From positions 1-53,592 of IMG/VR virus record IMGVR_UViG_3300045240_000178: a DNA stretch of 53,592 nt. One strand, 5' to 3'. Every line of letters begins with the position of its first letter. Position 1 is the stretch's first letter. Under the pieces are notes generated by a model, which was not told the origin of the DNA, did no database searches, and saw nothing but the letters and a program-made list of their open reading frames with translations. Below, one piece after another: positions 1 to 53,592 of the stretch. This stretch comes from a virus. The translations under genes were made by a program, and so were the position numbers.

Positions 1-127
1 CGAACGGACTCACAAGCTCGCGTCCCCCGAGGAAATCGCCCATCACCAGGCGATGCAACAGCAGCAGGCCGACGAACTGGCCGAGATCGAGCTGAAGCGC
101 AAAGGCCAGCTCGCCATGCCGAAGGAC
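1..127. repeat. terminal direct repeat, left copy
   Basis: Bases 1-126 are identical to 53463-53588. Base 127 differs (C here, A at 53589), and the next three bases match again. Both copies lie in the same reading frame of one gene that is split by the contig ends. This is what a circular or circularly permuted genome looks like after assembly. A genuine short terminal repeat of the virion DNA is possible but less likely, because the copies cut a gene. Confidence 0.9.
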
Positions 128-181
128 CTGCAGGATCTGGTGCGGCTGGCCGCCGAACGCCAAACAAAAAAGGAGAAATAG
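2..181 (+). CDS. hypothetical head-region protein, 3' part (continues from 53302)
   Basis: This is the last 59 codons of a gene that starts at 53302 and runs off the right edge. Joining the copies across the terminal repeat gives a 113-aa protein. The part here is charged and helical, with a QQQQ run, and ends in a Lys-rich tail (QTKKEK) before TAG. It follows the coat gene directly, so a head-assembly or capsid-associated role is possible. I recognise no family. Confidence 0.75.
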   Translation, partial: ERTHKLASPEEIAHHQAMQQQQADELAEIELKRKGQLAMPKDLQDLVRLAAERQTKKEK

Positions 182-184
182 CTC

Positions 185-559
185 ATGACGCAACGTGACA
201 TTACTACCGGTGAGCAGGCCGTCGCCGCCGCCGGCGCCGTTACCGGCACGCTCGATACTTCCGCCCTGGCCGCAACCGCGCTCAAATCCCTGAAGGTCAC
301 CGTCCGCGGCCTGGCGGCTGGAAAGCGCGCTCTCTTCGCCGTCGAAGACACCGCGAGCGCGACGCCGTTTAACGACGCGATCCAGGTAGCGGTTTTCCAC
401 TTCCAGGGATCCCAGCCCGTCGAAGGCGATGCGCGGGAGCGGGCGGTCTACGACATCCCCATGACGCGGTTCGGGGTGGCGAACTCCAAGCTGCGCCTGA
501 ATTGCCTGGCGATCGATGCGACGCCGGGAAGCGTTCTGGCGCACGCCTGGATCGAGTAG
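185..559 (+). CDS. probable structural protein, 124 aa
   Basis: It lies three bases after the split gene, with AAGGAG upstream of the ATG. The protein is Ala/Thr/Val-rich, without Cys-pairs, membrane segments or a signal. It looks like a compact beta-rich domain (segments such as LKVTVRGLAAGKRALFAVED). Its position two genes after the major coat protein, ahead of a terminator, fits a capsid decoration or other abundant head protein. That role is inferred from place only. Confidence 0.7.
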   Translation: MTQRDITTGEQAVAAAGAVTGTLDTSALAATALKSLKVTVRGLAAGKRALFAVEDTASATPFNDAIQVAVFHFQGSQPVEGDARERAVYDIPMTRFGVANSKLRLNCLAIDATPGSVLAHAWIE

Positions 560-605
560 CAGGCGGAAGGGTTTCCTCCTGAACCTCCAAGTGGGGGGAT
601 TTTTA

Positions 606-647
606 CGGCGCGGGTGCTGCTTTCCTTGGCACTCGCGCCGCCTTTTT
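606..647 (+). terminator. Rho-independent terminator after the coat gene block
   Basis: CGGCGCGGGTGC (606-617) pairs with GCACTCGCGCCG (629-640). The stem has 12 bp with a single G-T wobble and an 11-nt loop. CC and five T's follow (643-647). This is the clearest intrinsic terminator in the window. It would separate the highly expressed scaffold/coat/124-aa block from the downstream head-tail genes. Confidence 0.8.
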
Positions 648-663
648 CATTTCTGAGGTCCTG

Positions 664-837
664 ATGACAGATACAGCCGAAGAAGCCGTGATGTTTTTGC
701 TGCTCCACGTGGCGCAGACTGCATCATTCCCCGCCACGCACTCTCGCGCGGTGGAACTGATGGACCGCCTGAAAGCGGAACACGCCGTAGACCAGGCCGA
801 AAACCGCGGCCGGAAGCCGAAGCCGGACAAGAGCTGA
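664..837 (+). CDS. small hypothetical protein, 57 aa
   Basis: This is an ATG-started small frame just after the terminator. Its TGA overlaps the ATG of the next gene by one base (TGATG), which suggests translational coupling. The protein is helical and charged, with a basic C-terminus (GRKPKPDKS). No family was recognised. The tight coupling and lack of any other frame argue that it is real. Confidence 0.6.
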   Translation: MTDTAEEAVMFLLLHVAQTASFPATHSRAVELMDRLKAEHAVDQAENRGRKPKPDKS

Positions 838-1805
838 TGTTATTCACCGACTCCGATATCGTGACCGCCGCCGCCCTGGCGCAGATCGATAGCGAAGTCG
901 CGTCCGTGGCTGCCACAACCAAGCCGGTCATCACGATCGAAGGCCCCGCCTCGGTATGCGCGCTCGCCTGGCAGGAGTGCGGCAGGCGCATCCTGGCGGC
1001 GCAACAGATGTACACCTCCTACCTGGCCTCTCCCGGGATGACGGGAGGCGGTTTAGCGGCCGTCTGGAATACGGGCGTGCCGGCGGCGCGCAATCAGTCG
1101 CGCACCCGGCTGAATCAGATCGTGGCCACGGAATCGCAGTACGCCAACTCCGCGTCGGCCGTTGAAATGTGGATGGCCTACACGGCGCTCTCGATGTTCT
1201 ATCGGGACGCGAGCGCGCGCCTCGGGAAAGACCGCCTGCAGGAGAAGTACGAGCGCTACGGCAAGGATGCCGATTTCGCCTGGCGGCAGTTGCGGCAAGT
1301 CGGGCTGCCCTACCTCACGCAACCCCTGGAGTGCCCCGGCGCCAGGCACGGGGCCAACGCGGGAACGTGGGGCCCGACGAACCTCTCGACGATAGGCGGA
1401 TCCGGCACGGCGCAGGCGCTGCAGGTGGCAATCACGTACTACGATTCGTCGCGGTACGTGTCGGAGGTGGCGAACGGCAACGCGGAGTCGGCGCCGTCCG
1501 TGGTGTTCCCGATCGCACAGGCGCTCGGGCAGGTGCTCCGGGTGTCGATCGCTTCGTTGAATCCGCCTACGGGCCAGATGGATCGGGTGGGTCTGTCGTC
1601 AGGGCTGATGACGCCGCTCAACGCGAGCCACTGGATTTTGTGGATTGGCGTGGCCGGCGGGCCGCTCTACTGGCAGGCGGCGACGCCAATCGGGACGAAG
1701 ACGGTTACCCTCGTGGCGGATCCCGTGACGACGGGGTACATGATGGGCGGCGGCCAGGTGCCGGACCTGGCGCTCACGTTTCAGAACACGGTGGGGAGAG
1801 GCTGA
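837..1805 (+). CDS. hypothetical head/neck protein, 322 aa
   Basis: The protein has 322 aa. Residues 1-170 look largely helical and the C-terminal half is Gly/Ser-rich and beta-like. There is no signal peptide or membrane segment. It is coupled at both ends (TGATG with the 57-aa gene, one-base overlap with the minor head gene). Lying between coat and minor head protein, it is probably a virion or head-completion protein. I cannot assign a named family. Confidence 0.75.
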   Translation: MLFTDSDIVTAAALAQIDSEVASVAATTKPVITIEGPASVCALAWQECGRRILAAQQMYTSYLASPGMTGGGLAAVWNTGVPAARNQSRTRLNQIVATESQYANSASAVEMWMAYTALSMFYRDASARLGKDRLQEKYERYGKDADFAWRQLRQVGLPYLTQPLECPGARHGANAGTWGPTNLSTIGGSGTAQALQVAITYYDSSRYVSEVANGNAESAPSVVFPIAQALGQVLRVSIASLNPPTGQMDRVGLSSGLMTPLNASHWILWIGVAGGPLYWQAATPIGTKTVTLVADPVTTGYMMGGGQVPDLALTFQNTVGRG

Positions 1806-2641
1806 TGGCCGACCTCCGCGATATTGTCGCCCGCCACAACCGCAGCCAGGACGCCCTGGTCGCCACCTTCGAGTCGCACCTCCGCGACATCACCATGCGC
1901 GCGCAAGGCCGCGTCATCGCCCGGCTGCAGGCCCGCCTTGCGATCACTGACGGGGTGATCGACTCGACCGCCGGCAACATGCAAATCCTTCGCAACGCAG
2001 GGCGGTTGTTCATGGCGGAGATGGACAAGGCCGGCTACCAGCGGCTGGTGGACGCCTTCGTGATGGAGTTCCGCGGCACGCTGCCCTTCCTGCAGGAGAC
2101 GCTCGAACTGTTGGGCGAGCAGGCGGGGCAGAAGTGGGGGACGGACCTCGGCTTTACCACGCGCGACCTGTCGCTGCTCGGCGCAACGCAGGCGAATACC
2201 GTGGCGGCGCTGACGGGTGCGATCGAGGCGGTGGCCGGCCAGGCGGTGACGCGCGGGCTGTTCGGCGTGGCGGGTCTGCGCTTCGGGTCGCTGGTCGAGA
2301 TGCTCACCGCGCGGTTCGAAACGAGCATCGGGAAGGCGCGGACGATCGCCGACACGGGGATGAGCACGTTCTACCGGACGGCCTCGGAGCGGTCGTTCCA
2401 GATCATCGCCAAGGATCTGCCGGCGCAGGTGCTCAAGTACCGGTTTAGTGGGCCCGCCGACTTGCTCGAAAGGCCGTTCTGCCGCGCGTTGACGCTGGCC
2501 GGGAAGAGCTACACGCGCGAGCAGATCGACGCCATGGATAACGGGCAGCTACCGAATACGATGATCACAGTTGGCGGATGGAACTGCCGGCACGCCTGGA
2601 ACCTCTCGGTTAGCGATCTGACGCTTCAGGAGGCCGCGTGA
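1805..2641 (+). CDS. minor head protein, SPP1 gp7 / Mu F-like
   Basis: The 278-aa protein starts at the ATG overlapping the previous stop. The N-terminal two thirds is helical. The C-terminus carries the signature of phage head-morphogenesis proteins: LLERPFCRAL, then GKSYTREQID, then GGWNCRHAWN, i.e. Cys ... Asn-Cys-Arg-His. These proteins sit on the portal inside the procapsid. An in-frame extension upstream to 1169 exists but overlaps the 322-aa gene and is rejected. The last 16 bases overlap the convergent gene ending at 2626. Confidence 0.75.
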   Translation: MADLRDIVARHNRSQDALVATFESHLRDITMRAQGRVIARLQARLAITDGVIDSTAGNMQILRNAGRLFMAEMDKAGYQRLVDAFVMEFRGTLPFLQETLELLGEQAGQKWGTDLGFTTRDLSLLGATQANTVAALTGAIEAVAGQAVTRGLFGVAGLRFGSLVEMLTARFETSIGKARTIADTGMSTFYRTASERSFQIIAKDLPAQVLKYRFSGPADLLERPFCRALTLAGKSYTREQIDAMDNGQLPNTMITVGGWNCRHAWNLSVSDLTLQEAA

Positions 2642-2802
2642 TCTACCCGCGATTGCTCGTGCCACGCGATCAACTCCCGAAGTTGCTCCTCGGTCAGTTT
2701 GCCGAACGCGGTCATCGAAAGCGTCGGGTGCATCGGGCCGCCGGCCATGACGGCGCGAGCCGCCTGCAGTTCCAGGTACTGCCTCGGGGTCAGATCGCTC
2801 AC
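2626..2802 (-). CDS. small hypothetical protein, 58 aa (antisense moron operon, gene 5)
   Basis: It starts at GTG 2802, which overlaps the stop of the upstream gene as GTGA. The product is a short helical protein (SDLTPRQYLELQAARAVMAG) without recognised domains. It is the last gene of a leftward cluster embedded between rightward head genes, and its 3' end overlaps the minor head gene tail-to-tail. Confidence 0.6.
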   Translation of the reverse strand: MSDLTPRQYLELQAARAVMAGGPMHPTLSMTAFGKLTEEQLRELIAWHEQSRVDHAAS

Positions 2803-2969
2803 CGCTTCTTCTCCGCCTTCGGCGCAAACCGTAACCGAAATACCGAAGCCGCGACTTCCTCGGCAAGCGCGGCGGCGAACGGTGCGAGCACGCGGCGGCT
2901 CGCTGCATCCAGTTTCGCCGCGCGTTCCTTGCACAGCGCGCACGTCCCGCAGATGCATAGCGTAGTCAT
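2799..2969 (-). CDS. small Cys-rich protein, 56 aa (antisense moron operon, gene 4)
   Basis: ATG at 2969; the stop overlaps the next start as GTGA. The N-terminus has a CxCxxCxxC pattern (LCICGTCALC), suggesting a metal-binding knuckle. A helical, basic C-terminus ends PKAEKKR. It is shorter than usual gene-calling cut-offs, but the overlaps on both sides support translation. Function unknown. Confidence 0.6.
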   Translation of the reverse strand: MTTLCICGTCALCKERAAKLDAASRRVLAPFAAALAEEVAASVFRLRFAPKAEKKR

Positions 2970-3122
2970 TTACGGCTCCGGCTCTGCCTTCGGCATCTCC
3001 ACCACTTCCGCCGGCGCGTCGGGCAAGGGCGAGATGCGCACGTCGAGCGCGTACCGCTTGCCCATCAGGTCGATGGTCACGCGATGCGCGGGGCGGGGGA
3101 GTGGGGTGGGTTTATCGGGCAT
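2970..3122 (-). CDS. small hypothetical protein, 50 aa (antisense moron operon, gene 3)
   Basis: ATG at 3122 with GAAGGA upstream; the TAA abuts the next gene's ATG. The protein has Pro-rich ends around one beta-like core (HRVTIDLMGKRYALDVRIS). No family recognised. Spacing and ribosome site fit the operon. Confidence 0.55.
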   Translation of the reverse strand: MPDKPTPLPRPAHRVTIDLMGKRYALDVRISPLPDAPAEVVEMPKAEPEP

Positions 3123-3125
3123 GGG

Positions 3126-3299
3126 TCAATCCTTCGCCGGAGCTGAACGCGCCAGCCATCGCTGTCGCGCTTCAGGCGGATCCAAAACGTCCAGGATGTT
3201 GCAGGTCACGTTGAGCGTCCCATTCGGCCCGGGAACCAAGCAGTCCTCCGGAAACTCCACCAGCATGCGGATAGGTCCGTACGTAAGCTCAGCGACCAC
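3126..3299 (-). CDS. small hypothetical protein, 57 aa (antisense moron operon, gene 2)
   Basis: The likely start is GTG 3299 (GTG 3296 is the alternative), inside the end of the upstream gene. The open frame runs further upstream only by overlapping that gene. The product is beta-like (AELTYGPIRMLVEFPEDCLV) with a helical end. No family was recognised. Confidence 0.55.
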   Translation of the reverse strand: MVAELTYGPIRMLVEFPEDCLVPGPNGTLNVTCNILDVLDPPEARQRWLARSAPAKD

Positions 3300-3543
3300 G
3301 CTTCGGCACCTTCGTCGGGCCGGACTTGCGCCCCAGTTGGGCGGGGGCCGGGGGGATATACGCGTTCGCGGTGCAGAAGTCGCTGATTCGCTTCTCTTCA
3401 CGGCGCGCGGCGAGGCCCATCGCCTGAATTTCGGCGCGCCGCTTTGGAGTCATGGCGGCGAGTCCCTTGCGACCCTTCACCAGCCCGCCCTTCCTGCCCA
3501 GCGCGACGGCGGCGGGGTCTTTACGCTTGATGGCCACGACCAC
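3289..3543 (-). CDS. small basic KGG-type protein, 84 aa (antisense moron operon, gene 1)
   Basis: GTG start at 3543 (GTG 3537 possible). The sequence VALGRKGGLVKGRKGLAAMT followed by PKRRAEIQAMGLAARREEKR resembles the short GRKGG repeat proteins common in bacteria and phages, often thought to bind nucleic acid. The C-terminus is basic. It is the promoter-proximal gene of the leftward cluster, nine bases from the 14-bp palindrome, so it could be the regulator of its own operon. Confidence 0.6.
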   Translation of the reverse strand: MVVAIKRKDPAAVALGRKGGLVKGRKGLAAMTPKRRAEIQAMGLAARREEKRISDFCTANAYIPPAPAQLGRKSGPTKVPKRGR

Positions 3544-3551
3544 AGTGTATC

Positions 3552-3565
3552 AATAAGCGCTTATT
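3552..3565. promoter_or_regulatory. 14-bp perfect palindrome, candidate operator
   Basis: AATAAGCGCTTATT is a perfect palindrome. It lies in the 37-bp gap between the leftward moron operon (start 3543) and the rightward gene at 3581. On the minus strand TTGCCA lies upstream of it, so the palindrome would fall in the spacer or -10 region of a leftward promoter. No protein partner is proven. Confidence 0.55.
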
Positions 3566-3580
3566 TGCGGGTGGCAATTC

Positions 3581-4276
3581 ATGGCCGCTAGCGCCACTTT
3601 CGTCGGACCGGGCGGAGCCGATGCCGGAACCTCGATCCGCGCCACGGTCGCGGCGTTAACTGTTATCACGGTGGGCGATCTGTTGTTCGTCGGCGAGGTG
3701 TACCGATCGCGCATCAGGGAGCGCACTTTCGCCGGCATCGACGTCAACGGCGCGCCGTTCGCACCCTACGCCAACGGGAAGGCCTTCTACTTCTACCCGA
3801 ATCGCGACTCCGCATCCGGACGCACTCCAGCAGGCCGCGCGGCGCGCGCCACGGCAGCCAAGAACCGCCACGCGAAGACCGGGCGCATCGGGATCCGGAC
3901 GGCGACGGGCATCCGGTACGAATCCTACGCGGCGGCGAAGGCGGCGCACGGCGTGGCGAACGTGAATTTATTCGGCCTCGAACAGCATCCGCACATGCTG
4001 GACGCGATCATGGTCCGCGCCGGCGGCTCGGAAGTAGCCGGAAGCGTCGGGCTTCCGAGTTTCGGTTCCGAGTTCGAAGCGTTCGAGCAGAATCAGCCAT
4101 GCACCAGCCTGACGCTGGGCTTCTACGGCGAAGAGGCAGCGCGCGCGCGGGGCCACAACGAAGGTACGAGCAAGCTGCCCCCGCGGCAGTTCTTCGCATT
4201 GAATGCGGAAGATCTGGCGCTCGGCGAAAAGGCGATCGCGCAGCGGATGGCCATCCGGGCGAGGGGGCGGCGGTGA
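3581..4276 (+). CDS. phage virion morphogenesis protein (Mu gpG-like)
   Basis: The 231-aa protein has a central RERTFAGIDVNGAPFAPYA, the pattern 'R.F....D..G.PW.PL/PY' seen in virion morphogenesis/tail-completion proteins of the Mu gpG family. A basic middle follows (RAARATAAKNRHAKTGRIG). It starts at ATG 3581 and ends with a GTGA overlap to the next gene. It probably acts at the head-tail joint. Family assignment rests on motif and position. Confidence 0.65.
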   Translation: MAASATFVGPGGADAGTSIRATVAALTVITVGDLLFVGEVYRSRIRERTFAGIDVNGAPFAPYANGKAFYFYPNRDSASGRTPAGRAARATAAKNRHAKTGRIGIRTATGIRYESYAAAKAAHGVANVNLFGLEQHPHMLDAIMVRAGGSEVAGSVGLPSFGSEFEAFEQNQPCTSLTLGFYGEEAARARGHNEGTSKLPPRQFFALNAEDLALGEKAIAQRMAIRARGRR

Positions 4277-4788
4277 TCTCGAAACTCATCCGCGACGCTA
4301 TCAAGACCCAGCTTTCAGCCGCCGGCACCGGCCTGAACGACCGCATCGCCGCGCTGGCCGCATCCTACGGAGTCGCGCCCTACGCGATCGACTGGACCGC
4401 CAACTCCACCAACTTTATTTTCGGGCGCGTGTCATCAGCCGCCTTCGAGGAGAGCAGCGTCTTCACCTACCCTCTGCTGACCATCGACACCGTGCGAACC
4501 CAGCACACCAACCGGGTCAAGTTCGCCACGTTCGCCGGACCGGTAATTGCCACGGTGGACGTGCATCACTCCTGGGCGGACGAATCGGTGCTGGCGGACT
4601 TCGCATCGCTCGTAGACCTGACGGAAGACGCCGTGATCGCGGCGCTCAACGACATGAATCACCAGTCCTGGCCGGGCAACCTCCTGTGGAACGGGCAGGT
4701 CGGGCTGCAGCGCGGCGGGATTGCGATGGGCGGATACGGGTGGATCCAGAGCGCGCAGTTTATCTTGCAGTTCGAGTTGATCGTATGA
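4273..4788 (+). CDS. probable tail completion/terminator protein, 171 aa
   Basis: GTG 4273 overlaps the preceding TGA (GTGA), and its stop overlaps the next ATG (ATGA). The 171-aa size and place between the gpG-like protein and the tail tube fit a tail terminator or head-tail connector. The protein mixes helix and strand without Cys-pairs. No firm family recognition. Confidence 0.6.
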   Translation: MISKLIRDAIKTQLSAAGTGLNDRIAALAASYGVAPYAIDWTANSTNFIFGRVSSAAFEESSVFTYPLLTIDTVRTQHTNRVKFATFAGPVIATVDVHHSWADESVLADFASLVDLTEDAVIAALNDMNHQSWPGNLLWNGQVGLQRGGIAMGGYGWIQSAQFILQFELIV

Positions 4789-5201
4789 AGGAGCTTTTCT
4801 TTTCGCTTCAAGACGATCTCGACAGCGTGTGCCGAAAGTTCAAGCATCCGAAGGTGACGCTGATCGTGCGCGCGCCAGAGCTGCCCGACGGCGACGTCGT
4901 GATCGGCAATGACGACCTGGATGAAGCAATCGGCGCAATCAATCGACTGAAGGCGAGAACGCCTGTAATGTCGCCGACGCCTCCGCCCCTGGCGCCAGTC
5001 CCCACCACTCGGGAGGAGGCAGCGGCCTTTTTCGCCCGGTACGGAAACGTCGGAGAAGTGCGAGACCTTCTGAGAACAGGGCCGACCGTCGAACAACTCT
5101 TAGCAGCCGGGAACGCGGCAGTCATGGGAGGGCAGCTACCCTCTACCGTCGACGTTGCCGTGTCCCTGATACAGGAAAAAGGAGTCAAACATCATGTCTA
5201 A
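4785..5201 (+). CDS. hypothetical protein, 138 aa
   Basis: Coupled by ATGA to the gene before, and overlapping the next gene by eight bases. The N-terminal ~60 residues look like a small beta domain (KVTLIVRAPELPDGDVVIG). A Pro-rich hinge (TPPPLAPVPTT) leads to a helical C-terminus. It sits in the tail-completion region. Function unknown. Confidence 0.65.
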   Translation: MKELFFSLQDDLDSVCRKFKHPKVTLIVRAPELPDGDVVIGNDDLDEAIGAINRLKARTPVMSPTPPPLAPVPTTREEAAAFFARYGNVGEVRDLLRTGPTVEQLLAAGNAAVMGGQLPSTVDVAVSLIQEKGVKHHV

Positions 5202-5550
5202 ATTCGTTCTTATCGGCGGGCCGTTCGAGATCTCGGATCACCCAGAATTCGCCGGCCAGGCGCACGCCGAGCGCGTCTTCGGCGACGTGCTCGAAATGCC
5301 GGATGAGCTGGCCAACCGCGCTATCTCAGAAGGCGCGGCGATGCTGCCCGAGGCGACGTTCCAGAAGTGCAACTTCTCTGTCGAGGAGATCAAGGCCTAC
5401 CCCAACCCGCGCCTGCAGGTTGGCGCACCCGCATCCTGGCACAAGAAGCACCTGGCCGCGCGCCTCTTGCTGCACGACTATCGCGAGCAGCTCGCCAATC
5501 CCAAACCCGTCGCGCCGGCGCCGGCATCCACGAAACCCGAGGTAAAGTAA
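5194..5550 (+). CDS. hypothetical tail-region protein, 118 aa
   Basis: ATG 5194 is preceded by AAAAAGGAG. The protein is acidic to neutral and ends in a Pro/Ala-rich tail (PVAPAPASTKPEVK). It lies one base before the tail tube gene. No family was recognised; a small tail or head-tail adaptor is possible from place only. Confidence 0.65.
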   Translation: MSKFVLIGGPFEISDHPEFAGQAHAERVFGDVLEMPDELANRAISEGAAMLPEATFQKCNFSVEEIKAYPNPRLQVGAPASWHKKHLAARLLLHDYREQLANPKPVAPAPASTKPEVK

Positions 5551-5551
5551 C

Positions 5552-6601
5552 ATGCCACAGTTCACCATCCCCCGTTTAGAACGCGTCATCATCGGCCCGC
5601 AGACCGTGCTCGGCACCGTACCCAACACCGCCGGCGTCTGGACTTCCACCGCGGCGAAGCTGCTGCGCACCGGTGTCAACGGCTGCCAGATGAAGGCCGC
5701 GGCGCCGCTCACGCCCGTGCCGTGGAAGACCGGCACCCGATCGACCCAGCCGGGCATCGTGGGCCGCAAGTCTGCCACCTGGGCGCTTCCCAGCATGCCG
5801 GTGATCCTCTCAGGGACCGCGGGCACGCCGGCGGACTCCGATATCCTGATGGCCGCGATCTTCGGGCAGGCGGCCGGCGCCGTGGCGGCTGCCGTCTCCG
5901 TCACGTACGGCTTCAGCGACACCAACTTCCCCACGTTCACGCTGGCGCGCTTCCAGCATCTACTGGCAGGGAAGAGCGAGCAGTTCGCCTACGGCTGCAC
6001 GGTGGAAGAGGCATCGTTCGCGCTGAACGGCAACGTGTTCGAGATGTCTTCCTCGGGGCGCGCCTACTGGGCGCTCGAATCGGAGAATTTCGCCAACGAA
6101 GACGTGCTCGGCAAGGGCGGGTTGACGGCGTACCCCTTGGAGCTGGCGACGCCCACCGTAGTCGGCGCCATCCAGAACGGCTTCACCGGGATCGCGACGT
6201 TCGACGCCAACGTCATGGATCCGACCTCGGCGCCCCTGATCGCCTGCTCCCTGCGGATCCGCACCGGCACCGTGCTTTACATGGACAACTTCGGCAACGT
6301 CTATGCGTCAACGCCGGGCGGTGGAGAGCGGGCAGTGAGTATCTCGGCAGACTTCCAGGATTCGGACTCGGCGGCGATCAACAACCTGAAAGTGAAGGCG
6401 AAAGCGAAGACGCCATTCAACGTCACGCTGCAGGTGGGAACGATTGCGGGGTCGATCTGCACGTTCAATATCAAGAGCGTGCAGCTTGAGCTGGGCAACT
6501 ACTCCGACGACGGAGCGCGCGTGAAGACGTCGTTCGGCGAGAGCATGGCGCACGCATCGGCGATCGCGAATATCGACGACGTGACGATGGTGCACACGTA
6601 G
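5552..6601 (+). CDS. major tail tube protein, 349 aa
   Basis: It follows the head-tail joining genes and precedes the chaperone and tape measure genes, the standard slot of the siphovirus tail tube protein. The sequence is rich in beta strands and short Gly/Ser/Thr turns, with no signal or membrane segment. At 349 aa it is long for a tail tube, so an extra domain is likely. Call based on synteny and composition. Confidence 0.65.
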   Translation: MPQFTIPRLERVIIGPQTVLGTVPNTAGVWTSTAAKLLRTGVNGCQMKAAAPLTPVPWKTGTRSTQPGIVGRKSATWALPSMPVILSGTAGTPADSDILMAAIFGQAAGAVAAAVSVTYGFSDTNFPTFTLARFQHLLAGKSEQFAYGCTVEEASFALNGNVFEMSSSGRAYWALESENFANEDVLGKGGLTAYPLELATPTVVGAIQNGFTGIATFDANVMDPTSAPLIACSLRIRTGTVLYMDNFGNVYASTPGGGERAVSISADFQDSDSAAINNLKVKAKAKTPFNVTLQVGTIAGSICTFNIKSVQLELGNYSDDGARVKTSFGESMAHASAIANIDDVTMVHT

Positions 6602-6605
6602 ACCT

Positions 6606-6857
6606 ATGATCGACATCAATCGAGCTACAAGCGTGACGCCGGAAGTCTCGGCGTTAGTAGATGACATGTTCGACTATCACAAGTGGACTCCGGAACAGGT
6701 CGAAGCAGGCGGCCGTATTCGCAAGGCGCTGGCCGATGCGGTCCGGGTCATTATCGCGGACGTGCCGCCATCGCCGGACCGGACCGCCGCCATTCGGAAG
6801 CTGCGAGACGCGCGGATGGACTGCAACTCGGCCATCACGCACAGAGGGAAGTACTGA
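6606..6857 (+). CDS. Acb2-like cyclic-nucleotide sponge candidate, 83 aa
   Basis: Residues 22-77 match the pattern I know for phage Acb2 (Vs.4/DUF7681) proteins: an F-x-Y-H box (MFDYHKWTPEQ), then a long helix (IRKALADAVRVIIADVP), then a second helix with AAIRKLRDARMDCNSAI, where Acb2 has AL..L..A..WANAAIA. Acb2 forms hexamers that bind cyclic di- and trinucleotides and so block CBASS signalling. Here the usual W-A before the Asn is replaced by D-C. The gene lies between the tail tube and the chaperone genes, five bases after the former, in a moron-like slot. Confidence 0.7.
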   Translation: MIDINRATSVTPEVSALVDDMFDYHKWTPEQVEAGGRIRKALADAVRVIIADVPPSPDRTAAIRKLRDARMDCNSAITHRGKY

Positions 6858-6859
6858 GC

Positions 6860-7510
6860 ATGTTCGCACGCACCGTGATACACGATTCAACCACCACTCC
6901 CGGCGTGAGCTTCGAAGTCCGCCGCATGGGCCTGGGCACGCGCACCGATCTCGACTTCGAGACGCTTGCCCACCGGCAGAGACTCCGCGAACTCGAAAGC
7001 GACTACCCCGTGCCCTGCGGAAAGGAAGCGGAGTTGTCCGCCCAACTTGAGATTGCGAAGCGGAAGTCTCTCGCCGTTCCCGCCGATCAATTCGAAGCCG
7101 TACTCGAGGCCGATGTGAAGCCGCTGGCGCTCGAACTCCAAGCAGCCATCCCGATTGACGTGCGGAAGAAACGCGCGGTCATCGATGAGGAGTATGCGCA
7201 GGTCGATGCCCGTCTTCGGGCGGCGTGGATCCGCTCCGGGCTGATCGCAATCAACGGCGGCGAACTCGACGGCATGAACGCGGAGGAGCTGCTGGACTAC
7301 GGGCCGCGGGCTCTGGCGCAGGAGATTTACTTGTTGCTGGTGAATGATGGGCGATTGCGAGGAGGCGAAATCCCAAACTTAGGACCGCCTATCACTTCTG
7401 GCGAAGCGGTGGGTGGGGACAGTCAGAATTCAACTGCGGGAAGTGCCGGGGTCCTGCAGGTGGTTGGTACGTTGAACGAAATTGTTTCAAGTACTTTCCG
7501 GCCAACGTAG
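6860..7510 (+). CDS. tail assembly chaperone (G-type), 216 aa
   Basis: ATG 6860 is two bases after the Acb2-like gene. The protein is helical and charged, as usual for tail chaperones between tube and tape measure. A CCCAAAC heptamer in the correct phase at 7372-7378 predicts that a fraction of ribosomes shift -1 into the frame that continues to 7809. The unshifted product keeps 43 further residues rich in Gly, Ser and Thr and ends at TAG 7508-7510. Confidence 0.75.
   Translation: MFARTVIHDSTTTPGVSFEVRRMGLGTRTDLDFETLAHRQRLRELESDYPVPCGKEAELSAQLEIAKRKSLAVPADQFEAVLEADVKPLALELQAAIPIDVRKKRAVIDEEYAQVDARLRAAWIRSGLIAINGGELDGMNAEELLDYGPRALAQEIYLLLVNDGRLRGGEIPNLGPPITSGEAVGGDSQNSTAGSAGVLQVVGTLNEIVSSTFRPT
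7372..7378 (+). promoter_or_regulatory. -1 ribosomal frameshift site (C CCA AAC)
   Basis: The heptamer CCCAAAC is split by the zero frame as C-CCA-AAC, the X-XXY-YYZ layout of a -1 slippery site. The -1 frame is open from 7348 (after a TGA at 7345-7347) to 7807, so it spans the end of the G-type gene. This matches the lambda G/GT arrangement. The downstream stimulatory structure was not worked out. Confidence 0.75.
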
Positions 7511-7809
7511 ACCCGCGGAGAGCGAAATGGTGGATGCCAACCTACACCGCGAACCGGAGCACACAGCAGGGGCGGGAAGCTTTCCATTGGAGAATACCGG
7601 AGATCTGGGAGAGCGAGTGTCCAGTATCGAGTATTTCCCAGCGGAGTTTTGAGTTAGTGCAGATCGTGAATATGTTGCAGACGGCGAAGGAATCGACGGG
7701 ATCGACGGTAGGGGCGGATGAGATGCCGGGGTTCCTGCTCGATGCGGTGCGGATTTGCGAGAGCGAGAGCAGGACGGTTGAGACGGCGATGGAGGAGGCA
7801 AACAGCTAA
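7378..7809 (+). CDS. T extension of the tail assembly chaperone, made by -1 frameshift
   Basis: After the shift the reading continues L-R-T-A-Y-H-F-W and encodes 143 residues, giving a 316-aa fusion. The extension begins with an aromatic, Cys-containing block (AYHFWRSGGWGQSEFNCGKC, then a further Cys in YVERNCFKYF) typical of T-type chaperones, followed by helices. An ATG at 7534 in this frame could start an isolated 91-aa protein, but coding character begins well upstream of it. Its TAA overlaps the ATG of the tape measure gene. Confidence 0.7.
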   Translation, partial: LRTAYHFWRSGGWGQSEFNCGKCRGPAGGWYVERNCFKYFPANVDPRRAKWWMPTYTANRSTQQGREAFHWRIPEIWESECPVSSISQRSFELVQIVNMLQTAKESTGSTVGADEMPGFLLDAVRICESESRTVETAMEEANS

Positions 7810-10628
7810 TGGGGAACGGCCCGTACATCCTGAATATCGACAGCAACGTGTCGGGTACCCCCCAAGTCGCGGCGCTGGGCACTGAAACCGAGAAGCTGGA
7901 CGCCCGCACGAAGCTGCTGAATAACGCGCTCTACGGCGCGGGTGTCGCCAGCGAGAAAATGACGATCTCGATGGCGCGCCTTGCCATTGAGGAGACGAAG
8001 CTCGAAGCCCTTCGCGAGAAACACCGCATGTCCACGGAGGGGCTGACAGCGGCGTCAGTGAAGGCGACGGCGGCGCAGGAAGCCGCAACTGCCGCCGCAC
8101 TGAAAGGCGCGGCTGCAAACGACGCGTTGGCGGTGGGAACGACGCGCGTTGTGGGAAGCACGATGGCGGCCTCCACCGCCCTGCGCGTGATGGAAGGCTC
8201 AATGCCGCTACGTTCGGCGGCGGCGTTCCTGGGAACGATCCAGGGCTTCGGCCCCGCGATGCAACTTGCCTTTCCAGTCTTCGGCGCGATCGCGTTGTTC
8301 GGAATAGTTGAAAAGATCGGCCATTCTCTGGGGGATCATCTCTTCTCCTGGAAAGAGATCGCCAACGCGGAAAAAACAGCCACCGACCAACTAAACAAGT
8401 ACGGGGATTCCGCGAGACAGACACTCTTGGCCATCAAGGGACTGCAGCAGGACGTTTTTACGACGCAGTATGGTCCGGTCGCCGGCGCTCAACGCGAGGT
8501 GCAGTCGGCCGGAGTGGATCTGAATCAGGCGCAAACCAAGCAGCGTGATCTCCAGGAACAACGCGCCGCGCTTGAAAAGTACATCGGACAGGCAAAAACC
8601 GGCGTAGGCAATCCGAATCTCTCCGACCGCGAAACGATGGCTTTCCAGAAGGCTATTGGCGGTGTAAAGGGAACCACGGACCGCGCGCCCGAAGTCGTTC
8701 TCCAGTTCGCGCAGTCCGCATTGCGTGACGTCGGCGGGGCGCTCGGAAACGCCGATGCGGACATTCAGAAAGCACGGACGCTGCTCATACAAGCCCAACA
8801 AAAGGCTGCCGCGGCACTGGATGAGGAAGCCAAGGCCAGGCAGGACGTCGCCAGGGAATTGGCAGCGGAGGCGGCCGCGATACGGGAGCAATCCGCCCGG
8901 ACCGCCATCCAGATGCGCAAAGCTGAGCAGGGGCCAACCGCCGCCCTGCTCGAGAAGTACGCTGGGCTGCTTCCGGCTGACCGTGCCGGTATGGCCGATT
9001 TCATGCGGGGCGCGCTGCCACGCACCGCGGATAAACAGTTCATGACCTTCGTGGAGAAGCAACTCCGCGGCGGCATCGGCACCGGCTACGAAGACGCATT
9101 CAGTCCCGATGGCAAAACGCCGCACAAGCTGACCCTGACCGACTTCGACGACTCCGCCGCGGCCGAAGCGCAGTATAAGAACCAGAAAGAGGCGGTCTCC
9201 GTCTACAACACCGCGGAGCTGGGCAGGGTCAACACTCAGGTCGGCACCATCCGCGACACCGCCAACCGCCAGGGCCGGCTGCTCGCCGCGGGCGCATCCC
9301 CCAGCGATGAACTGTCCACGCTCCGGCAGCAGATCCAACTTCGCAAGGATGCGGCCTCCCAGGAATTCGCATTGAAGGCGACGCACTCCGACATCCTCGA
9401 TATCGACAAAGCGCGCCTGGAATACGTGAAGGAAATCGGGGATGCGGATCTGGACTACCAGACCAAAATCCTGTCGTTGAAGAAGCAACAGAAGGAAGAG
9501 ACCGTCTCGATGGCCGTGGGGCTGATCATGGCGGCACAGCACGGCGGAGCGGTGGGCTACCTGAAATCGCAGGCAGAGGGCCTCGAAGGGAAGATCCTCA
9601 CCAACCTCGGACGAGCGGCCATCGACTCCCCCACGGGGACGGCGATCACCAACCGGTTGCACGCGGGGGCGGGTACGTTCCTCGGTACGGCGCTCCAGGG
9701 CACGCCCTTCGGTCCGGACCCGATGAAGTCGGCCGGGGTTTCACTCAACACGGCGGGGACGAACCTAAACACTGCGGCAACTGGACTGATCTCGGCAGCG
9801 CGGGAGCTGGCCATGTCCCGTTCCGGTGGCGGTGGATCGGCAAGCGGCATATTCTCGGGCATGCCGGGTACGCTCGCGGCTGGCTCGGGCGGCGGTGACA
9901 CCGCATACAACCCTGCCGACATGGCAAGCGCAGGTTACGGCACGCCGGAGTTTGACGCTTCAGGCAATGCCGTCACCGTGGATCGCGCGGCCGGGCCAGG
10001 AGGTGTGTCCAACCTCGGCCGCAATATCGGCATTGCAGGCGCGGCGGCGGCGGGCGCATACGGCATCTACTCGGGAGTGCGAGAGGGAGGGGCTCGCGGG
10101 GCGCTATCCGCATCGGCTAGTGTCATCGGTTCGGGTACTGCAATCCTCACAGCCGTCCTCCCCAAGCTGATGGCTACAGCCGGACCGATCGGTATGGCGG
10201 CGGGCATGGTGCTCGGCATGATACCGATGCTCATGGGCGATCCCGTGGCGCAGAAGCGGCAGCAGATCGCCGACACGCTGCAGCACAACCAGTTCATGGC
10301 GCCGGTCTCCGTCAACGCATCGATGTCCACCGCCGGCGGGTACTCGGATATGGACCGGTTCGGCAATGTGCGGGATTCGACGTTCTCGCCGTTCCCGAAC
10401 GTCTCGCAGGGGTTCTTCGATTACCGCAACGGCGTCACGGTGCCGGGAAGGACGAACAGCCAGTTCGGAGGGCAAAACCCAGGGCCGCAGGTGGTGATGA
10501 ACATTCAGAACATGGATGCGAAGAACTTCATCGATCACAGTCAGAACATCGCCGACGCGGTGAATCATGCGCTGCAAACCGGCAGGGCCGCGCCGTTGGC
10601 GGAAACGCTGTCGAGCAGGGGAGCGTGA
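7809..10628 (+). CDS. tail tape measure protein, 939 aa
   Basis: It is the longest gene before the tail tip, directly after the chaperones. Long Ala/Gln/Lys/Glu-rich helical stretches (about residues 20-110, 200-380 and 450-590) alternate with hydrophobic Gly/Ala segments (around 160-180 and 750-810, e.g. GPIGMAAGMVLGMIPMLMGD). These are typical of tape measures, which set tail length and help DNA pass the membrane. I see no lysozyme or peptidase motif. Confidence 0.85.
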   Translation: MGNGPYILNIDSNVSGTPQVAALGTETEKLDARTKLLNNALYGAGVASEKMTISMARLAIEETKLEALREKHRMSTEGLTAASVKATAAQEAATAAALKGAAANDALAVGTTRVVGSTMAASTALRVMEGSMPLRSAAAFLGTIQGFGPAMQLAFPVFGAIALFGIVEKIGHSLGDHLFSWKEIANAEKTATDQLNKYGDSARQTLLAIKGLQQDVFTTQYGPVAGAQREVQSAGVDLNQAQTKQRDLQEQRAALEKYIGQAKTGVGNPNLSDRETMAFQKAIGGVKGTTDRAPEVVLQFAQSALRDVGGALGNADADIQKARTLLIQAQQKAAAALDEEAKARQDVARELAAEAAAIREQSARTAIQMRKAEQGPTAALLEKYAGLLPADRAGMADFMRGALPRTADKQFMTFVEKQLRGGIGTGYEDAFSPDGKTPHKLTLTDFDDSAAAEAQYKNQKEAVSVYNTAELGRVNTQVGTIRDTANRQGRLLAAGASPSDELSTLRQQIQLRKDAASQEFALKATHSDILDIDKARLEYVKEIGDADLDYQTKILSLKKQQKEETVSMAVGLIMAAQHGGAVGYLKSQAEGLEGKILTNLGRAAIDSPTGTAITNRLHAGAGTFLGTALQGTPFGPDPMKSAGVSLNTAGTNLNTAATGLISAARELAMSRSGGGGSASGIFSGMPGTLAAGSGGGDTAYNPADMASAGYGTPEFDASGNAVTVDRAAGPGGVSNLGRNIGIAGAAAAGAYGIYSGVREGGARGALSASASVIGSGTAILTAVLPKLMATAGPIGMAAGMVLGMIPMLMGDPVAQKRQQIADTLQHNQFMAPVSVNASMSTAGGYSDMDRFGNVRDSTFSPFPNVSQGFFDYRNGVTVPGRTNSQFGGQNPGPQVVMNIQNMDAKNFIDHSQNIADAVNHALQTGRAAPLAETLSSRGA

Positions 10629-10819
10629 TGCGGTTCATGCACAATTTCAAACTGAACCGAAGGCTCGGCGGCTCCGTGGCGGAGTCGCTCTGGTTCTGCG
10701 TTACCCGTCCGTTCCTGGTCGCGTACGCCGGTGCGCACCTGCGATGGAAGCGCCATCGGAATCTGCAACACCCCGAATGGGACAGCATTTACGGCTTGAA
10801 TTGCGGGAGGCGCCGGTAA
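10628..10819 (+). CDS. small basic tail-region protein, 63 aa
   Basis: The ATG overlaps the tape measure stop (TGATG), and the TAA abuts the GTG of the next gene. The product is Arg/aromatic-rich (LRWKRHRNLQHPEW) with a hydrophobic stretch near residues 18-34. Function unknown; coupling on both sides supports it. Confidence 0.6.
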   Translation: MRFMHNFKLNRRLGGSVAESLWFCVTRPFLVAYAGAHLRWKRHRNLQHPEWDSIYGLNCGRRR

Positions 10820-11584
10820 GTGGCTGGATCTCTACCCACGATCCGCGGCGGCGTGCAGTGCCTGACGCCGGTGACGCGCCGTGTGGAGTTCCTGACCGAT
10901 ATCGCGATCGCGGCGAACTCGACGGAGCAGCGCGCGAAGAAACGGCCTGCGCTTACCCGATTCGTCCTGCCGTACTCGCGCATCAACCGTACCGACCTTG
11001 GCACCATGCGCACGTTCTTCGAATCGAAAAAGGGAAGCTGGGATTCCACGTGGAGCTTCACTCTGGGCGCGACGACGTATGCGCACCTGGCCTTCGAGGA
11101 TTCTGAATTCCGTTTCACCGAATCGGCGGGGAGCGCGACCACGTACAGCTTCCAATTGCGGGCCCGGCAGACGCAGAATCCGGGCATGGCCGCGGGCGCG
11201 GCCGGCGCGGCGTTCCCCGTGCTCAGTAGCGGACTGCGCGCGCAATTGCCCTACTCGCAGATGCGAAGGTTCGCCGTCACGCTGAACGACAATCCGATCG
11301 GTCCCAGGTATGCCTGGTCCTGGCAAGCCGCGGGATTGACCGGGTTCCCCACCAGGTCGTTGCGCGGATGGGAGCTTGCCTATCCGGTGCTCACTGATGC
11401 GGACCTGGCCGCGATTGAGACGCACTTTCGAAGCCAATGGGGGCAGTGGGCACGCTTTCAGTGGACCGACCCGGACGATGGCACCGATTATCCGAAGTGC
11501 CGATACGCGGCCGACGCCCTCGAAATCACCCATAACGCGGCGAACCAGAGCAGCCTGACGCTCCGGATCATGGAGACGAACTGA
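10820..11584 (+). CDS. distal tail-type protein (DUF2460-like), 254 aa
   Basis: GTG start immediately after the previous stop. The protein is beta-rich, with a duplicated layout: residues ~1-120 and ~130-254 both contain 'tRFVLPYS..' or 'LRGWELAYP' followed by a short 'F....GSW' or 'WGQWARFQW' box. The slot between tape measure and hub, and similarity in style to gene-transfer-agent DUF2460 proteins, suggest a distal tail protein. Family call is moderate. Confidence 0.6.
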   Translation: MAGSLPTIRGGVQCLTPVTRRVEFLTDIAIAANSTEQRAKKRPALTRFVLPYSRINRTDLGTMRTFFESKKGSWDSTWSFTLGATTYAHLAFEDSEFRFTESAGSATTYSFQLRARQTQNPGMAAGAAGAAFPVLSSGLRAQLPYSQMRRFAVTLNDNPIGPRYAWSWQAAGLTGFPTRSLRGWELAYPVLTDADLAAIETHFRSQWGQWARFQWTDPDDGTDYPKCRYAADALEITHNAANQSSLTLRIMETN

Positions 11585-11805
11585 TGGCACTGAAAGGCGG
11601 AGACCTGGTGACTTGCTCGATATGCGGCCGCACATATGAGCTGACGCCATTGAACGACTATTTCGGTGCCACCAACACTACCGATGGCAAGTGTGAATCG
11701 TGTTTGCTCAAGGGGGCGGGGCTCAAGGCGCCAAAAGTACTGAATCCCGAACTTGGTCAACAGATGGAAGCCGAACACCGTGCAAAGAAGACGGAGACGA
11801 ACTGA
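11584..11805 (+). CDS. zinc-ribbon-like small protein, 73 aa
   Basis: The ATG overlaps the preceding TGA. Two CxxC knuckles (CSICGRTYELTPLNDYFG, then CESC) 27 residues apart suggest one zinc ribbon. A helical Lys/Glu-rich tail follows. It sits between distal tail and hub genes, where gene-transfer-agent-like tails may carry small accessory proteins. The stop is directly followed by the GTG of the hub gene. Confidence 0.6.
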   Translation: MALKGGDLVTCSICGRTYELTPLNDYFGATNTTDGKCESCLLKGAGLKAPKVLNPELGQQMEAEHRAKKTETN

Positions 11806-14800
11806 GTGGCGTTGACCACCATCATCGTCTCGAAGGAACCCGCCGCATCGGGGCAGGCGTACCAGCCGCTGCTCCTTGCTCAGCTCCAGTTCCCCGACGG
11901 TTCGATTTTCTACGCGTCCACCCACAACCTGAATTCGGCCGAAGGCGGCAACAGCTACGGAGGGAATGACTACCTCGCGCGCATCGACTCCCAGGACATC
12001 GCCGCCATCCAGGCGCGCAGCGAGCAGGGAATCGACCGCATCAGCGATGCGACCCTGCATTTCTTCAACGCGGACAATTTCGTCTACGACGGCTGGGAAA
12101 CGCCGCCGGGCAAGGGCTTCAAGGGAGCGCTGCTAAAGCTCGCGCTGGTCTACATGGACGTCGACCCCGCCACGGGGCTCTACACCTTCTCGACCGACGC
12201 CCCGGCACCCGTTAAGTTCTCGGGCATCTGCGACGCGCCCGTCTGCGAGAACGGCATGCTCACCGTGCGCGCCACCACGTCGCACAGCCTGGGGCGCGTC
12301 GTCTTCCCCAACGTCCCGTGCCAGCAGCGATGCGTGGACCCCTTCCCCGGGACGGCCGCGCAACGATTCTCCGGAGCTTCCGACCTGGCGAGCTGGTTCT
12401 ACGCCTGCGGCTATTGTCCGGACCAGGCGGCGACCGATCCGGTGACGGGGCTCTCGGCGACGCGCGGCAACACGACGACGCCCAACCTTCCCGATCCGAC
12501 TGGCCCGCCGGGAACCCTGCTCACCGATTCGGCGGGCAACTACCTCTCCTGCAACTACACGAAGCCCGATTGCATCGCGCGCGGCATGTGGGACAAGGAC
12601 TCGGCCAATCGGATCACCAGGCGGTTTACGGCGATCCAGTGGGCTCCGGGCAGCACCGAGAATTTCTCGCGGAAATATGGCGGGGATACGGTCCCCGTCT
12701 TTTCACGGCGCAACGATTCGATCTACGGCCGCAATTATCCCTACGTGAGCGGACAGCAGTGGGTCCATTCGCCACTGGTAGTCAACGTCCTGGGCGACGC
12801 GAACTCTACCCGCATGGAGGTGGTGATCGACTGCGGCGACATCGGCGATTTCAAGTCGATTGCGCAAGTGGTGGTGAACGGCGTGATCGTGCCGCGGCTG
12901 GGGGACAGCTTTACCGGGACGGGGCCTTTCGGGACCATTACCCGCAATCCGGCCACCGACCTCTTCCGCTGGACGCTGATCGCCACCGGCTCGCGCACGG
13001 GAGCATTCACGGGGGACTTGCCGTGGAAGGGGCAGGGCGACCCCTACGGATCGCTCGCCATGATCGAGATCGTGGTCTACGCGGAACTCGCCGCGGGGAA
13101 CTCCACGCCCGACGTCCGCGTACTCCTGACCGGCCACAAGATCAAGACGCCGAATACGGCCAACCCCGCGGACCAGCCCTCCTGGCCGTACGTGCAGACC
13201 ACGCTCCCGCCATGGCTGCTGCTCGATTTATTGATCGAGGGGAACTACGTCTACTCGGAGATCGACCTGCAGAGCTTCATCGACGCCGCCAACTTCTGCG
13301 GCCTGAGCTTCGGCGGAAATAACGTCGCCTACGTCGCGCTCGACGGATCGACGCGTCATCACAACCGCTTCATCGCAGAGGTGGCGTTAGAGGATAAGAA
13401 GACGGGCCAGGAGGTAATCCAGGCGCTGCTGCGATCCTTCAACGCGCAGCTTGTGCCCAACTCCGACACCGGCCTGCTCTCCCTGTTCATCCGGCGCACG
13501 CTGGCCGACCAGCAGCCCAATCCGATCGCGGGCTCGAACTACAACACGGCGGTGAAGTCGATCCACGTGGACGGCTCCGCGGGCTCGGGATTCGTTGCCT
13601 ACCTGATCGACGAATCGGTGATCCAGCAGGACGGCAACGGCAATCTCAAAATGCGGGGGCCTTATTCGAACGCCACCGCGCAATCCCCCAACCGGTTGAC
13701 CTGGCCGTTCCAGGACGCGGACAACGCCTATGCGGACGACTCGATCTCGGTGGTCGATCCCGCCGACGTCGCCCGCGCGGGGGGCTTCGCCGCCGGAGGG
13801 CAGCAGATCCCCCAGCAGCTCCCCGTCATCGCCATCTCGAGCTTCGACCAGGGGATCCGCATCGCCAACGTCAATCTGGCCGAAACCCTGCGCTTCAACG
13901 AGAACCGGGACTCGAGGGGCACCAGGCGGTGGGATATCGAAGCCACCTCGAGACTCGAGCACCTGAAGGCAGGGCAGATCATCCTGTTCCAATACCAGCA
14001 GATCAACGGCGCCGGCTCGCCGCCTGGCCTGCGTCCCCTGACGCTGCTCGAATCGCCGGCCGGCACCCAGATTCCCGGCATCCTCGCTCGGGTGGAGTCG
14101 ATCAAACCCACCACGAACTACGAGCGCGTGACCGTGACCATCGCGATGCACGAGGATTACGTCTACACCGACGCCTACGGCCAGCATGCCGCGCCGCCCT
14201 TCAGCGATCCGGGGCAACTGCTCAACCGGCCGCCGTATCCCTGGGATCCCTACGGCGAGCAGCCGGCCACCAGCATCCTGCACGATCTCACCGAATGGGG
14301 TTTTCAGCTTGGGCAATCCTACGACGTGGCGGCCGACGGATCCGCCATGGCCTGCCTCAATGTCGGCGGCTGCGCGCCCGTGAACGTGTTCGGGGCCGTA
14401 CAGCCTCCGCTGTTCCAGGGGGTGCAGGCATCGCAGTCGCCGGCCGGCGGGACTATCAGGGGCGGCCAGACGCTCTATGCGGCCATATCGGTGCAGGATG
14501 CGAACGGAAAGTGGTCACCCTTGTCGAAGCCCTGCCACACCGACATGGGAGCGGTGGCAGGCGTTACCAACACCTTCACAACGCCGACAATCTTCTGGCA
14601 GGGGGCGCCGGCCGCCTGGGTAATCTTCTCCGGCATCAGCGACCAGCATTGGACCGCGCAGAAGGCGGTCGGGCAGGCATCGATCATCGGGACCGGGACG
14701 CCGGGGACGATCACGCTCGACACGCTCGGAATACAGACGTTCGGGGCGCCGGATCCGCTGGCTGACTCGCTGGTGTTCCAGACGAAATTGATCGTGCACG

Positions 14801-15540
14801 GCGGCGACTGGGGCGATGCGGTGACGACGGTGGCGGCGAACACCCTCAGCTTCCTCGCGTCGGCGGCCACCGTGAATCAGTTCGTGGGCCAGGCGATCTC
14901 GCTCTACGCCAATCCGCAAGGCAGCACCGGGCCCGTCCCCATCGCCGATTTCTTCGTGACGGCGAACACGGCGACGGACTTCACGGTGACGCCGGATCCG
15001 GTGGCCGCCGGCATTGTGGCGGGCATGGTGTTCGTCATGCGTTCGAAGTACTCGGCGACGGTGGACGTGTTGACCAATCCGAATTTCATCAATTCGTACG
15101 CGCCTGGCGGTCTGAGTCCCTCGCCTGGGACGCCGCTTGCGCCCGATGAAGTGGGCAACTTCGCGCGCATCCTGATGGGGACCGGGGTAGGCCAGCCGCC
15201 GCGGCAGATCATCGCCAACACGGCAACCACCCTGACGGTGGATCCGCCCTGGGAGATCGCGCCGGCCGCAGATTCGATCATCATCATCGAAGAGGCAGCC
15301 TGGCATCCCAGCCAGCCGGCAAAACAGTCCACGTCGCAGATCAACCCGGCGCCTACGCAGGTAGCCTCGGTTTCCATCCTCAATTACCTCAAGGAGTCGG
15401 TGCTGATTGAAGCGCTGGTGGAAGACGCGCAGGGGAGACCGTCGCTCGAACGCTTCTCCCCTTTGCGCGAAATCTACGTGTGGGGCGGGGCAGGGACGGG
15501 GTTCGGCGGCGGCGGCTACCAACTGGAGGTGCTCGTATGA
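11806..15540 (+). CDS. tail hub/tip protein with Cys-rich N-terminal domain, 1244 aa
   Basis: It is the largest protein of the genome, after tape measure and distal tail. The first ~250 residues resemble DUF2163-type hub domains and hold spaced cysteines (CDAPVCENG, PCQQRCVDPF, FYACGYC, LSCNYTKPDC). In the related gene-transfer-agent hub, cysteines in this domain bind an iron-sulfur cluster. The rest is a multi-domain beta protein with interface stretches, as in J-like central hubs. It probably contacts the host surface and opens the tail. GTG start. Family recognition of the C-terminal part is weak. Confidence 0.7.
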   Translation: MALTTIIVSKEPAASGQAYQPLLLAQLQFPDGSIFYASTHNLNSAEGGNSYGGNDYLARIDSQDIAAIQARSEQGIDRISDATLHFFNADNFVYDGWETPPGKGFKGALLKLALVYMDVDPATGLYTFSTDAPAPVKFSGICDAPVCENGMLTVRATTSHSLGRVVFPNVPCQQRCVDPFPGTAAQRFSGASDLASWFYACGYCPDQAATDPVTGLSATRGNTTTPNLPDPTGPPGTLLTDSAGNYLSCNYTKPDCIARGMWDKDSANRITRRFTAIQWAPGSTENFSRKYGGDTVPVFSRRNDSIYGRNYPYVSGQQWVHSPLVVNVLGDANSTRMEVVIDCGDIGDFKSIAQVVVNGVIVPRLGDSFTGTGPFGTITRNPATDLFRWTLIATGSRTGAFTGDLPWKGQGDPYGSLAMIEIVVYAELAAGNSTPDVRVLLTGHKIKTPNTANPADQPSWPYVQTTLPPWLLLDLLIEGNYVYSEIDLQSFIDAANFCGLSFGGNNVAYVALDGSTRHHNRFIAEVALEDKKTGQEVIQALLRSFNAQLVPNSDTGLLSLFIRRTLADQQPNPIAGSNYNTAVKSIHVDGSAGSGFVAYLIDESVIQQDGNGNLKMRGPYSNATAQSPNRLTWPFQDADNAYADDSISVVDPADVARAGGFAAGGQQIPQQLPVIAISSFDQGIRIANVNLAETLRFNENRDSRGTRRWDIEATSRLEHLKAGQIILFQYQQINGAGSPPGLRPLTLLESPAGTQIPGILARVESIKPTTNYERVTVTIAMHEDYVYTDAYGQHAAPPFSDPGQLLNRPPYPWDPYGEQPATSILHDLTEWGFQLGQSYDVAADGSAMACLNVGGCAPVNVFGAVQPPLFQGVQASQSPAGGTIRGGQTLYAAISVQDANGKWSPLSKPCHTDMGAVAGVTNTFTTPTIFWQGAPAAWVIFSGISDQHWTAQKAVGQASIIGTGTPGTITLDTLGIQTFGAPDPLADSLVFQTKLIVHGGDWGDAVTTVAANTLSFLASAATVNQFVGQAISLYANPQGSTGPVPIADFFVTANTATDFTVTPDPVAAGIVAGMVFVMRSKYSATVDVLTNPNFINSYAPGGLSPSPGTPLAPDEVGNFARILMGTGVGQPPRQIIANTATTLTVDPPWEIAPAADSIIIIEEAAWHPSQPAKQSTSQINPAPTQVASVSILNYLKESVLIEALVEDAQGRPSLERFSPLREIYVWGGAGTGFGGGGYQLEVLV

Positions 15541-17933
15541 GCCTTGTCCCCGGCAGCACCGCGTTAACGATCCCCCAGAAAGTGAGCGAGCATCCGTCGA
15601 TCCGCGACTTCGGCGCTGTGGGCGACGGCGTGACCGACGACGGCGCGGCGATCCAGGCAGCCATCAACTACGTGGCTGCCCATGGCCGCTATCTCGAAGT
15701 TCCCAGCGGCCGGTATCTACACAGCGCAACGTTGGACATTGGCGCCGGCCTCGTTATTTTCGGCCAGCACGGGGCCAACTTCATCGTCTATACCGGCAGT
15801 GGCACGGCCTGGAATATCCACGACTGCGGCTTCTCGATCGAGCGGATCATCTGCGAGTCCACGCTTGGCCCCTATATTCCTGCCTTTGTGGATAGCCACG
15901 GCGCGGCGAACCCCGGCAACCCGACCGGGGCCAAGATCTGTTTCAACCTCGATACCTGTAGCGAGTGGTTCATCAAGAAGGTCATCGTGGGCGAAGCTCC
16001 GATGAAAGCATTTGGGGAGGCGCTCCGTTTCAAGCAGACCGGGGCCGGTTCAGTAGATGACTTCACGAGCGGCTGGAATCCGATTGCGGTCAACCTCGTT
16101 TCCGGTGCCTACGGCAACGCCAGCAACACCATCAATAACCTGAACGCTTTTGCCTGCTCGATAGCAGCCGTGAAGATCAGGGACGTAGTTGACCTGAAGA
16201 TCAAGAACAGCTTTTTTGAAATCGCCGCCAACTCGATTCTGATGGACAACTCCGTTCCCAGCAGCACGGTCCTGTCTCTGAACCAGGTCATCATCGAGGA
16301 CTGCTACGGATTCCACGTCAACGAAACCTACATGCGGGATGTGCCGGCCGTCGGAGGTGGAACGACTCCCGTTTTTTATCCCAGCACGAGCACGTACATG
16401 TATCCGGACGGCACGCCCAACCAACGGTTCATGCGCCTGGTGGGTGGTTCGCTGGGCGACGGGATCATCCTCTCCCAGGTCAGCGTCAACCGTTGCCGCA
16501 TGAACGTTGCGGATCGGTATGCCGTCGAGATTCTCCAGTCCGGTTCTCCTATCCTGGTGGGCGAGATCGGATTCCGCGAGTGCGATGTGTTCGGCGCCAC
16601 GGTGGCAGCGATTCGCACTGACAGTGACCTCTGGCATGTGAGCGAAGAGGGAAACTACGCTTACCTTTTGCAGAACGACGCGACCAGCGCCCCCATGCCG
16701 TTCCTGACCGGCCCCGCCAGGCAGGTAGGGTATGAGTATTTCCGGCCGACCCGTAGCACCAGGATCCTGTCGGAGACGATCGATCTCGACGGCAACGGCG
16801 ACCACAGCCTGGTCCTGCGCGACAACCTGGCCGCGGCGGGGGCGAGAGCATTGTCCGTTCGCAAGCACCTCGACGGCACTTACTTCGAGGCATCCACCAT
16901 AGCCAGGGGCATCTGCGATGTTTCCGGCCTGACGGTCACCTCGACCAGCGGCGATCAGTTCGACGCCTCCATGCAGTTGGGCGATACGCTGGTCATCCTG
17001 GGCACGGGCTATCCCGTCGATCACTACAATGCCGGGACCGGCCAAATCGTGCTGGCGAGCGGTCCTGCCGGCGCTACGGGGCTGCCATGGACGTTCGCCA
17101 AGACCAGCTTCGGGTTCATGGGCCTGTTCCACACTACCGGCCACGTATTCGTCGGCGACCCGATAGGCCACGTGCCGAGCGATGGAGCCGAGGCCGTGCA
17201 GCTCCAGGGAACAGTTGGGGTGCGCGGTGATCTCGTAACGGACGGGGCCGCGGACGTGGGAGCGAACCTGCATGTTCACGGCGCAAGCACATTCGACAGC
17301 ACGATCACGGCGGCCGGCACCGCGAAAGTAGAAGGCGCTTCGGCGACGCTCACGCTCAGAGACACCAGCGCGGCCCTCGACCAGAAGACCTTTTCGCTCA
17401 GTTCGACGCTCGGCAGCCTGGTCTTCGTGCTGCTGAACGACGCACTGACGGCCGTTGTTCACGGGCTGCTGGGGTTATTTGCCAACGGGCACGTTCGTCT
17501 CGGAGACTCGGGCGCGGGCTTCCCGGTTGACTCCGGCCAGCCGGTCCAGCTCGTGGGCAACACCACCGTCTACGGCAATTTGAACATCACTGGGACTTTG
17601 ACCGGCGGCGGCGGCGGCGCGGTCACCAGCGTCAATGGCCACACCGGCGTCGTCACGGTCACCGCTTCGGACGTCGGGCTGGGGAGCGTTGCGAACGCGC
17701 TGCAGCTCCAGGCGGCGAACAACCTTTCGGACCTCGGCAGCGCCTCGACCGCACGCACTAATCTGGGGGTGGTAACTCCGCTGGTCCCACAGATCTATGT
17801 GGGCGGCGTGTTCTTCACCAATCTCTCCGGCACGGATGTGATTCCGCTCGCAAAACTGACCACCGGAGGCGCACAAGGCTTTCTGGGCATCAACGATAGA
17901 GCTCAGATCATCAGCTACCAGAAGCCGACCTGA
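15537..17933 (+). CDS. tail spike with pectate-lyase-type beta-helix, 798 aa
   Basis: The ATG overlaps the hub stop (ATGA). An in-frame upstream start at 15480 would overlap the hub and is rejected. Residues 15-60 contain the Pectate_lyase_3 entry motif (SIRDFGAVGDGVTDDGAAIQ and a following VPSGRY), so a right-handed beta-helix follows. The C-terminal ~120 residues have a fibre-type module (VTSVNGHTGVVTVTASDVGL, NNLSDLGSASTARTNLGV). It is a probable receptor-binding or polysaccharide-degrading spike. The catalytic residues cannot be named from sequence alone. Confidence 0.8.
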   Translation: MSLVPGSTALTIPQKVSEHPSIRDFGAVGDGVTDDGAAIQAAINYVAAHGRYLEVPSGRYLHSATLDIGAGLVIFGQHGANFIVYTGSGTAWNIHDCGFSIERIICESTLGPYIPAFVDSHGAANPGNPTGAKICFNLDTCSEWFIKKVIVGEAPMKAFGEALRFKQTGAGSVDDFTSGWNPIAVNLVSGAYGNASNTINNLNAFACSIAAVKIRDVVDLKIKNSFFEIAANSILMDNSVPSSTVLSLNQVIIEDCYGFHVNETYMRDVPAVGGGTTPVFYPSTSTYMYPDGTPNQRFMRLVGGSLGDGIILSQVSVNRCRMNVADRYAVEILQSGSPILVGEIGFRECDVFGATVAAIRTDSDLWHVSEEGNYAYLLQNDATSAPMPFLTGPARQVGYEYFRPTRSTRILSETIDLDGNGDHSLVLRDNLAAAGARALSVRKHLDGTYFEASTIARGICDVSGLTVTSTSGDQFDASMQLGDTLVILGTGYPVDHYNAGTGQIVLASGPAGATGLPWTFAKTSFGFMGLFHTTGHVFVGDPIGHVPSDGAEAVQLQGTVGVRGDLVTDGAADVGANLHVHGASTFDSTITAAGTAKVEGASATLTLRDTSAALDQKTFSLSSTLGSLVFVLLNDALTAVVHGLLGLFANGHVRLGDSGAGFPVDSGQPVQLVGNTTVYGNLNITGTLTGGGGGAVTSVNGHTGVVTVTASDVGLGSVANALQLQAANNLSDLGSASTARTNLGVVTPLVPQIYVGGVFFTNLSGTDVIPLAKLTTGGAQGFLGINDRAQIISYQKPT

Positions 17934-17952
17934 AAACTTTATGAGGAATTTT

Positions 17953-19584
17953 ATGCTGAACAATTTCCGCCTTCTCGCGCCCCTCCTGCTGCTGACGGCA
18001 GGCGCTCTCCCGGGGCAGGAAACCATGGACCGCTCGAACGCGGAGAAGACCATTCCGTGGAAGCTCCGCGCTCTCGAACCAGGGCACTGCGCGATCGCCG
18101 AGGTCTACTGGAACACCGTCTCGAATAAACTGCGGCGCTGCATCGCGCCGAACGTCTGGGCGGACGTGGTGACGGCGGATGCATCAGGGAACGTAGTGGT
18201 CGGGGGAACGGTGCTTCCAGCATCGCTTCCCGTCAGCGTGCTCGCCTATGGCGCGATTGGCAATGGCGTCGCCAACGACACGGCGGGGATCGCGGCTGCT
18301 TGCGCGGCGGCCAAGGCTGCGAACAAGGGCCTCTACTTACCCGCTGGCACCTATCTGACCGACCCGATCACCTGCATGACGCAAGCGGGGATGACGCTAT
18401 CCGGCGAGGGGTGGGGATCAATCCTTAAGAGCAGAACGGGCGCTACGGTCATCGAAATCACGGCGGCGAGCCCGACCGATATCACGTTTCGGAATTTCGC
18501 CATCGACGGCAATGCGGGAGCGAGCGGGCATGGCATCTACGTGCACGACAACAGCATTCAGCCGTGGGGCCTCAGTATCGATAACGTCAAGATCTCGAAC
18601 GTGGGCGGACGTTGCGTCTTCATGACGCTGGATTACCAGACGCGCCTCACTGACGTGAGTTGCCAGAGCAATGGCGGCAATGGCATCGAACTGGATAATC
18701 GCGTGGCGGATGTGTTGACCCGCGTGTACGTGCATGGCGTCGGGGCGGGCAAGGCGGGGTTTGTGTTCTATAGCGGCACGCCCGCGCTCATCGCGTGCAA
18801 TGGTCTGGACTCCGTTACGGGCGCGAATTCGGATTGGGGGGTGTTCGGTCAAACCGTGGCGGAAGACGGAGTGCTCAACATCAGCCGCCCGGTATTCATC
18901 GGCTCCAACATCGAACACTTTGGACGCTACGGAATCCGCTTCAAGCAGTCGTCAATGGGCAGTTTTCTCGGCACTTCTTTTAACGTGGATCAGCCGGGCG
19001 TGCAGGCGATCCGATACGAATCGCCCGACGATAGCAGCTATCGGGTGGGAATATTCGACGGCAGTTCGTACATCAACTGCAACACGGGCTGCACGTACGC
19101 CAACAGCGTATCGATCCACGCATCGAGGCTCACTGCCCCGCTCGTGTTTGAGAATGGGACTGACGTGCCGTCGGTGTATGTCGAGGACGTTCCCTATACG
19201 ATTCCTGCTATGCAAAGCGGCTGGAAACAGGCGGCGTACGGCATTTTCAGCCCGTGGTGGTCCCTCGCGTACGTTACCCGCTTACAGACCACTCGTGCGC
19301 TGTCCGACGTCAAGGTGGTCACGTTCTCAGCCACGCCAACCTTCGATCTCTCGCTAGGCGATACGCAGAAGATGACATTGACCGCCAACGTCACGTCGGA
19401 ATCGTTCACCAACAAGGTGGACGGGCAAACCGTCAAAATTTTACTTTGCCAGGATTCAACCGGGAGCCGGACAGTCGTTTGGAGTTCCACGGTTCAAGGC
19501 ACACCGAAAACATTGATCTCGACGGCGAACGCCTGCACCCCGTTTCAGTTCTACGGCGATGGCACTTGGCTCTGGTCGTATTAG
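17953..19584 (+). CDS. second pectate-lyase-fold spike with N-terminal signal peptide
   Basis: ATG 17953 is chosen because TGAGGAATTTT precedes it; ATG 17941 lies inside that ribosome site. The N-terminus is a Sec-type signal: NNFR, then LLAPLLLLTAGALPGQ. A domain with two Cys follows (ALEPGHCAIAEVYWNT..LRRC). Next comes the beta-helix entry VLAYGAIGNGVANDTAGI, and a C-terminal beta module (TFDLSLGDTQKMTLTANVTS) seen in phage and exported proteins. A signal peptide on a phage spike is unusual; it may be secreted as a free enzyme during infection or lysogeny. Confidence 0.75.
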   Translation: MLNNFRLLAPLLLLTAGALPGQETMDRSNAEKTIPWKLRALEPGHCAIAEVYWNTVSNKLRRCIAPNVWADVVTADASGNVVVGGTVLPASLPVSVLAYGAIGNGVANDTAGIAAACAAAKAANKGLYLPAGTYLTDPITCMTQAGMTLSGEGWGSILKSRTGATVIEITAASPTDITFRNFAIDGNAGASGHGIYVHDNSIQPWGLSIDNVKISNVGGRCVFMTLDYQTRLTDVSCQSNGGNGIELDNRVADVLTRVYVHGVGAGKAGFVFYSGTPALIACNGLDSVTGANSDWGVFGQTVAEDGVLNISRPVFIGSNIEHFGRYGIRFKQSSMGSFLGTSFNVDQPGVQAIRYESPDDSSYRVGIFDGSSYINCNTGCTYANSVSIHASRLTAPLVFENGTDVPSVYVEDVPYTIPAMQSGWKQAAYGIFSPWWSLAYVTRLQTTRALSDVKVVTFSATPTFDLSLGDTQKMTLTANVTSESFTNKVDGQTVKILLCQDSTGSRTVVWSSTVQGTPKTLISTANACTPFQFYGDGTWLWSY

Positions 19585-19631
19585 GGAACCAGCGCACGCT
19601 TGAACGATGCCTGAGACAAAGGAGAAAACTG

Positions 19632-19727
19632 ATGGGAATCTTTTCTGACTACGGCCCGCCGGTGGTGGTGAAACCCGCCCGGCGCAAGCACAATCGCAAA
19701 GGGTCGAAACGCGACCCGCGGCGCTGA
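19632..19727 (+). CDS. tiny basic protein, 31 aa
   Basis: ATG 19632 is preceded by AAAGGAGAAAACTG, a strong ribosome site. The product starts MGIFSDYGPPVVV and ends in a basic run (RRKHNRKGSKRDPRR). Too short for usual gene calls. The ribosome site and the tight spacing to the next gene support translation. It may bind nucleic acid; unproven. Confidence 0.5.
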   Translation: MGIFSDYGPPVVVKPARRKHNRKGSKRDPRR

Positions 19728-19728
19728 G

Positions 19729-19884
19729 ATGATCGAAACTATTTACGTTGTGTGGCTGGTTTTCTGCCTATGGGCGGGCAAGGCGGATTCCCGCAATCTA
19801 GTACCGGTGGCGATTCTAATCTTTGTCTCTCCGGCCTTCTTTGCCTCTCACAGCAACCTGCCTGAAAAAAAAGGGGCAGAGTGA
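19729..19884 (+). CDS. small two-span membrane protein, 51 aa (possible holin-like)
   Basis: It begins one base after the previous stop. Two hydrophobic segments (about residues 5-17 and 24-41) flank a short charged turn (AGKADSRN), ending in a charged tail (LPEKKGAE). The size and topology would suit a small holin, but the lysozyme is far away at 46 kb, so this is only a possibility. Its TGA overlaps the next GTG. Confidence 0.5.
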   Translation: MIETIYVVWLVFCLWAGKADSRNLVPVAILIFVSPAFFASHSNLPEKKGAE

Positions 19885-20057
19885 AGACGTTCGTGTTCCA
19901 ACTTGAAGTCGAGATGGCTGATGACGAGGACGTGCAGCGCGCCGTCCATCAGGCATTGCGGGCGGCAGCAGACAATCTTCGAGAACTACGAAAGCCCGGC
20001 GAAGATCCGCCATTTCGTTTGACGGTGATCCCACTGGGATTGAAGCCGCCGTGTTAG
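19881..20057 (+). CDS. small hypothetical protein, 58 aa
   Basis: GTG 19881 overlaps the preceding stop (GTGA). The product has an N-terminal strand (KTFVFQLEVEMAD), a helix (VQRAVHQALRAAADNLRELR) and a final strand (RLTVIPLGL), a simple beta-alpha-beta layout. No family recognised. The end overlaps the start of the next gene by seven bases. Confidence 0.55.
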   Translation: MKTFVFQLEVEMADDEDVQRAVHQALRAAADNLRELRKPGEDPPFRLTVIPLGLKPPC

Positions 20058-20317
20058 ACGTAGAGGCAAGCCCGATGCCTGAAAATCAATGCCCACAATG
20101 CGCGAAACTCCGGGCCGAACTCGCAGAGCAGCTCGCTCAGTTCGACGGGTCGTGGCGCGAGCTGCTGGCGGAGCGCGATGCGCTCAGGGCCTCGGTGGAC
20201 GCGTTCCAGGAGGAGGCGGACCGGCGCGGCGGCTGGCGCGCGTGGCTGCCGTGGCTGATCGCCGCGGCGCTGTTCGGGGTGGGCCTGTGGCTGTGGGTCA
20301 TGCCGCGCGGCCAGTAA
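20051..20317 (+). CDS. CxxC coiled-coil protein with C-terminal membrane anchor, 88 aa
   Basis: GTG 20051, or ATG 20075 if the first eight residues are not used. Order of parts: a CPQC motif, a coiled-coil helix (residues ~17-58, LRAELAEQLAQFDGSWRELL and onward), then one membrane segment (LPWLIAAALFGVGLWLWVM). A tail-anchored protein of this size at the end of the tail cluster could act in lysis or superinfection control; not proven. Confidence 0.6.
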   Translation: MLDVEASPMPENQCPQCAKLRAELAEQLAQFDGSWRELLAERDALRASVDAFQEEADRRGGWRAWLPWLIAAALFGVGLWLWVMPRGQ

Positions 20318-20542
20318 TTAGCGCCGGTGTGGCCGATAAGGGGTTTGTGTCTGTATCGTCCCCTATCCGCGGCGCCGGCCGCCGGCCCTCTTCGGTGGTT
20401 GACACCCGCATCGTCTATCATGACGGAGATCGGTGGCTTCTTCCGCAGGACGGGCAATGTGGTGGTTCCACTAACCGTGAGACAGATCCTCGACGATCAA
20501 CTTGCCCAACGGCTGGCGTGATGGTCTTCGGGGCTATCGGAC
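20318..20542. other. convergent intergenic region
   Basis: It separates the end of the rightward virion genes from the leftward integrase block. GATAAGGGG (20336-20344) and CCCCTATC could form an imperfect hairpin, and a GC-rich patch (GGCGCCGGCCGCCGGCC) follows. No T-run is visible, so I do not call a terminator. A short frame from GTG 20327 (64 aa) has no recognisable content. Confidence 0.4.
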
Positions 20543-21178
20543 TTACGCGCGCACGAGTTCCCGGAGGAGGGTATTGCTTCCACGAAATGCAGGCTGATCC
20601 AGAGATAGCGGCCCGAACTTTACCGGGAACCGTCTGCGCACGGCGCGTATGAATCGGGGTACGGCGCCGTCAATCTTCTCTAAATCAACCGTTCCATCGA
20701 GGATGGCTACGGCGAGATCCTGGCAGACTTCGGCTCTGACGGATTCACCCAGGCACTTGGGAACTGCTTGATTGATAGCAAGTAGAAGATCAAGGCCGTC
20801 GTGGCAATCGTTCGGGCCGACATAGGGATACTGGAGTGCAGTGCTTGGCGGTCTCGGTCCTCGTCTTCGCGGTCGTTGCTTGTGTGGCCGCCCATAATAG
20901 TGCTGGTAGTAGTAGTCAAGAGACCATGAGTTCAGCTTCGCCCGGTGTTTCGGGCAGAGCAAAATGTCCCCGCCTCCAGAACCCGGAGCCGAGCAGAAAA
21001 GGCAAAGCCCAGCAGCCTTCTGCCGCACCTTGATGCGCAAGTACCTCTCGCAAGACGCGACCCGTTTCTTTTCACGGTGGTACCGACAAACGACAAAGTT
21101 CTCCTGAACAGGAGACGGGCAATATAGGCAGAGACCACGGCTTCTGTTCTTTTCCCGGTGCTTCTGTACTGCATTCAT
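20543..21178 (-). CDS. double zinc-knuckle protein, 211 aa
   Basis: Two repeated Cys/His modules occupy residues ~14-85: GLCLYCPSPVQENFVVCRYH and GLCLFCSAPG...LLCPKH, each of the form C-x2-C...C-x2-H. A Tyr-rich stretch (WSLDYYYQHYYGRPH) and an Arg/Pro-rich linker follow, then a helical C-terminal domain. It is probably a DNA- or RNA-binding regulator. It is the gene downstream of the integrase, 55 bases away. Confidence 0.65.
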   Translation of the reverse strand: MNAVQKHREKNRSRGLCLYCPSPVQENFVVCRYHREKKRVASCERYLRIKVRQKAAGLCLFCSAPGSGGGDILLCPKHRAKLNSWSLDYYYQHYYGRPHKQRPRRRGPRPPSTALQYPYVGPNDCHDGLDLLLAINQAVPKCLGESVRAEVCQDLAVAILDGTVDLEKIDGAVPRFIRAVRRRFPVKFGPLSLDQPAFRGSNTLLRELVRA

Positions 21179-21208
21179 ACGCGAGACGTTCCACGGCCAG
21201 CGAGGATC

Positions 21209-21223
21209 GGGGCGAAGCGCCCC
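21209..21223. promoter_or_regulatory. GC hairpin between integrase and zinc-knuckle gene
   Basis: GGGGCG and CGCCCC (21209-21214 and 21218-21223) form a 6-bp stem around AAG. It lies just past the integrase stop on the transcribed (minus) strand. No T-run follows in that direction, so it may be a weak terminator or part of an attachment or processing site. Confidence 0.4.
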
Positions 21224-21233
21224 ACTACTACTT

Positions 21234-22094
21234 TTACAGATAGGACGGCGCGCAGAGCTGGTACTCCGTGCGGGCGCGTTTGAATTCGTGGCGCAGGTAC
21301 AGCATCGTGGTTTCGATGTAGGCGTGCCCGAGTTGCTTCTGAATGCTCACCAGGTGCGCGCCGCGGTTGAGCAGATTCATGGCGAGCGAGTGCCTGAACA
21401 AGTGCGGATGCACCCGCCTGTCCAGGCCCGCGTTGCGGGCGGCGACCCGCACGATCTTCCGTACGTCCTGGGTCTGCAGCTTTTTGCCGTGGCGGACGGT
21501 GACGAACGCGAACTCGCCCGGCGCCGCGTTCCGCTCGCGCAGATAACGGGCCACGATGTCGGCGCAGGGACCGGGGATCGAGGCGACGTACGCGTGTTGG
21601 CCTTTGCCCTTGCGGACCTTGATCTGCCCGTCTCCCAGATCGATGTCGCCGATGGTGAGATCGCAGATCTCCGCATTGCGGATGCCGGCGAAGGCGAGAA
21701 CGCACAGCAGCGCCTTGGCGCGGATCTTCTTTACGCTGGCCAGCAGGACGGAGATTTCCGCTTCACTGAGCGTGTTTTCCAACAGCGGCGCCGGTTTGGT
21801 GGGGCGCGGGAAACGGACGGTGATCCCGCGGAACTCCTGATAGCGCTCGATGGCACTCAAGGTGTTGCGGATGTGCCAGTAGGATTTCGCGGATCCGCGC
21901 ACCTGGCCAAGATACGTGTCGAGGGCGCTGTCGTCAGGCAGCGTGCCTGCCTGCGCCATCATGCGGCGGACGGCGCCGGCTTGGAGATTGACGGAGCCGG
22001 CGCTGAGGCCTTTTCGCACGAACAGCCAGTTGCGAAAGCGCGTGAGGGCTTTCGCGGATTCGTCTTCGGGTAGGAGTGCGGGGGCGGGTGCCAT
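21234..22094 (-). CDS. int: tyrosine recombinase / phage integrase, 286 aa
   Basis: XerC/D-size tyrosine recombinase. The N-terminal SAM-like domain spans residues ~10-95. The catalytic residues can be followed: R139 (FAGIRNAE), a basic Lys loop near 161-164 (RKGKGQ), H231 and R234 (HPHLFRH), H257 (LGHA) and Y266 (TTMLYLRH). It is complete and should catalyse integration and excision. It lies at the junction of the virion and early halves; no attP core could be identified by eye. The next leftward gene encodes the zinc-knuckle protein. Confidence 0.9.
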   Translation of the reverse strand: MAPAPALLPEDESAKALTRFRNWLFVRKGLSAGSVNLQAGAVRRMMAQAGTLPDDSALDTYLGQVRGSAKSYWHIRNTLSAIERYQEFRGITVRFPRPTKPAPLLENTLSEAEISVLLASVKKIRAKALLCVLAFAGIRNAEICDLTIGDIDLGDGQIKVRKGKGQHAYVASIPGPCADIVARYLRERNAAPGEFAFVTVRHGKKLQTQDVRKIVRVAARNAGLDRRVHPHLFRHSLAMNLLNRGAHLVSIQKQLGHAYIETTMLYLRHEFKRARTEYQLCAPSYL

Positions 22095-22096
22095 TC

Positions 22097-22429
22097 TTAC
22101 AACACCTCCGCTGCGCCGCCGAATACGAACAGTCTCATCGCTTCGAGGGCCACCAGCGCGTTATCGTCGTCAATCGCGCCCAGGTCCGACCAAAGAGCAA
22201 CCTTGTAGTCTGGGTTGAACAGTGACGCCGCCAGCCTCAGCATGCGCAGTTCGCCTCCGGACCACGGCCCTGCCAGGATCGCATCGAACATGATGGAGCG
22301 CCGCTCCAGATAGACGTGAGACCAGACGCCGCCGGCATCCTCGAATAGCGGGCTCGTCAGAATGTGAAGCGCCGCGCGCCAGCCGGGATCACTCAGCAAC
22401 CGGGCAGGGATCTCTCGTTTCGTCGTCAT
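22097..22429 (-). CDS. hypothetical protein, 110 aa
   Basis: ATG 22429 has a clear GGAGG ribosome site 8 bases upstream. The mostly helical protein contains LEAMRLFVFGGAAEVL at its end and several Trp/Leu-rich segments. No family recognised. It sits between the integrase and the RecB/Cas4-like nuclease and ends two bases before the integrase start, so they are probably co-transcribed. Confidence 0.65.
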   Translation of the reverse strand: MTTKREIPARLLSDPGWRAALHILTSPLFEDAGGVWSHVYLERRSIMFDAILAGPWSGGELRMLRLAASLFNPDYKVALWSDLGAIDDDNALVALEAMRLFVFGGAAEVL

Positions 22430-22477
22430 CTATTTATCCTCCAGAATCGTCCGCCTGATGATCTTCTCGATTGTCAT
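22430..22477 (-). CDS. 15-aa leader-like mini-ORF
   Basis: ATG 22477 overlaps the nuclease stop (ATGA) and the frame ends with TAG exactly before the ATG of the 110-aa gene. The peptide reads MTIEKIIRRTILEDK. It fills the gap precisely and contains the ribosome site of the next gene, so it may serve only to couple translation. Confidence 0.35.
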   Translation of the reverse strand: MTIEKIIRRTILEDK

Positions 22478-23262
22478 TCGGCCACCGTCCCGCCGAAGTC
22501 GCGCTGGCAGTTTCTCCAGGCGCCGCAGTATTTCCTGCTGCACATGTAATGAGAACGATTGGGCAGCCACACGCCGGCACGGATGCTCTGCTGCACCAAC
22601 GGGTACATCTTTGTGGTGGCGTCAACATGCGCGGTGTCGGCCGAGCAACTGATCTGAATGAGTTGCGGGGCCTTTGTCTTCACCAGGGTGTCGAGCCGCG
22701 CTTCGCCGGAGGCGCCATCGCAGAGCTGGGTGTAGGTGGCGAGCTGAAACGCATAGTCGCTTGAAATCTCGCTGGGCTTCTTGGCGGCCGTCTTCAGATC
22801 GATGATCCGCCCCTCGACGTCCAGAAGATCGATGTATCCCTGCACCAGCACGCCGCCGATCCGTCCGGAGACGTGCAACTCCACCGCGGCCGGTTGGATC
22901 GCAGGACAGGCCTCGTCGAGATACTTCAACGTCAGAGCGAGCCCTTGCGCCTTCAAAGTGGACGGGTCTTCATCGTCGCGGAACTCTGTCACCTTGGCCT
23001 TCTCGGTCCAGACGCTGTTATAGATGGCGCTCACGCCGGCGATATCGAGATCCTCGAATGTTTCCATCTTCTGGGCGAAGTTCTCAGTGATCGCGGAGTG
23101 GACGGCGGATCCGAGAGTCAGGGCTCCCGTGGGCGGATCTTCGATCTTCGCCACCTTGCGGTAGAAATATTTGGCGGAGCAGCCGAGGTATTGGCTGGCG
23201 CTGCTGGGGGAGAGGATATCCCCCGGCGCGTCGTAGAGGAGTGCGGCCGTGCGGGCGCTCAT
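22474..23262 (-). CDS. RecB/Cas4-like PD-(D/E)XK nuclease with four-Cys cluster, 262 aa
   Basis: ATG 23262 overlaps the preceding stop (ATGA), so the longer frame from 23355 is rejected. Motifs: GSAVH (H55), GYIDLL (D145), IIDLKT (D155, K157) and QLATYTQL (Q173, Y177). These are the nuclease motifs of the RecB/AddB/Cas4 family. C28 together with C241, C246 and C252 matches the split four-Cys iron-sulfur pattern of AddB and Cas4. It may process DNA ends in recombination or replication, probably with the product of the gene directly upstream. Confidence 0.8.
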   Translation of the reverse strand: MSARTAALLYDAPGDILSPSSASQYLGCSAKYFYRKVAKIEDPPTGALTLGSAVHSAITENFAQKMETFEDLDIAGVSAIYNSVWTEKAKVTEFRDDEDPSTLKAQGLALTLKYLDEACPAIQPAAVELHVSGRIGGVLVQGYIDLLDVEGRIIDLKTAAKKPSEISSDYAFQLATYTQLCDGASGEARLDTLVKTKAPQLIQISCSADTAHVDATTKMYPLVQQSIRAGVWLPNRSHYMCSRKYCGAWRNCQRDFGGTVAE

Positions 23263-23981
23263 TTCGCGCCCCGCTGCCAACAGGACAGGAAGCCATCGCG
23301 CGCGGCCTGGATCAGCAGAGTGGAAACGGCATCCTGTTTCGCGGCATCGCTCCACTGCTCGCCGGCGGCCTTCAGTCCGTCCACGACGATCTGGAGCAGC
23401 TCGCGAAAGGCGACGTCGTAGGGAATCTTCACTTGCGGCGACGGGATGCCGGCGGCCTCGTACGGCCTGGCGCCGTTGCCATTGAGGGGCTTGCTACCAT
23501 TGCCGTTGTTGTAGGGCGGCTGTGCTGTTACCGGTGCGGCTACAACCGGGGCGGGCGCTGATACGTTCGCTCCGGCCTGTTTCGCGCGTTCGATCTCGGC
23601 GAGCGATGCCCTCAGTTTCTGTTCGAGGTCGCTATCGGGAATGCCGGTCGCCTGCGCCGCGGCAGACGGCGGGGGAGGGGGAGGGGGCGGCGGCGCCTCC
23701 TGGTCGCCCACCGGCCACACGTCCCAAATGGGCGAATCGGTCTTCTTGCCGGTCCAGCGCTTGCAGATCCAGAACGGCTCGCCGCGGCGCGGACCAAGCA
23801 TGTTGATCTTGGCGGCGACGTCCATGTCCAGGTAAAGGCAGGACTCCGGGGGCGTTTGCAGCGAATAGTACATCTGGTCGGCGAATCGCCCCTCGACCTG
23901 TTTTCCGTCCGGATAGCGAAGGCTGATCTGGATAGGAACGTTGGGAGTGACGGTGAGCTTCTGTGCCGGCATTTTAGACAT
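23259..23981 (-). CDS. nuclease-linked protein with Pro-rich linker, 240 aa
   Basis: ATG 23981 (alternative 23972) overlaps the upstream gene's stop by eight bases. The N-terminal ~95 residues form a beta-rich domain (VPIQISLRYPDGKQVEGRFA ... EPFWICKRW). A ten-proline run and an Asn/Gly-rich linker (NNGNGSKPLNGNG) follow, then a helical C-terminus (~60 aa). This two-domain, linker-joined layout and the ATGA coupling to a RecB/Cas4-like nuclease suggest a DNA-binding partner. It is not a recognisable SSB, so the function is inferred. Confidence 0.6.
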   Translation of the reverse strand: MSKMPAQKLTVTPNVPIQISLRYPDGKQVEGRFADQMYYSLQTPPESCLYLDMDVAAKINMLGPRRGEPFWICKRWTGKKTDSPIWDVWPVGDQEAPPPPPPPPPSAAAQATGIPDSDLEQKLRASLAEIERAKQAGANVSAPAPVVAAPVTAQPPYNNGNGSKPLNGNGARPYEAAGIPSPQVKIPYDVAFRELLQIVVDGLKAAGEQWSDAAKQDAVSTLLIQAARDGFLSCWQRGAK

Positions 23982-24351
23982 CCTCCCCGCGACGCTTCGC
24001 AGCCAGATATTCGCCACGCTCGGCCTTCAGCTTCTCAGCGGCGTCGATTGCCGTCTGCTCGCACAGTTCGCACAACGGAGTTGTGCCGTACACATCGCAA
24101 ACTCCATCGGCATCCGTGTGGTACGGCTTCTGGGCGTTCACGCAGCGGTGAATCTGCTGAGTGCCGCCGTAGGACTGCGGGTCCGCGTTCCACTCGGCCA
24201 GCTCCCGATCGCGCAGCTTCGCCAGCTCGGCGTACATCCGGCTGTAGGCGCGCCCGATTGCCGTGCCATTCGGCGCGGCGTGCTGGTCGAGCACCGCCAT
24301 CACTTCCTCTACTTCCCGAAGTTCCTTGATCGTCGTGTCGGTCGCATTCAT
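23974..24351 (-). CDS. hypothetical Cys-containing protein, 125 aa
   Basis: Start at ATG 24351; upstream in-frame sequence overlaps another gene and looks non-coding. The N-terminus is a helix with many Glu/Lys residues (IKELREVEEVMAVLDQ). The C-terminal part holds four Cys (HRCVN, VCDVYGTTPLCELC), perhaps one zinc site. It is part of the leftward nuclease operon. Confidence 0.6.
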   Translation of the reverse strand: MNATDTTIKELREVEEVMAVLDQHAAPNGTAIGRAYSRMYAELAKLRDRELAEWNADPQSYGGTQQIHRCVNAQKPYHTDADGVCDVYGTTPLCELCEQTAIDAAEKLKAERGEYLAAKRRGEDV

Positions 24352-24376
24352 GGCTGTTCTCCTCCCTACCGGTCCC

Positions 24377-24580
24377 TTAAAAACAGGCGTTGCACGAGCA
24401 ATGCGCGCGCGTGCCGCCGCTTGCGATCGATCCCGATTCGCACATGCTCGACCCGTGGTGGGACGGATGCATCTTGCCCTTGTTTGCGATGCACTCCGGG
24501 CAGACTGCACGTTCCGCCTCTTTCCGCCGAAAGGTCTCCCGCGCAATCGCCGCTGCCTGTTGTAGTTTGGTGTTCTGCAT
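24377..24580 (-). CDS. Cys-rich protein, 67 aa
   Basis: It starts directly after the TAA of the upstream gene. It contains a short helix followed by CPECIANKGKMHPSHHG and a Cys/Ser-rich end (THCSCNACF-like, reading HCSCNACF). CxxC plus His suggests a zinc fold. No family recognised. Confidence 0.55.
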   Translation of the reverse strand: MQNTKLQQAAAIARETFRRKEAERAVCPECIANKGKMHPSHHGSSMCESGSIASGGTRAHCSCNACF

Positions 24581-24979
24581 TTACGCAATCTCCTTTGCCG
24601 TCGATTCGTATTCCTGCACGCTGGTCACCGCCCGCAGGCGCACGTTCCACGGCGAGTTCGCATCGTGGCACGGGCAGCCCCGCGGGTCGAACATGTCCAC
24701 GTCCGTCTGATGGCACTCGCATTCCGGCTCCTGCATGGCAAGGCCTTCCGCCGCGCAGGTGACGCACAGCCGCTCTCCGCCGAAGGTCAGGCCGTGCGAT
24801 TCGCAGACCAGGTGGTTGCAGGAATCGCACTTGAACGACAGGTGCTCGCAGCCTGCCTTGCAGAGGCGCGTTTCGCAGCCGGGATGCGTGCAGCGGGTGG
24901 TCTCGATGTAGGGCGCGCCGTCTTCGTCGCGGTCTACGTTGCGGAAGGTGGTTAAGCAGGTGGTGCAAGTGGCGTCCAT
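24581..24979 (-). CDS. Cys-rich zinc-binding protein, 132 aa, leaderless first gene
   Basis: About 18 Cys and several His are arranged in pairs (CTTC, CTHPGCETRLCKAGC, CDSC, CVTC, CECH, CPCH), so it probably binds several zinc ions, as RING- or B-box-like treble clefs do. It is the first gene of the leftward nuclease/integrase operon. The predicted -10 box ends seven bases before the ATG and there is no ribosome site, so the mRNA is predicted to be leaderless. Function unknown; a regulator is plausible. Confidence 0.65.
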   Translation of the reverse strand: MDATCTTCLTTFRNVDRDEDGAPYIETTRCTHPGCETRLCKAGCEHLSFKCDSCNHLVCESHGLTFGGERLCVTCAAEGLAMQEPECECHQTDVDMFDPRGCPCHDANSPWNVRLRAVTSVQEYESTAKEIA

Positions 24980-24986
24980 GTAATGT

Positions 24987-25015
24987 ATATTATCATTGCC
25001 CGAACCTTATGTCAA
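24987..25015 (-). promoter_or_regulatory. sigma-70-like leftward promoter
   Basis: On the minus strand TTGACA (25015-25010) is a perfect -35 box, followed by a 17-nt spacer and TAATAT (24992-24987). The A of the downstream ATG (24979) is eight bases past the -10 box, i.e. at the expected transcription start. The -35 box lies inside the palindrome at 25007-25020. Confidence 0.75.
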
Positions 25016-25028
25016 CATAAAGTATGTT
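25007..25028. promoter_or_regulatory. overlapping palindromes, candidate repressor operator
   Basis: TTATGTCAACATAA (25007-25020) has 6-bp inverted arms around CA. It overlaps a second inverted repeat, AACATA-AAG-TATGTT (25014-25028). Together they form an array of related half-sites (TATGTT/AACATA) in the AT-rich divergent gap. They cover the -35 box of the leftward promoter, a good position for a repressor. Confidence 0.65.
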
Positions 25029-25042
25029 ATTATTATTCAGAA

Positions 25043-25225
25043 ATGCCGATAGACCCGAGAAAGATTTGCGACTGTCTACGGTGCGGTCACGCGTGGGTTA
25101 AGCGGATCGATGGCCGGCCTGGTTGGTGTCCGAAGTGCAAGCAGCCAAATTGGGACGTCGCGGCCGGCACGATGAAGATGGGCAGACCGAAGAAGAAGAC
25201 GGCGGGGAAGAAGAAGGGAAAATAA
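25043..25225 (+). CDS. zinc-ribbon protein with Lys-rich tail, 60 aa
   Basis: ATG 25043 has no ribosome site. TATTAT boxes 7-10 bases upstream suggest a leaderless mRNA here as well. Two knuckles (CDCLRCGHAW and WCPKCKQPNW) are followed by an AT-hook-like GRP and a Lys tail (KMGRPKKKTAGKKKGK). Small Zn-ribbon/Lys proteins like this are common in phages; DNA binding is likely. It is divergent from the leftward operon across the operator and is a candidate regulator. Confidence 0.6.
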   Translation: MPIDPRKICDCLRCGHAWVKRIDGRPGWCPKCKQPNWDVAAGTMKMGRPKKKTAGKKKGK

Positions 25226-25228
25226 GGG

Positions 25229-25459
25229 ATGAGCATTCAGGAAATCCTCCTGTTCGACTTCTCGGAACTTCGATGGCTGGTGATTTCCTGCGTAGCCTGC
25301 CATACCGAGGTCGCCATCGATGCAGGCGAAACCACGACGGCGGTCCCGTCCCAGTGCCCGAGCTGCCACAAAGTCTACGAGGACGCGTTGCGGCAGAACC
25401 TGGACAGTTACCGCCGGCTTTACGCCTCGGCTCAGTGGAAGGTCAGGGTCGCCAAATGA
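25229..25459 (+). CDS. zinc-ribbon-like protein, 76 aa
   Basis: ATG 25229 lies four bases after the preceding stop (AAGGG upstream). Residues ~20-45 contain CVACHTEVAIDAGE and CPSCHKVYEDAL, a classic two-knuckle zinc ribbon. The C-terminus is a charged helix. It is co-directional with the 60-aa zinc-ribbon gene and likely from the same transcript. Function unknown. Confidence 0.6.
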   Translation: MSIQEILLFDFSELRWLVISCVACHTEVAIDAGETTTAVPSQCPSCHKVYEDALRQNLDSYRRLYASAQWKVRVAK

Positions 25460-25531
25460 TCGCGGGAAGCGAACGCTGAAGTCGCTGCAGACGCCCGGAG
25501 AACATGGGGAAGTGACCGATAAGGCGGTCAG

Positions 25532-26089
25532 ATGCGAAAAGTTAACGTCCTGGCCGCCTTCACGGGGCTGATTCTGGCGGCCGTTCTTGCCACGGCTCAA
25601 AGTGAAGGCCCTCATCAGCTAACCGCCAAGGAGCAGGAAAGGATTTACCAGGCCACCAAACTCACGCCCGCCCAAGCCAAACAGCAGAAGGCCGACGCCG
25701 AGGCGCGAGTCAAACGAGAAAAGGCCGAGGCTAAGGCGCGAGCAAAGCGGGAAAAGCAGAGACTGGCGAATGAGCCATCTCAGCCGTCAATCTCAGAGGA
25801 ATGCGTGATGGTCTACGACATCCGATCCCACGGCTTCGGAATATTAGCCAACATCACGTTTGTTCCCGGACTCAGCGCTAAGGTGCGAAACAATTGCAAC
25901 CGCACGGCTAGCGTGTTCCTAAAGATCGGTTATTTCAACAGTCGAGGAGACCAGTTTGGGGACGGAACTGTAAGCGCCACAGTCGCGCCCGGTGCGGTCT
26001 ATACAATCAACCACGAAATATACCAAGCGATGTACCACGACTTGCTGAAGGCCGCGCGAGTACTGTCGGTTCAAGCGTTTCCAAATTGA
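25532..26089 (+). CDS. exported protein with FxLYD-like domain, 185 aa
   Basis: The N-terminal signal is Sec-type (MRKVNVLAAFTGLILAAVLA, then TAQ). A charged coiled-coil spacer follows (residues ~35-88, rich in KAEAKARAKREK). The C-terminal domain (KVRNNCNRTASVFLKIGYFN and onward, ending in a hydrophobic strand) resembles FxLYD domains of cell-surface proteins. It probably acts outside the cytoplasm of a lysogen or infected cell. It resembles host surface proteins, so lateral capture is likely. Confidence 0.65.
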   Translation: MRKVNVLAAFTGLILAAVLATAQSEGPHQLTAKEQERIYQATKLTPAQAKQQKADAEARVKREKAEAKARAKREKQRLANEPSQPSISEECVMVYDIRSHGFGILANITFVPGLSAKVRNNCNRTASVFLKIGYFNSRGDQFGDGTVSATVAPGAVYTINHEIYQAMYHDLLKAARVLSVQAFPN

Positions 26090-26106
26090 GGCTTCGATTG
26101 CGTGAC

Positions 26107-27558
26107 TCAGCGCCCGGTGCGCATCAGAAACACCTGTTCGTGCGACATCGAATTGCCTTCATCCGCCCGCCCCAGGTTGCTGTCGTACACGATGTAGCGG
26201 CCGTCTGGACTGATTCCCGCACGCGGATACCACCAGTATGAATCCGAGCCGCGGGCCTGAGATCGATGGAAGCCGAGCTTGATTACGTGATCGAGATCGC
26301 GCAGAAACATGAGCTGGTTGCCGTAGGGCGCCACACCCGAAGATGCCGTCGAGACGACGCACCCAGCCCCCCGCGGGGAGCAGCCTACCCAGAAATCGGG
26401 CCAGTCATACGCGCTGCTGCAGTAGGCCATCGGCACGATCAGCACCCGTTTCGTGATCATGTCGATTCCCGCCGCGATCGGATACGCCACCAGGTCGCGT
26501 TCGCAGGATCCTCCGCCGGCGCCGGCCGTGTCCGCGTACGTCACAAAGTATTGTCGACCGGCGATGTTAGCCGCATCTCCGTGCGGCGCGCCCAGACAGT
26601 TCTCCCCGGGGTCGCAAATGGAGTCGCTGTTCCCCGCGCCCCAGGAATTGAACCCCTGCGAACCAAGAAATTCAGGCCCCCGGGACTCGAAGTGGAGCTT
26701 TCCCCCGGCCATATCCACGCTCCACACACCCAGCGAAGGGTAGGCCACCAGCATCACGTACCGTTTGTTGGTGCCGGTGTCGATGTCGGTCACCATCGAA
26801 AAGTCAACGAAGGTGAAGGGCACCACGGCCGCCCGGGTCTCTGCCGCCAGGTAGTCTGCACAATATTGCGTTCCGTTGGCGAGATTGACGGCACAGACCG
26901 TGTGTTCCGGCTCGGACCAGAGCGCCAGCCAGTTGTCGCTCGATAAATGGGTGGATCCACCCTGAGATAGCGAGGTCAGTTTGCCGGTGAAGTCGGACGC
27001 GACGGTATCCACGCCGCCGGTCATCGAATGACGCATTACCTGCGACCCGCTCAAGAAGTAAAACCAGTCGTCGTTGGCGGCGTCCCACATCGGGGCTGCG
27101 GTCGGGCCGGGGATCCTCACCATCGCGCTGGTGATGCGATCCAGCGCGTAGTGATTGCCGGCGGGGTCCGTGACGCCTACATACCGATTCTGCGCGCTGA
27201 TGGGCGAGGGCAGGCTATACCCGTGAACGAAGGTCTTGTCCGGCGGCGTCAAGGGCTGAGATACTCCCCCGAAATTGAAATCGGCAAATGGCGTCAGTCC
27301 GGATGGCGAGGGCGGCTGAAAGCAAAGCTGGCCGCCCACCTGCAGCTCCGAGGATTGCGGGATCGCAACCGGGCTGCAGGCGTCGGGGCCATCGAGCACG
27401 GAGACGGCCGCGAACTTCCCTCGCGGCGGATTGAGGAGCCCGGCGGCCGCTTTGCTGACGGCGGTATTGCGCTCGACTGCCGCCTTCAGGTTCTCGGTGG
27501 GGGTGGGCTGGGCCGTAGCCGCGAGCGCGAGGACGATAAGCAGTACGGCCGTACGCAT
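26107..27558 (-). CDS. exported beta-propeller-like protein, 483 aa
   Basis: The N-terminus is a signal peptide (MRTAVLLIVLALAATAQ). The mature part has repeating beta blades with motifs such as SPDGRYIVYDSNLGR near the C-terminus, DIDTGTNKRYVMLVAYPSLG, and paired Cys, as in TolB/WD40-like propellers. I see no catalytic motif. A secreted protein of this size is unusual in a tailed phage and looks host-derived. It is convergent with the FxLYD-like gene, 17 bases apart. Confidence 0.65.
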   Translation of the reverse strand: MRTAVLLIVLALAATAQPTPTENLKAAVERNTAVSKAAAGLLNPPRGKFAAVSVLDGPDACSPVAIPQSSELQVGGQLCFQPPSPSGLTPFADFNFGGVSQPLTPPDKTFVHGYSLPSPISAQNRYVGVTDPAGNHYALDRITSAMVRIPGPTAAPMWDAANDDWFYFLSGSQVMRHSMTGGVDTVASDFTGKLTSLSQGGSTHLSSDNWLALWSEPEHTVCAVNLANGTQYCADYLAAETRAAVVPFTFVDFSMVTDIDTGTNKRYVMLVAYPSLGVWSVDMAGGKLHFESRGPEFLGSQGFNSWGAGNSDSICDPGENCLGAPHGDAANIAGRQYFVTYADTAGAGGGSCERDLVAYPIAAGIDMITKRVLIVPMAYCSSAYDWPDFWVGCSPRGAGCVVSTASSGVAPYGNQLMFLRDLDHVIKLGFHRSQARGSDSYWWYPRAGISPDGRYIVYDSNLGRADEGNSMSHEQVFLMRTGR

Positions 27559-27563
27559 CGGGG

Positions 27564-27815
27564 TTAAGCCGGGACCGGGACGGCGGCGATGGCGGCGGCC
27601 AGGTCGTCGGCGTCGGAGTTGAGGGTCGTGGCGCTATCGTCGATCGCTGCTTGCGCCGCAGCCAGAGCTGCCGGATCTCCGGACGCTATTGCATCCTTCA
27701 GTTGCTGCGCGAGAGCCACCTGGTTGGCGGCCAGCGCCTTCAACGTAGCGGCTGCTCCCTTCTGTACGTCGGTTATCCGCTGGACGGAGGCGATCAAAGC
27801 TGTGGTGTTGAGCAT
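27564..27815 (-). CDS. small coiled-coil protein, 83 aa
   Basis: ATG 27815 has AGGAG nine bases upstream, so it is preferred over GTG 27974. The protein is almost wholly helical and Ala-rich with heptads (VQRITDVQKGAAATLKALAA). Small phage coiled-coil proteins of this kind are common and of unknown role. It lies directly upstream of the propeller gene and is probably co-transcribed. Confidence 0.6.
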   Translation of the reverse strand: MLNTTALIASVQRITDVQKGAAATLKALAANQVALAQQLKDAIASGDPAALAAAQAAIDDSATTLNSDADDLAAAIAAVPVPA

Positions 27816-27986
27816 CGTTTGGGACTCCTGGAGTTTGGTGGTTACGTTGTCGGCCTCGAGTCGGCCAACTCTCAGTGAAAGATCCTGCACCTCCCGCATC
27901 AATTCTGCCTGCAGCCAATTCTTTAGAGCGGTGGAAGGGGAGGAAAGCACTGCCCTCACGGTAGCAGCCCTCACCCGACCGTGTGG

Positions 27987-28079
27987 TTAGTCCAGGCGAA
28001 CTAGACCTGCCCAAACAGCCAACAACGCCACAAAAATGAGGGCGATAACAACGACGAGAGTTTTCAGTGTCTCCTTCAC
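27987..28079 (-). CDS. 30-aa single-span membrane peptide
   Basis: GTG 28079 follows a GAGGG ribosome site. The peptide has a Lys/Thr start (MKETLKT) and one membrane segment of about 20 residues (LVVVIALIFVALLAVWAGLV), ending RLD. It lies between the oxidoreductase and coiled-coil genes in the same direction. Small, but membrane character and ribosome site are convincing. Confidence 0.5.
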   Translation of the reverse strand: MKETLKTLVVVIALIFVALLAVWAGLVRLD

Positions 28080-28086
28080 AGAGCCC

Positions 28087-29079
28087 TCACAATCGCGAAG
28101 ATGGCGTGTACCCCATCCAATCCGCCCTGCCGAGCGCCCCGTACGCTGCCATGACCACCTCGATGTCGCGCCGGCCCTGGATCGCGGAACTCACGTCCGC
28201 CCGGTTGAGTTCGACGGCCGCCAGGAAGTGGCGCAGTTCAGCTCGGTAACCCATCCGGTCCCACCGCGGCACTCGGAACCTCCGCCGCTGCAGCTCCGGC
28301 GACTGCAGTCGTTCCCTCAGCCACCAGGGGCGGATCCGCCCGACGGCGCGGGTGAGCAGGCCGGGCGCCACCGGGTAGAGATCCACCGACGTATTCTCCG
28401 GCCAGATCTTCAGCGCTCCCTCATCTCCGGCAACGACGATTTCGGGACACCTGCCGGCGGAGGCCTGCCAGGAGAGCGAAAGACTCGCCTTCCAGGCGTT
28501 GCCGCGGAGCATGAGCATCAGGTTGTCCTCACCGCCCATCGCATAAACGCCCAACGGCTCGCCTAACAACGAGCGGACGGCGCGAATATAATGCACTGCG
28601 AAATCGAGCATGATGCCGGTATCGTTCTTATAGCGGGGACTGTGCAGTGCCGAGGCCAGCAACAGACGTGGCTCACCAATCAACGGCAGCAGCCTCTTGG
28701 CTTCGAGGATAGTGGGGCGGAAGGGGATGTTCTCGCCGACGGATAGGACCACGTCGTTATCCAGGGCCGCCTCGATCATCATGTCGCAGCCTTCCAGGCT
28801 GATTGCGAGCGGCTTCTCCACCAGCACGTGCTTGCCGGCGCGCAGGGCAGCAATCGCGACCTCGCAGTGCAATTGCGGCGGCAGGGCGAGTATCAGAGTC
28901 GGGATCTTCGGGTGATCTACGGCGGATTCCCACCCGGGCAGGGGATGCGCGTGGAGCAATCTCGCGATCCGCTGGGTCCGGACCGGATCGCGGCCACAGA
29001 TGAACAGCGGTCCGCTGTAGACCTTGCGGAGTTGGGTGCCGAGATAGTAGCCCCATTTGGTACCGATGATGCAGATCAT
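28087..29079 (-). CDS. Gfo/Idh/MocA family oxidoreductase, 330 aa
   Basis: ATG 29079 overlaps the previous stop (ATGA). A Rossmann start (MICIIGTKWGYYLG) is followed by an ALPPQLHCEVAIAALRAGKH segment and the family's VEKP box at residues ~87-90, with the catalytic Lys in EKP. MLDFAVHYIRAV (D159, H163) matches the usual D-x-x-x-H. These enzymes oxidise or reduce sugars and related compounds with NAD(P). A phage-carried copy may alter host surface sugars, protect the virion, or be cargo. The glycine pattern at the N-terminus is slightly unusual. Confidence 0.8.
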   Translation of the reverse strand: MICIIGTKWGYYLGTQLRKVYSGPLFICGRDPVRTQRIARLLHAHPLPGWESAVDHPKIPTLILALPPQLHCEVAIAALRAGKHVLVEKPLAISLEGCDMMIEAALDNDVVLSVGENIPFRPTILEAKRLLPLIGEPRLLLASALHSPRYKNDTGIMLDFAVHYIRAVRSLLGEPLGVYAMGGEDNLMLMLRGNAWKASLSLSWQASAGRCPEIVVAGDEGALKIWPENTSVDLYPVAPGLLTRAVGRIRPWWLRERLQSPELQRRRFRVPRWDRMGYRAELRHFLAAVELNRADVSSAIQGRRDIEVVMAAYGALGRADWMGYTPSSRL

Positions 29080-29459
29080 CGGGTGGCCTTGCTCTTCAGT
29101 TCCCTCAACCGGGCGATCCATTGAGCCGCGCTCTCGAACGACATCCGCTGTCCGCCATCGTAATCATTCAGCAATTTGGCGTACTGCGCCTGAAGCTTGA
29201 CCAGAGCCTCCAGGGCTGTCATTGTCTCGGCGCACGGATCCTCGGCGCCGTCGAAATCCTTGGCCGTCGGCATAGTCTTCGACATCACGAACCACACCTG
29301 CTGGTCGTTGTGGGCGCGCGCCAAAAACGCGACGTTCTCCCCGCCGAACTTGTCCGGCTCATCGGCAAAGCTCTCCGCCAATAGTTGCAGCGCGAATGGG
29401 TTGATGCCGATATCGCTCGCCTGTTGCATCGTCTCAACGAAGTACTTTGGAGCTTTCAT
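29076..29459 (-). CDS. hypothetical protein, 127 aa
   Basis: ATG 29459 has a strong AAGGAGGAACAG site. The protein has an N-terminal helical part and a mid-region with aromatic residues (NVAFLARAHNDQQVWFVMSK), then a helical C-terminus. No family recognised. It is coupled (ATGA) to the oxidoreductase gene. Confidence 0.65.
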   Translation of the reverse strand: MKAPKYFVETMQQASDIGINPFALQLLAESFADEPDKFGGENVAFLARAHNDQQVWFVMSKTMPTAKDFDGAEDPCAETMTALEALVKLQAQYAKLLNDYDGGQRMSFESAAQWIARLRELKSKATR

Positions 29460-29637
29460 CTGTTCCTCCTTGGGGCGCTGGCTCTTCCGGTGAACTTGCT
29501 GCTGCAGTGGTATGCCGCCGCAGTGCCGCCTCGACCGCGTCCAGGCGCCTGGCGAACTTCGCCAGCAGCGCGCGCAGGCGGCGGATTTCGGCCTCGGCCT
29601 CGGCCAGCGGGTAAGTGAGGGGTGGGGCGGGTTTCAT
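29434..29637 (-). CDS. small coiled-coil protein, 67 aa
   Basis: ATG 29637. One charged helix with leucine heptads (EAEIRRLRALLAKFARRL) and a Pro/Ser-rich tail. It overlaps the next gene by 26 bases; phages often tolerate this. No function assigned. Confidence 0.5.
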   Translation of the reverse strand: MKPAPPLTYPLAEAEAEIRRLRALLAKFARRLDAVEAALRRHTTAAASSPEEPAPQGGTDESSKVLR

Positions 29638-29641
29638 CTGC

Positions 29642-30382
29642 TCAGAGATCGCGCTTATCGACGCGCCACGAAATCATGAAACACAGCCAGCGGGTTCGCG
29701 TTGGGTCGAAGATGCGCCCCAGGATCACAGGGTCTTTCTTGGCGCGGGCGGGATAAATTGCGATATCGTCGAACACCAGCTCGACCATGGCCCGGTTCGT
29801 TGCCTCAATGGATTGCGATCGCGCCATGACAAGAGGGAAGTCGGGCGCGTCGAGCTTGGCCACCGGGTACCAGACCTGCCTTTCGGAAGTACGCCCATCG
29901 CTGGCCGTAGTCTTCTCGATCGCTCCCTTGTGCCAGTGAACGTTCGGGCTCACATAAAATCCATCGCCCGCCGGCAGCACGTCGGCACCTTGTACGCCAC
30001 CAGGAGCGCCTCCCCAGGTTCCCGCCAAGGTGCGCTCGAAGTGGTGCTGCCCATCTTCACTTCGGATCGCCAGAACTTCGATGTTGTCGATTGGAGGAAA
30101 CAGCATGTAGCCGAGTTTCAGCACAGCCAGCACCTTTTCGTAGAATTCGAGCGAGTCAACCAGCTTGCGACTCGCCGCGTCCATGGCGCGGCTTTTGAAG
30201 CCGCCCCTTTTTGCCTCCGTGATAGCCGCTTCGAGCACGCGGTATTCGCGCTCTACCTCATCGCGTTTTTCCTGACACCACTGAACCAGTTGGCCTTGAA
30301 TGGCGGCAAGATGCATCGGGTTCGTTGCCACGTCTGGCGCGGCAACCGTCGTCTCTTCAGCACGGGCTATTTCCTTCGTCAT
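29642..30382 (-). CDS. hypothetical protein, 246 aa
   Basis: ATG 30382 has GGAAG upstream; ATG 30403 is an alternative. Residues 1-90 look helical (QWCQEKRDEVEREYRVLEAA); the rest is mixed with several aromatic and strand segments (ADVLPAGDGFYVSPNVHW, NRAMVELVFDDIAIYP). No recognised domain. The gene upstream ends about 24 bases before its start, and its stop is five bases before the next start. Confidence 0.6.
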   Translation of the reverse strand: MTKEIARAEETTVAAPDVATNPMHLAAIQGQLVQWCQEKRDEVEREYRVLEAAITEAKRGGFKSRAMDAASRKLVDSLEFYEKVLAVLKLGYMLFPPIDNIEVLAIRSEDGQHHFERTLAGTWGGAPGGVQGADVLPAGDGFYVSPNVHWHKGAIEKTTASDGRTSERQVWYPVAKLDAPDFPLVMARSQSIEATNRAMVELVFDDIAIYPARAKKDPVILGRIFDPTRTRWLCFMISWRVDKRDL

Positions 30383-30405
30383 GGGTCTTCCTTTCTTCCT
30401 CATAA

Positions 30406-30972
30406 TCAGCCTTGCTCGGTTTCCGCCACGGGCAGCGCGCCGACTGCCGGCGCCTCCGCCGCGACCGCCGGCGCGCACATCTTCGTGAACTCCTCCCACT
30501 CGTTCCCGCACGCCTTCAGGAACCGAAAGAGCGTGTCGAGTACGTCCACCGGGTCGCCGGGAGTGAACGCCACCTGCAGCAGACCTGGCGAAACCGACAC
30601 GTTGGGCAGATCTGCGAAGCGGCTCCACTCGTCGTCTTTCGTCACCCGGAGGCGCACGTTTCTGAGCTTCAGATCCGCCTCTGCATGCTGCAGCCTGGCG
30701 GCCAACTTCTTCCGCCGCTCGACCTCCTGAAGAGCGTCCTGTGCCTCGGGTGAGTACTTCAGGTAGTGGAGCAAATTCGACCGCGAGACAGTGAGGTCAC
30801 CGGCGGGCTTGAGGGTGGTTGCCCCTGCCACTTTCATGAGTTCCGCCGCCGCCGAAGCGCTCACGGAGAACAGTTTTTCAACCTGGGTACGCTTGTAGCG
30901 CTCGGCTGTGTCGGCCTGTAAGTACGCCAAAATCACAGGGATACGCGAGATCCAGGACTTTTGACGAGCCAT
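30406..30972 (-). CDS. predicted DNA-binding protein, 188 aa
   Basis: The N-terminal ~70 residues look helix-turn-helix-like (IPVILAYLQADTAERYKRTQ, VEKLFSVSASAAAELMKVAG, TVSRSNLLHYLKYSPEAQ), as in excisionase- or MerR-like folds. A charged helix follows, then strands (RLRVTKDD, LPNVSVSPGLLQVAFTPGDP) and a variable Ala/Pro tail. Similar proteins occur in soil-bacterial elements. A regulatory role is plausible. Confidence 0.6.
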   Translation of the reverse strand: MARQKSWISRIPVILAYLQADTAERYKRTQVEKLFSVSASAAAELMKVAGATTLKPAGDLTVSRSNLLHYLKYSPEAQDALQEVERRKKLAARLQHAEADLKLRNVRLRVTKDDEWSRFADLPNVSVSPGLLQVAFTPGDPVDVLDTLFRFLKACGNEWEEFTKMCAPAVAAEAPAVGALPVAETEQG

Positions 30973-31086
30973 CCCCTACGTGCCCTTCATTTCCGGGAGG
31001 TTTCCGGGAGGTGCTGTGGAAATCCCCGTCTGGCTCAGTCGTCCGATTTCAGCGGAAAACTCCGTTTGGATGTCGCGTTTCCCTCC

Positions 31087-31106
31087 TAATTTCGACATCG
31101 AAATTA
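31087..31106. promoter_or_regulatory. 20-bp palindrome at the end of the 146-aa gene
   Basis: TAATTTCGACATCGAAATTA is a perfect inverted repeat with 9-bp arms around CA. Its right half contains the stop codon of the leftward gene ending at 31104. The half-site CGAAATTAG recurs at 31574-31582. Candidate operator or processing/termination hairpin for the next leftward gene, whose start is about 115 bases away. A TTTCCGGGAGG 11-bp tandem pair lies in the same gap near 31000. Confidence 0.5.
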
Positions 31107-31544
31107 GCCCTCCGCCTCCAATTTGGCGACTTCAGATGCGGTCAGACCCCGGTTCGTCCGCGTGTATTTCTCCATGTGCTCCAGCACTGCCTGGAGCCCC
31201 GCAATCCGATCCCGATGCTTTGCGTTCAGGCTCTTCACGTACGTCCGGATCTCGGTGGCTGTGGACCTAGCCAGCAGCGGCCGCTTGCCCTCGGGGGTGA
31301 TGATCCTGGTGGGCAAGTCGGGGATGTCGGGGAAGAGCGGCGTTTGCTCCGGGCGCGGACGGGCCTTGCGGCGTTCGGAGTTGATGGCACGCTCCAGGTA
31401 GCGGATGGCCAGATCGCGCGCCAGATCCTCCAGGTGGTACTCGTTCCACAGGATCAGGGCGAGACTCGCGGCGGGCTCTTCTGGGCGTAGGACGATGGCG
31501 TCCTGAACCAGCTCGAACGGCTGTTTCTCCAAGTGTTTTCTCAC
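31104..31544 (-). CDS. protein sharing a C-terminal domain with its GIY-YIG neighbour, 146 aa
   Basis: GTG 31544 has GGGGGG upstream; longer starts overlap the upstream gene. The N-terminal ~70 residues are a helical domain (LEKQPFELVQDAIVLRPEEP, LILWNEYHLEDLARDLAIRY). The C-terminal ~69 residues (IITPEGKRPLLARSTATEIR ... NRGLTASEVAKLEAE) are about two-thirds identical to the end of the GIY-YIG protein just upstream. No function is known. Confidence 0.65.
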   Translation of the reverse strand: MRKHLEKQPFELVQDAIVLRPEEPAASLALILWNEYHLEDLARDLAIRYLERAINSERRKARPRPEQTPLFPDIPDLPTRIITPEGKRPLLARSTATEIRTYVKSLNAKHRDRIAGLQAVLEHMEKYTRTNRGLTASEVAKLEAEG

Positions 31545-31587
31545 GGCGTTCCATCCCCCCGTTATTTTGAAAGCGAAATTAGTGTAG

Positions 31588-32202
31588 TCAAATTGATGAA
31601 AACTGCAAGCTGGCCTCGGCGTCCATCTCGGCGACATCGGCGGAAGTTAGCCCCCGCCTAACCGGCGTGTATTTCTCCATGACTTTCAGCACGTCTTTCA
31701 ACCCGGCGATCCGCGCGCGGTGTTTCCGGTTGAGAACTTTTATGTGCTCGCGGATTTCGGTCGCCGTTGCTCGCGCGAGGAGCACGCGTTTCCCCTCGGC
31801 TGTGATGATCCGAAGAGGCAGGCCAACAGGGGTTAGGGGAGATGCAACCTTCTTCACTGCACGCGGGGCGCGGCTGCGCCATCCTTTTCGGCCACGACTT
31901 GCTGTAGCGGAGTGAGGAGAAGTGAAGCTGTCGAGAGTCTCCAGCGGAAGCGCTGCGATGAAGGCGCGCAGTTCGGGTGAGTCGTGGAACCACTCGCCCT
32001 GCCCGCGATGCGATGCAAGCGTAATGTGAAAGTTGGCTTCGGTCTGCCTGCTCCCAGGCATCCAGCCGATACAGTGGAGCGAATCGGGGCGGGAAGTATG
32101 CAGCCCTGCGAATCGCTTCTTCACATCCGTGGAAAATCCGATTTTCACGTGTTGGTGGTCTTCGGTCTCGATAAAGTAGACGAAGCCCATATGGGTAGCC
32201 AT
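31588..32202 (-). CDS. GIY-YIG (T5orf172-like) protein with unknown C-terminal domain, 204 aa
   Basis: ATG 32202 is preceded by AAAGGA. Residues ~5-90 form a GIY-YIG/T5orf172 domain: GFVYFIETEDHQHVKIGFST, KKRFAGLH, TEANFH, and GEWF, which keep the strand, Arg and Glu positions of the family. A basic linker follows (HSATASRGRKGWRSRAPRAV), then the 69-residue domain shared with the next protein (IITAEGKRVLLARATATEIR). GIY-YIG proteins cut or bind DNA. Activity is not certain for this subtype. Confidence 0.75.
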   Translation of the reverse strand: MATHMGFVYFIETEDHQHVKIGFSTDVKKRFAGLHTSRPDSLHCIGWMPGSRQTEANFHITLASHRGQGEWFHDSPELRAFIAALPLETLDSFTSPHSATASRGRKGWRSRAPRAVKKVASPLTPVGLPLRIITAEGKRVLLARATATEIREHIKVLNRKHRARIAGLKDVLKVMEKYTPVRRGLTSADVAEMDAEASLQFSSI

Positions 32203-32318
32203 GCGGTCTGTCCTTTTAGATCGGGTGGTTAGGGCCGCGTCGGTGTTCAAGCATCGCCGTGGCCCGCTCTTCAATTGTACCGCGCGAATGCTCATAAACC
32301 CCAATAAACACGGCCTTT

Positions 32319-32645
32319 TCACAACTGTTCACCACCTACCGAGCCACAGTCTGCAAACAGCGAGTCCTGCCGTGGATCCGGATCGGCCTGGGTGGGGTAG
32401 CCTTTGCGGTTCACCACCGTGCCGAGCTTCGGCTTGCGGCCGCGTTGCCTGGCCACCTCGTCACACCAGATCTTGTACGGGTGGTGGCGCCGCTCGCCGA
32501 AGGGGTACGCATGGCGAAGGGCGAGGCGGATGGTCGGCTCGTCGGTATGGGCGAACTCCGACAGCACCCTGCGGATGATGGGCGCGGAGACGTTGCGCCA
32601 GTAGGATTCGCTATAGTGGGCGGCGACGCGGGAAATTACGGTCAT
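32319..32645 (-). CDS. small hypothetical protein, 108 aa
   Basis: ATG 32645 overlaps the upstream stop (ATGA). A helical N-terminus (VAAHYSESYWRNVSAPIIRR) leads into a basic Arg/His-rich middle (GERRHHPYKIWCDEVARQRG). The product lies directly after the TopoVIA-like gene and may be a partner protein, but has no known fold. The C-terminus is acidic. Confidence 0.6.
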   Translation of the reverse strand: MTVISRVAAHYSESYWRNVSAPIIRRVLSEFAHTDEPTIRLALRHAYPFGERRHHPYKIWCDEVARQRGRKPKLGTVVNRKGYPTQADPDPRQDSLFADCGSVGGEQL

Positions 32646-33577
32646 GGCCGACCTCCGAACGTGCGCACCACGTACGCGCTGACTCGCGGCCAGTTGCGGC
32701 TGGTCAGGTCGAGGACCTTGCGCTCTTCTTCCTGCCGGTCGCGTTGCTTCTCCCACAGTTTCAGGTTGAGATTGGCGAGTATATTGTCACGGATCAGCGC
32801 AACGAGTACGTCCGGGTCGAGAGCGTCCAATTCCCAGGACTCGTGTCCGAACTCCGCGATGTACCCGGATGCGCGCGAATCTGTGACCTTGGTGGGGTTG
32901 GGCGGCGGGTTGTACCGCTCGACCTGATCCATGTTCAGCGCGATGCGGTTGATTTCCACATCGGGGTCGTCGTGGTCATGGCCGATGAACAGCTTGAGCC
33001 GGTCTTCGATATCGCGGCTCATGTCCTTGCCGCTAGGATCGTGGTCACCCAGATGGATGATGCGAACCGCGCGGCCGGCGCGGATCTCCCTCAAGAGCCG
33101 TTGTCCGGCGCCCCACATTTCAGATTGGGATGTGTAGCCACGGCATGAAAAGTAGGGCACGTCCCACTCTTCGCAGATCAGTTCAATGACGCCGATGAGG
33201 GCGTCTTTCTCGATCCACACCTCAACGTGTATTTCCTGGCCGGCCCAAAGATTACGGTGATAGGAAGCGGCAGCGCTTCGGATCACGCCGCCAGGATCGT
33301 CCCACGAAGACTGCCGGTTGAGGTTGCGCGTGCGGTCCTGCAAGTAGTTCCAGTCGATCAGGCCGGCCAGCCGCGCATCGTTGATCACAGACCCGAGCCG
33401 CTTGTATTCGCTCTGCTTGTTTGGAATCAGATCCCGCGCCACGAACTGGTAGTACAACTGGCGCAGAGTGACGATGATTCCGCGCTCGGCGTACTCGGCC
33501 AAGATCCTATTCGCTTGCTTGATGATGGTGAGCGATCCGTCTCCGAAATTGACCGACTTGTAGCGGATCTTGCTCAT
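32642..33577 (-). CDS. TopoVIA/Spo11-like TOPRIM protein, 311 aa
   Basis: ATG 33577 overlaps the upstream stop (ATGA); the longer frame to 33886 is rejected. The winged-helix part has IVTLRQLYYQFVARDLIPN followed by a Q-x-E-Y and a short helix, which matches the region of the catalytic Tyr in topoisomerase VI A and Spo11 (Y42/Y43). The TOPRIM part has IEKDAL (E123) and LGDHDPSGKDM (D178, D180). No B subunit gene is visible. It resembles the stand-alone 'Mini-A' proteins of mobile elements. It may cut or relax DNA in replication, packaging or defence. Confidence 0.75.
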   Translation of the reverse strand: MSKIRYKSVNFGDGSLTIIKQANRILAEYAERGIIVTLRQLYYQFVARDLIPNKQSEYKRLGSVINDARLAGLIDWNYLQDRTRNLNRQSSWDDPGGVIRSAAASYHRNLWAGQEIHVEVWIEKDALIGVIELICEEWDVPYFSCRGYTSQSEMWGAGQRLLREIRAGRAVRIIHLGDHDPSGKDMSRDIEDRLKLFIGHDHDDPDVEINRIALNMDQVERYNPPPNPTKVTDSRASGYIAEFGHESWELDALDPDVLVALIRDNILANLNLKLWEKQRDRQEEERKVLDLTSRNWPRVSAYVVRTFGGRP

Positions 33578-33858
33578 GCGCACCTCGAACAGTGCGTAGC
33601 CGTGGCCCACACGCAACCTCCCGGACAGGCGCGGGACTCGCTGCACCCGCACGCCGCGCAGGCGTGCTCCTTGCCGTCGGCGATGCGCGCCTGGCGGGCG
33701 TATTCTTCCTCCACGTTGTCCATCTCCGCCTTGATCGCATCGACGTCCGACCAATTCCCGGGCATGTACTTTTCGGCTTCCTGCAGCTCGTTGAGAAGCG
33801 TTTCGAAGGTTACCGCCAACTCCGCGAGGGTGGAGAGAGCGCGCTGTGCGGTGGCCAT
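33574..33858 (-). CDS. small Cys-containing protein, 94 aa
   Basis: ATG 33858 follows directly after the upstream stop, and its stop is coupled (ATGA) to the TopoVIA-like gene. The N-terminus is a coiled-coil helix (LAVTFETLLNELQEAEKYMP); the end has CAACGCSESRACPGGC and HCSRC, six clustered Cys that may hold zinc. It could accompany the topoisomerase-like protein. Confidence 0.6.
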   Translation of the reverse strand: MATAQRALSTLAELAVTFETLLNELQEAEKYMPGNWSDVDAIKAEMDNVEEEYARQARIADGKEHACAACGCSESRACPGGCVWATATHCSRCA

Positions 33859-34110
33859 TTACGCGCCCTCCTTTGCCGGTTCGCATACGGGCTCCATATC
33901 GTCAATGACCCCGCCCGTTGAAGAGCTGAGACGCTGAAGCGTGACGCAACAGTTCGCTTCGATTTCCAGAATCCGATAGCGGAGACCCACGCCCTTTCCA
34001 TCGCGGCACAGTTCGCGGATGCTGCGCAGGCACTCCACTGCTTGGTGTAGCCGTTCCTGGGTGCGGCCATGGCGGAATGCCTCCATCATGAGCGGATCGC
34101 TGCTGTTCAC
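33859..34110 (-). CDS. small helical protein, 83 aa
   Basis: GTG 34110 overlaps the stop of the preceding gene (GTGA), with GAAGGAGGG upstream. The product is an all-helical protein (HQAVECLRSIRELCRDGKGV). No family recognised. Confidence 0.55.
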   Translation of the reverse strand: MNSSDPLMMEAFRHGRTQERLHQAVECLRSIRELCRDGKGVGLRYRILEIEANCCVTLQRLSSSTGGVIDDMEPVCEPAKEGA

Positions 34111-34469
34111 GCGCCCTCCTTCCACAACGAATCGCTCTCCGTCGCCCCGTGCTTGTGCCTCTGCCTCACCAGGTGCGGCGTGCCCGTGTGGTTCGGATCG
34201 CGGACGGCGCGGCCCGCCAGGGCGACGGGAGTCCGCCCATGGATGATCGAGTTGATGTCGTCCACCGCGGCTTTCACGGTCTGGGCTCTCGCCGTCACCA
34301 CCAAAGTCCGCTCGATGGTCACCGAGTAGTGGATCTGGTTTCCGGTTGCGGTTGATAGGCGCACGATCTCAACATCGGCGCCCATGCGGGTGGCTCGCCA
34401 CTTGCCGTGCAAGGGAAGGTGTTGGATGATCGTACAGGCCTCGTGAGTAGATATCGCGTCTATCTTCAT
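34107..34469 (-). CDS. hypothetical protein, 120 aa
   Basis: ATG 34469; TGA overlaps the next GTG. The beginning has a mixed helix/strand pattern (DAISTHEACTIIQHLPLHGK, VEIVRLSTATGNQIHYSVTI), the end is basic (NHTGTPHLVRQRHKHG). No family recognised. Confidence 0.6.
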   Translation of the reverse strand: MKIDAISTHEACTIIQHLPLHGKWRATRMGADVEIVRLSTATGNQIHYSVTIERTLVVTARAQTVKAAVDDINSIIHGRTPVALAGRAVRDPNHTGTPHLVRQRHKHGATESDSLWKEGA

Positions 34470-34527
34470 GGGGTTGTTCCTTTCGGGGCGGCGAGACTCG
34501 TGATCCGCCGCCCTGTTGAATTGCGGT

Positions 34528-34710
34528 TCACGCCTTCGCGGCTTCAGCTTCCTTCCCTGCCGCGGTCTTCTTCGTCTTCTTCGAATCGCGCGCCGCCGCC
34601 GGTTGATCGCGTAGCGCGTACCCGGCGAGCATGTCCCTGAACTGCTGGCGCTCTGGCGCCGTCAGGCTGGCGTAGCTCGCCATCAACGTTTCTGCTTTCG
34701 ATTGGGCCAT
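34528..34710 (-). CDS. small basic protein, 60 aa
   Basis: ATG 34710 has AAAAAGGAGAGG just upstream. The N-terminus is helical (LMASYASLTAPERQQFRDML); the C-terminus is Lys/Ala-rich (SKKTKKTAAGKEAEAAKA), histone-tail-like. Possible nucleic-acid binder. No family recognised. Confidence 0.55.
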   Translation of the reverse strand: MAQSKAETLMASYASLTAPERQQFRDMLAGYALRDQPAAARDSKKTKKTAAGKEAEAAKA

Positions 34711-34730
34711 CCACCTCTCCTTTTTGAAAC

Positions 34731-34763
34731 GGGGCCTGGCAGGCTCTCATTCCACCAGGCCCC
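34731..34763. promoter_or_regulatory. 9-bp hairpin in the leader of the 60-aa gene
   Basis: GGGGCCTGG (34731-34739) and CCAGGCCCC (34755-34763) are perfect inverted repeats around a 15-nt loop. On the leftward transcript it lies in the 93-base gap before the 60-aa gene. No T-run follows, so it is not a standard terminator; attenuator or processing site is possible. Confidence 0.5.
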
Positions 34764-34803
34764 AGCCATCCTGTTCGCTGCGGGATCGTCGGCTCTCCGC
34801 TGC

Positions 34804-35016
34804 CTAGCCCGATGAAGCCTTACGCGCCGGGCGCGCGTTCCCCTCGGGCCACGAGGGAATCTCTGAAACTTTATTAACGGATCTCGCTAGGAAGGCCGGC
34901 GTGCAATAGCGATCCTCCCCAGATTCCGGATCGAATACAGGCACCAGTTCGCCCTTGCGCACCAGCTCGTTGAGCGCGGCGCGCAGATCGCGGTTGTCGT
35001 CGTCGCGATGGGTCAT
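34804..35016 (-). CDS. small hypothetical protein, 70 aa
   Basis: ATG 35016 overlaps the previous stop. A charged helix (RDLRAALNELVRKGELVPVF) is followed by a strand-turn (DPESGEDRYCTPAFL). It reads like a short winged-helix remnant. No function assigned. Confidence 0.5.
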   Translation of the reverse strand: MTHRDDDNRDLRAALNELVRKGELVPVFDPESGEDRYCTPAFLARSVNKVSEIPSWPEGNARPARKASSG

Positions 35017-35327
35017 GCGTCCACTTCTCCGTCATCCGCCGCGCGCCGGCTCGCGTAGAAATCAAGAAAAGCGACGTACCATCCGCGCCGTTTCACCAAG
35101 TCCCACCAGACCTTGGTAACGAACCATCCGACCACAAACGCCCATCCGCCGATTCCGATGAGCAGCGCGCTGTAACACAGCACGGTCAGCACCCACCCGG
35201 GAACCCACAGACCCCTGGCGGCCACACGGAAAAGCGGGAAGGCACAACCCGCGAGATAGCCCGCCGCAAAGAACAGCACTACAACCGTTCTCAAAGCCCC
35301 GACGTTGAATTCGCGCTTGCGGGTCAT
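35013..35327 (-). CDS. membrane protein, 104 aa
   Basis: ATG 35327 overlaps the previous stop (ATGA); upstream extension rejected. Hydrophobic segments run about residues 12-33 (TVVVLFFAAGYLAGCAFPLF) and 45-72 (LTVLCYSALLIGIGGWAFVV), so two or three spans. The C-terminus is acidic. Unknown function; small membrane proteins in the early region may act in exclusion or regulation. Confidence 0.6.
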   Translation of the reverse strand: MTRKREFNVGALRTVVVLFFAAGYLAGCAFPLFRVAARGLWVPGWVLTVLCYSALLIGIGGWAFVVGWFVTKVWWDLVKRRGWYVAFLDFYASRRAADDGEVDA

Positions 35328-35515
35328 GATTCCTCGCGGCGGCACAACGCCTCGAATCGCACGGCCCACTCCAGTGCATCGGTGGGCAGCTTCTCCATCG
35401 CCTGGGCGATCTCCTCGCGCGTGGCGTGGTTGATGCGCCAGGCGAACTCCTCCACTGACATGCCGGCTTCGGCTGCCTGCCGTCTAATCGCGGCTGCGCA
35501 TTCCTGGGGCGTCAT
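35324..35515 (-). CDS. small helical protein, 63 aa
   Basis: ATG 35515; coupled by 4-bp overlaps on both sides. The product is all-helical (QECAAAIRRQAAEAGMSVEE). No family recognised. Confidence 0.55.
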   Translation of the reverse strand: MTPQECAAAIRRQAAEAGMSVEEFAWRINHATREEIAQAMEKLPTDALEWAVRFEALCRREES

Positions 35516-35727
35516 GCGGCCCTCGGCGGCAAGGGAGCGTCGTCATTCAGGCTCAGAGCCACCTTGATCCAATCCACCTTCGCGGCGGGGACCAGATAGC
35601 GCGTGTAGCGGTAGGTCTTCGAGACTTGCGCCTGGAAGGGAATCTCCCACTGGGCGAGAAAGCTTTCGATTTCTCGCCGCTTGTCCGCTCCGTCCTCGTT
35701 CACGTCGATCAGCTTGCGCCAGCTCAT
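35512..35727 (-). CDS. small protein, tandem paralogue A, 71 aa
   Basis: ATG 35727 overlaps the preceding stop (ATGA). It begins WRKLIDVNEDGADKRREIES and continues FLAQWEIPFQAQVSKTYRYT, a pattern repeated in the next upstream gene (LRKLVDVHG ... LQAFLLHHSISWQVHSYTDK). The two are probably an old tandem duplication. Fold looks alpha/beta. Function unknown. Confidence 0.6.
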   Translation of the reverse strand: MSWRKLIDVNEDGADKRREIESFLAQWEIPFQAQVSKTYRYTRYLVPAAKVDWIKVALSLNDDAPLPPRAA

Positions 35728-35966
35728 GCGGCACCTCGCTCTTGCAGATCCTTGATCGCAGGCAACACAGATTGCGCGCAGCACAGATCGCGTCCATTGA
35801 CGAAGTAGCGCCAGAACTCGTGCCCATCGAATTTATCGGTGTAGCTGTGTACCTGCCATGAGATCGAGTGGTGCAGCAGGAACGCTTGCAGCGCGTCGTG
35901 GATCGGCGCGGCCTGGGATAGCGTGCCGTGTACGTCTACGAGCTTGCGGAGGCCAGAGCGGGGCAT
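35724..35966 (-). CDS. small protein, tandem paralogue B, 80 aa
   Basis: ATG 35966 overlaps the previous stop as TGATG. It shares the RKL(I/V)DV opening, a central FL helix and a QVxS-xT-Y(R/F)xRY segment with the gene at 35512. It keeps an extra Cys pair (GRDLCCAQ). Coupled in the same operon. Function unknown. Confidence 0.6.
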   Translation of the reverse strand: MPRSGLRKLVDVHGTLSQAAPIHDALQAFLLHHSISWQVHSYTDKFDGHEFWRYFVNGRDLCCAQSVLPAIKDLQERGAA

Positions 35967-36208
35967 CACGAGCCTCCTTTGGCTGTCCGCGCAGGGAACG
36001 TGCCGGGCGCGGCGCCGGACCTGGCCGTCAGTAGGTGCTCGAACACCTGGAAGGCTTCGTCGTCGTCGAGACATCCGAGGAGGCACAAGATCACCGACTT
36101 TGCGGTACGGGGAGTCGTCTCGGCCGCGTCGAGCAGCACCGCATTGAGCACCTCGCGCCACACCCGGATTGGCGGATGTTCGACCGGCGGTTTGCCTCGG
36201 CGTGCCAT
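35966..36208 (-). CDS. small helical protein, 80 aa
   Basis: ATG 36208; directly follows the preceding stop. The product is helical and Leu-rich in the middle (SVILCLLGCLDDDEAFQVFE) with basic ends. No family recognised. Confidence 0.55.
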   Translation of the reverse strand: MARRGKPPVEHPPIRVWREVLNAVLLDAAETTPRTAKSVILCLLGCLDDDEAFQVFEHLLTARSGAAPGTFPARTAKGGS

Positions 36209-36676
36209 TCAGGATGCCTCCGGCGCGCGGCTATAAACCTGTTCGCAGAACGCGAGGATTCGTTCGGCGCTCTTGTGCTCGCCGTCCCATTCACCCCGGT
36301 AGATCGGGCCTTCGCCATGTGCGGCCGCATGGAACGAGACTTGTCCGGTTGGAAGATCGACGTACAAAACCCAGTCGTGATACTGCTGCGCCGGGTCCCG
36401 CTTCCATCCCCAGGCGATCCCGAGTGCGGGCGCCTCGTTCATCAGCACGCGGCACAGATTCTGCATCGACCAGTTCTTTCGGTCGTAGGCGAGCCCTTTA
36501 TACGAGCCTTGGCCGCGAATGCCGCCGCGGTATACCTTGGCCCGTGCAGAGCACTTTTGCGCGCGGAACAGATTGACGCACACGATCCCGATCGGGCCGC
36601 GCTGCTCCAATTCCGAGTAGTAGTCTCGGGTCAGATCGCCGTCGGATCCGTTGTAAACCTCGACCGCCGTCGGCAT
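36209..36676 (-). CDS. conserved hypothetical phage protein, 155 aa
   Basis: ATG 36676. It contains NLCRVLMNEAPALGIAWGWK and a following WVLYVDLPTGQVSFHAAAHG segment that I recognise as a repeated pattern of phage and mobile-element proteins of unknown function. Aromatic- and Gly-rich. The gene is shared widely but not characterised, so no function is given. Confidence 0.65.
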   Translation of the reverse strand: MPTAVEVYNGSDGDLTRDYYSELEQRGPIGIVCVNLFRAQKCSARAKVYRGGIRGQGSYKGLAYDRKNWSMQNLCRVLMNEAPALGIAWGWKRDPAQQYHDWVLYVDLPTGQVSFHAAAHGEGPIYRGEWDGEHKSAERILAFCEQVYSRAPEAS

Positions 36677-36909
36677 CAGGAGGCCTCCGATTCTGAGCGG
36701 CTCAGCGTGAACTCTTTGGTGTTCGGCGTCTCCTTGGTGAGCGTGGCGGTATATCCGCGGGCCTTGAATTCTTTTACGGCGCCATCGATCGAGATACCGT
36801 TCTTGGCGAGTGCGAGCACGATGTCCTTGAGTTCAACACCCTCGGTGTCGGATTCCGCCGAGAAGCGCAGCAAGACGCTGTTTCGTTTCTTCGTAAGCCG
36901 GATCTTCAC
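36676..36909 (-). CDS. small alpha/beta protein, 77 aa
   Basis: ATG 36909 overlaps the previous stop; its TGA overlaps the next ATG by one base. Order: basic start (KIRLTKKRNSVLLRFSAESD), helix (KDIVLALAKNGISIDGAVKE), strand (YTATLTKE). No family recognised. Confidence 0.55.
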   Translation of the reverse strand: MKIRLTKKRNSVLLRFSAESDTEGVELKDIVLALAKNGISIDGAVKEFKARGYTATLTKETPNTKEFTLSRSESEAS

Positions 36910-37172
36910 GAATCCTCCCCTGCAGCGAGCAGCTTGCCGTCGCGCGGCACCGCGGGCTTCTCAGGCAACACGCACTCGCGGTGCGCCAGCAGCCAGCCGT
37001 TGGCGGCCGCGTCGATGCGCTCGGCGATCGGCTTGCTCAGCCTCGGCGCGATCCCTTCCCAGTAGATATCGCGGCCGTTGGCGGTGGCGAAGTGCGCGAG
37101 GATGTCCTGCGCCAGGCGCCCGGGAACCCCATGATCGCCGAGGTGGCGCAGAGCCAATTTGAGAATGGTCAT
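36906..37172 (-). CDS. small hypothetical protein, 88 aa
   Basis: ATG 37172 overlaps the previous stop. Helical with a conserved-looking GRLAQDILAHFATANGRDIY. No family. It belongs to the same overlapping-gene train. Confidence 0.55.
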   Translation of the reverse strand: MTILKLALRHLGDHGVPGRLAQDILAHFATANGRDIYWEGIAPRLSKPIAERIDAAANGWLLAHRECVLPEKPAVPRDGKLLAAGEDS

Positions 37173-37360
37173 CGGTTGCTCCAGGCGCCGAAAACGAGGA
37201 GCGCGAAGAACACCACGATCGCGGCCAGGAAGCCGAAAATGAGGGAGTAGCTCCAGGAGTAGGCGAGGCCGCCGGCGCCGCCGGCCAGCCCCAGGAACAC
37301 GAACTCGCGCGTGCAGCCGGAGCGTTGTTCACGGGGCGGGGTATAGTCGCGGTGCATCAT
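37169..37360 (-). CDS. single/double-span membrane protein, 63 aa
   Basis: ATG 37360 overlaps the previous stop (ATGA). After a basic N-terminus (HRDYTPPREQRSGCTREF) a hydrophobic part of about 40 residues (FVFLGLAGGAGGLAYSWSYS, LIFGFLAAIVVFFALLVFGA) makes one or two membrane spans. Function unknown. Confidence 0.55.
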   Translation of the reverse strand: MMHRDYTPPREQRSGCTREFVFLGLAGGAGGLAYSWSYSLIFGFLAAIVVFFALLVFGAWSNR

Positions 37361-37941
37361 GCCATCCCCGTCCTTTCCAGTTGCTCACGCTTGCGGCGCA
37401 TCTCGTCGGCCGCGAAGCGTGCCATCTGTGCGGGAGTCATTTGTGCCGGAGGGCGCTTGAATCCGTCGATAGGCACGGGCTTTCGCTTGACCGTGGTTTT
37501 CGCCCGTTCGGATTTCTCTCGCGCGTGAGCCCGTTCCCCGCCGTATTCGCAGTACGGCGCGCCTGGTTCGCAGTGGACGCAGCGCGCCGCCAGCAGGCCG
37601 CGAGATACCAGGCTGGCCATGTGGCGCGCGTTCTCGGCGGCGCGCTCCTCTATCGTCTGGGTATGCGGCGGCTCCGCCTTACCGAACTTCTGGCGGAACA
37701 GGGCCAGCAACGCCGTGGTGCCGCCTGCCTTATTCCAATCGCCGAAGGTATTGCGGGCCTCGCGCACCAGCTCCGTGGCTTGTTCTAGCGGAGTCCAAGG
37801 GCGGCCTCCGAAGATTCCCCCCTTGCACCACTCGCACAAATCCTGAGCGGTGCCAATGCGAGCCCCGTGGACCGGGGAGTGGCCGATTGTGCAGAGCTGG
37901 TCGGCCAGCAGCTCGGCGTCTTTCATATCGAGTTCAGCCAT
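37357..37941 (-). CDS. hypothetical Cys-containing protein, 194 aa
   Basis: ATG 37941 overlaps the upstream gene's stop by eight bases. The first part has LCTIGHSPVHGARIGTAQDL and CEWCKGGIFGG. A second site (ARCVHCEPGAPYC) may bind zinc. A basic C-terminus follows. It is directly downstream of the 538-aa protein and may work with it. No family recognised. Confidence 0.6.
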   Translation of the reverse strand: MAELDMKDAELLADQLCTIGHSPVHGARIGTAQDLCEWCKGGIFGGRPWTPLEQATELVREARNTFGDWNKAGGTTALLALFRQKFGKAEPPHTQTIEERAAENARHMASLVSRGLLAARCVHCEPGAPYCEYGGERAHAREKSERAKTTVKRKPVPIDGFKRPPAQMTPAQMARFAADEMRRKREQLERTGMA

Positions 37942-39550
37942 TTGCCGTTCTCCTGATCCGGATGGCACGGTCTCGCAGCGACTCTTCGGCCGTCACCGGC
38001 GTTTCCACCTGCTCGCGCGGATTCTTCCACCGTTCCCGCTGGCGCCGGAAGCTCTCGCCCTCGCACCGTTCGGGTACTACCTTCAGCAGCCAGCCGTGCG
38101 GGCTGTCTTTTTTCGCCGCCTGCTTGCCGACCGAATGAATCAATTGGGCGATTTCGGCGGGCGTGACATCGGCGGTTCCGGCTTGGCACGCGGCAACAAT
38201 CTTGCGCTGCCACGTGTCGGATATGGAGGCTCCGTACTGCGCAGCGGCGCGGCCTACCGCGTCCCAATCAGGCGCGGGCTTCGAACTGCGCGGCTGGCTG
38301 AGCGGTGTGTCGCCGGTCTCCTTCTCGAAACGCTGGTTGGCGCCTTCTATTTCGGCGGGCGCGCATCCGGTTTCCGGATCAGCCGATTCTTTGGTCGCGC
38401 CGTTCTTGGCGTGCCCGTTGACCAACGTGGCCCCTAACCCTGGCAGAGGCCTCTGCACTGCGGCGGGCTGTGCCGCTGGTGGCGCGTCTTCCGGCACGAG
38501 TAGCCCTGGGAGTGCCGCTTGCACGGCGGCGGGAGAAAGAACCGGCAGTTTGCCGGTAGCGTGGTACTCCGCTATCACGTGCGGCACGGCCGCAAGGTGG
38601 CTGCTGTACGATTCCGCGGCTTCGGCCTTCAGTTTTTCCGCCTGGACGAAATGCTCGTAGTCGGCCTTCACTGCGGGCAACTCGGCCAGCCATGCTGCCA
38701 GTTTGGGATCGGTGACACCATGGGCTCGCCCGAATTTCATGAGGAGTTGCACGGGCTTGCCCAGTTCGGGGATCGGGCCGTTGCCGTTGCCGTTGCCGTT
38801 GCCGTTCGACGTGTCGCCCGTGAAATCATCTATCGTGCGGCGGCTCAGGGCGGAGAGTTTGGCGGGGCGGGGGCGAATATGACAATAGAGGAAAGACTTA
38901 CCCGCAAGGCCCTGGCGCTGTTTCTTGCTCAACTCACTGATGGGTGTGATCAAATTTTGGGCGCGGGCTTCATCGAAGGACAGGCCCTCTGTGACCTGCA
39001 CCCACTTCTCTTTCCCATCCGCTAAGGCCCGCTTCTCAAACAGTCCGCAGAGCCGCCGTAAATCCTCCCATCCGCGCTCTTTGGTTGCCTTGTCGCGTGA
39101 CAGGAGCTTTGTCATCGTCACGGCGGTGAACACGCCGTCCTCGATTTCAATGCTCTGGATTTTTGCGCGGATGTCCGGCAAGGCGTAGCTCTTTTCTTTC
39201 CTCCTCTTTTGCTCTTCGTCGGTTAGCTCCTTGCCGCTTCTGCGGAAATCTTCGATATCCACCTCAAGCAACGCGGTGCTGATGGCGCTCGGGGTGAGAG
39301 GTACGAAGTTCGGCCGACCTCCCTTCTTAGAGGCCGCCTGCATGATGCAGAACTCACCGCCTCCACCGGGGTATCCGACCGAGTGCAGTTGGCCCAAGAT
39401 GATAATCCGGGCGCGCAAATCGAAGCCGGGCCGCATCAGCACGCCAAGCCCTTTCTTGACGGCGCATGTCCATTCAGATGGCTTGATGCCGTACTTGGCG
39501 AGATAGGCTGGAACGCCTTCTCCTGGGATTGGCAAATTTCGGCTTTTCAT
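37934..39550 (-). CDS. candidate replication initiator-like protein, 538 aa
   Basis: ATG 39550 is preceded by GAGG. The N-terminal ~200 residues look DNA-binding: the opening VKKGLGVLMRPGFDLRARII, a Lys-rich helix (SGKELTDEEQKRRKEK), ITPISELSKKQRQGLAGKSF. A hexanucleotide-coded Asn-Gly run (NGNGNGNGNGN) marks a flexible linker, followed by a Pro-rich and a helical C-terminal region ending PHGWLLKVVPERC. The layout recalls phage replication proteins that load helicase, but I see no helicase motif. Its place beside the repeat clusters supports replication. The call is inferential. Confidence 0.55.
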   Translation of the reverse strand: MKSRNLPIPGEGVPAYLAKYGIKPSEWTCAVKKGLGVLMRPGFDLRARIIILGQLHSVGYPGGGGEFCIMQAASKKGGRPNFVPLTPSAISTALLEVDIEDFRRSGKELTDEEQKRRKEKSYALPDIRAKIQSIEIEDGVFTAVTMTKLLSRDKATKERGWEDLRRLCGLFEKRALADGKEKWVQVTEGLSFDEARAQNLITPISELSKKQRQGLAGKSFLYCHIRPRPAKLSALSRRTIDDFTGDTSNGNGNGNGNGPIPELGKPVQLLMKFGRAHGVTDPKLAAWLAELPAVKADYEHFVQAEKLKAEAAESYSSHLAAVPHVIAEYHATGKLPVLSPAAVQAALPGLLVPEDAPPAAQPAAVQRPLPGLGATLVNGHAKNGATKESADPETGCAPAEIEGANQRFEKETGDTPLSQPRSSKPAPDWDAVGRAAAQYGASISDTWQRKIVAACQAGTADVTPAEIAQLIHSVGKQAAKKDSPHGWLLKVVPERCEGESFRRQRERWKNPREQVETPVTAEESLRDRAIRIRRTANG

Positions 39551-39568
39551 AAATTTCGCCTCATGTTT

Positions 39569-39751
39569 TCAGCAGGTTAACTCTCCCGTGTTGGGTTTAT
39601 TCCCAACATGGACGTAGAAAAAAGATTTTCTGGCGAGTCGCCGAGAGTCGGCCCGGCTCAATTCGCGGATGGGCGTAATCAGCCGCCAATGGAACGCAGG
39701 AACGTCTACCCGCGACACCGAAACGATCTCGGCTTTTCTCCCACTACGCAT
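39569..39751 (-). CDS. truncated paralogue of the 538-aa protein, 60 aa
   Basis: ATG 39751 has GAGAGGAG eight bases before it, so it is likely translated. Residues ~24-52 (LITPIRELSRADSRRLARKS, then FFYVHVGNKP) match LITPISELSKKQRQGLAGKS and FLYCHIRPRP of the next gene. It could be a duplicated DNA-binding fragment kept as a regulator, or a decaying copy. A 7-bp hairpin (TGTTGGG/CCCAACA at 39589-39608) lies in the coding part. Confidence 0.55.
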   Translation of the reverse strand: MRSGRKAEIVSVSRVDVPAFHWRLITPIRELSRADSRRLARKSFFYVHVGNKPNTGELTC

Positions 39752-40087
39752 AGGAGTACTCCTCTCGAAACTTTGCAAAATTGGGATTGCGCCGAGGAAG
39801 GACTACGGGCAGAATGAATACAGCGGTTGTAGATACCCCTTTACCTCGACAACACCGAGTTCTCACCTCGCGCCCACGGTTTATTCTTGGCAGGATCACC
39901 GTGAACGTTCGGTGTGGATTTTAAGGGGATCTGCAAAGCGCGGCATGGTATTCGTTATCGGGCCAATTTGACCGGGTAACGAACGCAACGTTTGGAACCT
40001 GCAAGTCCGGTTCCGATAACGAATAGACGGTCCACTTATTGTCAACTGAGCGAGGCGCTGGCAATCCCGCTGTCCGGCAGCGCATTT
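39752..40087. other. intergenic control region with three TAACGAA-type sites
   Basis: A 13-bp perfect inverted repeat, TATTCGTTATCGG (39949-39961) and CCGATAACGAATA (40013-40025), brackets a third copy (GTAACGAA, 39976-39983). On the minus strand a perfect -35 (TTGACA, 40045-40040) lies 14 bases from the nearest copy, so the sites would overlap a leftward promoter. A possible 36-aa rightward frame (39814-39924, GAGGAAGG upstream) is weakly supported. I see no other coding signal. Confidence 0.5.
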
Positions 40088-40288
40088 TCATGCGCAGCCT
40101 TCCCCGCCGCAATATTTCGGTGGAGCAACAACGGGGCCTCCGGCGCGCTTGCGCCACGTCTCACCGTGGACCATTTTCCAAATCCATACTTCGGAAACGC
40201 CGTATCTCTCGGCGAGTTGTAACTTAGTGAATCGGCCTGTTGCGTAGGCGTCGCGGATGGCGCGCACCTCGCTGGGCAGTAGCTTCAA
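40088..40288 (-). CDS. small helix-turn-helix protein, 66 aa
   Basis: The likely start is TTG 40288, overlapping the preceding stop (TTGA), with AAGAGGG upstream. The helices LPSEVRAIRDAYATGRF, TKLQLAERYGVS and EVWIWKMVHGETW form a clear HTH of the kind in transposase or repressor N-termini. Its position among the repeats makes it a good candidate to bind them. Confidence 0.65.
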   Translation of the reverse strand: MKLLPSEVRAIRDAYATGRFTKLQLAERYGVSEVWIWKMVHGETWRKRAGGPVVAPPKYCGGEGCA

Positions 40289-40461
40289 CTTGCCCTCTTG
40301 AGTACGACCCGGTATCCGCAAGCCTCGATCAACGCCACGGCCTTGGCGACGCGTCTCGCTTCTAACGCGGCGCGCAGAGCCTTCCGCGCCTTCTCGGTGT
40401 TGCGGACGCGGACTTCTTTCGAGACACCTTTCCATCGGGCTGTTTGGCCGGTCGCTTCCAT
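40285..40461 (-). CDS. small basic protein, 58 aa
   Basis: ATG 40461 (AAGGG further upstream) is preferred; the frame continues upstream through the palindromes, which is probably chance. The product is basic and helical (TEKARKALRAALEARRVAKA). It is coupled (TTGA) with the HTH gene, so the two may form a regulatory pair. Confidence 0.55.
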   Translation of the reverse strand: MEATGQTARWKGVSKEVRVRNTEKARKALRAALEARRVAKAVALIEACGYRVVLKRAS

Positions 40462-40511
40462 GACAACGAGACTACCCTTGTTGCCATGCGCCTTGCAAGT
40501 GAAATTTTCAA

Positions 40512-40603
40512 TGTTCCTTTGCCAGCAGAACATCATGTTCCCCGCCACTAGGAACACCATGTTCCCCCGCCAGAGGAAGCGTTGAAAGGAACTTGAAAGG
40601 AAC
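40512..40603. repeat. GGAAC/GTTCC repeat cluster, candidate operator or origin iterons
   Basis: Seven copies of GGAAC or its complement occur in about 90 bases. Two are palindromes: GAACATCATGTTC (40528-40540) and GGAACACCATGTTCC (40551-40565). Two are direct 11-bp tandem copies of TTGAAAGGAAC (40582-40592 and 40593-40603). The cluster lies upstream of the leftward replication/HTH genes. Confidence 0.6.
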
Positions 40604-40860
40604 TAAGAAAGAAGCTACTGCGGCTTCCGCGCCGTTTATCAAGTTCATTCACTCATCGTCGTCGTCTTTCTCTTCGAAGTGCCCTTACTCTTCGGCCAAC
40701 GCGTAGGCAATTCCAACAGCCGACGACGACGATAAAAATTCACCTTTCGAAAACAGCCCGAAAGGTACCGAGGTCAAAGTCCTCACTCCCTCAGAAAGTA
40801 CCCACCCGCCCATGCGAAATCCGGCTGAACCGCTTCGCCCTTCCGCGCGCACTACTGGTA
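40604..40860. other. non-coding region with inverted repeats
   Basis: ATCGTCGTCGTC (40655-40666) and GACGACGACGAT (40722-40733) form 12-bp inverted arms 55 bases apart. ACCTTTCG (40742-40749) and CGAAAGGT (40759-40766) form an 8-bp stem with a 9-base loop. No coding frame of interest was seen. Together with the repeat cluster this marks the most likely control or origin region of the genome. Confidence 0.5.
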
Positions 40861-41451
40861 TTGACCCTCCCCCAAAGAATTCACAACATCCCTCACGCCA
40901 AATTGTCGAAGCTGGAAGACAGGCCCCTCTTGACCCCGTGTGCCACCATCAGGCTCCCTAACACCTGCCCGGAGAACAAACGCAGCTACACCCACTGCCG
41001 GATCCTGACTGAAGTGCGAACCGACGCGTGGAACGGCGCCGGCTTCGAAGGCCCGCTATTCCGGCCAGGCGCAAAGATTCCACCAGAGGACCTGGGCGAG
41101 CAACCGGTGTTGCTCGAATTCGCGGGTCCACAAGGGAAGTGGCGTCCGGGGAAGCACCGCGAGAATCTCTGGATCCTCTGGCGCTACGACTGGGATCTCA
41201 AGGCGTGGCAGGAGATCGCGCGCGCCATCGCGAACGACTGGCACTGGGCGCTGATTCTCCGCGGTCCGGCGATCCGCGCACTGAAGCCCAAGGCAATCGA
41301 ACAGGTGGATCCGGCTGAACGGGGCAGGGCAGTGACCGACGAGTTGCTGCACACAATAGACGCCGCGCTGGTCACCGAACCGCCCGCCGTGCGCATGGTG
41401 GTGCTGTCCGCGCTCTACGACCGCGTGGCGGGGAGGATCGTGGCAGCGTAA
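40861..41451 (+). CDS. hypothetical protein, 196 aa
   Basis: The reading frame is open from TTG 40861; the true start is unclear. The coding core begins near residue 45 (HCRILTEVRTDAWNGAGFEG). The protein is Trp-rich (LWILWRYDWDLKAWQE, NDWHWALILRG) and ends in helices. I know similar uncharacterised proteins only in style. It is the first rightward gene after the control region. Confidence 0.5.
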   Translation: MTLPQRIHNIPHAKLSKLEDRPLLTPCATIRLPNTCPENKRSYTHCRILTEVRTDAWNGAGFEGPLFRPGAKIPPEDLGEQPVLLEFAGPQGKWRPGKHRENLWILWRYDWDLKAWQEIARAIANDWHWALILRGPAIRALKPKAIEQVDPAERGRAVTDELLHTIDAALVTEPPAVRMVVLSALYDRVAGRIVAA

Positions 41452-41459
41452 TCTGAAGC

Positions 41460-41618
41460 ATGGACCTCGGGAAGGAAGTCCGGTACAACCGGGCCAGGTC
41501 GAAAGAATCCTACGATCCATTCTTCGAGGCAAAGAAATGGCGGCGAAGATTCTTCTGGTTGCTGGCTCTGGCCGTGGTGCTGTTTGTCGTGGTGCTCGTG
41601 CTGGTGTTGCGCGCCTGA
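41460..41618 (+). CDS. single-span membrane protein, 52 aa
   Basis: ATG 41460 lies nine bases after the previous stop. A basic N-terminal half (RARSKESYDPFFEAKKWRRR) leads into one long hydrophobic segment (FFWLLALAVVLFVVVLVLVL), ending RA. Tail-anchored topology. Function unknown; its small size hid it from length-filtered gene calling. Confidence 0.55.
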   Translation: MDLGKEVRYNRARSKESYDPFFEAKKWRRRFFWLLALAVVLFVVVLVLVLRA

Positions 41619-41619
41619 C

Positions 41620-41793
41620 TCAGCGATCGGGCAGCGTCCGATCGATTACGAATCGGCCAAAGTCTTTGAGCGCATTCTTGTAGGCCTCGGTCACGGGCGC
41701 TCCAGGTTCCCCGCGCAGCAGATTCACCCGCTCCAGCAGCAATTCTTCGATTTCAGCAGTGGACATGAACGTCCAGGGGGAAGCGGGAGGCAT
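41620..41793 (-). CDS. small hypothetical protein, 57 aa
   Basis: ATG 41793 or, nine residues later, MSTAEIEELLLERVNLL. It is helical and acidic, and convergent with the membrane protein gene one base away. No family recognised. Confidence 0.45.
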   Translation of the reverse strand: MPPASPWTFMSTAEIEELLLERVNLLRGEPGAPVTEAYKNALKDFGRFVIDRTLPDR

Positions 41794-41803
41794 CACCGGA
41801 ATC

Positions 41804-41980
41804 CTACCGCAGCGGCAATTCGCCATACCGCTGGTAACGTGTGAGATCGCGGATAGCAGCGCCGATGGCACGGGTCTGCTCGGCGCGCGGCGCCAGCAGG
41901 GTCTCAATCCGTCGCTGCAACTCATCCGCGATCGCGGCGCGCGACATGACAGACCAGTCCGGACTTTCAACTTTCGTCAT
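41804..41980 (-). CDS. small hypothetical protein, 58 aa
   Basis: ATG 41980 follows GGGAGGG and overlaps the preceding stop (ATGA). Helical, Arg-rich (ADELQRRIETLLAPRAEQTR). No family recognised. Confidence 0.5.
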   Translation of the reverse strand: MTKVESPDWSVMSRAAIADELQRRIETLLAPRAEQTRAIGAAIRDLTRYQRYGELPLR

Positions 41981-42294
41981 CGATCCCTCCCGCAAAACTT
42001 CCCAACGATCTCCGCTTCTGATCGCGGATGAACTCCCATCGAATTCCGGCAGCGGATCGAGTGATCTTCGCAGTGCAACCACGACGCCATGCCGTAAGTG
42101 ATGCTGGCTGTCGACCCTACTGGTTTCGATGTCGAAGGGCCATCCTGATGGAGTTCCCGGCGGCAGACGCTGCAGATCGTCACGCGAGACCAGTCAACGG
42201 CAGCCGGGTCGCCACTCTTCTCATCAGGCGGCGGCGAAACAGTACGCGCAAGGGCACCCGATCGCATGCGCGGTGACTTCAACCGGTCCACCAT
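41977..42294 (-). CDS. hypothetical protein, 105 aa
   Basis: ATG 42294 (GAAAGG upstream) gives a 70-base overlap with the LuxR-like gene; ATG 42267 would shorten it. Contains CSVCRREL and a further CEDHSIRC, perhaps a zinc site. Coupled (ATGA) to the next gene. Start uncertain. Confidence 0.5.
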   Translation of the reverse strand: MVDRLKSPRMRSGALARTVSPPPDEKSGDPAAVDWSRVTICSVCRRELHQDGPSTSKPVGSTASITYGMASWLHCEDHSIRCRNSMGVHPRSEAEIVGKFCGRDR

Positions 42295-42550
42295 GCCATT
42301 CCAGCCTTTCTTTATTGTCCGCCCACCAGATCATCAGCTCTCCGCGGCCGCGGATCTGGATCGCCACGAAGAGTACGTGCAGGTGCCATGCCACAGTTTT
42401 GGACGAAATACACAGCGCGTCACCGATCTCTTTGTTGGTCTTCGCGGCCGCCACCAGGCGCACGACAGCCAACTCCCTCGGCGACAGCACCACCTGGAGA
42501 GCAGTGCTGGAGACTCCGTTTTTCTGCAGTTTGCTCTCGAAAAGTGTCAC
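42224..42550 (-). CDS. LuxR-type HTH regulator, 108 aa
   Basis: GTG 42550. The C-terminal HTH core LSPRELAVVRLVAAAKTNKE, IGDALCISSKTVAWHLHVLF is a clear LuxR/FixJ four-helix DNA-binding domain, with the tail CPCAYCF. No receiver or sensor domain is present, so it is a stand-alone HTH. It is divergent from the gene at 42648 and may control it or the small genes downstream of it. Confidence 0.75.
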   Translation of the reverse strand: MTLFESKLQKNGVSSTALQVVLSPRELAVVRLVAAAKTNKEIGDALCISSKTVAWHLHVLFVAIQIRGRGELMIWWADNKERLEWHGGPVEVTAHAIGCPCAYCFAAA

Positions 42551-42647
42551 AGCATGCCCAAACTACCCCATCGGGGGGGATAAAACCCATCATTCAATAG
42601 GATGTCAGAGTCCTAAAACGTACGCCATACTGAACTTAGACAGCACA

Positions 42648-43103
42648 ATGAGCACCATTCCCAATCCCCTCGATGCAGCGCAGACGGCGTTAAAGCTGGA
42701 ATTTGCCGCGCTCGATGTGTGGAAGCGGTCCGTCCAATTCAAAATCACGCGCCACGAAAAGCTGACCGAAGAGCTAAAGCCTCTGTACGACGATCTCGGC
42801 GCCGACGCTGAGACCACAGAGCAGGTCGGCGATTACGAGCTCGTCATCGGCGCGCGTTCGATGAAGAAGGACTGGAGATCGACCCGCGAAGTCTACAAAG
42901 CCGCGGGCAGCCTGGCCAAATTTTTGCAAGTCTGCACCGTCACGTTCAAAGCTCTCTCCGGCTCCATCGGCAACGATGCCGCCGAAGCGCTGCAAGTCGA
43001 GACGCAGACCGGCTCCCGCCGGATCAAAGCGTTCGCCAAGATCGCGCCCGCGATCGTCCCTTTTGTCTCCCCCTCGGTACCCGCGCTCCCAATCGCGGCC
43101 TAA
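42648..43103 (+). CDS. hypothetical protein, 151 aa
   Basis: ATG 42648. Long helical first half (ALDVWKRSVQFKITRHEKLT), then a strand (YELVIGARSMKKDW) and more helices; hydrophobic end (AIVPFVSPSVPALPIAA). No family recognised. Divergent from the LuxR-like gene; the 97-base gap is the likely shared promoter. Confidence 0.6.
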   Translation: MSTIPNPLDAAQTALKLEFAALDVWKRSVQFKITRHEKLTEELKPLYDDLGADAETTEQVGDYELVIGARSMKKDWRSTREVYKAAGSLAKFLQVCTVTFKALSGSIGNDAAEALQVETQTGSRRIKAFAKIAPAIVPFVSPSVPALPIAA

Positions 43104-43222
43104 TCCGGCCATAGGGCCAACGCATTTTGGAATTGCGTTCCGTCGCGCTCGAAGGGCGACGTTAAATAATCCGACTTCCAATCACCTCACAATCCAGCAC
43201 CTTTGGAACATCAGGAACCCCC

Positions 43223-43585
43223 GTGTCCACACCCATCATCAAAGCCGACCGCTTGCCGTTGTTCGACCGCAACCACGAAGTGCTCTGCTACGTCTCGAAG
43301 TGGGCAGCGCAGATCGGCCTCCGCGACGGCCGCTATATCGGCGTCGGCACCAAGAACTACACGCGCGGCCTCGTGCTGTCGGGGGAGTTCGACACCTCGA
43401 AAGTCACGCGCATCACCGATTACGTCGGGCAGTCGTACTCCCATAAGCATGTGGCAAAGGACAATCCCGAGGGCGTCTGGACGTTGAAGCGGCTGCCTGC
43501 GAAGGTGCTGCCGATCTTCCGCACCGTGGTCACGAGTTGCGTCGTTTCCCCTGCGCGCGAGTACGAAATCTTCAAAGCTGCCTGA
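43223..43585 (+). CDS. hypothetical protein, 120 aa
   Basis: GTG 43223. Beta-rich (DRLPLFDRNHEVLCYVSKWA, RGLVLSGEFDTSKVTRITDY) and resembling a small beta-barrel domain. No family recognised. It starts about 120 bases after the previous gene and precedes two hairpins. Confidence 0.55.
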   Translation: MSTPIIKADRLPLFDRNHEVLCYVSKWAAQIGLRDGRYIGVGTKNYTRGLVLSGEFDTSKVTRITDYVGQSYSHKHVAKDNPEGVWTLKRLPAKVLPIFRTVVTSCVVSPAREYEIFKAA

Positions 43586-43600
43586 TCTTCGGCGCACCTC

Positions 43601-43632
43601 CCGTTAAAAGAAACGTCGGTTTATTTTAACGG
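43601..43632. promoter_or_regulatory. 9-bp inverted repeat after the 120-aa gene
   Basis: CCGTTAAAA (43601-43609) and TTTTAACGG (43624-43632) are perfect arms around a 14-nt loop. It follows the 120-aa gene by 15 bases. There is no GC-rich stem and no T-run after it; operator or weak terminator. Confidence 0.45.
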
Positions 43633-43704
43633 CTGACCGCGGAGTAAAATTTTGCTCTGCTTGAGATGCCGCGCTTTACGCCGGCTCCTTGCGAGTGAAA
43701 GGGA

Positions 43705-43740
43705 CGGAGCCCTCCAGTTCTAAGACCTGGCCGGGCTCCG
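43705..43740. promoter_or_regulatory. 8-bp GC-rich hairpin before the lysis genes
   Basis: CGGAGCCC (43705-43712) and GGGCTCCG (43733-43740) form an 8-bp stem. The 20-base loop contains a minor CCAG/CTGG pair. It lies just upstream of the gene at 43756. Terminator or attenuator possible. Confidence 0.45.
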
Positions 43741-43755
43741 CTTCCAATCAATCGA

Positions 43756-44412
43756 ATGTCATTTCCATTTCCAATCCCTATGGCCCGATCCCGCGCGCGC
43801 TTCGGCGGCGACGAGAAGCCACCGGCCCAGTTCACACTCCGGATGGGTATCATTCTCGGCCTGTTGACCATCGCCGGCGCAATCTGGGGCGCTGGATCCA
43901 AAGACGGATCGCTCCGATATATGGTGCTGGAGGACCACGCATTCATGTTACGGCTCGCCGCGGCCGTAGAAAGCAACGCTGCCGCTACCGGTGTGTTGGC
44001 TGTCGCAGTCGGCACCGTGCAGGGCAATCTCGCCGGACGCACCACCGCCCTGGAAGCGAAGGCCGATAGAAACTGGACCGCCATCCGCAGGCAGGGCACG
44101 CAATCTGAAAAGAACAAGGCCGACATCAGCCACTTCGACACCCGCCAGCAACAGCAGGCGACGCAGCAGACAGTCGATCGAGTCACGGCCTCGGAAGCCA
44201 ACCTGACGCAGAGCAAGCGCGCGGATCAATCGGACAACCGCCAGGCCGCTGCCGCCACCGCTGCCATCACCGCCGAGAGCACGCTGAGCAATCGTTTGGA
44301 TCAGGACCGCCACGTCGCCGCTACGGCATCGCAGGCACTTGAAGTACGGCAGGACAAGGCGGAAGAGCAGCAGGATACCGATCGCGCGGCCGCTAAGCAG
44401 AGGAAGAAATGA
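43756..44412 (+). CDS. membrane-anchored coiled-coil protein, 218 aa (spanin/Rz-like?)
   Basis: ATG 43756. Residues ~30-46 are hydrophobic (MGIILGLLTIAGAIWGAG). The rest is a long, Ala/Gln/Asp/Lys-rich coiled coil (residues ~90-215). The layout is that of an inner-membrane spanin (Rz) or a membrane-tethered lysis accessory, next to a lysozyme. No outer spanin lipoprotein was seen, so the spanin idea is uncertain. Confidence 0.5.
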   Translation: MSFPFPIPMARSRARFGGDEKPPAQFTLRMGIILGLLTIAGAIWGAGSKDGSLRYMVLEDHAFMLRLAAAVESNAAATGVLAVAVGTVQGNLAGRTTALEAKADRNWTAIRRQGTQSEKNKADISHFDTRQQQQATQQTVDRVTASEANLTQSKRADQSDNRQAAAATAAITAESTLSNRLDQDRHVAATASQALEVRQDKAEEQQDTDRAAAKQRKK

Positions 44413-44651
44413 CCCTGCAAGAACGCGTCCACGCCCTATTCGCCGAAGTACAAGCGAAGGGCTGGCCAACCATTTCCGAGAACCTAGATCTTTGCATGGA
44501 GCGTGCCTGCGAGTTTGAAACCCGATTTCGCGCGCTGATTTACGACGAGGAGGAATTAACCAATGGCAGCCGCAATCATCCCGATAGCTTTACCTCTGAT
44601 TCTGACCGAAGTTCCCAAGCTGATCGATCTGATCGTCGGCCTGGTCCATAA
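44409..44651 (+). CDS. small acidic protein, 80 aa
   Basis: ATG 44409 overlaps the preceding stop (ATGA). The end overlaps the next gene by 89 bases; coding character is clear only in its first half (RVHALFAEVQAKGWPTISEN). It may end earlier in truth through a frameshift or be partly spurious. Moderate support. Confidence 0.45.
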   Translation: MTLQERVHALFAEVQAKGWPTISENLDLCMERACEFETRFRALIYDEEELTNGSRNHPDSFTSDSDRSSQADRSDRRPGP

Positions 44652-44940
44652 ACAGGCGCCAGTGGCGGAGGCCTCCGGCGGACCCAACACTGGCCCCGTG
44701 AAATTCGCCGACGTGTTCATAGCCACCATGGAGGATCTGATCAAGGCCCATGCCAAGGGCACGATCCCCGGATTGCCCGACGAGGCAGAAGTGAAGGTGA
44801 TCATCCAGGCCGTGGTGACCAGCATGAAGCTGAGCGGAGTACTCGGAAGCACGAGCGTTCAGAGTCCTGCAGAGCTTCCGTCTACGCAAGGGCCGCTGGT
44901 GTTGACGGCGGGGCAGTCGATCACGATCAGCGTGAAATAA
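44563..44940 (+). CDS. small hydrophobic-N-terminus protein, 125 aa (holin candidate)
   Basis: ATG 44563 with GAGGAGG upstream. The start is hydrophobic (AAAIIPIALPLILTEVPKLI, then DLIVGLV) and could insert into the membrane; the rest is soluble and beta-like (STQGPLVLTAGQSITISVK). The position two genes upstream of the lysozyme fits a holin or lysis helper; not proven. Confidence 0.5.
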   Translation: MAAAIIPIALPLILTEVPKLIDLIVGLVHKQAPVAEASGGPNTGPVKFADVFIATMEDLIKAHAKGTIPGLPDEAEVKVIIQAVVTSMKLSGVLGSTSVQSPAELPSTQGPLVLTAGQSITISVK

Positions 44941-44942
44941 CC

Positions 44943-45170
44943 ATGGAATCCCTCAACCTCATATTGATCATTCAGCTGACCATCCGTGAGTACATAAACA
45001 GGTCCACGGGACGATTCATCGTCTGCGCAAAGGATACCGGAGCAGTAGCAGGAATGGGCGCGATGACTCTCGCCCAGGCCCACTTCGTCGCCGACGGCTT
45101 GCCCAGCTATGAGATCCGCCCAGTTGGCCAACCCTTGCCCTGGGCGCCGCAACACACGAGTCGGGCATGA
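44943..45170 (+). CDS. small hypothetical protein, 75 aa
   Basis: ATG 44943, two bases after the preceding stop; its stop overlaps the patatin ATG (ATGA). Mixed helix and strand (LNLILIIQLTIREYINRSTG). No family recognised. Confidence 0.5.
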   Translation: MESLNLILIIQLTIREYINRSTGRFIVCAKDTGAVAGMGAMTLAQAHFVADGLPSYEIRPVGQPLPWAPQHTSRA

Positions 45171-46084
45171 CGAAGAAAATCCTATCGATTCAAGGAGGGG
45201 GGATCCGCGGAATCATCCCCGCGTGCGCCTTGGTTGCCCTGGAAGCCCAGACTGGCAAGCTCGCCCGCGAATCCTTTGACTTCTGCGGTGGATCCAGCAC
45301 CGGCGCGCTGCTCACCGCGGCGATCGCGGCAGGAGTTCCAGCGCAGCAATCGCTTGACGTCTACCTGCAGCACGGCCGCCAGATCTTTTCGCCCACCAAC
45401 GACGTGGAGCGGAAGGTCAACCTGGTCGCGCGCGGCAGGCAGTTCGATGCGAAAACGCTCTACCAGGTGGTGAAGGACACGCTCGGCACGGCCGCAGTGT
45501 GGACGATCAACGACAGCCCCATCAATATCCTGCTCACCGCGGTCGACCAGCTCGGCGACACGATGTATTTCACCCGGGATGGATCCACGAACGCCGGCAA
45601 GTTCGGCCAATTTGGACTGCTCGATGCGGCCGTTGCATCGGCATGCGCCACCACATATCACGATCCCTGGATGGTTCGACGTCTCGGATATTGTGCTGAT
45701 GGAGGATGCGGAGGCGTGGCGGATCCGGTCTACCAGGTCTGCGTCGAAGCCTTCACCGGCGCCAAATGCTACGGCTCGATCGACCCGGCGGCCGCGGCCG
45801 TGATCTCGCTCGGTACCGGATTCTTCAAACCCACCACGATGCCCCAACCTCCCGGCAATCTGCTCCAGCGGATTCAGTGGGTGACTGGCGCGCTCGTTGG
45901 ATCGAGCAAAACGATCGCGGCGCAATCGGTCGAACGGCATTGGCCGAACGTTCTGCGGGTGTTGAACGCGGCTCTGCCCAACGATATCGATGAAGCGGAC
46001 GTGGACGCGATCCCAATGTTGCTCCACATTGGCCAGGCCGCGGCGGCGAAGATCGACTGGCGAACGATTCTGGGGCTGGCGTGA
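45167..46084 (+). CDS. patatin-like phospholipase, 305 aa
   Basis: ATG 45167 overlaps the preceding stop. All catalytic signatures of the patatin family are present: oxyanion glycines GGGIRGI (10-16), the nucleophile motif GGSSTG (S44), and the dyad Asp in ADGG (D178). The enzyme should hydrolyse membrane phospholipids. It lies just before the lysozyme, with a GTGA overlap, so a role in lysis is likely. Patatin enzymes also serve as CBASS effectors (CapV type); no CBASS cyclase is visible here. Confidence 0.85.
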   Translation: MTKKILSIQGGGIRGIIPACALVALEAQTGKLARESFDFCGGSSTGALLTAAIAAGVPAQQSLDVYLQHGRQIFSPTNDVERKVNLVARGRQFDAKTLYQVVKDTLGTAAVWTINDSPINILLTAVDQLGDTMYFTRDGSTNAGKFGQFGLLDAAVASACATTYHDPWMVRRLGYCADGGCGGVADPVYQVCVEAFTGAKCYGSIDPAAAAVISLGTGFFKPTTMPQPPGNLLQRIQWVTGALVGSSKTIAAQSVERHWPNVLRVLNAALPNDIDEADVDAIPMLLHIGQAAAAKIDWRTILGLA

Positions 46085-46521
46085 TGATCCGCAGAACCTC
46101 ACCCGCCGGCATCGACGTGATGAAGGTCTTCGAAGGTTGCAGGCTCGTAGCCTATCGGGACGCGTCGCCGGAACGTATCTGGACGATCGGCCGGGGTCAT
46201 ACCGGCGCCGGCGTTACCCAAGGCCTGCGAATCGACCAGGTGCGCGCCGATCAACTGTTCGCCTGCGATCTCCTGAGTTTCGAGACGGCCGTCTGCAGCG
46301 CGGTTCACGTGGAGCTGACTCAAGGCCAATTCGACGCGTTGGTCTCCTTCGCGTACAACTGCAAAGGTTGGCGGACGTCCGATCTGATTCGGCTCGTGAA
46401 TGCGCGCGACTTCAACGGCGCCGCAAACGAGTTTCCAAAATGGTGTCATGCCGGCGCCGAAATACTTCCCGGCCTGGTCACCAGGCGCGCGGCCGAGCAG
46501 AAACTCTTCAGCGCAGTATAG
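46084..46521 (+). CDS. GH24-type phage lysozyme (endolysin), 145 aa
   Basis: The start is ATG 46084 (GTG 46081 is equally possible). Residues ~14-40 contain FEGCRLVAYRDASPERIWTI and GRGHT, the E...D...T core of lambdoid/T4-like GH24 lysozymes. A C-terminal part (QGQFDALVSFAYNCKGWRTS) matches the usual second half. It cleaves peptidoglycan at the end of infection. No signal or SAR segment was seen, so release needs a holin or the lipase. Confidence 0.8.
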   Translation: MIRRTSPAGIDVMKVFEGCRLVAYRDASPERIWTIGRGHTGAGVTQGLRIDQVRADQLFACDLLSFETAVCSAVHVELTQGQFDALVSFAYNCKGWRTSDLIRLVNARDFNGAANEFPKWCHAGAEILPGLVTRRAAEQKLFSAV

Positions 46522-46536
46522 AATCGAATCCCCAAT

Positions 46537-47124
46537 ATGAGCATCCGAGCAGCAATCTACGCGCGCGTATCGACCAAGATCCAGGATTACGAACTGCAGC
46601 TCACCGAGTTGCGCTCCTACGCCGCCCGCGCCGGCTGGGAAATCGTGGAGTACGTGGAGAAGGCATCGAGCGTCAAGAAACGGCCGGTGTTCGATCGCAT
46701 GCTCGCCGACGCCAAGCTCCGGAAGTTCGATGCAGTGCTGGTCTGGAAACTGGACCGCTTTGCGCGCTCCATCTCCCAACTGGTCGAGAACGTTCGCCTG
46801 TTCGATTCGCTCGAAATCCGTTTCGTATGCGTGACCCAGGGGATCGACACACACCTGCAGAATGCCGGCGGCCGGATGTTCATGCAGATCCTCGGGGTCT
46901 TTGCTGAGTTCGAGCGCAACCTGATCGTGGAGCGGGTGACCGCCGGGGTGGCCGAAGCCCAGAAGAGGGGAGTCCACTGCGGCCGCAAGCCGCGGATCTT
47001 CAAGCGCGACGAGGCCATGCGGATGCGGAGACTGGGGATGAGCTTCCGAAAAATCGCGGTCGCCCTGGGCGTTCCGACCATGACGATCGTCGATGCGGTG
47101 AAGCTGTACGGAAAGCCTTCCTAG
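46537..47124 (+). CDS. serine recombinase (resolvase/invertase family), 195 aa
   Basis: It has the small serine recombinase layout. The N-terminal catalytic domain has Ser12 in YARVSTK, VWKLDRFARS and FMQILGVFAEFERNLI. The C-terminus has a Hin-type HTH (RMRRLGMSFRKIAVALGVPT). It could invert or resolve DNA, for example a tail segment. No site pair was found by eye. Its place between lysozyme and terminase is unusual, and it is separate from the tyrosine integrase. Confidence 0.85.
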   Translation: MSIRAAIYARVSTKIQDYELQLTELRSYAARAGWEIVEYVEKASSVKKRPVFDRMLADAKLRKFDAVLVWKLDRFARSISQLVENVRLFDSLEIRFVCVTQGIDTHLQNAGGRMFMQILGVFAEFERNLIVERVTAGVAEAQKRGVHCGRKPRIFKRDEAMRMRRLGMSFRKIAVALGVPTMTIVDAVKLYGKPS

Positions 47125-47310
47125 TTTCTCGGGAATCGGTGACGCAAGGAGTAGACTTGCGGGCGCCGAAATGGCAGTACGAAACCAATTGGTTGGCGTA
47201 CGTTCCGGTGGTGGAAACCAGCAAAACAAACGACTTAAGCGGCAAACGTCCGCATTCCGCGCGCCGCGGTGCCCCAACGGAAGTAGACGCCTCACGCGCG
47301 CGCGACCAAC

Positions 47311-47784
47311 ATGCCCCGATTCGGCCCCAAGATTACTGCTTTTCTGCGCGCCATCGAAGTGATGCCAAATGTCACCCGGGCGGCGAAGGCGGCCAGGATC
47401 AACAAGTCCCAGCACTACGCGAAGCTGAACTCGAGTCTGGAGTACCGCGCCGCCTTCGACGCCTGTATGGCGATCGGCTGCGATGCCATGAGCGACGTCG
47501 CGATCGAGCGGGCCCAGATCGGCTGGGACGAACCCGTCGTATATAAGGGGCAGCTCTCCTACCCGGAGATCTGGAGCGACGAGCTGGGATATATGGTCCC
47601 CGACCGAACCCAGCAACCGTTCAGCGTCCGCAAGATCGACAACAACCTCCTGCAGTTCGTGCTTCGCAACCGCCATCCCGATTACCGGGAGCAGCGCGAA
47701 GAGCGCAACCCCGAAGCCGCCACGGCGCCGCCGCTGGTGATTCAGACCTACACCGATGATCCGCCTGAAAAGATTGAAGCCTGA
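47311..47784 (+). CDS. terS: terminase small subunit, 157 aa
   Basis: ATG 47311. The N-terminal helices (ITAFLRAIEVMPNVTRAAKA, ARINKSQHYAKLNSSLEYRA) form the DNA-binding HTH of TerS proteins, and the middle 'AIERAQIGWDEPVVYKGQ' with a conserved-looking follow-up (QPFSVRKIDNNLLQFVLRNR) is typical. It recognises pac or cos DNA and regulates TerL. The 186 bases upstream hold no convincing gene. Confidence 0.75.
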   Translation: MPRFGPKITAFLRAIEVMPNVTRAAKAARINKSQHYAKLNSSLEYRAAFDACMAIGCDAMSDVAIERAQIGWDEPVVYKGQLSYPEIWSDELGYMVPDRTQQPFSVRKIDNNLLQFVLRNRHPDYREQREERNPEAATAPPLVIQTYTDDPPEKIEA

Positions 47785-47889
47785 GACTGAGAATCTAATC
47801 TCTGTTCTTCTCGCGCCACCGTCGATTAGCTTCCGCTTGCTGCGCGCGCGTGCCCATCACTCAATTTTGTTCCGAAACCCCTGTATTTA

Positions 47890-47923
47890 CTAGGCCTAGA
47901 CGCATATTGAGTGTACCGGTACA
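47890..47923. promoter_or_regulatory. twin palindromes before the large terminase
   Basis: CTAGGCCTAG (47890-47899) and TGTACCGGTACA (47912-47923) are perfect palindromes, 12 bases apart, in the 145-base gap between TerS and TerL. Candidate operator or packaging-site element; a tight match to any known cos/pac was not seen. Confidence 0.4.
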
Positions 47924-47929
47924 ATCCTC

Positions 47930-49240
47930 ATGATCCGCCTCAGCAAACCGCAGTCCCGTATTTTTTTGTCTCCAGCGCGGTTCCGTGTTGTGGTTGCCGG
48001 CAGGCGTTTCGGCAAGACGTACCTGTCGATCCCCGAGCTGGTTCGCAAGGTCTGGAACCGGCCGAAGTCGCTCGCCTGGTATCTGGCACCGACATATCGC
48101 CAGGCGAAGCAGATCGCGTGGCGCGAACTGAAAGAGACCGGCGGGCCCTACTTGGCCGAGAAGCCCAACGAGACGGATCTGTCGGTCGAACTGATCGGCG
48201 GCGGCCGGATCGCGCTCCGCGGCGCGGCGAACTACGACGCCTTGCGCGGACCGGGCCTCGACTTCGCGGTGATGGACGAATACGCCGACATGAATCCGGT
48301 GGTGTGGACGGAGATCATCCGCCCCATGCTGTCCGACCGGATGGGTTCGGCTCTCTTCATCGGCACACCGAAGGGCATGAACCACTTCTACGAACTGCAC
48401 CAGTCGGCAGCCACGATGCCAGATTGGGCGGCGTTTCAGTACACCACGCTCGATGGCGGGCGCGTTTCGGCCGCGGAGCTCGAATCCGCGCGCCAGGACA
48501 TGGATGAGAAGACGTTCCGCCAGGAGTACATGGGCGGCTTCGAGAACTTTGCCGGCCGCGCCTACTTCGCCTTCAACCGCGGCGCCAATCTGCACGCAGC
48601 CAACTATCAGCCGCGCCTGCAGCTCTGCTGGTCGCTTGATTTCAACGTGAACCCGATGTCCAGCGTGATCTGCCAGCTCGAAGACACCACCACGCGCGAC
48701 CAGGCCATGATCGGCAAGCGATCCTCCCTCGTGCACGTGCTCGATGAGATCGTGCTGCCCAATTCCAACACCCAGGAGGCTTGCGAGGAATTCGCCAGGC
48801 GCGTGCAACCCTGGATCGCGCGGCAAGGGCAAGTTTCGCTGAAGCTATACGGCGATGCCGCCGGCAGCGCGCGCTCGACCGCGGGCAAGTCGGACTACCA
48901 GATCATCAAGGAATTCTTCCGCCGGACGCCCGAGTTCCAGGTGAGCTACCACGTGCCGCTGGCCAATCCCGCGGTGCGCGATCGCGTGAACGCGATGAAT
49001 TCGAAGCTGCTGAACGCCGCGGGTGTGGTGGGGCTGTTAGTGGATCCGCGATGCAAAAGATTGACGAAGGATCTGGAGCAGGTCGCGTGGAAAAGCGATT
49101 CGAACGGCAACATGACTGGCGATATCGACAAGAGTAACGCGGAGCTGACGCATATCTCGGACGCGCTCGGCTACTTGATTGAGAGTGAGTTCGGATTGCG
49201 GCAGGCCGGCGGGCCGCGGAGCGGGAGTATCGCAGCATGA
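47930..49240 (+). CDS. terL: terminase large subunit, 436 aa
   Basis: The ATPase has Walker A (GRRFGKT, residues 24-30) and Walker B (DFAVMDEYAD, with D116/E117), plus the coupling motif ALFIGTPKG (~141-149). The nuclease half has SLDFNVNP (D237), a GDAAGSAR segment (~306) and HISDALGYL (~409), the three-acid RNase H-like centre. It cuts and packages DNA into the prohead. Complete and uninterrupted. Confidence 0.9.
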   Translation: MIRLSKPQSRIFLSPARFRVVVAGRRFGKTYLSIPELVRKVWNRPKSLAWYLAPTYRQAKQIAWRELKETGGPYLAEKPNETDLSVELIGGGRIALRGAANYDALRGPGLDFAVMDEYADMNPVVWTEIIRPMLSDRMGSALFIGTPKGMNHFYELHQSAATMPDWAAFQYTTLDGGRVSAAELESARQDMDEKTFRQEYMGGFENFAGRAYFAFNRGANLHAANYQPRLQLCWSLDFNVNPMSSVICQLEDTTTRDQAMIGKRSSLVHVLDEIVLPNSNTQEACEEFARRVQPWIARQGQVSLKLYGDAAGSARSTAGKSDYQIIKEFFRRTPEFQVSYHVPLANPAVRDRVNAMNSKLLNAAGVVGLLVDPRCKRLTKDLEQVAWKSDSNGNMTGDIDKSNAELTHISDALGYLIESEFGLRQAGGPRSGSIAA

Positions 49241-49488
49241 TCCTCGATTCCCACGGCAACCAACTCCGTCGCACCATCGGCTTCCTCGGCGGCTTCGTGC
49301 GCGTGTGCAAGGCGCAGGTGCCGACGGTGGAGTTGAGTCTGGTGGGATCGGAAACGATTACGTTAGAGGAAGACGAGGAAGAGGACGCCGCACGCACTCT
49401 GGAGCGAATGCGGCGCAGCCTGACTACTTCTTCTTCGCTTTTGGCGCGGACTTCTTTTTCGCTTTCGGTGCGGTCTTCTTTGCCATAA
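49237..49488 (+). CDS. small acidic protein, 83 aa
   Basis: ATG 49237 overlaps the TerL stop (ATGA). The first half is a plausible beta/acidic protein (TIGFLGGFVRVCKAQVPTVE, EDEEEDAARTLERM). Its last third (TTSSSLLARTSFSLSVRSSL) is antisense to a Lys-rich mini gene on the other strand, so the true end or importance is unclear. Confidence 0.5.
   Translation: MILDSHGNQLRRTIGFLGGFVRVCKAQVPTVELSLVGSETITLEEDEEEDAARTLERMRRSLTTSSSLLARTSFSLSVRSSLP
49424..49486 (-). CDS. 20-aa Lys/Ala/Pro-rich peptide on the opposite strand
   Basis: On the minus strand ATG 49486 is preceded at nine bases by AAAGGAG, a strong ribosome site. The product is MAKKTAPKAKKKSAPKAKKK with a KAKKK repeat, like a histone H1 tail. 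It overlaps the end of the 83-aa gene antisense. DNA-binding peptides of this style occur in bacteria and phages, but this one is very short and unproven. Confidence 0.5.
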   Translation of the reverse strand: MAKKTAPKAKKKSAPKAKKK

Positions 49489-49567
49489 ACTAATTCTCCT
49501 TTCTTGCAATGTAGCGCATGATGGTAGAAGAGTTAAAGAAAAACTTGAAGAAGGAGTGAGCCCACAA

Positions 49568-49894
49568 ATGCAAGCCTATCCCCAGGGAAAAGTCGCGCCC
49601 GTTACCGCCGGAACCCCCGTGCGGCTTGCGGCGCCGCCGTCCGGCACACTGGTTGCCGAAATTCAGATCGCGCAGATTGCTGGCACGACTGGCAGTGTGT
49701 ACTTCGGGAAGGTGGGCATGGTGAAGGGCACGTTCGTCGGCGTGATGCGGCAGTTCATGGCGCCCGGTGCGACCGGTTTCCTCGATTCGGAAAACTATGG
49801 CGACGGCGAGACAAACCGTCTCGATCCGACCGATTATTGTGTCGATGCCGACACCAATCTAATGGGCATGCTGGTCACCTACATCCAAGCCTGA
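49568..49894 (+). CDS. small virion-region protein, 108 aa
   Basis: ATG 49568 (AAGGAG upstream) is preferred to GTG 49556, which would lie on the ribosome site itself. Beta-rich with a repeat-like Gly/Ala content (GTLVAEIQIAQIAGTTGSVY). It lies just before the portal (TGATG overlap). Candidate head or decoration protein; no family recognised. Confidence 0.55.
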   Translation: MQAYPQGKVAPVTAGTPVRLAAPPSGTLVAEIQIAQIAGTTGSVYFGKVGMVKGTFVGVMRQFMAPGATGFLDSENYGDGETNRLDPTDYCVDADTNLMGMLVTYIQA

Positions 49895-51453
49895 TGGACT
49901 TCCCCTCCTCACTGCCGATCAAATCCATTGGCGCCACAGCCTCGGAATACAACCGGTACGCCGAGGCATGGCAGACCGCTGCCGATCTCTACGAGGGCGG
50001 CAGCGTGCTCAAAGACAAGGTGGTCCGCCGCGGCCAATACCTGTTGAAGAAGCCGAAGGAACAGGAGGAAGTCTACGCCACGCGGCAACTGCGCTTCTCG
50101 TACACCAACCTCCTCGGCAACATCATCGGCTGGTACGGCGCCGCGCTGTTCAAGACGCCGGCGCAGATCGTAAAGAAGCGCGACGGCGCGGAAGGCGATG
50201 CGGCATTGAAGGTCCCGGCCGACGTGGAGACTTTCTGCGCGGCGTTTGAGAAGGACGCGGATCGCGCTGGCACCAGCTACGTGGATTTCTGGCGCAAGGC
50301 CTTCGAAAGCCTGGTGCTGCACAAGGCCGCCTACGTGCTGCTCGACCTGCCCGGCCACGACGACGACGCTCCGGCGGCGAGGTCTCTCGCAGACCAGCGG
50401 GCTAGCGGGGAACTCGACCCCTTCCTGGTGCTCTACACGCCCAGCCAGGTCATCAACTGGGAGACCGACCGCTACGGCAACCTGGAGTGGTGCATCATCG
50501 CCGTCTCGACCGAAGAGCGCGAAGCGTTCCAGAATCCCGTCACGATGGACTACTGGTATTATTTCGACCGCGAGCAGGTCGCATGCTATTCGGCGGAGCG
50601 GAACGACAAGCGCACCGATGACGACGTGGCCAACCTCGTGGACGGCTATCCCCGCCGGCACGCCATGACGGACCTGCAGCGGATCCCGGTGCGCAAAATC
50701 GAAGTGCCGGAAGGACTGTGGCTGGCCAATCGCGTGGCCCTACCGCTGCTCAACCACTTGAATCTGGACAACGCCTACGACTTCGCTCTATTCCAGTCGG
50801 CGCTTGCCCAGCTCGTGATCACCGGCAACTACGACGACTCGGCGACACTCTCGGAAGTCAGTTACCTGAAGCTCAACACGGGCGACACTGCCACGTATCT
50901 CGAGCCTGAAGGCCGCGCCTACGAAGCGATCGACAAACGCCTGGGCAGCCTCGAGGAGCGGATTTACAAGGCCTGCTACCTGATGGACCAGGCGCGCAGC
51001 AACAAGGCGACGCCGGCGGCGCAGTCTGGATTGAGTAAGCAGCAGGACAAGACTCCCAGCCGCGACGCGCTCTCCGGTTTCGGCGATGTGATCCGGCCCG
51101 CCATGCAGCTCGTGTACGCCGACGTGCTGGCGATCCGCGGCCTGGCGGAGATTCTGCCCGACGTGCGCGGCTTCGATTTCCAGGACAAGGCGGGCGTCGA
51201 AGAGATGGATTTCATGGAGAAGTCCACCGTGCTCGATGTCCAGTCGGACACGTACCGGCGGGAGCGCGATAAGAAGTTCGTCCGCGTGGTGCTGCCGGAT
51301 ATGAATCCGGAAACGCTGGCCAAGATCGACGGAGAGATCGAGGCCAATCCGACGCCCGAAGGCGCCGCGGCGTTACTCGCGGAGCAGCAGCAGGCCGACC
51401 AGCTCAACAAGTTCAGCCAGTCGTTCAAAGGCACCGCCGGCATCGGCGCGTAA
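49894..51453 (+). CDS. portal protein (DUF4055-like), 519 aa
   Basis: ATG 49894 overlaps the preceding stop. At 519 aa it has the size and slot (after TerL, before scaffold and coat) of a portal. The sequence (YLLKKPKEQEEVYATRQLRF, DKVVRRGQ, NRVALPLLNHLNLDNAYDFA) has the helical wing and stem style of the DUF4055 portal family. It forms the dodecameric DNA channel. Motif support is moderate; context is strong. Confidence 0.75.
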   Translation: MDFPSSLPIKSIGATASEYNRYAEAWQTAADLYEGGSVLKDKVVRRGQYLLKKPKEQEEVYATRQLRFSYTNLLGNIIGWYGAALFKTPAQIVKKRDGAEGDAALKVPADVETFCAAFEKDADRAGTSYVDFWRKAFESLVLHKAAYVLLDLPGHDDDAPAARSLADQRASGELDPFLVLYTPSQVINWETDRYGNLEWCIIAVSTEEREAFQNPVTMDYWYYFDREQVACYSAERNDKRTDDDVANLVDGYPRRHAMTDLQRIPVRKIEVPEGLWLANRVALPLLNHLNLDNAYDFALFQSALAQLVITGNYDDSATLSEVSYLKLNTGDTATYLEPEGRAYEAIDKRLGSLEERIYKACYLMDQARSNKATPAAQSGLSKQQDKTPSRDALSGFGDVIRPAMQLVYADVLAIRGLAEILPDVRGFDFQDKAGVEEMDFMEKSTVLDVQSDTYRRERDKKFVRVVLPDMNPETLAKIDGEIEANPTPEGAAALLAEQQQADQLNKFSQSFKGTAGIGA

Positions 51454-51581
51454 GTGAAGAAAGTCCGCTAACACCCCAAGTTTGCAGTAAAAGGCCCGCC
51501 GTGAGGCTTTCATATTCACGGGCTAACTCACACAAAACACACAATGGCCGCGCATTCTCGCGGGTTCAGGAGAACGCATAG
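51454..51581. other. intergenic leader of the scaffold/coat genes
   Basis: CCGTGA and TCACGG around a short loop (about 51500-51527) form an imperfect hairpin in an AT-richer stretch that precedes the AGGAG ribosome site of the scaffold gene. Possibly a promoter or processing site for the coat block; nothing firm. Confidence 0.4.
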
Positions 51582-52301
51582 ATGCTACGATTCAATAGAA
51601 GCTCCCTGTTTGCTGCCAACGATGACGGCGCAGGCGGAGGTGGTGGAATTCCGGCGGCCTTTGATCCGGCCGCGTTCCAGACCTCCCTCTTGGGGGAAGT
51701 GAACAAAACCCTAAACGGTTTTGCCAAATCCTTCAAGCTCGATCTCGGCAAACTCACGGCCGCGGCACAATCCGCCCTCGTGACCGACCCGAATCCCGAC
51801 ATCGACCTCGCCGCTGGCGCGGTCAAACCCCCGTCCGACCCCGCTCTCGCCGCCCAATTCAAGGCGATGGAAAGGCAGAACCGATTGCTTACCGAGCAGT
51901 TCGCCGCTATGCAGAAGACGAACGAAGCGACCACGGCCGCCGCGGAAGTGAAAGAGCGTCACAGCTCGATCCGCGACACCCTGGCCGGCTTCCAGTTCGG
52001 TTCGGAATCGCAGCGCGATACCGCCTTTCGCATTTTCAAAGATGACATCAAGCGAACGGCGGACGGATCGCTCGTAGGCGGCGCAGACGAAGCCCCGCTG
52101 AAGGAATATGTGACGGCGCAGATGGCGAATCACGCCTATCTGCTGGCCGCAAAGTCCGTCGACTCTGCTGGCGCGCGCAATGGCGGCCGACAGGCGGGCG
52201 TGAAGTCCGTCGATTTCGACGCGATCAAACAGGGCATGTCGGCCGCGGATATGAGCGCCGCCGCGGCTCAGATCAGCGCCGTCCTGGCAGGACAGCGCTA
52301 A
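51582..52301 (+). CDS. capsid scaffold protein candidate, 239 aa
   Basis: ATG 51582 has AGGAG upstream. The protein is mostly helical and hydrophilic with long Ala/Gln/Glu stretches (NRLLTEQFAAMQKTNEATTA), without a protease motif. It directly precedes the coat gene, the usual place of a scaffold. N-terminus is Gly-rich. Confidence 0.7.
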   Translation: MLRFNRSSLFAANDDGAGGGGGIPAAFDPAAFQTSLLGEVNKTLNGFAKSFKLDLGKLTAAAQSALVTDPNPDIDLAAGAVKPPSDPALAAQFKAMERQNRLLTEQFAAMQKTNEATTAAAEVKERHSSIRDTLAGFQFGSESQRDTAFRIFKDDIKRTADGSLVGGADEAPLKEYVTAQMANHAYLLAAKSVDSAGARNGGRQAGVKSVDFDAIKQGMSAADMSAAAAQISAVLAGQR

Positions 52302-52325
52302 CGTAGTTTCACCGCACATAACCCA

Positions 52326-52350
52326 AGGGGGGGCAGGCGATGCCCCCCTT
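52326..52350 (+). promoter_or_regulatory. strong GC hairpin just upstream of the coat gene
   Basis: AGGGGGGGCA (52326-52335) pairs with TGCCCCCCTT (52341-52350), giving a ~10-bp stem with a 5-base loop. It lies between scaffold and coat genes; the coat ribosome site follows. It has no T-run, so it is more likely an mRNA-stability or processing element than a terminator. Confidence 0.6.
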
Positions 52351-52369
52351 CTCAGGAGCAACTTTTCGA

Positions 52370-53287
52370 ATGCCGGATATCACCTCAGTAAATGTATCTC
52401 AGGCGATTTTGAAGCTGATCGGAGTGAAGGCGATGCCGGCGTTGCTGGCCAACCTCGTGATGGGCAATCTGGTCAACCGCGATTACGAAGCCCAGCTCGG
52501 CAACACCGGCGACACGGTGAACATCGTAATCCCGCCCACCATGGTCGCCAATGACATCAATGAAGGCGGCAGCGTCCAGCTTCAGAACCCCTCTCTCGGC
52601 AACGCGCAGATCGTGCTCAACACGCATGCCGAAGCAAGTTTCCAGATCCCCGATGTCACCAAGGTCCTGGCGTTCCCGGATCTGTTGAGCACCTACATGC
52701 AGCCGGCAGTGAACGCCGTGGCGACGAAGATCGAGACGGATCTGCTCAGCCTGTGGCCGCTCTTCACCGCGAACGCCGCGCTCGGCGCCACGACCGCGAT
52801 GGACGAAGCGCGCATCGATAGCGCGGAGAAGGTGCTGTTCGACAATTTCATTCCGCAGAATGAGCCGAAGTTCTTCGTAATCGCCTCGAGCTCCGCCGCG
52901 GCCATGCGCCAGATTCCGCGATTCTCGGAATATCAGACGACGGGCGAGAAGGACACCATGCTCACCGCCTACATGCCCGGCGGATCGCCTGGGCAGTTCG
53001 GCAAGATCAAGGACTTCTTCGTCTTCCGTTCGCAGCTCGTGCCGCTCTCGACCAACTACAAGAACATCGCCTTCCACCGGAACGCGATCGGAATGGCCAT
53101 GCGCCGCCTTCCGGCGCCTTTGCCCGGAACCGGCGCCATTGCCGAGTACGTCGAGCTTGGGAACTTCGGTTTCCGCCTGCTGTTGAGCTACGCGCCGGGA
53201 ACCCTGGCTTCGCAGGTGACCGTCGACGCGCTCTATGGCGTGGCCGTCATCCGTAACAATCACGGCGTGGTCGTCCAGTCAACCTAA
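52370..53287 (+). CDS. major capsid protein (P22-coat-like), 305 aa
   Basis: ATG 52370 is preferred (AGGAG upstream) over ATG 52340. The N-terminal half (VNRDYEAQLGNTGDTVNIVI, PPTMVANDINEGGSVQLQNP, VTKVLAFPDLLSTYMQPA) resembles P22 gp5-type coat proteins of the HK97 fold, where the first part forms the E-loop and N-arm. The C-terminal beta-rich part is typical. Expected to be the most abundant protein of the particle. Confidence 0.8.
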   Translation: MPDITSVNVSQAILKLIGVKAMPALLANLVMGNLVNRDYEAQLGNTGDTVNIVIPPTMVANDINEGGSVQLQNPSLGNAQIVLNTHAEASFQIPDVTKVLAFPDLLSTYMQPAVNAVATKIETDLLSLWPLFTANAALGATTAMDEARIDSAEKVLFDNFIPQNEPKFFVIASSSAAAMRQIPRFSEYQTTGEKDTMLTAYMPGGSPGQFGKIKDFFVFRSQLVPLSTNYKNIAFHRNAIGMAMRRLPAPLPGTGAIAEYVELGNFGFRLLLSYAPGTLASQVTVDALYGVAVIRNNHGVVVQST

Positions 53288-53301
53288 GCGGGTATCAGCA
53301 G

Positions 53302-53592
53302 ATGGATCTTCAAAAATACTGGAACGATGTGCGCGCCGCGCAGGAAAAGCTGCCGCGGCAGATGGTCTATTACCTGGTCTCGCTGGAGAACCCCGAAAAG
53401 GGCACCATCGCGGGCAGGGTAATGGATATGTCCAATCCCAAAGAAGTGGCGCGGCGCCTGGTCGAACGGACTCACAAGCTCGCGTCCCCCGAGGAAATCG
53501 CCCATCACCAGGCGATGCAACAGCAGCAGGCCGACGAACTGGCCGAGATCGAGCTGAAGCGCAAAGGCCAGCTCGCCATGCCGAAGGAACTG
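53302..53592 (+). CDS. hypothetical head-region protein, 5' part (continues at base 2)
   Basis: ATG 53302 gives 97 codons without stop before the window ends. The frame is resumed by the copy at 2-181, for a 113-aa protein. Its middle repeats a helical Lys/Glu/Gln pattern (EEIAHHQAMQQQQADELAEI). Place after the coat gene suggests a head-assembly role. Confidence 0.7.
   Translation, partial: MDLQKYWNDVRAAQEKLPRQMVYYLVSLENPEKGTIAGRVMDMSNPKEVARRLVERTHKLASPEEIAHHQAMQQQQADELAEIELKRKGQLAMPKEL
53463..53589. repeat. terminal direct repeat, right copy
   Basis: Identical to bases 1-126, with a single difference at 53589 (A instead of C at base 127). The difference changes Asp to Glu in the protein. 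Contig ends overlap here. Confidence 0.9.

What the first reader, a model, noticed from the sequence alone, without database searches (positions are those of the whole stretch)
6606..6857. Acb2-like anti-CBASS/Thoeris candidate inside the tail genes
The 83-aa protein keeps the F-x-Y-H box and the two helices (IRKALADAVRV... and AAIRKLRDARMDCNSAI) that mark Acb2/Vs.4 sponges, with an altered W-A pair (D-C). It sits alone between tube and chaperone genes. If it binds cyclic nucleotides, this phage carries an immune-signal sponge in a new genomic setting.
Basis: partly seen in the sequence, partly recalled or inferred. Interest (0 to 1): 0.75.

Follow-up and report, generated by a model that had tools for sequence, protein, structure and literature searches.

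The report
Divergent Acb2-like phage sponge gene
A soil phage, probably of Acidobacteriota, carries a small mobile gene for a distant relative of the Acb2 proteins with which phages soak up bacterial alarm molecules; the family link is solid, but what it binds is untested.

Summary
The 83-aa ORF at 6606-6857 is real, under purifying selection (dN/dS about 0.19), and a divergent member of the Acb2/Tad1 hairpin superfamily. Alone it scores E=6e-4 to PF24729, below the curated cut-off. All 18 relatives aligned with it match PF24729. A 41-sequence profile finds the solved 'Acb2 homolog 43' (9ptq, E=3e-5), and profile-profile comparison with Vs.4/p26 gives E=5e-5. The AlphaFold2 model (pLDDT 94) has the Acb2 protomer layout, and its best viral matches are Acb2/Tad1 hairpin proteins. 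It belongs to a subfamily (57 sequences, motif MD[CA]NSAITHGGKY) seen in Acidobacteriota-associated contigs. Mapped onto T4 Vs.4, the tyrosine (Y24), the basic residue (R39) and the small hexamer-interface residues are kept; R79, F82 and S74 are replaced, so the ligand may differ. The tail setting is incidental: a close relative has no gene at this site, another keeps only a truncated copy, and 51 subfamily members occupy about 29 unrelated neighbourhoods. Best reading: a mobile accessory cyclic-nucleotide sponge. Binding was not testable here. In passing: a conserved gene-transfer-agent-like cluster in most sampled genomes of one Acidobacteriota order.

The parts
6606..6857 (+). Gene for the 83-aa Acb2/Tad1-hairpin-family protein
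6639..6668 (+). Short N-terminal helix, residues 12-21
   Evidence: AlphaFold2 model
6669..6689 (+). F-x-Y-H-x-W-T segment, residues 22-28: Y24 aligns with Vs.4 Y8 (base stacking), W27 with H11, T28 with the helix cap T12
6690..6761 (+). Long helix, residues 29-52; R39 (6720-6722) aligns with the cGAMP-binding K23 of Vs.4
6774..6842 (+). Long helix, residues 57-79; invariant D58 R59 A62 R64 K65 R67 D72 N74 A76 in 57 subfamily sequences; S75 and T78 stand where Vs.4 has R79 and F82
5552..6601 (+). Upstream neighbour: tail-tube-like gene by position, no family match
6860..7510 (+). Downstream neighbour: tail-chaperone-like gene by position, no family match; directly follows the tube-like gene (18-nt gap) in L131, which lacks the candidate
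7809..10628 (+). Tape-measure-like gene (939 aa) by position and size; followed by a DUF2460 tail gene at 10820-11584

Best explanation
The gene encodes a divergent Acb2-like sponge, carried as a mobile accessory (moron-type) gene. During infection the protein would assemble, probably as a hexamer of three-helix protomers, and tightly bind a cyclic-nucleotide immune signal between protomers, keeping it from the host's suicide effector. Shown here: the gene, its family, the predicted protomer fold, conservation of part of the known pocket and interface, and its accessory, mobile behaviour. Inferred: hexamer formation, signal binding and counter-defence. The ligand is unknown and probably not bound in exactly the Vs.4 way, because R79, F82 and S74 of Vs.4 are replaced while a different face (R64, R67, N74, T78) and W27 are near-invariant.
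For: PF24729 hit for the protein and for all 19 aligned members, best 1.6e-15; profile hit to solved Acb2 homolog 43, E=2.7e-5, a 6-chain entry whose sequence falls in the same PHROG 1454; HMM-HMM E=5e-5 with Vs.4/p26; predicted fold with the Acb2 protomer layout and Foldseek matches to Acb2/Tad1 hairpin proteins and Vs.4/Acb2 (not significant); Y8->Y24, K23->R39 and small interface residues A66->A62, A73->A69, A77->C73/A conserved; gene absent or decayed in close relatives and found in about 29 settings, as expected of an accessory gene; SMODS nucleotidyltransferase domains in 21 of 150 genomes of the likely host order.
Against: Single-sequence Pfam score is below the gathering cut-off. Vs.4 ligand residues H11, S74, R79 and F82 are not kept. 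PDB Foldseek E-values are not significant. No binding or phage data. Sequence is unusually conserved (51-77% identity in the subfamily) for a gene in an arms race.
Confidence: 0.7

Rival explanations
1. It shares the Acb2/Tad1 hairpin fold but has another function, such as binding nucleic acid or a host protein with its conserved basic face (R59, R64, K65, R67, R70).
For: Five near-invariant basic residues on the last helix; loss of R79 and F82 of Vs.4; high conservation. PHROG 1454 has no assigned function.
Against: Y24 and R39 and the small hexamer-interface residues are kept; the nearest solved relative was named an Acb2 homolog by its depositors; cyclic nucleotides are anionic, so basic residues fit a sponge too.
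Confidence: 0.22
2. It is a tail component or tail-assembly factor, as its place between tail genes suggests.
For: Tight packing between tail-like genes (4 nt and 2 nt) in the window; the same place in three relatives.
Against: L131 has the same tail module without it and L134 only a truncated remnant. Most relatives lie away from homologous tail genes, beside terminase, integrase or polymerase.
Confidence: 0.05
3. It is a chance ORF or a decayed gene without function.
For: No clear Shine-Dalgarno sequence precedes the ATG in the window.
Against: Third-codon-position changes dominate and dN/dS is about 0.19; 57 subfamily sequences share invariant residues.
Confidence: 0.01

Closest known systems
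'Acb2 homolog 43' (PDB 9ptq)
   Same: Same PHROG 1454 branch; profile hit E=2.7e-5 over the whole hairpin without gaps; short helix, basic residue at the R39 position (K), no long loop insertion; six chains in the entry
   Different: Tyrosine of the F-x-Y-H box is T; C-terminal motif differs (MFFATKAAA instead of RMDCNSAIT). Its ligand is not known to me; no paper is held
T4 Vs.4 / Acb2 (PDB 7uq2, PHROG 717)
   Same: Helical layout; Y8, helix-cap T12, K23 (as R39), A66, A73 and M75 equivalents kept
   Different: Vs.4 has a roughly 19-residue insertion between the long helices; G7, N20, R79, F82 and P84 are not kept; W76 is D72; different PHROG
Pseudomonas phage Acb2 (p26; PDB 8h2j, 8h2x, 8ixz)
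   Same: PF24729 family and protomer layout; weak structural match (probability 0.66)
   Different: Same lost residues as for Vs.4
Tad1 (C-terminal hairpin; PDB 7uaw)
   Same: Two-helix hairpin covered by PF24729
   Different: No N-terminal beta-sheet here; Foldseek probability only 0.16
Lactococcus phage 1706 orf70, Tunturiibacter phage Tunturi_1 gp101, Gordonia phage Schomber gp23
   Same: PHROG 1454 members found by protein search; 1706 orf70 is the top BFVD fold match
   Different: TANA/FANA/HANA motif instead of MD[CA]NSA; orf70 has 106 aa

Membership tests
Acb2/Tad1 hairpin superfamily (PF24729, PHROG 1454) | Score above the curated PF24729 cut-off (27 bits) | tested here: not met
   20.3 bits alone; all 18 aligned relatives also match the model, best E=1.6e-15
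Acb2/Tad1 hairpin superfamily (PF24729, PHROG 1454) | Homology to proven members by profile methods | tested here: met
   PHROG 1454 E=4e-8; 9ptq E=2.7e-5; HMM-HMM with Vs.4/p26 E=5e-5
Acb2/Tad1 hairpin superfamily (PF24729, PHROG 1454) | Long antiparallel two-helix hairpin | tested here: met
   pLDDT 93.6, helices 29-52 and 57-79; BFVD matches
Canonical Acb2 (Vs.4/p26) | Short N-terminal helix plus two long antiparallel helices | tested here: met
Canonical Acb2 (Vs.4/p26) | Ligand residues Y8 and K23 | tested here: met
   Y24 and R39 (K to R), 54/56 and 55/57 in the subfamily
Canonical Acb2 (Vs.4/p26) | Ligand residues H11, S74, R79, F82 | tested here: not met
   W27, R70, S75, T78; R79 is invariant in the 16 canonical sequences
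Canonical Acb2 (Vs.4/p26) | Small residues at the hexamer interface (A66, A73, A77) | tested here: met
   A62, A69, C73 (C/A/S/V in 57 sequences)
Canonical Acb2 (Vs.4/p26) | Homo-hexamer | not testable with these tools
   No multimer prediction or biophysics available
Canonical Acb2 (Vs.4/p26) | Tight binding of cyclic di-/trinucleotides and block of CBASS | not testable with these tools
   Needs bench work
Tad1 | N-terminal antiparallel beta-sheet before the hairpin | tested here: not met
   No strands in the model; Tad1 probability 0.16
Tail protein | Present wherever the tail module is present | tested here: not met
   Absent in L131, truncated in L134

The most novel reading that the evidence does not exclude
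The MD[CA]NSAITHGGKY subfamily is a sponge with a rebuilt pocket (W27, R39, R64, R67, N74, T78) for a signal that Vs.4 does not bind well, spread across otherwise unrelated Acidobacteriota phages because that signal is common in their hosts.
Probability: 0.3. Interest if true: 0.6.

Novelty: new variant of a known kind. Interest (0 to 1): 0.45.

Why it matters
If it is a sponge, it extends Acb2-type counter-defence to phages of Acidobacteriota, abundant soil bacteria whose phage immunity is little studied. It also supplies a natural set of 57 sequences with an altered but invariant pocket, from which signal specificity could be read. The many insertion sites plus the empty and decayed sites make it a clean example of a portable accessory gene that probably serves immune evasion.

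Tried and rejected
Tail-protein reading: rejected by the empty site in L131 and the truncated copy in L134. NCBIfam and PADLOC gave no match. phmmer of the single sequence against the PDB found only noise. The model of the upstream tube-like protein failed with only four sequences, so its identity rests on gene order. A search with the chaperone-like protein alone found no relatives. No paper describing 9ptq is held, and the two key Acb2 papers asked for by DOI are not held. The strict Pfam cut-off was considered as grounds to reject membership, but the relatives and profile comparisons outweigh it.

Full report
OBSERVATION. The ORF at 6606-6857 (+) encodes 83 aa, MIDINRATSVTPEVSALVDDMFDYHKWTPEQVEAGGRIRKALADAVRVIIADVPPSPDRTAAIRKLRDARMDCNSAITHRGKY. 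It starts 4 nt after the preceding stop and ends 2 nt before the ATG (6860) of the next gene. Against L002, differences fall mostly on third codon positions (14/11/38 at positions 1/2/3), dN=0.18 and dS=0.96, so it is a protein-coding gene under purifying selection.

FAMILY. Pfam-A gives one hit, PF24729 Acb2_Tad1_hairpin, E=6.4e-4, 20.3 bits, below the gathering score of 27. PHROGs gives phrog_1454 (4e-8) and phrog_31113 (5e-5), both of unknown function; NCBIfam and PADLOC give none. Relatives from IMG/VR were aligned; all 19 members of A1 hit PF24729, best E=1.6e-15. A profile of 41 sequences finds the solved structure 'Acb2 homolog 43' (9ptq) with E=2.7e-5 and aligns T4 Vs.4 in register, though not significantly (E=0.39). 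Acb2 homolog 43 itself falls in phrog_1454 (3.6e-12), while Vs.4 is phrog_717 with a weak phrog_1454 hit (7e-4). HMM-HMM comparison with 16 Vs.4/p26 sequences gives E=5e-5 over nearly the whole protein. The homology is therefore firm at superfamily level and distant from canonical Acb2.

FOLD. AlphaFold2 with 19 sequences: mean pLDDT 93.6, helices 12-21, 29-52, 57-79. [quoted passage not shown]). In BFVD, 16 of the top 17 matches are named Acb2/Tad1 hairpin domain-containing proteins, with Foldseek probability 1.00 for the first 15 ranks. In the PDB the E-values are not significant, but Vs.4 (probability 0.75, TM 0.60) and Acb2 (0.66) are the most probable matches; Tad1 is weak (0.16).

POCKET. 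In Vs.4 the ligand is held by Y8/F82 stacking and by Y8, H11, K23 and R79; S74N disturbs binding; T12 caps a helix; L29, F33, A66, A73 and A77 build the hexamer (PMC10097602). T68M lowers binding (PMC12657230). The alignments give Y8->Y24, H11->W27, T12->T28, K23->R39, A66->A62, T68->R64, A73->A69, S74->R70, M75->M71, W76->D72, A77->C73, R79->S75, F82->T78. In 57 subfamily sequences Y24 is 54/56, W27 56/57, R39 55/57; D58, R59, A62, R64, K65, R67, D72, N74 and A76 are invariant; position 73 is C29/A25/S2/V1, always small; T78 is 52/57. The face 64-67-71-74-78 corresponds to Vs.4 68-71-75-78-82, which holds two residues of known effect on binding. My inference is that the ligand site is in the same place but lined differently.

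SETTING. Six known genomes share this tail module. In the window, L002/L022/L133, L003/L024/L135 and L025/L132 the gene is intact between the tube-like and chaperone-like genes. In L131 the two genes lie 18 nt apart with nothing between. In L134 the tube stop codon is followed directly by residues 49-83 of the gene, a 5'-truncated remnant. L132 has, besides the full copy, a second 3' fragment (DCNSAITHGGKY) just before the chaperone-like gene. So the gene is gained, lost and rearranged while the tail module stays. Elsewhere in the subfamily, 51 loci fall into 29 groups when linked by any shared neighbour within three genes. The neighbours include terminase, head closure, integrase, DNA invertase, DNA polymerase, primase, portal and major head protein. 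In 9 of 48 loci both neighbours are on the opposite strand. This is the pattern of a portable accessory gene. ORFs around these loci were called by my own simple script, so individual neighbours may be miscalled.

HOST. The best hits in species genomes are MAGs of Solibacteraceae and Bryobacteraceae (Acidobacteriota), 59-62% identical. The upstream tube-like protein also has relatives in 124 of 200 genomes of the order of the Bryobacteraceae MAG. An Acidobacteriota host is likely but not proven. SMODS nucleotidyltransferase domains score above cut-off in 21 of 150 genomes of that order, some of them short matches, so CBASS-type signals are plausible targets.

MECHANISM AND LIMITS. Most likely the protein forms an Acb2-like oligomer and sequesters a cyclic-nucleotide signal. 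Family, fold and accessory behaviour are shown; oligomer, ligand and counter-defence are inferred. The main rival is the same fold with another function (0.22). The protein is not filed as canonical Acb2, because the equivalents of ligand residues H11, S74, R79 and F82 are not kept, nor as Tad1, because the beta-sheet is missing. The claim that it works like an Acb2 is kept at 0.7.

Noticed in passing
window 5552-6601; L151 1139-14861 (G050), L152 2223-16043 (G068), L153 (G045): Possible order-wide gene transfer agent in Acidobacteriota. The tube-like protein has relatives (mostly about 390 aa, 22-30% identical) in 124 of 200 genomes of one order, that of the Bryobacteraceae MAG G002. In L151 and L152 they sit in a compact cluster of about 14 kb with terminase, a DUF4055 (portal-like) protein, P22-type coat, a short tape-measure-like gene of about 217 aa, DUF2460 and Phage-tail_3; L152 is followed by an ABC-transporter gene. 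The coat protein is mostly 72-88% identical, nearly always single-copy, in 69 of 100 genomes of the order, usually on the same contig about 3 kb from the tube relative, while the tube protein was found in only 2 of 119 genomes sampled across the phylum, one of them G002 itself. No description of it was seen in the paper library.
   Followed up: partly
window 1-130 and 53463-53592: The window ends in a 130-bp direct repeat of its start with one mismatch, so the contig looks like a complete circularised phage genome.
   Followed up: partly
L029 2336-2701 and L032 5884-6249 (contig IMGVR_UViG_3300036790_000324): One phage contig carries two copies of the subfamily gene near its two ends, both with a 121-aa reading frame and similar flanking DNA.
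   Followed up: no
L132 about 7236-7281, just before the chaperone-like gene: A 3'-terminal fragment of a second candidate copy (DCNSAITHGGKY, stop) remains about 0.7 kb behind the intact gene, a trace of recombination at this site.
   Followed up: partly
L105 4974-5189 (Gordonia phage Schomber gp23): A PHROG 1454 protein annotated as hypothetical sits between the portal gene and an RNA ligase / ADP-ribosyltransferase pair: another unlabelled Acb2-like candidate among structural genes.
   Followed up: no
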